Positions 1 through 37,772 of a DNA stretch of 37,772 bases are shown piece by piece (the stretch's first letter is position 1; the number at the start of each line of letters is the position of its first letter). A program made the translations under genes and the position numbers. The stretch spans positions 1 to 37,772 of the forward strand of contig CAIYFD010000326.1 in assembly GCA_903925425.1 (NCBI GenBank), in the 5' to 3' direction. The notes below the pieces were generated by a model. That model had not been told where the DNA came from and did not search any database. It saw only the letters and a program-made list of their open reading frames with translations. This stretch comes from an uncultured Opitutia bacterium. Its GTDB lineage: Bacteria > Verrucomicrobiota > Verrucomicrobiia > Opitutales > Opitutaceae.

Positions 1-1667
1 ACCCAGTCGTGCAGCGCGGACTTCCGGGCCGGATCGAGCGCGGCGTACTCGGCGCCCCGAAGAAACACGAGATGGTAGGGAGAGAAGAAACGCCAGTCGG
101 CCGGCATCGTGGCCACATCAAAGCCCGTGAGGTTCGGCGTGCCGCGCGCCGCGGCATTATAGAGGGTTTGGCGCAGTTTGGCGGTGAGCCCGCTCGAAAT
201 CCCCACCGGCAGGGCGAGCCCCGATTGGGGCGACTGCAGCGCCGGGAAGGAAATCTCCGCGGCGCCCATCACACCGGAACCGGTTACCACGACAGAAAAT
301 TGAGAAGTGCCGCCCGGCCCGGCGCCGCCGGCGACAGTCGGCGCCGTCAGCCGGAGCCGGGGTGCAACGACGAAGCAGCGGATCACCTCGTCGGGCGCGG
401 TGCCCGGCAGCAGGTACGCAACCGTATCGGGCGGCAGCGAACCAAAGAGGGGCTTGGGCAACTGGCGCGCGGGGCCAGCCTCGAACCAGACGATCGCGCC
501 CTTGTGCTGCGACGGCAGCACGAAGCCGCCCGGGCCGGAATAGTCGGTCGTCACCGTGACGTCTGGGCGCGGCCGCAGGAAACCGTAGCGCAGCAGCGTG
601 GCGCGAGCCTCCTCCGCCGCGTTGCCCGGCCGCGCCTCGGCCGCATTGGGCGGCACCAGCGTGGAGGGCTCGACGAAAGTGATCGTCCGCACCACTTCGC
701 CTGGCCGGCCGGTGGCATGCAGGTTGACGATCACCCCCGGCGGGAGGCTGAAGCCCGTCTGCAGCGGGAGCACGCGCGGGCTGCCGGTTTGCGCAAAGGT
801 CGTGAGCCAGGCCACCTGTCGGCCGGAGAACCCGCTCTCCATCGCGGTCACCTCGACGGTCTGCCCCACGTCCGGCGGGACCGCGAGCAGACCGGTGCCC
901 TCAAGTGCGCGGCGCGCGGCAGACTCGGCGGTGAGCGAGGAGTTGACGGTGCTCCAATAGGATGACTTCGGGGAAGAACCTCCGGCCGGATCGGGCACGG
1001 ACTCCTTGTAGAAGTAACGCCGGTTGTAGACGCCCGTGACCGGGTCGAACGCATCCTCGACGTCGAAACCGAGCGCCAGGTCGCGCCCGGTCGGCAGCGG
1101 CGCCCCATAGCTGACCGACTGAGTCGCGACCGCGATGCCGATCACCTCGCCGGGCCGGTCGCCCCGCTCCATGCGGGTGGTCCAGCGCTGGCGGTTGCCA
1201 TAACCCAACTTGGCCTGGGCGCGGGACTCGACCTCAGAGGTCGAGGGCGCCACCGGCACCGTCAGGTTGATCGCCGGCCGCGGCCCGGCGTTGGGGTCGG
1301 GGCTCTCGCCGAGCGTGAAGCGCGGGGCAGCGTCCGCCAGCGGCACAAAATACCAGAAATCGCGGTCCTGCCCGGGCTCCACCGCGAGTTCCATCGTGCT
1401 CGCGATGGTCCCGGTCGGCGCCTCAGGACTGCCCGCGAGAAAACGCAGTTTCCAGGTGCCCGCGCGGGTCATGCGGTTCCGGATGGAGACTCGCACGGGC
1501 AGAAAGCCGGACTGCGGCATCACCGTCAGCGGCGTCGCCAGGCGCATATCCACGCCCGACACGCTCCCGGTGGGCACCGAGGCGGTGGTCTCGCCCCGGG
1601 CAGGCGGCAGCAGGCACGCCAGCACAATGGCCAGCTTGGTGCGCAGGAACAGACGGGGCGGGGTCAT
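1..1667 (-). CDS. Exported protein of unknown function, 3'-truncated by window edge
   Basis: Reverse-strand reading from ATG at 1667 gives MTPPRLFLRTKLAIVLACLLPPARGETTASVPTGSVSGVDMRLATPLTVMPQSGFLPVRVSIRNRMTRAGTWKLRFLAG..., open to base 1; signal-peptide-like N-terminus. Absent from the ORF track because no stop lies in the window; track ORFs here are frame-shifted R/G/P-rich artefacts. Confidence 0.8.
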   Translation of the reverse strand, partial: MTPPRLFLRTKLAIVLACLLPPARGETTASVPTGSVSGVDMRLATPLTVMPQSGFLPVRVSIRNRMTRAGTWKLRFLAGSPEAPTGTIASTMELAVEPGQDRDFWYFVPLADAAPRFTLGESPDPNAGPRPAINLTVPVAPSTSEVESRAQAKLGYGNRQRWTTRMERGDRPGEVIGIAVATQSVSYGAPLPTGRDLALGFDVEDAFDPVTGVYNRRYFYKESVPDPAGGSSPKSSYWSTVNSSLTAESAARRALEGTGLLAVPPDVGQTVEVTAMESGFSGRQVAWLTTFAQTGSPRVLPLQTGFSLPPGVIVNLHATGRPGEVVRTITFVEPSTLVPPNAAEARPGNAAEEARATLLRYGFLRPRPDVTVTTDYSGPGGFVLPSQHKGAIVWFEAGPARQLPKPLFGSLPPDTVAYLLPGTAPDEVIRCFVVAPRLRLTAPTVAGGAGPGGTSQFSVVVTGSGVMGAAEISFPALQSPQSGLALPVGISSGLTAKLRQTLYNAAARGTPNLTGFDVATMPADWRFFSPYHLVFLRGAEYAALDPARKSALHDW

Positions 1668-1829
1668 CAGGGAACGACGCGGGGGAACGGTCGCCCCCAC
1701 GATGCAGACGCGGCCGACGACGGCTCAAGGGTAAAGCTAGGCGGAGCCGGAGGACCTGAAAATTCTCGCGCTGGTGCCGTTACCGATTGCGGCTGGAGCC
1801 ACGCGCCGGCCCCGGGCATACGAAGGGGC

Positions 1830-3215
1830 GTGCTGTCCCCCACCCGCGCGCTTTTTCGGACCGTGCTCGTCTGCGGCGGGCTGATGGCGTTCGCAAGCGC
1901 GGCCCGGGCCCAGGAGTTCATTCCGGGACAAATCATCGATCAGGTCGTGACGCGGGCCGACGCCAAGCAGAGCTACGCCGTCTATCTCCCGACCAACTTC
2001 AACCGCGGCCGCGACTGGCCCGTGATTTTTGTCTTCGACCCCGGCGCCCGCGGCCGCAATGCCGTGGAGCGACTGCGCCCCGCTGCTGAAAAATTCGGCT
2101 ACGTCGTGGCCGGCTCGAACAATTCGCGCAATGGACCGATCGAACCGCAGTACTCGGCCATGGTGGCGATGATCGGCGACCTCTCGCAGCGCGTGCCACT
2201 CGATCCCCAGCGCGTCTACACGGCGGGGATGTCCGGCGGCTCACGGGTCGCCCTCCGGACCGCCCTGATCAGCGGAAAGATCCGGGGAGTGCTCGCGTTC
2301 AGCGCCGGTCTGCCGGGCGGCATGGTCCTCCCGGCCAAGGTGCCGTTCGCGTGGTTCGGGACGGCCGGAAAGACCGACATGAATTATGCGGAGATGAAAC
2401 GGCTGGAGGCCGATCTTGAGGGCAAAGGCGCCACCCACCGGCTGACGATCTTCGACGGCGGTCACACCTGGCCGCCGGCCGAGGTCGTGATGGCGGGCGT
2501 CGAGTGGCTGGAACTCGAGGCCATGCGGGGTGGCGTCCAGGCCAAGGACGAGGCGGTCATCCAGCCGCTCCTGGCGGCCCGCATCGCCGCGATTCCCGCG
2601 GCCCCGCCCCAGGAACGCTGGCAGGCGGTGCAGGCCATCACCCGCGACTTCAAAGGGCTGGCCGACGTCGGCCCCTACGAAAAGCAAGCGCAGGACCTCG
2701 GCGCCTCGCGCGAGGTGAAGGCCTGGCAGAAGGCCGACCTAAAGTCGGTGGACCGCGAAATCGACCTGCTCAACGCGCTCGATGACGCCGCCATGGCCGG
2801 TGACGCGCCCACCATGAAAAAACGCTCGGCCGAGCTCCACAAAATGCTCGCTGCCCCGGCAGACTCCGAGGACCACGTGCTGGCGCGCCGGATCCTCACG
2901 GTCTTTTCCGGCTCCATGCGGGAAATGGTACGCTCATTGTTTCAGCAGGAGGCGTACGCGGACGTGGAGAATTTCCTCGTGGCCATGGCCGCCTTCGATC
3001 CCACCGATGCGCGGGCGCACTACGACCTCGCCCGCGCCCGCGGCCAGCTCGCCGATCGCAAGGGCGCCCTCGCCGCCCTGACCGATGCCATGAAGGCCGG
3101 CTACACCAACGCGGTGCAGGCCGCGGCCGAGCCGGCCTTCGCCAGGTTCAAGGACGATGCGGCGTTCAAGGCGCTGCTGGAAAAGATGAGCCCTGCCGAG
3201 GGCGCGGCCCGTTGA
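1830..3215 (+). CDS. Secreted alpha/beta-hydrolase (esterase/PHB-depolymerase-like) with C-terminal TPR-like region
   Basis: Signal peptide, VIFVFDPGARG, nucleophile elbow GMSGGSR, late DGGHTWP histidine; C-terminus ARAHYDLARARGQLADRKGALAALTDAMKAGY resembles TPR. Confidence 0.8.
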   Translation: MLSPTRALFRTVLVCGGLMAFASAARAQEFIPGQIIDQVVTRADAKQSYAVYLPTNFNRGRDWPVIFVFDPGARGRNAVERLRPAAEKFGYVVAGSNNSRNGPIEPQYSAMVAMIGDLSQRVPLDPQRVYTAGMSGGSRVALRTALISGKIRGVLAFSAGLPGGMVLPAKVPFAWFGTAGKTDMNYAEMKRLEADLEGKGATHRLTIFDGGHTWPPAEVVMAGVEWLELEAMRGGVQAKDEAVIQPLLAARIAAIPAAPPQERWQAVQAITRDFKGLADVGPYEKQAQDLGASREVKAWQKADLKSVDREIDLLNALDDAAMAGDAPTMKKRSAELHKMLAAPADSEDHVLARRILTVFSGSMREMVRSLFQQEAYADVENFLVAMAAFDPTDARAHYDLARARGQLADRKGALAALTDAMKAGYTNAVQAAAEPAFARFKDDAAFKALLEKMSPAEGAAR

Positions 3216-3237
3216 TAACAGCAACTGTGGCAGCGCC

Positions 3238-3299
3238 GGTAGGCTGGATCAACGACCCGGCCGTGATGATCGCGGTCGCCTCGACGAGGCAACCCTACC
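3238..3299. repeat. Paired-hairpin intergenic element (element A)
   Basis: GGTAGGCTGGATCAACGACCCGGCC-GTGATGATC-GCGGTCGCCTCGACGAGGCAACCCTACC; two hairpins of about 9 bp with 3-nt loops and terminal GGTAG/CTACC. Confidence 0.75.
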
Positions 3300-3319
3300 G
3301 ATTGATTGCGGCGGGCTCA

Positions 3320-3345
3320 GCCTTCTTCACCAAAGTTACGCAGGC
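3320..3345. repeat. Second-family hairpin GCCTTC-TTC-ACCAAAGT-TAC-GCAGGC
   Basis: Shares TTC/TAC internal loop and TACGCAGGCCACGG with 34491-34532. Confidence 0.55.
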
Positions 3346-3374
3346 CACGGCCGAGGGCGCCCGACGGCAATCCC

Positions 3375-4340
3375 TCACGCCAACCCGCAGGCTTGGCGGG
3401 CGCGCTGGAGCACGGCGTCACCCACGGCGTGGGCGCGCTGGGCACCGTCGCGCAGGACCTGCTCGACGTAATCAGGATTGGCGGCCAGCTCGGCGCGCCT
3501 GGCCCGGGCGGCGGCGAAATAATTCCAGTAGTGCTCGAACAGCGCCTTCTTCAGGTCGCCGTAGCCGAGTCCGCCGGCGCGCAGGCGGTTCTCAAAATCC
3601 GCGGCCACGTCGGCCGGGGCAAAGAGCTTCAGCAGCTGGATCGCGAGGTTCTTCTCGGCGTCGGGCTTGGGCTCCTGCGGCGTGCGGCTGTCCATCACGA
3701 GGCCCATGACCTTTTTCCGCAGCGCCTTTTCCTCGCCGAAGATCTCCAGCGTGTTGCCATAGCTCTTGCTCATCTTCTGGCCGTCGAGCCCGGGCACCGC
3801 CGCCACGTCGTCGCGGATCCGCGGCTCGGGCACGATGAATGTCTCCCCGTAGAGCTGGTTAAACTTGATCGCGATGTCGCGGGTCATCTCCACGTGCTGC
3901 TTCTGGTCGCGGCCGACGGGCACGAGGTGGGTGTCGAACATCAGGATGTCGGCGGCCATCAGCACCGGGTAGGCAAACAGGCCGAAGTTGGGCGAGATGC
4001 CCTTCGCGACCTTGTCCTTGTAGCTGTGCGCGCGCTCCAGCAGCCCCATCGGGGTGAGCGTGCCGAGGATCCAGGAAAGTTCGGTGACGCCCGGGACGTC
4101 GCTTTGGCGCCAGAGCACGCACTTTTTCGGGTCGAGCCCGCAGGCGAGCCAGTCGAGGGCGACGTCCCGCGTGTTCGCCCGGCGCTGGCCGGCGTCGGTC
4201 AGCGAGGTCATCGAGTGGTAGTCGGCGATGAAATAGAAGCAGTCCCCCGCCGCCTGCGCGTCGATGGCGGGCCGCATCGCGCCGAAATAGTTGCCGATGT
4301 GGAGCTGGCCCGAGGGCTGGATGCCGGTGAGCGTGCGCAT
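3375..4340 (-). CDS. trpS: Tryptophanyl-tRNA synthetase
   Basis: MRTLTGIQPSGQLHIGNYFGAMRP start and KMSKSYGN motif; class I aaRS, TrpRS pattern. Confidence 0.97.
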   Translation of the reverse strand: MRTLTGIQPSGQLHIGNYFGAMRPAIDAQAAGDCFYFIADYHSMTSLTDAGQRRANTRDVALDWLACGLDPKKCVLWRQSDVPGVTELSWILGTLTPMGLLERAHSYKDKVAKGISPNFGLFAYPVLMAADILMFDTHLVPVGRDQKQHVEMTRDIAIKFNQLYGETFIVPEPRIRDDVAAVPGLDGQKMSKSYGNTLEIFGEEKALRKKVMGLVMDSRTPQEPKPDAEKNLAIQLLKLFAPADVAADFENRLRAGGLGYGDLKKALFEHYWNYFAAARARRAELAANPDYVEQVLRDGAQRAHAVGDAVLQRARQACGLA

Positions 4341-4388
4341 GTGAACGGGAATTCGTTATCGGTTCCCGGGGCGAGAACGAGAACGATT

Positions 4389-5069
4389 TTAATCCCGCCG
4401 CGGGATCTGCACGACCGACTGCCGGACCTTGGCGATCGTCGCGGGCGGGAGATAACCCCCGAACGCGATTGCCGGCATCACGAGCGAGCGACGTCCGAGC
4501 AGGGTGCCGGGATTGAGGACGGTGTTGCAGCCCACCTCGGCCTGGTCGCCGACGATGGCGCCGAGCTTGCGCAGGCCGGTGTCACGCGGGCCCGCCGGCG
4601 TGTTCACGGTGACGGTCCTCTGGTCGAGGCGGAGATTGGAGCAGATCGCGCCGGCGGCGAGATGGGCGCCGTTGCCGAGGACGGAGTCGCCGACGTAGCT
4701 GAAGTGCGGCACCTGGACGTCATCGAGCAGCAGGCAATTCTTGAACTCGCAGGAGTTGCCGAGCACGCAATGGGCCCCGGCAATGACGTTGCCGCGGATG
4801 AAGGCGCCGGGGCGGATCTCCGTGCCCGGCCCGATCCAGACCGGGCCAATGATGGTCGCCATCGGCGGGAGCTTCACGGTCGGATCCAGATAGACGTCAC
4901 CCTCAAGGTGCACCCCGGGCGGGAGCTTGTACTGGCGCCGCTCCATGGCATGAGCCGCCAGTGCCGGACCGATGCGCGCGACCCACTCCCACGGCGCGAC
5001 CTCGGCCGGAAAATCGGCGGCGAAGATCGATAACGAGGCCGGGAGAGTGAAAAAGTCCGAGGCAAACAC
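4389..5069 (-). CDS. Left-handed beta-helix (hexapeptide) acyltransferase / GlmU C-terminal-like protein
   Basis: YLDPTVKLPPMATIIGPVWIGPGTEIRPGAFIRGNVIAGAHCVLGNSCEFKNC hexapeptide repeats. GTG start at 5069 chosen because the track start (5414) lies upstream of a terminator and inside the next gene. Confidence 0.8.
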   Translation of the reverse strand: MFASDFFTLPASLSIFAADFPAEVAPWEWVARIGPALAAHAMERRQYKLPPGVHLEGDVYLDPTVKLPPMATIIGPVWIGPGTEIRPGAFIRGNVIAGAHCVLGNSCEFKNCLLLDDVQVPHFSYVGDSVLGNGAHLAAGAICSNLRLDQRTVTVNTPAGPRDTGLRKLGAIVGDQAEVGCNTVLNPGTLLGRRSLVMPAIAFGGYLPPATIAKVRQSVVQIPRRD

Positions 5070-5145
5070 AGTCCAACGGATGAGGGCCCGCCCCGGGCTC
5101 GGCAACGCGGGATTTCGGCCGCCCGGATCCGGCGAACCGGGCAAA

Positions 5146-5172
5146 AAAAGGCTCCCCCGCAGGGGAGCCGAA
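5146..5172 (-). terminator. Intrinsic terminator of the 5200-5796 gene
   Basis: On minus strand CGGCTCCCCTGCGGGGGAGCCTTTTTTT: GC stem followed by T-tract. Confidence 0.85.
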
Positions 5173-5199
5173 ATTGAACCGGGTAGGTCAGGCCCCGGG

Positions 5200-5796
5200 T
5201 TAAATGTCGCTGGCCTTGGCCTCGCGCTTATCGAGGCGTTTTTCCTTCTGGATCGTCGCCTTCGGCTTCGACTCGAGGGCCCCGTTGACCTTGGGATGCG
5301 CGTTGAGGAACTTCCGCAACTCGGGATGGGCCGCCACAAATTTCGGGTCGTCGGCCAGCTTCGGATTGGACGCCAAGTCCTTTTCGATCTCCGGATGCTG
5401 GTCGAGGAAAGCATCGAGCTTCTTCACCTCCGCCGCGGTGACCGGCTGCTTGCGCTGGGCGGCGAGTGCCCGTTGGACGAAATAGCGCGGGTGGTTCTTC
5501 ACCTGCTCCGCGATCTTCGGGTGATCGGACAGAAACGCCGCGTACTCCGGGTGATTCTTGAGAAACTCCGGATCGTTCGCGAGGCCCGGGTGCTGGCGGA
5601 GTTGATCGTCGAGGACAGCGTGCGCATTGAGGAAGGCGTCCATCGCCTTCAGCTCGCCCTCGGTGGCACGGGCGGCGGCAGCCGGGGCGGTTGAATCCGC
5701 CGCCAAGGCGATCGCAGTCAAGCCGTGACCCGAACCCGCCAGCAACAGCGCCACCGAGAACCGGGAGCGCGAAAGAATGATCATCAGATTTTTCAT
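5200..5796 (-). CDS. Secreted HP-repeat protein, paralog of 6000-6644
   Basis: MKNLMIILSRSRFSVALLLAG signal peptide (start at 5796 preferred); two blocks FLxxHxxxxxxLxxHPxLxxDPxFLxxHPxxxxFLxxHP. Confidence 0.85.
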   Translation of the reverse strand: MKNLMIILSRSRFSVALLLAGSGHGLTAIALAADSTAPAAAARATEGELKAMDAFLNAHAVLDDQLRQHPGLANDPEFLKNHPEYAAFLSDHPKIAEQVKNHPRYFVQRALAAQRKQPVTAAEVKKLDAFLDQHPEIEKDLASNPKLADDPKFVAAHPELRKFLNAHPKVNGALESKPKATIQKEKRLDKREAKASDI

Positions 5797-5878
5797 GGAG
5801 ACTATTTTCAAGGTTACCTGCACACCGTCTTAACGCCCTCCATGATGCCCCGGAAAAATTGCCACTCGCTTGCGACGG

Positions 5879-5939
5879 CATTACAATCCGGCAAGGTCCC
5901 CGCCGCCGAACCGGGAGCAAAATCTGCGGAATTGTAATG
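5879..5939. promoter_or_regulatory. 9-bp perfect inverted repeat CATTACAAT...ATTGTAATG between divergent paralogs
   Basis: CATTACAAT at 5879-5887 and ATTGTAATG at 5931-5939 in the intergenic region of the divergent HP-repeat genes. Confidence 0.5.
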
Positions 5940-5999
5940 TTCTGGCAATGAGCCAGCAATCGGGGCCGGGCATATTTCCGCCCGGAACATCCACTCACC

Positions 6000-6644
6000 A
6001 TGCCGGCCAACCTAAGACTCTTCCGTGCCCTCGGCCCGGTCTTCGCCCTCGCCCTGGGCGCCGTTCCGTTGGCGTCCGCCCAGACGGAGACCGGCGAAGC
6101 CGCGCCGCCAAAGGCACCGGCCGCCGCCAATCCCAACGCGTCCCCCGCAGCGGAGATGACACGATTCGCCACGTTTCTCGACCAGCACTCGGACATCGAG
6201 GCGCGTCTGCGGGAAAACGCCGAGCTGCTCAACGACCCGGCCTTCCTGAAGAATCACCCGTCACTGGGCAGGTTCCTCACGAGTCACCCCAAGGTCAAAG
6301 ACGAGCTCGTCGCCCAGCCGCGCTGGTTTCTCCACCGCGCAATCACGCGCCCGATCCTCACACCGGCCCCCGCCAACGCCAAGCAGCTCGCCGAGTTCGA
6401 CAAGCTGCTCGATCAGTATCCCGAGGTCGCCAGCGAGCTCGCCCAGCATCCCCAGATGCTGCGCCAGCCCAGATTCCTCAACAGCCACCCGGCAATTCGC
6501 GACTATGTGAAGGAGCATCCGGAGATCGTCCGTTCCGCCACCCCCAAGGCGGCCGCACCCAAGGCTCCCGCCGCCAAAACGCCCGCGCCGGGGCCGGCGA
6601 AAGTCCAGCGCCCGGCGGAGGAAAAATCTCCGGCTGCGCCCTGA
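6000..6644 (+). CDS. Secreted HP-repeat protein, paralog of 5200-5796
   Basis: Signal peptide ...ALALGAVPLASAQ; two blocks with the same proline register; Ala/Pro/Lys-rich tail. Confidence 0.85.
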   Translation: MPANLRLFRALGPVFALALGAVPLASAQTETGEAAPPKAPAAANPNASPAAEMTRFATFLDQHSDIEARLRENAELLNDPAFLKNHPSLGRFLTSHPKVKDELVAQPRWFLHRAITRPILTPAPANAKQLAEFDKLLDQYPEVASELAQHPQMLRQPRFLNSHPAIRDYVKEHPEIVRSATPKAAAPKAPAAKTPAPGPAKVQRPAEEKSPAAP

Positions 6645-6659
6645 GCGAGCCGGTCCGAT

Positions 6660-6753
6660 GGCAGGGCGCGGACTCCGTCCGCGCCGAGCAGACCTTGGGG
6701 AAAATTCAGAGCGCCCGTGGCAACCCGGCGGCGAGCGGACTCGCCGCCCTACC
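6660..6753. repeat. Paired-hairpin intergenic element (element D)
   Basis: GGCAG-GGCGCGGAC-TCC-GTCCGCGCC ... GGCGGCGAG-CGGA-CTCGCCGCC-CTACC; both stems 9 bp perfect. Confidence 0.8.
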
Positions 6754-6767
6754 GACTAGGCATACCC

Positions 6768-8168
6768 TCAACCCGTCTGCCCCACCGACCCGCGGGGCAG
6801 TCGCAGCGAAAAAATCGTCCCGCAACCGGGGGCGGGAACGGCTTCCACCCGCCCGCCGTGAGCTTCCACGATCGCCTTTACGAGACTCAGCCCCAGCCCC
6901 ATCCCGGGGGCCGAGCGGCTGCGGTCTGACCGGAACAGCCGTTCCCAGATCCGGGGCAGGTCCTCCGCAGGGATGCCGATGCCGTCGTCCTGCACGCGCA
7001 GGATGATTTCCCGGTCCGCCAGCTCGGCCGAGAGCACGATCAGGCGGCCCTCACCGAGGTATTTCAGAGCGTTGTCCACCAAGTTCGCGAGCGCCCGCCG
7101 CAGCCGCACGCGGTCCCCGAGGAAATCCGCTCCCGCCGCGTCACGGATTTCAATGCGCGCGTGTTTTTCCTCCGCCGCGAATTCATAGAGCTCCGCGACC
7201 TCGGCCAGCAGATCCGCGGCCTTGATCTTCTCGGGCTGCAGCCGGATCGCCCCGGCCTCCGTCTCGGCCACATCCAGCAGCGTATCGAGCGTGGCCTTCA
7301 CCCGGTGGGCCTCCTCCAGGCAGTCCGTCCAAGCCTCGCGGGCGGGACTCGCGCGCTCGGTCTGGCCCAGCCCTGATTCCACCGACGCCTGCAGCCGCGT
7401 AAGCGGCGTCCGGAGGTCGTGCGCCACATGATCCAGCGACTGGCGCAGGCTCTCGACCAACCGTTGCTGCCGCTCGAGCACCGCATTAAACGCCTCGGCC
7501 AGGTCGCGCATTTCGCCGCCGCCGCGCGGCGGGGTCACGCGCGCCGCCCAGTCACCCGTCCGGACGATGTGCCGCATGACGGACACCGTGTTCCGCAACG
7601 GCCGCAGCGCGAGGATGACCAGCAGCGCCCCACCCACGACCCCGGCCAGCAAAAACGGCGCGACGCCGGTGGCAAAGAGCCCGCGATAGGAGGTCTGGAC
7701 ATCCTCCGCGACGCCGGAATAACGCGCGGCGCGCAGGGTGTCGCCCGAGTCCAGCACCTCCCTCGTGGCGATCCAGCCGCCGGTCGCGGTGACCCCGTTG
7801 CGATCGGGCACGGCCTCCTTGAGCGCCGCCCACGGCACCTCGGGGGCATTGTCCGTGGCCCCGCTGAAGACCGGGGTCCGGTCGGCCCCCTCAATCCGCA
7901 CGGCGAGCTGCTCGCCGGTCGTGTTGATCAATTCCCGGAGAAAATCATTCAATCCCGCCTCACCCCTGTCCTCCCAGACGAGGCGGATGTCCTCTTTCCG
8001 GTCCAGCACCAGCGCGGCCTCCTCCCGGACCAGGGCGCGATCCAGCAGCGAGCCGGAGCCGAAATAAATAGCGACGACCACCATTGCAAACAGCCCCGCG
8101 ACCCCGAACGCGAGGCTTAGGCTGAACCTCCAGCTCGGCCGTTCAGTCGCTGCGGAGGACATAGCCAA
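6768..8168 (-). CDS. Two-component sensor histidine kinase (HAMP, HisKA, HATPase)
   Basis: Two TM segments, DHVAHDLRTPLTRLQ H-box, NALKYL N-box, GMGLGLSLVKAIVEAHGG G-box; start overlaps the upstream response regulator. Confidence 0.95.
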   Translation of the reverse strand: MAMSSAATERPSWRFSLSLAFGVAGLFAMVVVAIYFGSGSLLDRALVREEAALVLDRKEDIRLVWEDRGEAGLNDFLRELINTTGEQLAVRIEGADRTPVFSGATDNAPEVPWAALKEAVPDRNGVTATGGWIATREVLDSGDTLRAARYSGVAEDVQTSYRGLFATGVAPFLLAGVVGGALLVILALRPLRNTVSVMRHIVRTGDWAARVTPPRGGGEMRDLAEAFNAVLERQQRLVESLRQSLDHVAHDLRTPLTRLQASVESGLGQTERASPAREAWTDCLEEAHRVKATLDTLLDVAETEAGAIRLQPEKIKAADLLAEVAELYEFAAEEKHARIEIRDAAGADFLGDRVRLRRALANLVDNALKYLGEGRLIVLSAELADREIILRVQDDGIGIPAEDLPRIWERLFRSDRSRSAPGMGLGLSLVKAIVEAHGGRVEAVPAPGCGTIFSLRLPRGSVGQTG

Positions 8169-8817
8169 AACCGCGCTCCGTGTGCAGGAGTTTCACCAGC
8201 GGGCTGCGGTCCAGCTTGGCGCGCAGCCGGCAGACCAGCACGTCGACCACATTGGTCTGCGGGTCAAAACCGTAGTCGTAGACATGCTCGAGCACGGCGG
8301 TCTTGGAAACCACCCGCCCGGCGTTGCGCATGAGGTATTCCAGCAGGGCAAACTCCTTGGGCTGCAGGACCAGCGTCTCGCCCGCCCGGGTCACCCGCCG
8401 GGACAGCAGGTCGAGCTCAAGATCCTCGTAGACCAACCGGGTCATCTCGGGCTGGGTGGTGCTGCGGCGCACCAGGGCCTGCACCCGCGCAAGCAGCTCG
8501 ATGAAGGAAAAAGGTTTGGTCAGGTAGTCGTCGCCGCCCCGCCTCAGCCCGGCCACACGATCGTCGACACTGCGGCGGGCACTGAGGACCAGCACCGGGA
8601 GTTTCAACCCGGCCGACCGCAGGCGCCCGATCAGCTCCAGACCGTCGAATCCGGGCAGCATCACATCCACCACCGCGAGGTCGAAGGGCGTCGCGCGGGC
8701 GACAGCCAGCGCATCCGGGCCATTCGCCACGACATCGACGGCGAACCCGGCCTGCTTGAGCCCCTTGGCCACAAACGAGGAGATTTTGACGTCATCATCG
8801 ACCACCAGCACGCGCAT
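8143..8817 (-). CDS. OmpR/PhoB-family response regulator
   Basis: MRVLVVDDDVKISSFVAKGL receiver; wHTH RGFGYVLRSD end. Confidence 0.96.
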   Translation of the reverse strand: MRVLVVDDDVKISSFVAKGLKQAGFAVDVVANGPDALAVARATPFDLAVVDVMLPGFDGLELIGRLRSAGLKLPVLVLSARRSVDDRVAGLRRGGDDYLTKPFSFIELLARVQALVRRSTTQPEMTRLVYEDLELDLLSRRVTRAGETLVLQPKEFALLEYLMRNAGRVVSKTAVLEHVYDYGFDPQTNVVDVLVCRLRAKLDRSPLVKLLHTERGFGYVLRSD

Positions 8818-9092
8818 GCCGGCAAGCTGGAGCTCCGGCTTCGCTTCGGCGAGTCCGTTCTGGACGAGCGTTCAGCCAGGCCGGGACAAGCTTTGCGCTT
8901 TGTCTCTCGGCAGAGACCCGGGGCGGGAAAAAATGTCGTCGTCCACGATCCCCCCGCACGGGGAATGACGCCGATTCACCCAACGGCGAATCCCATGAAA
9001 ACCTGCGTTCTCGTTCTCGCCTCGCGCTGCCGGTTCTCGCCTCAGGCCATGCACCAACCTACCGCGCCGAAAATATCATGCCGCGGCCTAGG

Positions 9093-9111
9093 CACGAAAC
9101 GGCGTTTCGTG
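9093..9111. repeat. Short perfect hairpin CACGAAAC-GGC-GTTTCGTG
   Basis: 8-bp perfect stem, 3-nt loop, noncoding. Confidence 0.5.
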
Positions 9112-9140
9112 AGCAGTCGTTCCCATTTCTCCAAAGAAAA

Positions 9141-9169
9141 ACCCCGGTAACCTTTCGGGTACCGGGGCT
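9141..9169 (-). terminator. Intrinsic terminator downstream of tRNA-Gly
   Basis: Minus strand AGCCCCGGTACCCGAAAGGTTACCGGGGTTTTT. Confidence 0.8.
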
Positions 9170-9179
9170 TATCTTTAAA

Positions 9180-9255
9180 TGGAGCGGGCGAAGAGACTCG
9201 AACTCTCGACGTCTACCTTGGCAAGGTAGTGCTCTACCAACTGAGCTACGCCCGC
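9180..9255 (-). tRNA. tRNA-Gly (GCC anticodon), CCA encoded
   Basis: Minus strand GCGGGCGTAGCTCAGTTGGTAGAGCACTACCTTGCCAAGGTAGACGTCGAGAGTTCGAGTCTCTTCGCCCGCTCCA; cloverleaf arms pair; anticodon loop TTGCCAA. Confidence 0.97.
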
Positions 9256-9322
9256 AAAACAGGGTGTTAGAACTAGGTCGGGCGATATTTCCGTCAACTG
9301 CTATTTTAACGAGCCCGACGCC

Positions 9323-11482
9323 CTACTCTTTCAGCACCAGTCGATCGCCGTCTTCGTCCTTGCCGGGCGCAGGGGTGGATCCCGACCGGGAGCGCGGGCG
9401 CTTCTTCCCTCCCTCGCTGTAATAGGCGTAGTTGTTCGTGTAGTAGCCGTAGTCCTCGCCTGCGTTCAGGGGCACCTGGTTGAGAATCAGACCGAGCACC
9501 GGGGCCTTCAGTCCCGTGAGGATTTGCCGGGCGCGCTCGACCATGGCGGCCGGATTGCGGCGGTGCTGGACGAGGAGCAGGGCCCCGTCGACGGCGCTGG
9601 CGAGCACGCTGGCGTCGCTCACGCCGATGATCGGCGGAGAGTCAAAGATCACGCGGTCATACCGGCCATGCAGCTCGGCGATCAGGCTCTTCAGGCGCGG
9701 CCCGTGCACGAGCCCGAGAGTGAAACCCGGCTGTCCGCCACTGGGGATGAAATCGAGGTTCGGCGCGATCCCAGGCTGAATCACGGCCGCAAGGGTTTCG
9801 CGGCCCGCAAGCAGGTCGCCCAGGCCGGGTTGGCGCGGCCGGCCGCAGAGATGGTGCTGGGTGGGACGGCGCAGGTCAGAATCGATCAGCAGTACGCGCT
9901 CGCCGGCTGCGGCCATGGTCAAGGCCAGCCGCTGCAGGGTGGTCGACTTGCCCTCCCCCGGCCCGGCCGAGAAGATCGCAAAGCTCGCGGTCTGGCCCGG
10001 CTTCAGCATCAGGTTCAGGTTGGTGTGCAGGACGCGGTAGGGCTCGGATTCCGCCGGATCGTCACCAAAGGCGCCGCGGGTCACGGCGAGCGGGATGACC
10101 CCCAGGACCGGCAGGCCCATCCGCGCCTCGGCGTCGGCCACGCTGCGGAAGCTGCTGTCGAAATACTCGAGCGAGACGGCCACGCCGACGCCCAGCAGGC
10201 CGCCGAAGAACACGGCAAAAAGGGTGTTAAGCGGCCAGCTCGGCTTGCTCGGCGAGCGGGAGGGTTCCGCGGTGTTGAGGATCTCGATCGTGCGCTTGGG
10301 CTGCTGAAAATCGATCTCCCGCTGGCGGAGCAGCGCCTTGAAAGTCCTGAGCAGATTGCGGTCCTCGTCGAGCTTGAGGGTCGCATCGTTGAACGGGCGC
10401 ATCCGGTCGCTGGCCGAGGCGATCTGGTTGTTGCCGGCGGTATCGAGCTGGCGGGTCAGCGTGGCGACGCCGGCCTCGGCGGTGCGGTAGGCGATGAGGA
10501 GGGACGACTCGTAGCCGTCGAGCAGCGCGCCGAGCTGCTCGGCGATCTTGTTGCGGTTGTCGACGGCGGAGACCAGGTCGCGGTGCGCCTCGCCGAGGCC
10601 GCTGCTGCGCAGGCGGGTCACGCTCTGGTCGGCCAAGAGGTAGGCCTGGCCGAGCTGGAGGATGTTGGCGTCACGGATCAGCTCGGAGTTGACCACGGAA
10701 AGCCGCCGGTCGCGCGGGATCGCCTTGAAGCTCTCGTATTCCGTTTTCCGGCGGTCGGCATCGATCTGCATCGCGATCAGCTGGCCCTTCATCACGCGCA
10801 GCGAATCGACATCGAGGTCGATCGTGCGCGCCGTGAGATCGATGCCCTGGATGTTGAGATCCTTGCGGAGCTTCTCAACCACGTCGCTCTGCTTCGCGAC
10901 CGTCTCCTCCTGGGTCGCGAGCTGCTTCTTCAGCTCCGACACGCCCTCGCGCTGGGCCGAGGTGGCGAAGGCGATGCGGTCCTCGGAATAAACCCGGGCG
11001 ATCTCATTGGCGATGGCGGCGGCGAGGACGCCGTCGCGCGCGTAGACATTGATGTCGATGACCGAGGAACTGCGCTGCGGGTCGATCCGGAGCATCTTGG
11101 CGATCAGGTAGGCGTAGCTCTGGCCGGAGGTGAGCGGCACGGGGCTGCCCAGCGAGGCGCCCAGCTTGGCGTTCAGGCCGAGGCTTTCGATGACCGGAGA
11201 GAGGATCTTCTCCGACTGGAGCGTCTTGAGCTGGTCCTGGAGATAATACGGGTCATAGCCCGCGACGGACTGGGCTTGGAAGAGCTTCACCTCGCCGTCG
11301 GGCTTCTCGACCCGGATCTTCGTGGTGCCGAGGTACCAGTTGGGCAGCAGGGCGGTGACCCCGAGCGTGGTGAGAACCACGACGGCGAAGATCAGCGCGA
11401 TCAGCGCCAGCCGGCGACGGAGCAGGGAAAGAAAATCCGCGAACGAAGCGTTGAGCCGGCTGCTGGCGGGAGCTGAGACCAT
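9323..11482 (-). CDS. Polysaccharide co-polymerase / tyrosine autokinase (Wzz + BY-kinase)
   Basis: N-terminal Wzz-like TM region; Walker A SAGPGEGKSTT; VLLIDSDLRRPTQH; FDSPP; Tyr-rich tail YGYYTNNYAYYSEGG. Confidence 0.93.
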   Translation of the reverse strand: MVSAPASSRLNASFADFLSLLRRRLALIALIFAVVVLTTLGVTALLPNWYLGTTKIRVEKPDGEVKLFQAQSVAGYDPYYLQDQLKTLQSEKILSPVIESLGLNAKLGASLGSPVPLTSGQSYAYLIAKMLRIDPQRSSSVIDINVYARDGVLAAAIANEIARVYSEDRIAFATSAQREGVSELKKQLATQEETVAKQSDVVEKLRKDLNIQGIDLTARTIDLDVDSLRVMKGQLIAMQIDADRRKTEYESFKAIPRDRRLSVVNSELIRDANILQLGQAYLLADQSVTRLRSSGLGEAHRDLVSAVDNRNKIAEQLGALLDGYESSLLIAYRTAEAGVATLTRQLDTAGNNQIASASDRMRPFNDATLKLDEDRNLLRTFKALLRQREIDFQQPKRTIEILNTAEPSRSPSKPSWPLNTLFAVFFGGLLGVGVAVSLEYFDSSFRSVADAEARMGLPVLGVIPLAVTRGAFGDDPAESEPYRVLHTNLNLMLKPGQTASFAIFSAGPGEGKSTTLQRLALTMAAAGERVLLIDSDLRRPTQHHLCGRPRQPGLGDLLAGRETLAAVIQPGIAPNLDFIPSGGQPGFTLGLVHGPRLKSLIAELHGRYDRVIFDSPPIIGVSDASVLASAVDGALLLVQHRRNPAAMVERARQILTGLKAPVLGLILNQVPLNAGEDYGYYTNNYAYYSEGGKKRPRSRSGSTPAPGKDEDGDRLVLKE

Positions 11483-11517
11483 GAAGGGGCGCGGCGCCGG
11501 AAACCCGGCGGTTGCGG

Positions 11518-12693
11518 TCAGAACGTGTAGACCCCGTTCACGCCCCAGCGGCTGCGGTGCATGTCGCGGGAGGTGTCATCCGATGAAACGTTGTCGTGGT
11601 CGTAGGTCAGCGAGGCGGTCCAGTCCTTCTTCCCGTTCCAGGTCAGGGCGGCGCCCGCCCGGACCGTGCGGTCGTCGGCACTGGCGAAGCCGCGGCGCCC
11701 GCGGAGCTTGGAGGGCTCGTAGGTGAACGAGGTCGAGGCGGTGATGGCGGCGGTGACGGCTTGCTGCACGTTCACGAAGTAGCGGTTCACCTCGGTGTCC
11801 GTATAGGTCGTGACGTTCGAGGCCTCCTCCAGCGTGTAGACGAAGCCGGCGCTGACGAAGCTGCCCTTGGCGTAGTCGTACTTTCCGGTCAGTTCGGCAA
11901 ACGGAACCGTGGTGCCGCGCTCGGAGGAGCGGGTCCGGCGTTCGAAGCCGAGGCGACCGGAAGCGGACACCTTCTCGGCGACATCATAATTGGCGCCGCC
12001 CAGGAAATAATTGGACTGCTTGTCCTTCGTCGCGCCGCCGCTGCGGTAGTCGACCGTTTGGTGGCGGTATTCGCCCGAGAGGCTGAGCTCGGGAAGGAAT
12101 TGGAAGCCGGCGGCAAGGCCGTAGAGATTTTCGGCGCGGTCGAGGTTGTCCGCGAGCTTCGCGTTATCGAACTGGTACTTCGCGAGGCGGGTCTTGACGG
12201 TTACCTTGATCTTCGGGCCGGCGTCCGTGGTGAAAATGCCGTTGAGCTCGTTATTGCGCGAGGACTGGTCCGAGTTGACCGGGAGCCCAGCGAGCAGCGA
12301 CTCGGGGTTGTGCTGGATCATGTAGGACTCCGTGACGTCGAGCGTCCTGGTCTTGGTGAACTGGTGGGCCACCCGGCCAAAAAACGCATGGCTGGCCAAG
12401 TCCTCGCTGCCGGGCCGGTCGGTGTAGTGGTCGAGGGACAAACCGTAGGACAGCGAGGCAAACGTCTGGTCGGTGAGGTTGGCGTTGTACGCGAGCTTCG
12501 GGGCGAGGTTGAAGACCAGGCTATCGATCGGGCTGGAGCCGGCGCCGAAAATATTGGTGTCGTAGGTGACGCCGCCCTTCACCGATGCGGTGAAGCTTTT
12601 GCCCTGATCCGCCTCTGGAATCGGCGCGTACACCGCGCGGGCCGTGGACGAAAGGCCGAGGGTGGCCGCCAACAACAAGGTGAGATTCTTCAT
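11518..12693 (-). CDS. Outer-membrane beta-barrel protein, probably exopolysaccharide-associated
   Basis: Signal peptide MKNLTLLLAATLGLSSTARA; amphipathic beta repeats; terminal VNGVYTF. Internal Met at 12693 preferred as start. Confidence 0.8.
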   Translation of the reverse strand: MKNLTLLLAATLGLSSTARAVYAPIPEADQGKSFTASVKGGVTYDTNIFGAGSSPIDSLVFNLAPKLAYNANLTDQTFASLSYGLSLDHYTDRPGSEDLASHAFFGRVAHQFTKTRTLDVTESYMIQHNPESLLAGLPVNSDQSSRNNELNGIFTTDAGPKIKVTVKTRLAKYQFDNAKLADNLDRAENLYGLAAGFQFLPELSLSGEYRHQTVDYRSGGATKDKQSNYFLGGANYDVAEKVSASGRLGFERRTRSSERGTTVPFAELTGKYDYAKGSFVSAGFVYTLEEASNVTTYTDTEVNRYFVNVQQAVTAAITASTSFTYEPSKLRGRRGFASADDRTVRAGAALTWNGKKDWTASLTYDHDNVSSDDTSRDMHRSRWGVNGVYTF

Positions 12694-12751
12694 GGACAAA
12701 AGCTTAGTCGCGCGGACGCGGAAACTAGGCGGCACCATGGGAATAGAGCAA

Positions 12752-14542
12752 CTATTTTCCCCGAGGTACGGGCAGCGCCGGGTCCATCAGGACGTAGAGG
12801 TTTTCCACGACCTTTTGCGGCACGAGCGGGAAATTGGCGGGCATCCGGCCGGTCGCGAGGCCGGCATAAATCTGGCCCCATTCCCCGAAACGGTCTGAGG
12901 CCTCGCCCAACGCGGACGGGCCGGGGCCGCGGATCGCGAGTTCCGAGAAGTAGGGCCGGTCGAGGGTCCGCGGCGTCAGCAGCAGTTCGGCGATGGGCTG
13001 CTCGATGCCGATCGCGATGAAGTCGCGCAGGCGCGAGGGCTGGGCCCAGACACGCTGCCGCCCGTACCAGGCGGCGCCGGCCGGGATGTCGGCCATCACG
13101 CCGTACCGCCCCGTCACGCCCCGCACCTCGAGTTCCTGGCGCATGCCGATCAGGAGGCCCGGAAAATAGGGCGGGTAGCTGAAATGCAGCCGGCGCGGCT
13201 CAAGCGCATCGCGCACCAGCGGCAGGGCCTGCAGGCCAAGCAGGATGCCCGCCGCGAGCCGGGGCCAGGCGGCCATACCGGGGCTCGCCTCGAGCAGCAC
13301 AAAAAAGAACCCGGCCCCAAAGATCATGATCAGCGGCGAGAGCCAGAACACCGGCAGACGTTCACCCTCGCCGGAATTGCAGAACGCGTGGGCCACGACC
13401 AGCGCGCCCAGCGCCGCGGTGAAGGCCCAGCGCAGGCGGTTCGCCGCCGGCGAACGGAACACGTAGATCCAGCCCGCGACGAAGAAGGCCGTGAGGAAGA
13501 GCCCGCCGCCGGCCCAGAGGCGCGACTTCACGTTGTCCTGCACGCTGGTCAGGGCCTTGTTGCCGAGCTTGTTCAGGTCCACCGCCGGCATCTCGGTGCT
13601 GCGGCGCGCGCGGAAGGTCGCCGGCTCGGCGGTCGGATCCCCCGCCTTGAGCGCGAGGTTTTGGGCGGCGAGCGCCACCGGGTTGCCAGTCAGGATCACA
13701 TTGCGCGCCATCCATGGCCCGGAAACGAGCAGGAACCCGGCGGCGATGAGTGCCGTCGCCACGGTGCGGGCGCGGCCCCGGAACCTCCACAGCGCATAGC
13801 CGGCTGCCACCGGCAGGAGCCCGCCCGCCGCGTAATCCGCGAGGAAGAGCAGGCCGGTCAAGAGTCCGAGCCCGAGCAGGGGCCAGGTCGCCGCGGTCTC
13901 GCCGTCACCCGCCCGGTCCTCGGCCGCCAGCCAGAGCCGGAAGGCCCCCAGCGCGAGGATCATCAGCAGGGGCACGCCGTTGACCGCCACGACCTGCTGC
14001 CACGCCGAGATCGAGACCAGCAGCGCCAGCGACGCCAGCCAGCCGACCCGCAGCGAAAAGAGCCGGCGGCCCAGATCGAAGGTGAGCCACGCGGCGATCC
14101 AGAAGAGGACCAGGTTGAGGCCGAGCAAGAAGTAGTCCGCCCCAAAACCGTCGGGCGCGACCGGGATCCCGGTAAACCAGGCCTCGCGCCAGCCGGCCGG
14201 AATGATCGCCAGCGCGCCGGCGATCATCAGCGCATAAAGCGGCGCCTGGTAAAGCTCCGGGTACGGCTGCTTGGCATCGAAGGCCCGGCCTCTGGCTTTC
14301 ATCACTGCCTCGACCTGCGGGTAGTTCACGAGCGTGGTAAAACCCGCGCCGGCGGCGACCTGCCGGCCGAGGTCGGCCTGCAGCAGCGTGACCTCCGTGA
14401 GGGGACCGTGGAACTGCTTCCACGCGACGAGCAGGGAGAGCAGCAGCCCGCCGAGCAGGACGGCCCCGAGCTTGATCCAACGCGCGCCCCCACCCTGTTC
14501 GAGCCAGTGATAAAGTTCCTGCAGCGAACGCGGCCGGTTCAT
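12752..14542 (-). CDS. Polytopic membrane protein, GT-C-like glycosyltransferase candidate
   Basis: Start MNRPRSLQELYHWLEQ at 14542 overlaps the upstream TGA (ATGA); many TM segments; QAPLYALMIAG loop is GT39-like. Track residues before this Met are out-of-frame overlap with the regulator gene. Confidence 0.7.
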   Translation of the reverse strand: MNRPRSLQELYHWLEQGGGARWIKLGAVLLGGLLLSLLVAWKQFHGPLTEVTLLQADLGRQVAAGAGFTTLVNYPQVEAVMKARGRAFDAKQPYPELYQAPLYALMIAGALAIIPAGWREAWFTGIPVAPDGFGADYFLLGLNLVLFWIAAWLTFDLGRRLFSLRVGWLASLALLVSISAWQQVVAVNGVPLLMILALGAFRLWLAAEDRAGDGETAATWPLLGLGLLTGLLFLADYAAGGLLPVAAGYALWRFRGRARTVATALIAAGFLLVSGPWMARNVILTGNPVALAAQNLALKAGDPTAEPATFRARRSTEMPAVDLNKLGNKALTSVQDNVKSRLWAGGGLFLTAFFVAGWIYVFRSPAANRLRWAFTAALGALVVAHAFCNSGEGERLPVFWLSPLIMIFGAGFFFVLLEASPGMAAWPRLAAGILLGLQALPLVRDALEPRRLHFSYPPYFPGLLIGMRQELEVRGVTGRYGVMADIPAGAAWYGRQRVWAQPSRLRDFIAIGIEQPIAELLLTPRTLDRPYFSELAIRGPGPSALGEASDRFGEWGQIYAGLATGRMPANFPLVPQKVVENLYVLMDPALPVPRGK

Positions 14543-15927
14543 CGGTCGGTCACGTCGAGCTCGGGCCACTGGGCGATCTTGCGGTGCAGCGTGCGCCGGC
14601 TGATGCCCATCATCGCAGCCGCCTTGGTGCGGTTGCCACGGGCCTTGATCAGCGATTCGCGCACCAGACGCTTCTCGTTCTCCTCGACGGAAAGGGGCCC
14701 GGCCGACCCGGGCGCGGGGGCCGGTGCGCCCGAAGCGGGGCCGGCGGCGCCGCGGAACTTCGGGTCGAGGTCGAACTCGCTGAGGCTCGTGCCCCGGTTC
14801 AGCACCACGGCGTTTTCGCAGAAGTTGCGCAGCTCGCGGATGTTTCCCGGCCACGTGTAGGCCTGCAGCGTGTGCAGGGCGCCGGGCTCGAGGGTCAGCA
14901 CCGGCCGGCCATTTTCCTCGGCGAAATGCTTCAGATAGTGCGCCAGCAGCATGGGCACGTCCTCCGGGCGCTCCCGCAGAGGCGGCATGGTCAGGCGGAC
15001 GACGTTAAGGCGGAAAAAGAGGTCCTCGCGAAACTTCCCCTCGCGCACCAGCTGGTCGAGGGTGCGGTTGGTGGCCGCCACGAGGCGGACGTCGAGCTCG
15101 ATGGGTTTGGAACCGCCCACCCGCTCGATCGCGCGGGTCTCGAGGAAACGCAGCAGCTTCACCTGGGTGGAGGCGGAGATCTCGCCGATCTCATCGAGGA
15201 AGAGCGTGCCGCCGACAGCGGACTCGAAACGCCCGATGCGGCGCTCGGTCGCGCCGGTGAACGAGCCGCGCTCGTGCCCGAAGATCTCGCTCTCCAGCAG
15301 GCTCTCGGAGAGCGCCGCACAATGGACCGCGACGAACGGGCCACGCGCGCGGGTGCTCGCCTGGTGCACAGCCTGCGCGATCAGTTCCTTGCCGGTGCCG
15401 GATTCGCCCTCGATCAGGATCGTGGCGCGCGAGGGCGCGACGAGTTTCACCTGGTCGATCACGGCCTGGAGCTTCGGTGAGTGGCCGATGATGCCCTCGA
15501 AGCTGAATTTTTCGTCGAGCCGCTCGTGCAGCTGCTGCACCTCGGCCTCGAGCGTCCGCGACTTCAGCGCCCGCTGGATGAGCACCTCGAGCCGCTCGAT
15601 GTTCACGGGCTTCGTCAGGAAATCGACCGCGCCACGCTTCATCGCCTCGACGGCGCTCTCGACGTTGCCGTAGGCGGTCATCATCAGCACCGCCGGCTTG
15701 TTTGGCAGTGCCAGGGCCTTGTCGATCACCTTGAGCCCGGATTTGCCCGGCATGCGCAGGTCGGTCAGGATGACGTTAAACTCCTGGGCCTCCATGAGGT
15801 TGAAGGCCTCGTCCGCGCTGCCCGCCACCGACACGTCATAGCTCTCCTGCAGGGCCTGTTGCAGGCCCTCGCGGGTGTGCTTCTCGTCGTCGACGATCAG
15901 AACGCTGGGCACCATGGCCCCATTCAC
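14539..15927 (-). CDS. NtrC-family sigma54-dependent response regulator
   Basis: Receiver VLIVDDEKHTR; GESGTGKELIAQAVH; GHERGSFTGA; C-terminal Fis-type HTH NRTKAAAMMGISRRTLHRKI. Confidence 0.96.
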   Translation of the reverse strand: MNGAMVPSVLIVDDEKHTREGLQQALQESYDVSVAGSADEAFNLMEAQEFNVILTDLRMPGKSGLKVIDKALALPNKPAVLMMTAYGNVESAVEAMKRGAVDFLTKPVNIERLEVLIQRALKSRTLEAEVQQLHERLDEKFSFEGIIGHSPKLQAVIDQVKLVAPSRATILIEGESGTGKELIAQAVHQASTRARGPFVAVHCAALSESLLESEIFGHERGSFTGATERRIGRFESAVGGTLFLDEIGEISASTQVKLLRFLETRAIERVGGSKPIELDVRLVAATNRTLDQLVREGKFREDLFFRLNVVRLTMPPLRERPEDVPMLLAHYLKHFAEENGRPVLTLEPGALHTLQAYTWPGNIRELRNFCENAVVLNRGTSLSEFDLDPKFRGAAGPASGAPAPAPGSAGPLSVEENEKRLVRESLIKARGNRTKAAAMMGISRRTLHRKIAQWPELDVTDR

Positions 15928-15965
15928 ACGGCGCGACGCGCGCCGGTCAAGCCCGGTGGACCTTA

Positions 15966-16709
15966 CTATTTGGCCGGCTCGGACTTGGGAGCCGGCTTGG
16001 AGTCGGCCGCGCCCGGACCCTCCACCGTGAGGGCGAGGCGGTCCAATTCCCGGGCCAGCGCACTGAGCTGGATGCTCATCGGGCTGAGCCCCTCGGTCAG
16101 GGCGATGAACTTGTCGCGCCGCACGAGGAGAAGGGTCTTGGTCATCGCCTTCTGTTTTTCATCCAGGGAGTAGTTCGTGACGTAATTGTCCAACCGGTTG
16201 TTGACGGAAAGCATCCGGGCCACGTCGTTCAGCGGCTGGCGTCGGAGACCCTCGATTTCACCTTCGCTGAGCGGCCTCGGCTCGGACGACTTGTCGGCCA
16301 CGTGGGCGTCGCCCCCCTTGGTGTCCGCCGGCCTGTTGTCGCCGCCCCTGCCCTCAGGGCCCCGACCACCGGGGCCGCCGCGACCATTGAATCTCCGTTG
16401 GTTCTCGGTCCACACCTCGAGCTGTTTGGGCCTCAGGAGCGCGGTGAAGTCCGCGTCAAAATCGCTGTCGAGACCCGCGACGCCCTTGCGAAAGACCTCA
16501 CTGCCCGCGCTGACCTGCTTAACCAAGGTGACAAAATCAGCCCGGGGAGGACCCCGCCGGGCCGGAGTCGGCCCCGCCTTGGAATCGCCCACGCCGAGCA
16601 CGACGGGCGGCGGCGGAACCGGCTGGACGCTTTCCGTCCAAAGCCGGGCCCCAAAGCCGGCCGCGAACACGGCGACCGTGAAGAAAACAATCAGTAGGCG
16701 CTGGTTCAT
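15966..16709 (-). CDS. Membrane-anchored periplasmic protein, possibly Spy/CpxP-like, third gene of ECF operon
   Basis: Start MNQRLLIVFFTVAVFAAGFGARLW with TM; LLRPKQLEVWTENQRRF; ATGA overlap with upstream gene. Confidence 0.65.
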   Translation of the reverse strand: MNQRLLIVFFTVAVFAAGFGARLWTESVQPVPPPPVVLGVGDSKAGPTPARRGPPRADFVTLVKQVSAGSEVFRKGVAGLDSDFDADFTALLRPKQLEVWTENQRRFNGRGGPGGRGPEGRGGDNRPADTKGGDAHVADKSSEPRPLSEGEIEGLRRQPLNDVARMLSVNNRLDNYVTNYSLDEKQKAMTKTLLLVRRDKFIALTEGLSPMSIQLSALARELDRLALTVEGPGAADSKPAPKSEPAK

Positions 16710-17074
16710 TGCCTCAGACCGAAATATTGGGACTCCGCCGTGAGCGGCTCCCATTGGGCGAGGTTCGTCTCGTCCTGCAACCGGGTTGAGCGGTCATGAA
16801 AATAGAACACGGCCGCGAGGCAGAGGGCCAGGGTCGCACTGCCCAGCGCAAGTTGTCCCACCCACAAGGGGCGCTCGAAACGCGCCCGCACCGCCAGCAT
16901 CACCCGGTTGGCAAATCCCAAGCGCAGCTGGTCGGCCGCGACCTCGTGCAGCTCGCGCCACGCCTCTTCCGACGGCCCGCGGCTCACGTGCAGCACCCGA
17001 CCGGCAAAGTCACCCCGCAACTGGTCGGCGCCGCGCTGCTGCAGCAGGTGCCAGGCATTGGATTCGTCTTTCAT
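16706..17074 (-). CDS. Small single-TM protein, candidate anti-sigma factor
   Basis: Overlaps end of ECF sigma gene; cytoplasmic N-terminus then TM LALGSATLALCLAAVFYF. Confidence 0.7.
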   Translation of the reverse strand: MKDESNAWHLLQQRGADQLRGDFAGRVLHVSRGPSEEAWRELHEVAADQLRLGFANRVMLAVRARFERPLWVGQLALGSATLALCLAAVFYFHDRSTRLQDETNLAQWEPLTAESQYFGLRQ

Positions 17075-17625
17075 GATTCGTGTTCGCTTTTCGGTTGGTA
17101 GAACTCACGCAGGCGTTCCCGCGCGCGGTACAGCCGGGCCTTCACCACCACAACGCTCGTACCGGTGATTTCCGCCATCTCGACCTGGCTGCGACCCTCC
17201 TGCGCGAGGGCCAGCAAGGCCCTTTCCGCCGGTCGCAGGCGCGACAGGGCGTGCCGCAGGGCGTCGAGCTCCTCCGAGTCCACGGCCCCCGCGGGCTCCG
17301 CCACCTCGGAATGCTCGGCCGCGAACGGCACGAAGATCCGCCGCAGGCGTTCCCGCCGCAGGTGGTCGATGCAGACATTCCGGGCCAGCCGGAAGAGCCA
17401 GGCCTCGAACTGCGCCGGCGCCTGCAGGCCGGCGATAGCCCGGACCATCTTGATGAAAACCAGCTGACAAAGATCCTCCACGCAGTCGCTCCGGCCCGTG
17501 ACCACATAGACAAACCCCGCAACCCGCCGCTGGTAGGACACGATCAGCTCGCGCAGGGCGGACTGGTCGCCCTGCTGTGCGGAGCGCACACTCGCTTCGA
17601 GTGTGCTGGTTTGCGTGGTTTCCAT
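17071..17625 (-). CDS. ECF-type RNA polymerase sigma factor
   Basis: Region 2 FEAWLFRLARNVCIDHLRRERLRR; region 4 VEMAEITGTSVVVVKARLYRARERLREF. Confidence 0.95.
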   Translation of the reverse strand: METTQTSTLEASVRSAQQGDQSALRELIVSYQRRVAGFVYVVTGRSDCVEDLCQLVFIKMVRAIAGLQAPAQFEAWLFRLARNVCIDHLRRERLRRIFVPFAAEHSEVAEPAGAVDSEELDALRHALSRLRPAERALLALAQEGRSQVEMAEITGTSVVVVKARLYRARERLREFYQPKSEHES

Positions 17626-17665
17626 ACCTAGTCATGGGAAGTTAGCGGCTTGACGGACGAGACTG

Positions 17666-17686
17666 CCCCGAGTTGCGGGGTTTTTT
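17666..17686 (+). terminator. Orphan terminator-like hairpin in divergent promoter region
   Basis: CCCCG-AGTTG-CGGGG-TTTTTT on plus strand with no plus-strand gene immediately upstream. Confidence 0.6.
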
Positions 17687-17734
17687 GCTAGCCGAACCGC
17701 TACTTTCCCTCTGACATCTGGTCCCATCACCCCC

Positions 17735-18409
17735 ATGACTCAAGTTCGATCCGAGCGCCGACCCCTCTTCCGCAATGCCTTCATTGCCGGGCTCTTTCTA
17801 GCCTTGCTGGCGGGCTGTGCCTCCAACCCCGGCCACAAGACGACCGTCATCGGCAAGGTCGCCGCGGACGAGGAAACCCGCCCGGTGGCCATGCTGGGGG
17901 AGGAAAAGTTCTTCGGCGGCCAACTTAACGCGGTTGTCACGGTCAGCCAGGGCCTCGACGGCCTCACGCGCCGCGGCGGCTGGCGCACCCTCGGGCGCAC
18001 CCGGGCCGATGCCCCCGATCTGCAGGACGTCTTCAGCCGCGAACTCAACGACCCGGAGAAAAACGACATTGGCCAGACCATCAATAAAATGGTGGCCCTC
18101 CAGGTCACGGGCAGCCCGCTGCCCCCGGTTTTGCTGCGCGTGCAATTGAGCAACAGCGGGGCCGATCCCGTCGAGGTGGCCATCGATCTCTTTAAGTCCT
18201 ACCTCGGCGACTTCGCCGTGCGCCCGACGTCTGTCACCGTGCCGGCCGCTGGCCGCGCCAGCCCCGAGGGCATGTCTTCCCGGCTGGGAGTCACCTCGAA
18301 TGAGATTCCCGTGACCCTCACCCTGACCGTGGGTGGCAAAACCGAGAGCCACATCATCATGGTGAAGAACGTCGTGGTGGATCCCGCTCCGGCTCCGGCC
18401 AAGAAGTAG
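17735..18409 (+). CDS. Predicted lipoprotein of unknown function
   Basis: Signal peptide with lipobox LLAGC; no recognised domain. Confidence 0.8.
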   Translation: MTQVRSERRPLFRNAFIAGLFLALLAGCASNPGHKTTVIGKVAADEETRPVAMLGEEKFFGGQLNAVVTVSQGLDGLTRRGGWRTLGRTRADAPDLQDVFSRELNDPEKNDIGQTINKMVALQVTGSPLPPVLLRVQLSNSGADPVEVAIDLFKSYLGDFAVRPTSVTVPAAGRASPEGMSSRLGVTSNEIPVTLTLTVGGKTESHIIMVKNVVVDPAPAPAKK

Positions 18410-18413
18410 GCGC

Positions 18414-18484
18414 GGTAGGGCGGGTCACTCCGTGACCGCCACGATGATAATCTGAACGGCGGCGAGCGGAGGCGCCGCCCTGCC
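18414..18484. repeat. Paired-hairpin intergenic element (element C)
   Basis: GGTAGGGCGGGTCAC-TCC-GTGACCGCC-ACGATGATAATCTGAAC-GGCGGCGAG-CGGA-GGCGCCGCC-CTGCC. Confidence 0.75.
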
Positions 18485-18496
18485 GGGATTCCCGCC

Positions 18497-19675
18497 TCAG
18501 CTCGCCAGCATCCGCACGCGGCGGTCCTTGCGCGGGAACTGCAGGGTGACGACCGTGCCAACGCCTTCCTTGCTTTCCACGCCGACTTGCCCGCCGTGGC
18601 TGCGCATGATGCGGCGCACGATCATGAGGCCCAGCCCGTGACCGCCGGCCTTGGTGGTGTGGTACGGCTCGAACAGCCGCAGCAGGTCCTCCTGCTTGAT
18701 CCCGGATCCACTGTCCGCGAACAACAGATAGACCGAGTCGTCGTCCGACCGCGAACGGATGCGGAGCCGCCCGCCCGGCTGCATCGCCTCCATCGCGTTC
18801 TTGTTCACGTTGAAAAATACCTGCTTGAGCTGGTTGCGATCGGCCATGATCAGCGGGAGCGCGTGCGGCGTCTCCGCCTCCACCGCCACGCCGCGGTCGG
18901 CAAACTCCTGCTGCTGGAAGCGCAGCACCTCGGCGAGCACCTCCGAGACATCGGTCTCGGCGAGGTCGGGGGGGCGCGGCCGGATCGCCTCAAGGAAATT
19001 GCTGATGATGCCGTCGAGCCGGCGCACCTCGTCACGACAAATCCCGACGGACGCCGAAAGGTCCTCGATGTCCTTGCCCGCCTTCAGCTTCTTGAGCTTC
19101 CGCTCCAGGAGCTGCAGGTGGATCGTCAGCGAATTGAGCGGATTGCCGAGTTCGTGGGCCACCCCGGCCGCGAGCAGGAGGATCGATGACGTGCGCTCGT
19201 CCTCGATGCGCTGCTCGGTGCTGCGCTTGTCGCCGGTGATGTCGGACAGGATGACCACATGCCGCGGCGGGCCGCTCCGGCCGTCGGGATGAAAGGGCAC
19301 GAGGTTCAGCCGCACCGTCCGCGGCTCCGGGTAGGTCAGCTCGAATTCGCGGGCGACCACGGGCAAGGCGCCGCCCTCGGACACCTCGTCGCCAGCGGAC
19401 AGGCTCGGCAGCAAACCGGGCACCAGCCGCCAGAGCGTCTGACCCGCCAACTCGTCGCCGCCGACCGCGATCAGCCGCTCTGCGGCCGTGTTGGCGTACT
19501 CGATGGTACCGGCGCCATTGATCACGAGCACGCCCTCCTGGAGCGTGTTGAAGACCTGCTCGAAGATCCCGCGCTCCCGGGCGAGGCGCTGGACCAGGTT
19601 CGCCAAGTTGACTGAATCCAACGAATCCAGCCGGCCAAGGACGCGATCGAGGGAGGAGTGCTTCTTGCCGGCCAT
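18497..19675 (-). CDS. PAS-domain sensor histidine kinase (NtrB-like)
   Basis: PAS VINGAGTIEYANTAAERLI; H-box VAHELGNPLNSLTIHL; GGHGLGLMIVRRIMRSHGG. Confidence 0.93.
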   Translation of the reverse strand: MAGKKHSSLDRVLGRLDSLDSVNLANLVQRLARERGIFEQVFNTLQEGVLVINGAGTIEYANTAAERLIAVGGDELAGQTLWRLVPGLLPSLSAGDEVSEGGALPVVAREFELTYPEPRTVRLNLVPFHPDGRSGPPRHVVILSDITGDKRSTEQRIEDERTSSILLLAAGVAHELGNPLNSLTIHLQLLERKLKKLKAGKDIEDLSASVGICRDEVRRLDGIISNFLEAIRPRPPDLAETDVSEVLAEVLRFQQQEFADRGVAVEAETPHALPLIMADRNQLKQVFFNVNKNAMEAMQPGGRLRIRSRSDDDSVYLLFADSGSGIKQEDLLRLFEPYHTTKAGGHGLGLMIVRRIMRSHGGQVGVESKEGVGTVVTLQFPRKDRRVRMLAS

Positions 19676-19729
19676 GGGCGGGGGTTTTGGTGGAGGTGAA
19701 AGACGGGGTCAATCATCCCCCGGCGCCTG

Positions 19730-20488
19730 TCACTCCGCCAAAAAGTCCTGCTGCCCCGGATCAACCCGCCCGGCGAGGAGCTTGCGCAGGAAAAGCTCCC
19801 GGTGCTGCGGGCAGCGGCCGATCCGCAGCACCGCATCGCGGTGATCGTCGGTCCCGTAACCCTTGTGGCGGTCAAAACCGTAGCCGGGGTATTTCACGGC
19901 CAGCTCGGTCATCAGCCGGTCGCGAGTCACCTTCGCCACGATCGAGGCCATCGCAATGCAGAGCGAGCGGGCGTCGCCGTTGACGAGGCCGGTGTGCGGG
20001 TACGGGAAGTGGCGGAGGGGCAGGCCGTCGACCAGGATGCGGGCGGAGACCGTCGGCTGGAAATTCGCGATCTCGTCGGCCGAGGAAAACAGGTCAGGCT
20101 CGGTCTTCCGGGCAAAGGCGTCCGGCGGATAGATGCCCTCGAGCGCACGGCGCATCGCGAGCTTGGTCGCCCCGAGGATGTTGAACTGCTCGATCTCCTC
20201 CACCCCGGCCACGCCGAAGTGCGCGTGGATCTGGCCGGTGGCGGCCAGTTCCTCGAACTCGGCCCAAAGCTCCTCACGCTGGGCCGCCTCGAGTTGCTTC
20301 GAGTCGTTAACCCGGCCGCCGCGGCCCACCGCCCAGCGGCCTTCGAGGAATTCCCGCGTGACCAGCACGGCCCCCGCCACCACCGGGCCGGCCAGCGCGC
20401 CGCGCCCGGCCTCGTCCACGCCGATCAGGCCGAAGACACCCTCGATCTGCTTGAGGTCGAACCCGCGGAGCTGGCGGCGCTTCGGCAT
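19730..20488 (-). CDS. rnhB: Ribonuclease HII
   Basis: GVDEAGRGALAGPVVAGAVL; MASIVAKVTRDRLM; start MPKRRQLRGF at 20488. Confidence 0.95.
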   Translation of the reverse strand: MPKRRQLRGFDLKQIEGVFGLIGVDEAGRGALAGPVVAGAVLVTREFLEGRWAVGRGGRVNDSKQLEAAQREELWAEFEELAATGQIHAHFGVAGVEEIEQFNILGATKLAMRRALEGIYPPDAFARKTEPDLFSSADEIANFQPTVSARILVDGLPLRHFPYPHTGLVNGDARSLCIAMASIVAKVTRDRLMTELAVKYPGYGFDRHKGYGTDDHRDAVLRIGRCPQHRELFLRKLLAGRVDPGQQDFLAE

Positions 20489-20504
20489 GGGCGAATGAGG
20501 CCGC

Positions 20505-21524
20505 TCAGAGGTGCTTGAACTCGGTCTTTTCCCGCGGCACGGGCAGCGGGAGTTCGTCAAGCTTGCCTTCGGCCAGCACGACCTCGTAAGCCGTGCGGAA
20601 ATGGAGCTTGGCGAAGTCGCCCAGCGCGCGCGCGCCGAACTGCCGCATGATCTCCGCCGCCTGCACCTTCACCTGCGCGCTGGCGCCTTTCTGCAGCTTG
20701 GCCCCGAATTTCTGCGAGAGTGCGTGCATCTGGCGGACGTACTCGGCCCGGGCCACGATGGAGGCAGCGGCGACCACCGGGTCCTCTTCCGCCTTGGTGC
20801 GCATCCGAAGATCAAAGCCCTCCGGCCGCAACTTCTTCAGCTCACGCTGCACGAGCGGCTGCTCGCTGAACTGGTCGAGCAAACCCCACGGCACGGTCTT
20901 GCGGTCGAGCGCGTTTTTCAGCGCCGTGGCGTGCTGCCACGCGAGGAGCTTGTTCAGGCTCTGGTACGGCCGGCTCATCAGCTCGTTATACCGGGCCATG
21001 GTGTGACAGAAGCAGGTCTCGGCCACCGCGCCCTTGGTCGTGCGGATCAGGCGGTCGAGTTCGAGAATCTTGCTTTCGGCCATCTTTTTCGAGTCCTGCG
21101 CGCCGGCCTTGCGCCAGGTCTCGATGGCGTCCTTGTCGGCGATCACCGTCGCCGCAATCACGGGACCGAAGAAGTCGCCCTTGCCGCTCTCGTCGAGGCC
21201 CGCGTGCGACTCAAACCAGTCAGGATGCAACACTTCGTCATAGCCGAGCTTCGCCGCGCCCGTGATCTCGGGTTCGATCACGTCGCGCACGAAGTCCTCG
21301 GTACCCTTGCCGGCGATGACGACCTTCCCGCTGGTGTACGCGCTGACGTTCACCTTGAGGTGATCGGCCCGATAGGCGAAGCGGGTGTAGCCCACCTCGA
21401 ACGGGGTCCAGCCCTTCGCCGCGAGCAGCGCGCCGAGTTTCGCCATCTGCTCGTCGGTGAGCTTGACGGTGTAGGAGGCGATTTTCTTCGGCTGGTCTTC
21501 GTCTCCAGCGGTCGGCTTGGGCAT
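20505..21524 (-). CDS. rnhC: Ribonuclease HIII
   Basis: N-terminal TBP-like domain (YTVKLTDEQMAKLGALLAAKGW) plus GLDESGKGDFFGPVIAATV; start MPKPTAGDEDQ at 21524. Confidence 0.93.
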   Translation of the reverse strand: MPKPTAGDEDQPKKIASYTVKLTDEQMAKLGALLAAKGWTPFEVGYTRFAYRADHLKVNVSAYTSGKVVIAGKGTEDFVRDVIEPEITGAAKLGYDEVLHPDWFESHAGLDESGKGDFFGPVIAATVIADKDAIETWRKAGAQDSKKMAESKILELDRLIRTTKGAVAETCFCHTMARYNELMSRPYQSLNKLLAWQHATALKNALDRKTVPWGLLDQFSEQPLVQRELKKLRPEGFDLRMRTKAEEDPVVAAASIVARAEYVRQMHALSQKFGAKLQKGASAQVKVQAAEIMRQFGARALGDFAKLHFRTAYEVVLAEGKLDELPLPVPREKTEFKHL

Positions 21525-21530
21525 GGGTCC

Positions 21531-21820
21531 ATGGCCACAAAAACCGCGAGCTGACTCAATGGTGAATTGCGGGATGGCCGCAAAAAGGCGCAAGAGGCGC
21601 AAAAACGGAACGAACCCCCTGAGATTTTGCCACCGCGGCACCGAGACGCAGAACCCCGCCTTTTGGTTTGGGTTCCAAACCCCAAATCATTTGACCTCGG
21701 TGTCTCTGCGGCTCTGTGGCGAAATCTTCCGTGCGCCTCCTGCCTTTTGGCGGCCAAAGGAATTCCGTGACGATTGGTTGCGGCTTTATCACGTCGTCTC
21801 TTTTCGTGGTGTCCGTGGCC
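21531..21820. repeat. Multi-tier nested palindrome between rnhC and mutY
   Basis: Tiers: GGCCGCAAAAAGGCGCAAGAGGCGC (21576-) with GTGCGCCTCCTGCCTTTTGGCGGCC (about 21732-); GATTTTGCCAC..GAGACGCAGA (21623-) with CTCGGTGTCTCTGCGGCTCTGTGGCGAAATC (to 21726); core GGTTTGG-GTT-CCAAACC (21665-21681); possible outer TGGCCAC pair. Confidence 0.7.
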
Positions 21821-22852
21821 AAGTCCCCCACTCAACTCATTGCCGCAAAAACCCGCTTCCGGCGGGCGCTGCTGGACTGGTATCGCGCCCACGCCCGGCC
21901 CCTGCCGTGGCGGGAGGCGCCGTCGCTCTACCGGACGGTGGTGAGCGAGTTCATGCTCCAGCAGACGCAGGTGAAGACGATGCTGCCCTATTTCGCGCGC
22001 TGGCAGACGGAGTTCCCCAACTTCGCAGCGCTGGCCGCCGCGCCTGAGTCGCGCGTGCTGCGGCTCTGGGAGGGGCTCGGGTACTACTCCCGCGCCCGCA
22101 ATCTGCACCGTCTCGCCCGGGCCATCGCCGATCTGCCGTCTCCGCCAACGACCCCGGCGGAATGGCGCGAGCTGCCGGGAGTCGGCCCATACACCGCCGC
22201 TGCGATCACCAGCATTTCATTCCGCGCGCCGGTCGCCTGCGTCGACGGCAACGTGGTGCGCATCCTCGCCCGGCTCACCGCCAACCCAAAGCGCTTCCCC
22301 GATAGCGCGACCGCCGCGAAGGTCTTCACTCCGCTCGCCAATGCGCTGCTGAATCCGGCCGATCCCGGCGACCACAACCAGGCCATGATGGAACTCGGCG
22401 CCACGATCTGCGCGCGCCAGAACCCACGCTGCGGGGAGTGCCCCGTAAAATCTTTCTGCGCCGCCGCCAAGGCCGGCGCCCCGGAGAAATTTTCCCGCTT
22501 CGCCGCCAAGCAGATCGAAAAGCGCGACGTCGTCCGCGTGTGGTGCCGCCGCGGCCAGACCCTCCTGCTCCACCGCGCCTCCGCCACCGCGCGCCGCCTC
22601 GCCGGCCAGCATGAACTCCCAACTGCGGAGCAATTTGGATTGCCCGCGACGGTGGTCAGCGGCGGGAAGCTGCTCGGCCAAAAGACCCGCAGCATCACGC
22701 GCTACCGGATCCGCGAAACCATCCACGCGTGCAAACCACCGGCTGACTCTTTCCCCGCCGGCCTCGTCTGGGTCCCACTCACCGAGCTGGAACACCTCAC
22801 CCTCTCCGGCCCCCACCGCCGTTGGGTCACGGAGCTGCTGTCGGCAACGTGA
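21716..22852 (+). CDS. mutY: A/G-specific adenine glycosylase
   Basis: SEFMLQQTQVKTMLPYF, LPGVGPYTAAAI, VDGNVVRIL, 4Fe-4S CARQNPRCGECPVKSFC. True start uncertain; likely a GTG around 21806-21815. Confidence 0.93.
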   Translation: MAKSSVRLLPFGGQRNSVTIGCGFITSSLFVVSVAKSPTQLIAAKTRFRRALLDWYRAHARPLPWREAPSLYRTVVSEFMLQQTQVKTMLPYFARWQTEFPNFAALAAAPESRVLRLWEGLGYYSRARNLHRLARAIADLPSPPTTPAEWRELPGVGPYTAAAITSISFRAPVACVDGNVVRILARLTANPKRFPDSATAAKVFTPLANALLNPADPGDHNQAMMELGATICARQNPRCGECPVKSFCAAAKAGAPEKFSRFAAKQIEKRDVVRVWCRRGQTLLLHRASATARRLAGQHELPTAEQFGLPATVVSGGKLLGQKTRSITRYRIRETIHACKPPADSFPAGLVWVPLTELEHLTLSGPHRRWVTELLSAT

Positions 22853-23189
22853 CCTCGTAGATCCTCAACCGGGCGGGCACGCGGACCGGCTGGGACAAGC
22901 CACGCACATTCGCGAGTTCCCAAGCCAACCAGCCTGGTTCCCACTGCGTGGCACCTGATGCCTCAAGGTCGCTCGCGGCCCACGGCCTGACCGCCACGAC
23001 ATCGACCAAAGCAAGGGCGATCCCGTCCGGATCCTCAGGCATCCGCTCCGCATCCAAGCGATGCCGATTCTGTACGATCAAAAGATCCTTCAGCGGCAAC
23101 GACTCCGGACTCCAACGGCGAATCTCCAGCCGCTTCGTCCCTGCCACCATCAAGTCTCCGGCCGGGAACACGACAGATAGAGCCTTCAC
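22827..23189 (-). CDS. ASCH-domain protein
   Basis: MKALSVVFPAGDLMVAGTKRLEIRRWSPESLPLKDLLIVQN; ends convergently inside the mutY 3' end. Confidence 0.75.
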   Translation of the reverse strand: MKALSVVFPAGDLMVAGTKRLEIRRWSPESLPLKDLLIVQNRHRLDAERMPEDPDGIALALVDVVAVRPWAASDLEASGATQWEPGWLAWELANVRGLSQPVRVPARLRIYEVTLPTAAP

Positions 23190-23287
23190 CTCAAATCCCT
23201 CCGGTGGGTTCCGTGGGCAGACAATCCGATGCTTTCCATCCGCTTTTCGCGTCTTTCAGGTGTTTCGTGGGCCAATCCGATCCCGCC

Positions 23288-24226
23288 CTATCCGATCAAT
23301 TCCTCGATCCGCTCCTTCGAGGCCCGCACGCCCTCGACCTTCACGCGAGGGCTAAGCTCGAGGGTGAGCAGGTGCTCGGGACGCCAGAATTCGCTCACCA
23401 TCTTGAAGTCGATCTTGCCCGAGCCGACCGGCTGGTGGTCGCGGCCCTCGGCGTCCACATCGTGCAGGTGGAAGCCGATCGTGCGGGCGGCCATCTTCTG
23501 CAGGTGGTCGCGGTGCACCAGCGTGCCCATGGACTCCTTGATGTCGGCATGGCCGGTGTCGTGCCAGTAACCGGCCGCGGCGGCCGGCGGCAGGCCCTCG
23601 ACAAACGCCGGGTAGTCGGCATCGAGCGGCAGTTCGTCGAACGCCTCGCGGTTCTCGAGCCCGAGCTTCACGCCCTTCTCGGCGGCGTAGCCCAGCACCT
23701 CGTTGATGCTGGCCTTGGTACGCTCCCAGTACGGGCCCATCCGCTGGCGGATCTTCACCAAGGATTTCTCGAGCAATGCCCGGTACGCGGGATCCTCGGT
23801 CAGCACCTTGCCCGGGTGGGCCTCGGCGTACTTCTCGAGCGGGCGCGTCGGATTGAACCAGAAGAATCTCACGCTGCCGAGGTGGCAGACCACGACCTTG
23901 GCCTTCACTTGGTGCGCAAAGTCGATCGTGCGCTTCGTGTGGCGCAGCCACTGGTCGTGCTCGCGCGGGTCTCCCGCTGAAGGCTCGAAGAGGTTCGGCG
24001 CGGCGCTCATCACCCCGGTCGGCAGCGGGCAGAAGTTGTGGACCGACGCGACCTTGATCACGCCCTCCTCCACGGCCTTGAGGATGCCCGGCACCAAGGT
24101 GATGCGGATGCCGTGGCTCAGCTCCACATGCCCGAAGCCGAGCGCCGCCATCTCCGTCAGCATCATGTAGCCATCCTGATGCCTCGGGGAGCACCAGCAG
24201 GTGGATAGAGACAGGAGGGGTTTCAT
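23288..24226 (-). CDS. Xylose-isomerase-like TIM-barrel sugar phosphate isomerase/epimerase
   Basis: FGHVELSHGIRITL, LGLENREAFDELP, WHDTGHADIKE, IGFHLHDVDAEGRDH; start MKPLLSLSTCW at 24226. Confidence 0.85.
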   Translation of the reverse strand: MKPLLSLSTCWCSPRHQDGYMMLTEMAALGFGHVELSHGIRITLVPGILKAVEEGVIKVASVHNFCPLPTGVMSAAPNLFEPSAGDPREHDQWLRHTKRTIDFAHQVKAKVVVCHLGSVRFFWFNPTRPLEKYAEAHPGKVLTEDPAYRALLEKSLVKIRQRMGPYWERTKASINEVLGYAAEKGVKLGLENREAFDELPLDADYPAFVEGLPPAAAAGYWHDTGHADIKESMGTLVHRDHLQKMAARTIGFHLHDVDAEGRDHQPVGSGKIDFKMVSEFWRPEHLLTLELSPRVKVEGVRASKERIEELIG

Positions 24227-24320
24227 GCCGCAGGAAAAACAAAGAGCCGCGGATCCGGAAAACTCCAAGTCCCAAAAAGTTTTGGGATTGGCGCAGTCAG
24301 CAGCCAAACCCGACCCGGAC

Positions 24321-24506
24321 TTTTTAACCACGGATTACCCGGATGGCACGGATGGGAACTTAATCCCCCGGCAATTTCACAGGAGAACGCGGAGGTCGCG
24401 GAGAATGCCGGAATGAAATCCTCCCCTTCCTCCGTGCCCTCCTGTGAAACCGGTTCGAATGCGTGGGTTCGAATCCGTGCCATCCGGGTAATCCGTGGCT
24501 AAAAAA
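24321..24506. repeat. Two-tier nested palindrome
   Basis: Outer TTTTTAACCACGGATTACCCGGATGGCACGGAT (24321-24353) versus ATCCGTGCCATCCGGGTAATCCGTGGCTAAAAAA (24473-24506); inner TTTCACAGGAG..CGGAGG versus CCTCCGTGCCCTCCTGTGAAA. Confidence 0.85.
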
Positions 24507-24522
24507 TCCGGCGGCCGGACAC

Positions 24523-24552
24523 AAAAAAACCGCGCCCGGAAAGGGCGCGGTT
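24523..24552 (-). terminator. Intrinsic terminator of rpsU
   Basis: Minus strand AACCGCGCCCTTTCCGGGCGCGGTTTTTTT. Confidence 0.88.
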
Positions 24553-24572
24553 CAAAGTGAGGGGCGTCAGCC

Positions 24573-24770
24573 TTATTCGGCGTAACGGCGGCGCAGCATC
24601 TGGGTGAAGGCCGCGACCTTGTTCTTCCGGCGGCGCTTCTCGCAGGGCTTCTCGTAGTAACGCTTGGCGCGGACACCCTTGATGATGTTCTCGCGGTCGA
24701 GCTTCTTCTTCATCCGGCGCAGGGCGCGGTCGATGGGCTCGTTCTTGCGGATCTTGATTTCGATGGACAT
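24573..24770 (-). CDS. rpsU: 30S ribosomal protein S21
   Basis: MSIEIKIRKNEPIDRALRRMKKKLDRENIIKGVRAKRYYEKPCEKRRRK. Confidence 0.96.
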   Translation of the reverse strand: MSIEIKIRKNEPIDRALRRMKKKLDRENIIKGVRAKRYYEKPCEKRRRKNKVAAFTQMLRRRYAE

Positions 24771-25019
24771 TGGGACGTGGCGTCGGGACGGGTTTTCGGA
24801 AGGAAAAGCTGGTTACTACGCCGGTCCGGGCAGCCGCCGTCAATGGTGTTTTTGCACTCCTGAAGCTGACCCGTATCCGCGTCTTTTCCCTCGCAAGCAA
24901 TCGCCCCTGCGCTGAAGCATGGCTGCAAGCCGACGGCTTTAGCCGTCCGTCGGCCAGAACCCCTTCCCCCTCCCGGAAAGGCCATTACGCCCTTCCGCGA
25001 GCCCGAGATCGCTCACCCC

Positions 25020-25802
25020 ATGAATCATCGTGTCTCCCCCGCTGCCCGTCCCGTGCCGCGCTCCGCGTCTGGCCCAAGCAGGCACTTTCTTCGCGCCGGC
25101 GCGCTCGCGCTGCTGCTGGCCGCCACCGGCGCCCGCGCCGAGATCGGCAAGATCCCGGAGGGGTTCACCCGCCTCTTCAATGGCAAGGACCTAAAGGGCT
25201 GGCATGTCAGCCGCACCGCCCACCACGGCACCACGCCGAAACTGACTATCAAGGACGGCGCCGTCACCATCACGCAGCAACCCTTCGGCCAGGGCGGGAT
25301 CCTGCTCACCGACAAGAAATATCAGGACTTTGAGTTTTACGTGGAGACCGACATCAAGCCGGGCTTCAACAGCGGCCTCTTTTTCCGGTCGACCGAGGAA
25401 GGCTCGGCCTACCAGGTCGAGCTCGACGCCGGCGCGGGCAACAATGGAAACCTGCTGGGAGAGCAGCTGACGCTGACCCGCCCCACCGAAAATCTCGTCC
25501 CCGCCGATCAGCGCGTCACCGTCGCCTCGGTCTGGAACAAGGACGGCTGGAATTCCTACCGCCTTCGCTGCGAGGGAGAGAAGCCCCACCTCACTTTCTG
25601 GGTGAACGACAAAAAGATCTGGGAGTACCAGCTCACGACGAACGACAAGCCAGGCGGTGCGACCGACGGCTACATTGCCCTGCAGTTCCACTTCCTCACC
25701 GCCCTCGGGCCCTCGACCATGGTGATGCCCCTCTCGTACGGCACCCCCGGCAAGGGCATCGGTTTCCGCAACATGGCCGTCAAGGAGCTGAACAAAAAAT
25801 GA
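25020..25802 (+). CDS. DUF1080 / 3-keto-disaccharide hydrolase-like secreted protein
   Basis: PEGFTRLFNGKDLKGWHV, DFEFYVETDIKPGFNSGLFFRS, YQVELD; signal peptide. Confidence 0.9.
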   Translation: MNHRVSPAARPVPRSASGPSRHFLRAGALALLLAATGARAEIGKIPEGFTRLFNGKDLKGWHVSRTAHHGTTPKLTIKDGAVTITQQPFGQGGILLTDKKYQDFEFYVETDIKPGFNSGLFFRSTEEGSAYQVELDAGAGNNGNLLGEQLTLTRPTENLVPADQRVTVASVWNKDGWNSYRLRCEGEKPHLTFWVNDKKIWEYQLTTNDKPGGATDGYIALQFHFLTALGPSTMVMPLSYGTPGKGIGFRNMAVKELNKK

Positions 25803-26779
25803 AGCCCCTCCTCTTCCCCCTCCTGGGCTTCAGCGTTCTCGGGGCCATCGGCGCTCCAGCTCCGGAGCCGACCACCCGCAACGGCATCGGCATGGAATTC
25901 GTACTCATTCCCGCGGGCAAGATGACCATGGGCCGGTATAATCCCAATGTCATCACCCTGCCAGCTCCCGCCGTTCCTCGTGGCGGCGTAGCCCCAACCC
26001 CCGCGCCCGCCGCTGCCCCGACGACTCCACCTCCGGTCACGGCCGGCGTCCCCGGCAGCGCCGCTCCGGCCGCTCCCGCCACCGCCGCTGTCCCCCAAGG
26101 CGGTGGTCGCGGTGCAGGCGGTGCCGCCCGCGGACCGGCCTGGACTCCGGAGCAATTCAAACTCGCGGAGGAACTCCTGAAGCAGGACATCATCGAGGGT
26201 TTCAAGGTCGCGCTGCCCAAGGCCTATTACATCGGAAAGTACGAGGTCACGCAGGGTGAGTGGAAAAAAGTCATGGGCAGCAACCCCTCCGTCTTCCAAG
26301 GCAGCAAGGTCACCGACGAAGCCGACCGTCACCCTGTGGACAGCGTCTCGTGGGCCGATGCGCAGGCCTTCATCAAGAAGCTGAATGCGCTGGAAAAAAC
26401 CACCGCCTACCGCCTGCCCACCGAGGCCGAATGGGAGTACGCTGCCCGCGCCGGCGCCGAGGAAGCCCCCATGATTCCCGGAGAACAGGTCGGCGTGGCC
26501 TACGTCAACACCAAGGGTCCCTCCTCGGTCGTCGGCGGCAACCGCAAGCCCAACGCCTTCGGCGCCTACGACATGATCGGGAATCTCTGGGAGTGGGTGC
26601 AGGACTTCTACAACGAGAAGATCGTCCCCGACGCCGTGCCGCCCAAGCGGGGCACCCAGCATGTGCTGAAGGGCGGCAGCTTCCTCTCGCACGTCAAGAA
26701 CCTCGGCTCCTCCGTCCACGCCGGGGGCCCTGGCGACCCGCTCACCACGGGCTTCCGCCTCGTCAAGGAAGTGCGGTGA
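25799..26779 (+). CDS. Formylglycine-generating enzyme-like (SUMF1/FGE-sulfatase) protein
   Basis: GMEFVLIPAGKMTMG, YYIGKYEVTQGEWKKVMG, HPVDSVSWADAQAFIKKLN, YRLPTEAEWEYAARAG, GNLWEWVQD; ATGA overlap with upstream gene. Confidence 0.92.
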   Translation: MKPLLFPLLGFSVLGAIGAPAPEPTTRNGIGMEFVLIPAGKMTMGRYNPNVITLPAPAVPRGGVAPTPAPAAAPTTPPPVTAGVPGSAAPAAPATAAVPQGGGRGAGGAARGPAWTPEQFKLAEELLKQDIIEGFKVALPKAYYIGKYEVTQGEWKKVMGSNPSVFQGSKVTDEADRHPVDSVSWADAQAFIKKLNALEKTTAYRLPTEAEWEYAARAGAEEAPMIPGEQVGVAYVNTKGPSSVVGGNRKPNAFGAYDMIGNLWEWVQDFYNEKIVPDAVPPKRGTQHVLKGGSFLSHVKNLGSSVHAGGPGDPLTTGFRLVKEVR

Positions 26780-26789
26780 GGCCGGATGA

Positions 26790-26858
26790 TAGGGTTCCCT
26801 CGACGAGGCGACCGCGATGATCCATCGATCCCGGCCGGGTCGTCGACCCGGCCCTACC
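26790..26858. repeat. Paired-hairpin intergenic element (element B)
   Basis: TAG-GGTTCCCTC-GAC-GAGGCGACC-GCGATGATCCATCGATCCC-GGCCGGGTC-GTC-GACCCGGCC-CTACC. Confidence 0.8.
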
Positions 26859-26913
26859 TTCGGTCAGGACGACGAGCGGCAGCAAAAGCCCTTGCTCCGC
26901 ACCGCGGACGCCG

Positions 26914-29900
26914 TTGCTTCAACGTGTGCCGTCAGCTGACAAGAATTTCGTCCATCTCCATGTCCACAGCGACTACTCCCTGCTGGACGGCGCATGCCGG
27001 ATCGACCGGTTGATGGATCGGGCGGTGGAGCTCGGCATGCCGGCCCTCGCCCTCACCGACCACGGCAATCTCTACGGCGCGATCGAGTTCTACAACACCG
27101 CCAAGTCCAAGGGCATCAAGCCACTGATCGGCTGCGAACTCTACCTCGTCGAGACCTCGCGCCTTGAGAAACACGGCCGGTCCGACGAGGGAAAGTCCAT
27201 CTTCCACCTCGGACTTCTCGCGAAGAATCTCCAAGGCTACCAGAACCTGCTCAAGCTGGTGTCCGACGCCCACCTCCGCGGTTTCTACTACAAGCCGCGC
27301 ACCGACCTCGAGACCCTCGCCAAGTTCTCCGGCGGCCTCATCGGCTTCTCCGGCTGCCTCGCCTCGCTCGTGCCACAGCACCTGCTGCACGACCGCTACG
27401 AGGACGCCCGCAAGGCCTGCGGTCGCTTCGTCGAGATCTTCGGCCGCGAGAACTACTTCATCGAGATCCAGGACCACGGCATTCCCGAGCAGGTGAAAAT
27501 CATTCCCGGCCTGCTCAAGCTCGCCGAGGAATTCAACCTGAACGTCATTGCCACGAACGACGTTCACTACGTCTGCGCCCAGGATCACGGCCCGCACGAC
27601 GCCATGCTCTGCATCCAGACCGGCGCCAAGATCGAGGATCAGAACCGCATGCGCTTCGACAGCCAGCAGTTCTATCTGAAGTCGCGTGACGAGATGGCGA
27701 AACTCTTCATCGAGGTGCCGGAGTCCGTCACGAACACCCAGCTCGTGGCCGAGATGTGCGACCTCACGATTCCCTTCCCCAAGGGCAGCGAGCGCTACCC
27801 GAAATACCCGCTGCCGCCCGAGGTGAAGACCGACCGCGCCGGTTACCTCCGCGAGCTCTGTCTCGGGGGCCTGAAGGACCGCTACCAACTCGAATACCAT
27901 ACCGCCGCCGAGCCGGGCCTCACCAAGACGCTCAGCGACCGGATCGACTTCGAGCTCTCGATCATCGCCAAGACCGGGTTCATCGACTACTTCCTCGTCG
28001 TCTGGGATTTCATCGCCTGGGCGAGAAAGCAGGGCATTCCCGTCGGCCCCGGCCGCGGCTCCGGCGCCGGCTGCCTCGTCGCCTACGTCCTCGGCATCAC
28101 CAACCTCGACCCGCTCCGCTTCAAGCTGCTCTTCGAGCGTTTCCTCAACCCCGAGCGCGTCTCGCCGCCCGACTTCGACATCGACTTCTGCATGCGCCGC
28201 CGCAGCGAGGTCATCGACTACGTCCGCCGGAAATACGGCAACGACTGCGTCGCGAACATCATCACCTACGGCACACTCGGGGCGAAGATGGTCATCCGCG
28301 ACGTTTCGCGGGTCCATAACCTGCCCTATGCCGACGCCGATCGGCTCGCGAAGATGGTGCCCGACGAGCTCAACATCACGCTCGAGTCCGCCCGCGACAA
28401 GTCCGCCGAGCTCCGCGAGGAGGTCACGAAGAACCCCGTCGCAAAAAAGATTTTCGAGCAGGCGCTCGTGCTCGAGGGCATGGTCCGCAACACCGGCAAG
28501 CACGCCGCCGGCATCATCATCACCGACCGCCCCCTCGAGGAGTTCGTCCCGCTGACCGAGCAGGAAGGCGACGTCACCGTGCAGTACGACATGAACGCCG
28601 TCGGCAAGCTCGGCCTGCTGAAGATGGACTTCCTCGGGCTGAAGACCCTCACGGTCATCGCCGACGCGGTGGACAACATCCGCCGCACCGCCGACCCGGC
28701 GTTCGACATCGAGAAAATCCCGTTCGAGGACCCGAAGACTTTTGCGCTGCTCAACTCCGGCCGCACCACCGGCGTGTTCCAGCTGGAATCCGGCGGCATG
28801 CAGAACCTCTGCCGCCAGATCGGGCTCTCCACGATCGATGAGATCGTCGCCCTCATCGCCCTCTTCCGCCCCGGCCCGATGGAGTGGATTCCCGACTATG
28901 TCCGCGGCAAGAAGGACCCGAGCACCGTCACCTTCCCCCACCCGCTGCTTGAGGAGGTGTGCCGCGAGACCTACGGCGTGATGGTCTATCAGGAGCAGGT
29001 CATGGAGGCCGCCAAAATCATCGCCGGCTACACGCTCGGCGGCGCCGACATGCTCCGCCGCGCGATGGGCAAGAAGGACGAGAAGGCCATGGCCGACGAG
29101 CGCGCGAAATTCGTCGAGGGCGCCAAGCGCGTGAACGACATCAACGAGAAGACCGCCAACTCGATCTTCGACATCCTGAACAAGTTTGCCGGCTACGGCT
29201 TCAACAAGTCGCACTCCGCCGCCTACGCCATCCTGAGCTACCAGACCGGTTTCCTGAAGGCGAACTACCCGGCGCAGTTCATGGCCGCCATGCTCAGCTC
29301 CGAGCTCGGCAACTCGGAAAAAGTCTCCCATTTCGTCGCCGAGTGCGAGGCCATGGGCCTGAAGGTCCTCGGGCCGGACGTGAACGAATCGCGGGAAATG
29401 TTCACCCCGGTGATTTCGGCGACTGCTGAAACCACCGCCAGCCGCCGACCCGACGCCGGACGGCATCTGACCATCCGTTTCGGTCTGGCAGGAATCAAAG
29501 GGGTCGGTGAACTCGCCGGCAAAAAGATCCTCGAGGAGCGCGAGACCAACGGCCCGTACGTCGACTTCGCCGACTTTGTCCGCCGCGTCGACGGCCGCGC
29601 GATCAACAAGCGCGTGCTCGAGCACCTCGTGAAGACCGGCGCCTTCGACTTCAGCGCCGCCGCGCGCAAGGGCCTCTTCGACGGCATCGACGCCGCGCTC
29701 GCCGGCGCCGCCGCCCAGGCCCGCGACAAGGCGGCCGGCCAGCACAGCTTCATGGACATGCTCGGCGAGGAGCCCGGCGCTGCACCGGCCACCGCTCCAC
29801 GCCCAACGCTCAACGCGGCAGTCTCAACCCAGAACTCAGAACCCAGAACCCTCCACCCCGCCGTGGATTTCACGGCGGCGGAGCGCCTCGCCTTCGAAAA

Positions 29901-30561
29901 GGAACTCCTCGGCTTTTACGTCACCGGCCATCCGATGAACAGTTACATCGGGGTCACCGAGGCGATCGACTCATTCCCAGTCGACGCCCTCCTACGGCAG
30001 CCGGATCGCACCGAGTTCCGCCTCTGCGGCATTGTGAGCAACATCACCAAGAAGCTCGCGAAGAAGGATAACCGCCCCTGGGCCGCCTTCACGCTCGCGA
30101 CGCGCAATGCCGCCCTGCCGCTCAACATGTTCGCCGACGCGTATGCCGCCTACGGCACCGTCCTCGCCGAAAACGCCGTCGTCCTCGTGCAGGGCAACAT
30201 CATCGCCGGCAACGAAGGCCCCCGGATCAACGTGAAGGAATGCTATCCGCTCGATGCCCAGGTCGCCGGCCTCGTGCGCAAGATCCTGTGGATCCTCCAT
30301 CCCGCGCATCCCGAGGTCCCTGACTTCCTCCGGCAGCTGCGCGAGACGCTCAACGGCCAGCCGGGCGACACCCGCGTGGAATTCGCCTTCCTCTTCGAGG
30401 ACCGGGTCGCACCCGTCGGCGAAGCCAGCAGCGCCCTGAGCTGGAAGCTCAACGGCACCACGCTCCAAAAACTCCGCGCCCACCCCGCCGTCGCCGGCCT
30501 CCGCTTCGAAACCCGCCGCCTCGAACTCAAGCAGGACCGCCGCTGGGGGAAACGCGGCTAG
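26914..30561 (+). CDS. dnaE: DNA polymerase III subunit alpha (TTG start in track)
   Basis: PHP domain FVHLHVHSDYSLLDGA; PDFDIDFCMRRR; GPGRGSGAGCLVAY; HSAAYAILSYQTGFLKANYPAQFMAA. Confidence 0.97.
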   Translation: MLQRVPSADKNFVHLHVHSDYSLLDGACRIDRLMDRAVELGMPALALTDHGNLYGAIEFYNTAKSKGIKPLIGCELYLVETSRLEKHGRSDEGKSIFHLGLLAKNLQGYQNLLKLVSDAHLRGFYYKPRTDLETLAKFSGGLIGFSGCLASLVPQHLLHDRYEDARKACGRFVEIFGRENYFIEIQDHGIPEQVKIIPGLLKLAEEFNLNVIATNDVHYVCAQDHGPHDAMLCIQTGAKIEDQNRMRFDSQQFYLKSRDEMAKLFIEVPESVTNTQLVAEMCDLTIPFPKGSERYPKYPLPPEVKTDRAGYLRELCLGGLKDRYQLEYHTAAEPGLTKTLSDRIDFELSIIAKTGFIDYFLVVWDFIAWARKQGIPVGPGRGSGAGCLVAYVLGITNLDPLRFKLLFERFLNPERVSPPDFDIDFCMRRRSEVIDYVRRKYGNDCVANIITYGTLGAKMVIRDVSRVHNLPYADADRLAKMVPDELNITLESARDKSAELREEVTKNPVAKKIFEQALVLEGMVRNTGKHAAGIIITDRPLEEFVPLTEQEGDVTVQYDMNAVGKLGLLKMDFLGLKTLTVIADAVDNIRRTADPAFDIEKIPFEDPKTFALLNSGRTTGVFQLESGGMQNLCRQIGLSTIDEIVALIALFRPGPMEWIPDYVRGKKDPSTVTFPHPLLEEVCRETYGVMVYQEQVMEAAKIIAGYTLGGADMLRRAMGKKDEKAMADERAKFVEGAKRVNDINEKTANSIFDILNKFAGYGFNKSHSAAYAILSYQTGFLKANYPAQFMAAMLSSELGNSEKVSHFVAECEAMGLKVLGPDVNESREMFTPVISATAETTASRRPDAGRHLTIRFGLAGIKGVGELAGKKILEERETNGPYVDFADFVRRVDGRAINKRVLEHLVKTGAFDFSAAARKGLFDGIDAALAGAAAQARDKAAGQHSFMDMLGEEPGAAPATAPRPTLNAAVSTQNSEPRTLHPAVDFTAAERLAFEKELLGFYVTGHPMNSYIGVTEAIDSFPVDALLRQPDRTEFRLCGIVSNITKKLAKKDNRPWAAFTLATRNAALPLNMFADAYAAYGTVLAENAVVLVQGNIIAGNEGPRINVKECYPLDAQVAGLVRKILWILHPAHPEVPDFLRQLRETLNGQPGDTRVEFAFLFEDRVAPVGEASSALSWKLNGTTLQKLRAHPAVAGLRFETRRLELKQDRRWGKRG
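29825..29853. repeat. Heptamer repeat inside dnaE
   Basis: CAACCCAGAACTCAGAACCCAGAACCCTC, encoding STQNSEPRTLHP. Confidence 0.7.
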
Positions 30562-30669
30562 GCCCGAACGGCAGGACTGGCCCGCTGATCCCGCCGGGGT
30601 CTTTCCGTTCCTTTCGGGGTTGCGAATGCTTGCCGTGGGCGGGCTCGAACGATTTCATGGCTCCCTTCC

Positions 30670-31884
30670 ATGTCCGACATCGCCGCCCTGAACCACGCCG
30701 CCAGCATCCTCGCCAAACTTGCCCCCGGCGATCGGGCCGACACCGCCCTGCGCGGCTACTTCGAGGCGCACCGCTATCTCCAGCCGTCCGCCCGCCGTGC
30801 GGTCAGCCATGCCATCTTCGTCTATTTCCGCTGGATCTCCTGGCTCGATCCCAAGGCTTCTGCGCAAAAACGCCTCGAGCAGGCCGACGACCTGCAGAAG
30901 CGCTTCGACACCGACCCGAAGTCCGCGAAACCCGAGACGCTCGCCATCCGCGCCGTGCCGGCCTGGGTCTGGGAAGAGGTTGCCCTGCCTGACGCCGAGA
31001 CCAAGGCCGCTTACCTGCGCCAGCTGCAGCGCGACCCGGCCCTCTGGCTCCGCGCCCGCCCCGGCCAGGCCAAGGCCCTCGTCAAATCCCTTGCCGCCGG
31101 CGAACTCGCGCCAACTTTCTCAATTCAGGATTCGGAGTTCAGAGTTCAGGGTCCGAATTCAACGCAGAACCCTGAACTCCAAACGCTGAACCTGATCGCC
31201 ACCGATGGGGTGCGATTCACCGGCGTCCAGGACCTCTTCAAGACCGAGCAGTTCAAGACCGGCGAGTTCGAGATCCAGGATCTCGCCTCACAGCTGGTCG
31301 GTATCGCCTGCGCGCCGAAGCCCGGCGAGACGTGGTGGGACACCTGCGCCGGCGAAGGCGGCAAGACCCTGCACCTCTGCGACCTGATGCAGAACAAGGG
31401 TGTCGTCTGGGCCAGTGACCGCCATTCGGGCCGACTTGAGACGCTCAAGCGCCGCACCTCCCGCGCGAAGCTCTTCAACTATCGCGCCGCGCTGTGGGAT
31501 GGCTCCCCGCGCCTACCCACGAAGGCCAAGTTCGACGGCATCCTCGTCGACGCGCCCTGCAGCGGCGTGGGCACGTGGCAGCGCAACCCGCAGGCCCGCT
31601 GGACCAGCTCCCTCAATGATGTCACCGAGCTCGCCGTCACGCAGCTCGCCCTGCTCAACCAGGTCGCCAACTCGCTCAAGCCCGGCGGACGCCTTGTCTA
31701 CTCCGTGTGCACCCTCACCCGCCGCGAAACCACCGGCGTGACCGAGGCCTTCAGCGCCGCCCACCCGGAGCTGGAGCCCGATCCGGTGTTTGGCCCGTCC
31801 GGCGGTGCCACTACGACACTCTGGCCGCACGAGTTCAACGCCAACGGCATGTTCCTTGCAGCCTGGCGGCGGAAAAAGGGCTAG
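30670..31884 (+). CDS. RsmB/NOP-family RNA cytosine-C5 methyltransferase
   Basis: WDTCAGEGGKTLHLCDLM, ILVDAPCSGVGTWQRNP, LVYSVCTLTRRE. Confidence 0.92.
   Translation: MSDIAALNHAASILAKLAPGDRADTALRGYFEAHRYLQPSARRAVSHAIFVYFRWISWLDPKASAQKRLEQADDLQKRFDTDPKSAKPETLAIRAVPAWVWEEVALPDAETKAAYLRQLQRDPALWLRARPGQAKALVKSLAAGELAPTFSIQDSEFRVQGPNSTQNPELQTLNLIATDGVRFTGVQDLFKTEQFKTGEFEIQDLASQLVGIACAPKPGETWWDTCAGEGGKTLHLCDLMQNKGVVWASDRHSGRLETLKRRTSRAKLFNYRAALWDGSPRLPTKAKFDGILVDAPCSGVGTWQRNPQARWTSSLNDVTELAVTQLALLNQVANSLKPGGRLVYSVCTLTRRETTGVTEAFSAAHPELEPDPVFGPSGGATTTLWPHEFNANGMFLAAWRRKKG
31122..31192. repeat. Heptamer/palindrome repeat inside the RsmB-like gene
   Basis: GGAGTTCAGAGTTCAGGGTCCGAATTCAACGCAGAACCCTGAACTCCAAACGCTGAACC; GAGTTCAGGGT (31142-31152) perfectly inverted at 31169-31179. 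Confidence 0.75.
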
Positions 31885-31900
31885 GGTCGACCAAACCTAC

Positions 31901-31973
31901 CCGCGGATAACGCAGATGAGCTCAGATATCTCGGAGACCCGCCGAGATCCGCGCCCATCCGCGTAATCCGCGG
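31901..31973. repeat. Long imperfect palindrome
   Basis: CCGCGGATAACGCAGATGAGCTCAGATATCTCGG versus CCGAGATCCGCGCCCATCCGCGTAATCCGCGG. Confidence 0.8.
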
Positions 31974-32005
31974 CAAAGTTTTCGCTGCTGCTGCCGTTCG
32001 CTTTT

Positions 32006-32803
32006 TTGCCTCCCGTGAAACCATCCACCGGATCCAAGATCACCGCCGAGACCGTCCGCGCTGATTTCAACGATCCCGTGGCGGTCGTGCATTACACCCG
32101 CGCCGCGCACTTCCTCGGGCTCTGGAAATCGGAGCGCTTGCTGATCGAGCGCTTTTTTCCTGACCGAACGGCACCCCTCCTCGAGGCCGGCTGCGGCAGC
32201 GGGCGCGTGGCCATCGGGCTCTGGGACCTGGATTTTCGCCAGATCACCGCCTTTGACTTCGCCGAGGAACTGGTCGCCCAGGCAAAAACCCTCGCCGCCG
32301 AACGCGGCGCCGGCGCCATCCGTTTCCTGCACGCCGACGCCACCCGCCTTGGGGAATGTCTTTTAATAGATGACGCTACTCCTCCGCCTTTCGGAGGAGC
32401 GCTGTTCATGTTCAACGGCCTGATGCAGATTCCGGGACGCGAGAATCGCCGGGCGGCGCTGCGCGGGCTGCAAGCGCGGTGCTCGGTCGGAGCGCCGTTG
32501 CTCTTCACGACCCACGATCGCGATCACTCGCCCGTGGAGCGCGCGAGCTGGCGGCTGGAACGGCTGCGCTGGGATCAAGGCAAGCAGGACCCACGCCTCG
32601 TGGAATTCGGCGACCGCTATTTTGAGGACGAGGCCGGGCGGACCTTCATGCACCTGCCCGACCGGACCGAGATCCTCGAGGATCTGGCCGCCACGGGCTG
32701 GCGCGGCGAATTCGACACCATGCGCCGCGAACTGACGCGCGAATCGGCCGCCGTGCGCGATTTCTCCGACGAATGCCGCTTCTGGGTGGCGCGGAAGGGT
32801 TGA
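32006..32803 (+). CDS. Class I SAM-dependent methyltransferase
   Basis: LLEAGCGSGRVAIGLWDLDFRQITAFDFAEELVAQAK motif I; ALFMFNGLMQIPGRENRRAAL. Confidence 0.88.
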   Translation: MPPVKPSTGSKITAETVRADFNDPVAVVHYTRAAHFLGLWKSERLLIERFFPDRTAPLLEAGCGSGRVAIGLWDLDFRQITAFDFAEELVAQAKTLAAERGAGAIRFLHADATRLGECLLIDDATPPPFGGALFMFNGLMQIPGRENRRAALRGLQARCSVGAPLLFTTHDRDHSPVERASWRLERLRWDQGKQDPRLVEFGDRYFEDEAGRTFMHLPDRTEILEDLAATGWRGEFDTMRRELTRESAAVRDFSDECRFWVARKG

Positions 32804-32846
32804 AGACTCCGCGCCGGCCACTACGGTCCGGCCAGGAACCCACCCG

Positions 32847-33329
32847 ATGAAATCGCTCCTCCTGCTCGCCCTGCTTTTGTCCGGCGGGATTCTGCGCGCC
32901 AATCCCGCCCGCCTGATCGCCTACGCGGTCAAGGCCGAACAGATCGAAGCCGCGCGGGAGATGACCGCCGACGAGTGCCGGCTGAAGCTCCCGACGCTCT
33001 GGACCGAGAACGTGGAGCTTAAACTCAATGCCTCCGCCCAGGTTTCCCATTCCGCCGGCGGCCGGACCGCGAACCTGCAGATCGACGCGGTACCGGTCGC
33101 GGGATCGAGCGCACTGCGCCTCAATCTGCTCTGGGCAGAAAGGGTCAAACCAGCCTCCGGGCCGGAGCGCCAGCGCAGCCTCAACACCCATGTGGTGATG
33201 CAGCCCGGCACGGCCATGGTCGTCGCGCGCAATCTGACGCAGGTCATCGCCAACGGGGAGAAGGTTGAGCAAATGAGCGGCGGCGTGATTTACGTGCTGG
33301 CCGTCTGGGCCGACAGCACGAAGCCGTAG
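32847..33329 (+). CDS. Exported protein of unknown function
   Basis: Signal peptide MKSLLLLALLLSGGILRA; in-frame ORF with typical codon use. Confidence 0.7.
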   Translation: MKSLLLLALLLSGGILRANPARLIAYAVKAEQIEAAREMTADECRLKLPTLWTENVELKLNASAQVSHSAGGRTANLQIDAVPVAGSSALRLNLLWAERVKPASGPERQRSLNTHVVMQPGTAMVVARNLTQVIANGEKVEQMSGGVIYVLAVWADSTKP

Positions 33330-33335
33330 GATCGA

Positions 33336-33545
33336 GGTAGGGCTGAGGCGGCGCCTCAGCCGCGATGCTTTCGGATTTTTCGCCACAGAGGCCCAGAGAG
33401 CACAGAGCCCAAGCCGCGTTGATTTTATTGGGCTCGGAAATCAGAAATCCGGGCACTCATCCGGTCCGACCTCTGTGAACTCTGTGCCTCTGTGGCAAAA
33501 CAGGTTCGGACCCAATCGCGGCTGACTCACCGAGTCAGCCCTGCC
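33336..33545. repeat. Paired-hairpin element with a CACAGAG palindrome nested between its hairpins (element E)
   Basis: GGTAG-GGCTGAGGC-GGC-GCCTCAGCC at left; GGCTGACTC-ACC-GAGTCAGCC-CTGCC at right; inside, TTTTTCGCCACAGAGGCCCAGAGAGCACAGAG versus CTCTGTGAACTCTGTGCCTCTGTGGCAAAA. Confidence 0.85.
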
Positions 33546-33549
33546 CCAA

Positions 33550-34356
33550 TCAATTCACCACGCGGACGCCTTCTCCATTCAGATGGATCCGCAATCCGTC
33601 ATAGGCCGGTTCAATTCCCGCGGGGAGCGTCGCCGCGAGCGCGGCGTGCTCGGTGAGATGCGTCAGGTGCGTGAGGTAGCTTGCCGGCGCGCCGATCTCC
33701 TGCGCGGCGGCCACGGCTTCGTCGATCGTCATGTGCGAGGGGTGCGACATCGGCCGGAGCCCGTCGAGCACCACCACGTCCGCGCCCCTGGCCAGCGCGA
33801 CCGCCTCGCGCGGGACCTGCTTGCAATCGTTGTAATAGGCGAACTTCCGACCCGTGCTCTTCTCCGTAAAGACAAGGCCGAGGGTATTGATCCCGCCGTG
33901 CGGCAGCAGCGTGGAGGCAATCGTACCCTGCGGGAGCTCGAGCACCGGCGGCATTTCCATCAGGCGGAATGCGGCATAACCCGGCACCAGCGGTTTCTCC
34001 AAAATGGCGTAAGGGTAGATCGCCAGGACCCGCGAGAGGCCCTCTTCCGTCGAGTATACCGGCAGCGAGTTGCCGCCGAGCAGGTCGCAGAAGCGCCGGA
34101 GGTCGTCCATGCCCACGATGTGGTCGGCGTGGCCGTGCGTGAGGATCACGAGGTCGGTGTGTTTCACCTGCTCACGACGGCACTGCAGCCGCAGCTCAGG
34201 GGCGGCGTCGATCTGGATGTGGAGGCCGTCCATCACGACATGGATCGAGGCGCGGGTCCGGCTGTTACGCGGATCCGTGGAGGAGCAGACCGCGCAATCG
34301 CAGGCGATCATCGGCACGCCCTGCGATGTGCCCGTTCCGAGAAAAATGACCTCCAT
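33550..34356 (-). CDS. MBL-fold metallohydrolase (PhnP-like)
   Basis: MEVIFLGTGTSQGVPMIACDCAVCSS, LTHGHADHIVGMDDLR, LDGLRPMSHPSHMTIDEA; start at 34356. Confidence 0.9.
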   Translation of the reverse strand: MEVIFLGTGTSQGVPMIACDCAVCSSTDPRNSRTRASIHVVMDGLHIQIDAAPELRLQCRREQVKHTDLVILTHGHADHIVGMDDLRRFCDLLGGNSLPVYSTEEGLSRVLAIYPYAILEKPLVPGYAAFRLMEMPPVLELPQGTIASTLLPHGGINTLGLVFTEKSTGRKFAYYNDCKQVPREAVALARGADVVVLDGLRPMSHPSHMTIDEAVAAAQEIGAPASYLTHLTHLTEHAALAATLPAGIEPAYDGLRIHLNGEGVRVVN

Positions 34357-34403
34357 GGGGAAAAGCCAACGGCACGCCTGCGCGCCGGGCAAACGCGAAA
34401 GCG

Positions 34404-34438
34404 GGGTTCAGGGTTCGGGGTTCGGGGTTCGGGGTCGG
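34404..34438. repeat. Tandem heptamer GGGTTCR array
   Basis: GGGTTCA-GGGTTCG-GGGTTCG-GGGTTCG-GGGTCGG. Confidence 0.9.
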
Positions 34439-34490
34439 AACAAGCCGGTTCCCTTTTGCGCTTCTTGCGCCATTTCGCGGCCAACAATCA

Positions 34491-34562
34491 GCCTGCTTCG
34501 TCCCACCCTTGGCGGGACTACGCAGGCCACGGTCGCGGCCGGCTCGTCGAGCCAGCCCTACC
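34491..34562. repeat. Composite: second-family hairpin followed by a CTACC-flanked 9-bp hairpin (element F)
   Basis: GCCTGC-TTC-GTCCCACC-CTT-GGCGGGAC-TAC-GCAGGC then GGCCGGCTC-GTC-GAGCCAGCC-CTACC. Confidence 0.8.
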
Positions 34563-34575
34563 CCTAACCATCGCA

Positions 34576-34608
34576 CAAAAAAGGCGCCCCTCTTGCGAGG
34601 AGCGCCTT
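34576..34608 (-). terminator. Intrinsic terminator of groEL
   Basis: Minus strand AAGGCGCTCCTCGCAAGAGGGGCGCCTTTTTT. Confidence 0.85.
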
Positions 34609-34633
34609 GGAGTGATTGAAATGCAGGCCCGAC

Positions 34634-36268
<1,635 letters not shown>

Positions 36269-36319
36269 TGTTTTAGATATTTAAGATTTAAGATTTCAGT
36301 TTTGAGATGACGCGAAGGG

Positions 36320-36616
36320 TTAGCCGATGACGCCGAGGATGTCGTCCTCACGCACCAAGGTGTACTTCTTCTCGTCGAGTTTCACCTCGGTGCCGCCGTA
36401 CTTGCTGATGAGCACGCGGTCGCCGACCTTGACCTCGAAGGGCGTGACCTTGCTGTCGTCGTTCTTCTTGCCGGTGCCGAGGGCGATGACCTTGGCCTCC
36501 TGGGGCTTTTCCTTGGCGGAGTCCGGGATGATGATGCCGCCGCGGACCTGCTCTTTTTCCTCGATGTGCTCGACGAGGACGCGATCACCGATGGGTTTGA
36601 TTTTAACGTTAGCCAT
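36320..36616 (-). CDS. groS: Co-chaperonin GroES
   Basis: [47 protein letters not shown]; start at 36616. Confidence 0.97.
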
Positions 36617-36663
36617 ATTGGGTTGGATTTGGGTTGAGAGATGGAACTGGCGGTTGAACAGGA

Positions 36664-36694
36664 CGCGCCCTCCGCGAGGACCGCGGAGGGCGCG
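36664..36694. other. 13-bp perfect hairpin between dnaK and groES
   Basis: CGCGCCCTCCGCG-AGGAC-CGCGGAGGGCGCG, no adjacent T-tract. Confidence 0.8.
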
Positions 36695-36707
36695 CAAAGG
36701 GGGAAAC

Positions 36708-37772
36708 TTATTTCTTCTTGTCGTCGTCGACGACCTCAAAATCGGCGTCGACCACGTCGGCCTTTTTCTCGGTCTTCTTGTCCGACTTGGGGGCCTCGGC
36801 GGCACCCTCGGGAGCGGCGCCGGCGGCCTGTGCGGCCTGCTGGGCCTCGGCGTAGAGATCGGCGCCCACCTTGGAGAGTTTCTCCATCGCGGCCTTCATG
36901 CGATCGGTGTCGTTGCTCTCGAGATCCTGCTTGGCGTCGGCGAGCGCGGCCTCGATCGGGGCCTTCTTGTCAGCCGGGAACTTGTCGCCGGCGTCCTTGA
37001 GGGTCTTCTCGAGCTGGTAGACGGCGGAATCGAGCTGGTTCTTGGTCTCGACGCCCTCCTTGCGCTTCTTGTCCTCGGCGGCGTGCAGCTCAGCCTCCTT
37101 GGTCATCTTCTCGACCTCCTCCTTGGAGAGGCCGGACGAGCCCTGAATGGTGATCTTCTGGTCCTTGCCGGTGCCGAGGTCCTTGGCGGAAACGTGGAGG
37201 ATGCCGTTGGCGTCGATGTCGAAGGTGACCTCGATCTGCGGGGCGCCGCGGGGCGCGGGCGGAATGCCGTCGAGCTTGAAGGTGCCGAGCACCTTGTTGT
37301 CGCGGGACATCGGACGCTCGCCCTGCAGGACCACGATTTCGACCGACGGCTGGCTGTCGCTGTAGGTGGAGAAGGTCTGGGTCTTCTTTGAGGGAATGGT
37401 GGTATTGCGCGGGATCATCGCGGTGGCCACCTGGCCGGCCGTCTCGATGCCGAGCGTGAGCGGGGTCACGTCTAGGAGGAGCACGTCGCGCACCTCGCCC
37501 TTGAGCACACCGCCCTGGATGGCGGCGCCAACAGCGACGACCTCATCGGGGTTCACGCCCTGATGGGGCGGCTTGCCGCCGAGCTTGTGGGCGATCTCCA
37601 CGATCTTGGGCATGCGGGTCATGCCGCCAACGAGCACGAGCTCGTCGATCTGCGCGGACGTCAGATCGGCGTCCTTGAGGCAGCTCTTGAAAGGCTGGAT
37701 GCAGCGTTCGGAGAGGCTGTCGCAGATCTGCTCCATCTTCGCGCGGCTGAGCTGCACGTTGAGATGCTTCGG
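36708..37772 (-). CDS. dnaK: Chaperone DnaK, C-terminal part (5' end beyond window)
   Basis: [56 protein letters not shown]-terminal [15 protein letters not shown]; frame open to window end. Confidence 0.97.

Follow-up and report, generated by a model that had tools for sequence, protein, structure and literature searches.

In the 37,772-nucleotide stretch analyzed here (the window), a compound inverted repeat of three nested layers fills the space between the starts of the divergent genes rnhC and mutY. We consider it likely that an old palindrome received in its loop a member of a second palindrome family, B, which already carried a member of a third, family A, and that these families spread as miniature mobile elements. 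The flanking genes, named in the first-pass annotation from the sequence alone, are an RNase HIII-like open frame of 339 amino acids (rnhC, 20505–21524, minus strand, ATG at 21524), which reads away from the element, and an A/G-specific adenine glycosylase-like open frame (mutY, 21806–22852, plus strand, candidate GTG starts at 21806, 21809 and 21815). Orthologues of rnhC were found throughout the Opitutaceae, and mutY orthologues adjoin it in relatives. The window comes from an Opitutaceae metagenome-assembled genome (MAG) of 2.93 Mb in 377 contigs, referred to below as G000. The nearest relative found, with an RnhC identity of 94%, is a MAG labelled Opitutus sp. GAS368, apparently the same as our second genome of the genus, G002.

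Anatomy of the nested repeat

A nested palindrome had been described in this gap in the first-pass annotation; the structure is real, each named arm was recovered in its place, and the tiers are indeed different repeats. Self-alignment of the left half against the reverse complement of the right half scored 64, above anything seen in 500 shuffles (mean 27.5, maximum 50), and positions 21500–21840 folded as single-stranded DNA gave −75.8 kcal/mol against −57.0 ± 3.8 for shuffles (z −4.9; 0/100). The stem is imperfect, and an ungapped repeat finder returned no inverted pair within the nested structure. Two corrections are needed: the repeat extends over 21531–21821 rather than 21524–21820, and the tiers number three, not four.

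All arms are given here on the plus strand. The oldest tier consists of a left arm, ATGGCCACAAAAA (21531–21543), whose motif many relatives share at an unchanged distance from the start of rnhC, and a right arm, TTTTCGTGGTGTCCGTGGCCA (21801–21821), which overlaps the mutY start region and whose motif many relatives have ahead of or across the start of mutY. Inside it lies family B, which supplies the arms originally called outer. Its left arm, ATGGCCGCAAAAAGGCGCAAGAGGCGCAAAAACGGA (21574–21609), matches many other loci of the genome at up to 97% identity, and its eroded right arm, TTCCGTGCGCCTCCTGCCTTTTGGCGGCCAA (21727–21757), which has lost several bases relative to the family, was placed by alignment to the copies of the composite, B with A in its loop or B[A], at loci L144 and L226. 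L226 was considered as the orthologue of L144 and rejected, as only the repeats match and the true orthologue is L247. A junction, ACGAACCCCCTGA (21610–21622), leads from B into a single family A unit, made up of a left arm GATTTTGCCACCGCGGCACCGAGACGCAGA (21623–21652), a loop (21653–21695) and a right arm CTCGGTGTCTCTGCGGCTCTGTGGCGAAATC (21696–21726), with several loci matching the whole unit at 72–75%. The core GGTTTGG-GTT-CCAAACC (21665–21681, GGTTTGGGTTCCAAACC), previously taken for a separate repeat and so for a fourth tier, does form a hairpin, but the same core sits in the loops of other A copies, for example GGTTTGGTTCCGAACCC, and it is the conserved loop of family A. The middle arms and the core are thus one element.

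The oldest tier in relatives

The pair of arms that had been thought merely plausible is the most widely conserved tier of all. In many Opitutaceae the outermost palindrome recurs at the same place between rnhC and mutY, usually alone, in a gap of mostly 56–105 bp as against 273 bp in the window; it reads GGCCACAAAAA..GCACRAAA.....TTTTGTGCC..CGTGGCC. Self-complementarity at p <= 0.01 was seen in 29 of 88 gaps, some relatives being represented twice among the 88. The end motifs of the arms tend to change in concert, GGCCAC occurring with GTGGCC and GGCCGC with GCGGCC (counts 33/8/1/5, Fisher p 0.004, with kinship ignored and a crude motif search). No consensus RNA structure emerged for the outer tier when 31 short gaps were submitted to RNAalifold, so a single RNA structure was dropped, and the concordance of the arm ends is all that we report. 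When an old-pair copy from one relative was used as a query, 21–22 matches were obtained in each of the genomes G017 and G002 and about 10 in each of three other genera, which relates the pair to dispersed repeats.

Families B and A were absent from the gap in every relative read. The gap of G002 holds neither, and has instead a different palindrome with GTGACGG-type units; the state immediately before insertion is therefore not displayed by that genome, and we counted this against our account, as we counted in its favor the outer pair standing alone in the short gap of many relatives. The expectation of the first-pass annotation that outer tiers would appear before inner ones is borne out by the old pair; a single event is the favored reading for B and A.

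These gaps also bear on the idea that the whole is one indivisible functional hairpin, a structured RNA, two-way terminator or regulator between the two genes. The family-wide retention of the oldest tier and the concerted change of its ends speak for such a role, which that tier alone might have in the divergent start region. For the structure as a whole, however, the gaps of relatives already contradict the idea, B and A being dispersed repeats that are missing there. Nor did any Rfam model match the nested repeat at gathering score, the sole match in the whole window being a tRNA at 9183–9255, and with no consensus structure on the short gaps either we regard this explanation as hardly credible.

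Differing palindromic inserts were observed between the old arms of this gap in seven other Opitutaceae sequences (L073, L127, L042, L048, L049, L095 and L123), that of L073 reading ACCACGAATGAACACGAAG../..TTCGTGTCCATTCGTGGTTAAA.

Families A and B and their composite

Family A is a unit of ~110 bp composed of an arm TTTTGCCACAGAGGCACAGAG..CACAGAG, a loop with GGTTTGGGTTCCGAACCC and the reverse complement of the arm, while family B consists of TTGGCCGCAAAAAGGCGCAGAAGGCGCAAAAACGGA and its reverse complement around varied loops. With arms of ~30–36 bases and loops mostly of 20–90 bases there is no room for a gene, and both families thus resemble MITEs in having terminal inverted repeats without one. 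The arms, which begin TTTTGCCAC in A and TTGGCCGC in B, lack the GTAG tag of REP and REPIN sequences. In a 474-kb sample of G000, in which contigs with matches are over-represented, we counted 67 A and 36 B arms, and in 800 kb of G002 not chosen by matches the numbers were 51 and 26; at the sites inspected the copies are intergenic. Each family occurs without the other at many loci, and B copies that lack A carry other loops.

The composite recurs. Copies of B[A] with the junctions seen in the window (..AAACGGAACGAACC on the left, TTCCG.. on the right) lie at G000:C4 and its counterpart G002:C92, two orthologous loci 88% identical over 2.5 kb, and also at G002:C26, an unrelated locus; GGAACGAACC of the left junction is common to all of them. 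The same junctions are therefore found at three non-orthologous loci, one of them common to G002, and the orthology of G000:C4 and G002:C92 places A in B before the two species split. Because these junctions recur in composites at other loci and in the congener, B[A] probably entered the old palindrome of the window as one ready-made unit rather than tier by tier, a reading based on comparison of junction sequences.

The alternative is stepwise assembly on the spot, B entering the old palindrome and A then entering B, independently of the other B[A] loci. Both families are active on their own, and the A loop of the window runs opposite to that of the other three B[A] copies, which under our account calls for a flip or a second event and was counted against it. 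Set against this are the bases between B and A, GGAACGAACC on the left and TTCCG on the right, which match the other composites, and the different loops of B copies without A. We consider stepwise assembly at this site improbable. The proposal in the first-pass annotation of repeated insertion of palindromes into the loops of earlier ones is thus supported for the genus, where loop nesting occurs in several orders, and unsupported as tier-by-tier assembly of this particular site. An indivisible unit in relatives, which that annotation named as a refutation, is found for B with A and not for the whole structure.

A loops flipped in the same place were also seen in two orthologous pairs, L145:12390 / L189:3412 and L162:13716 / L184:4336. 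Such flips are most simply read as recombination between the inverted arms, independent insertion being the alternative.

We propose the following course. The old palindrome would have lain between the rnhC and mutY start regions in Opitutaceae; at another locus A would earlier have entered the loop of B, and B[A] would then have multiplied as a unit. A non-autonomous B[A] would have inserted into the loop of the old palindrome, widening the gap from roughly 60–105 to 273 bp. More generally, several palindrome families of the genus may multiply as miniature mobile elements and settle in one another's loops, so that nests would accumulate partly stepwise and partly through the copying of composites.

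Nesting across the genus

Self-comparison of the 474 kb of G000 revealed at least five families, namely A, B and E without a GTAG tag and H, C and K with one, which lie inside one another in various orders. The arms of A, B and E are alike in build, ~30 bases in three near-tandem units of 8–11 bases with no GTAG tag, and these three lie within one another in several orders, up to three or four tiers deep. Arms could be paired in 195 elements across that sample and 890 kb of G002, and 18 nestings were resolved in seven host-guest combinations: H[A] five times, A[B] five, B[A], A[E] and C[K] twice each, and H[B] and D[K] once each, the H[B] case being H[A-left-B] with the right A arm lost. None of the resolved nestings contains a crossing pair. 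The arm consensuses were hand-written from first matches and extended once with more variants, which makes these counts lower bounds that depend on the choice made; the B[A] of the window is itself outside the 18, since the loss of several bases leaves its B right arm too eroded for automatic pairing. Matches to the H-A-E families numbered 44, 24 and 39 in three genomes of the genus as against 0–5 in the other genera searched.

All 18 guests lie in loops. The loop is expected to make up 19–47% of an element, and under random placement within hosts the chance of 18/18 would be about 2e-9 if the cases were independent, or about 5e-5 with ten junction types, which were grouped by eye after seeing the data; neither figure allows for broken-arm elements that escape detection. 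That escape is the substance of an explanation by survivorship, in which guests land anywhere and an element whose arm is struck becomes unrecognizable by decay, or in which nesting persists through protection, a longer spacer serving to shield a long palindrome from SbcCD and similar hairpin nucleases. Our detection does rely on recognizable arms, the expected loop share is already sizeable, and complete replacement of orthologous spacers is common between the two species. On the other side stand the low chance values just given and the joined flanks of paired elements in both genomes, among which there was no clear case of one family inserted into the arm of another and a single weak one, E within E, of an arm running across the junction. 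We put survivorship at a little short of an even chance; it concerns mechanism rather than history and is compatible with the other explanations. Loop placement may accordingly reflect targeting of extruded hairpin loops or loss of elements with broken arms, about equally.

A second nest and further palindromes lie within the window. At 33336–33545 a GTAG-tagged H dimer holds a family A palindrome in its loop, and the orthologous spacer of G002 (L186:1586-2042) shows H[A] in which A encloses another GTAG palindrome. A family E palindrome, TTTTTAACCACGGATTACCCGGATGGCACGGAT and its reverse complement around a loop of about 120 bases, occupies 24321–24505.

Turnover of spacers between two species

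Comparison of orthologous gaps of at least 40 bp showed a recognized arm in at least one species in 49 of 68, mostly of differing families. Clean empty orthologous sites exist for H[A] (L142:2274), A (L169:2292), H (L166:479) and D (L150:5315), and the gain or loss of whole elements is therefore real. Target-site duplications could not be read at these sites, the spacers being much diverged between the two species; the lack of a readable duplication or defined element end was counted against our account, and the presence and absence of whole elements for it, as were the separate occurrence of B and A and the 18 resolved nestings.

The same comparison weighs on a reading without mobility, in which template switching and slippage during replication generate the palindromes where they stand, and gene conversion makes different loci alike. 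Arms of 3–5 near-tandem units in many families would suit such an origin, as would different palindromes in the same orthologous spacer of two species. It is difficult to reconcile with the high identity at unrelated loci, which extends to asymmetric loops and composite junctions, and with the empty orthologous sites, and we regard it as very unlikely.

Palindrome turnover looks fast while genes stay in place, and the nests show that the spacers in front of housekeeping genes, rnhC and mutY among them, can be rewritten between close species. The orthologous spacers of L142, L143, L145, L162 and the window, when set beside L182–L189, often hold different palindromes with multi-unit arms (units GTGACGG, GTTCTC, GTTCAAC, TTGAAG, TCTGACT and ACGGAT). 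A GTAG-tagged C dimer at 18413–18486 likewise has a different palindrome in the orthologous spacer of G002 (L187:4098-4240). Two sites, L143:2590 / L182:4523 and L162:13716 / L184:4336, were considered as decisive cases of a shared outer and a different inner element and were set aside, as the tips of the H hairpin differ between the species and the A loop lies in opposite orientation, so that independent insertion at the same spot is possible.

Candidate mobilizers and known systems

The lack of a known mobilizer for A or B was also counted against our account. A PF01797 profile search of the genome found one Y1 transposase gene (L161:9438-10680), whose own long inverted ends, GGGGTCGGGACGCTAA..TTAGCGTCCCGACCCC, match neither A nor B. 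It lies directly after left arms of H and A, the loop position of an H[A] nest, and the right arms are missing. RAYT enzymes recognize REP DNA in its single-stranded form and cut it at GTAG (PMC3733652), a mode that would suit the tagged families H, C and K; the tag is missing from A and B. With REPINs the associated RAYT gene is flanked by the same repeat; the PF01797 gene stands beside arms of H and A and has inverted ends of another sequence. It shares such ends with the TIRYT / TIRtrons, tyrosine transposase genes with unrelated terminal inverted repeats (PMC3733652), although the difference of these ends from A and B means that the gene is not shown to move either family.

GTAG- or CGTC-tagged REP sequences and REPINs with RAYT are short, abundant, intergenic palindromes, often inverted dimers, and are thought to be non-autonomous (PMC3733652, PMC3116915, PMC2817692); the families described here are likewise short palindromes in many copies, intergenic at the sites inspected. 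Families H, C and K, which are not part of 21531–21821, share with them a GTAG beside the hairpin, whereas A, B and E differ in their three-unit arms of ~30 bases, the lack of GTAG and their mutual nesting in several orders. GTAG or CGTC repeats inserted within palindromes have been reported from three bacteria (A. variabilis, T. roseum and H. neapolitanus), and the verrucomicrobial species O. terrae is described as highly enriched in GTAG repeats (PMC3733652). The insertion sequences IS1397, ISKpn1, IS621 and ISPpu9 target REP palindromes (PMC1525189), so there too a resident palindrome serves as the landing site for mobile DNA; here, in contrast, the guests are small gene-less palindromes that are hosts in turn. 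Mitochondrial hairpin and double-hairpin elements (PMC2800124) are likewise dispersed hairpin repeats that form compound hairpins, but they do so by tandem insertion rather than loop nesting of unlike families, and in organelles rather than bacteria. The open-licence literature yielded no description of multi-family, multi-tier nesting or of families A, B and E, which is weak evidence, and searches of it for loop insertion and for the literal A sequence returned nothing specific.

With these REP precedents known, the nesting seen here is unusually extensive and fit for testing loop-targeted insertion. Where insertion is into a loop, the outer tier cannot be younger at that site than the inner one, and each nest can then be read as a small ordered series of invasions. 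Because the genus is rich in nests, and spacers in congeneric genomes are empty or filled in another way, it becomes testable whether bacterial palindromic repeats insert preferentially into loops and what moves families without a GTAG tag. One tentative reading, which we consider distinctly less likely than its opposite, is that the palindromes with three-unit arms (A, B, E, D, T and their kin) form an undescribed class of miniature mobile elements inserting specifically into the hairpin loops of resident palindromes, as single strands or by way of an extruded cruciform, by a Y1-type or other enzyme. If so, each palindrome would be the landing site for the next, and spacers would lengthen and be renewed in Russian-doll fashion.

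Right arms of B and H also stand alone at 34454–34562 in the window, probably as remnants of broken elements.
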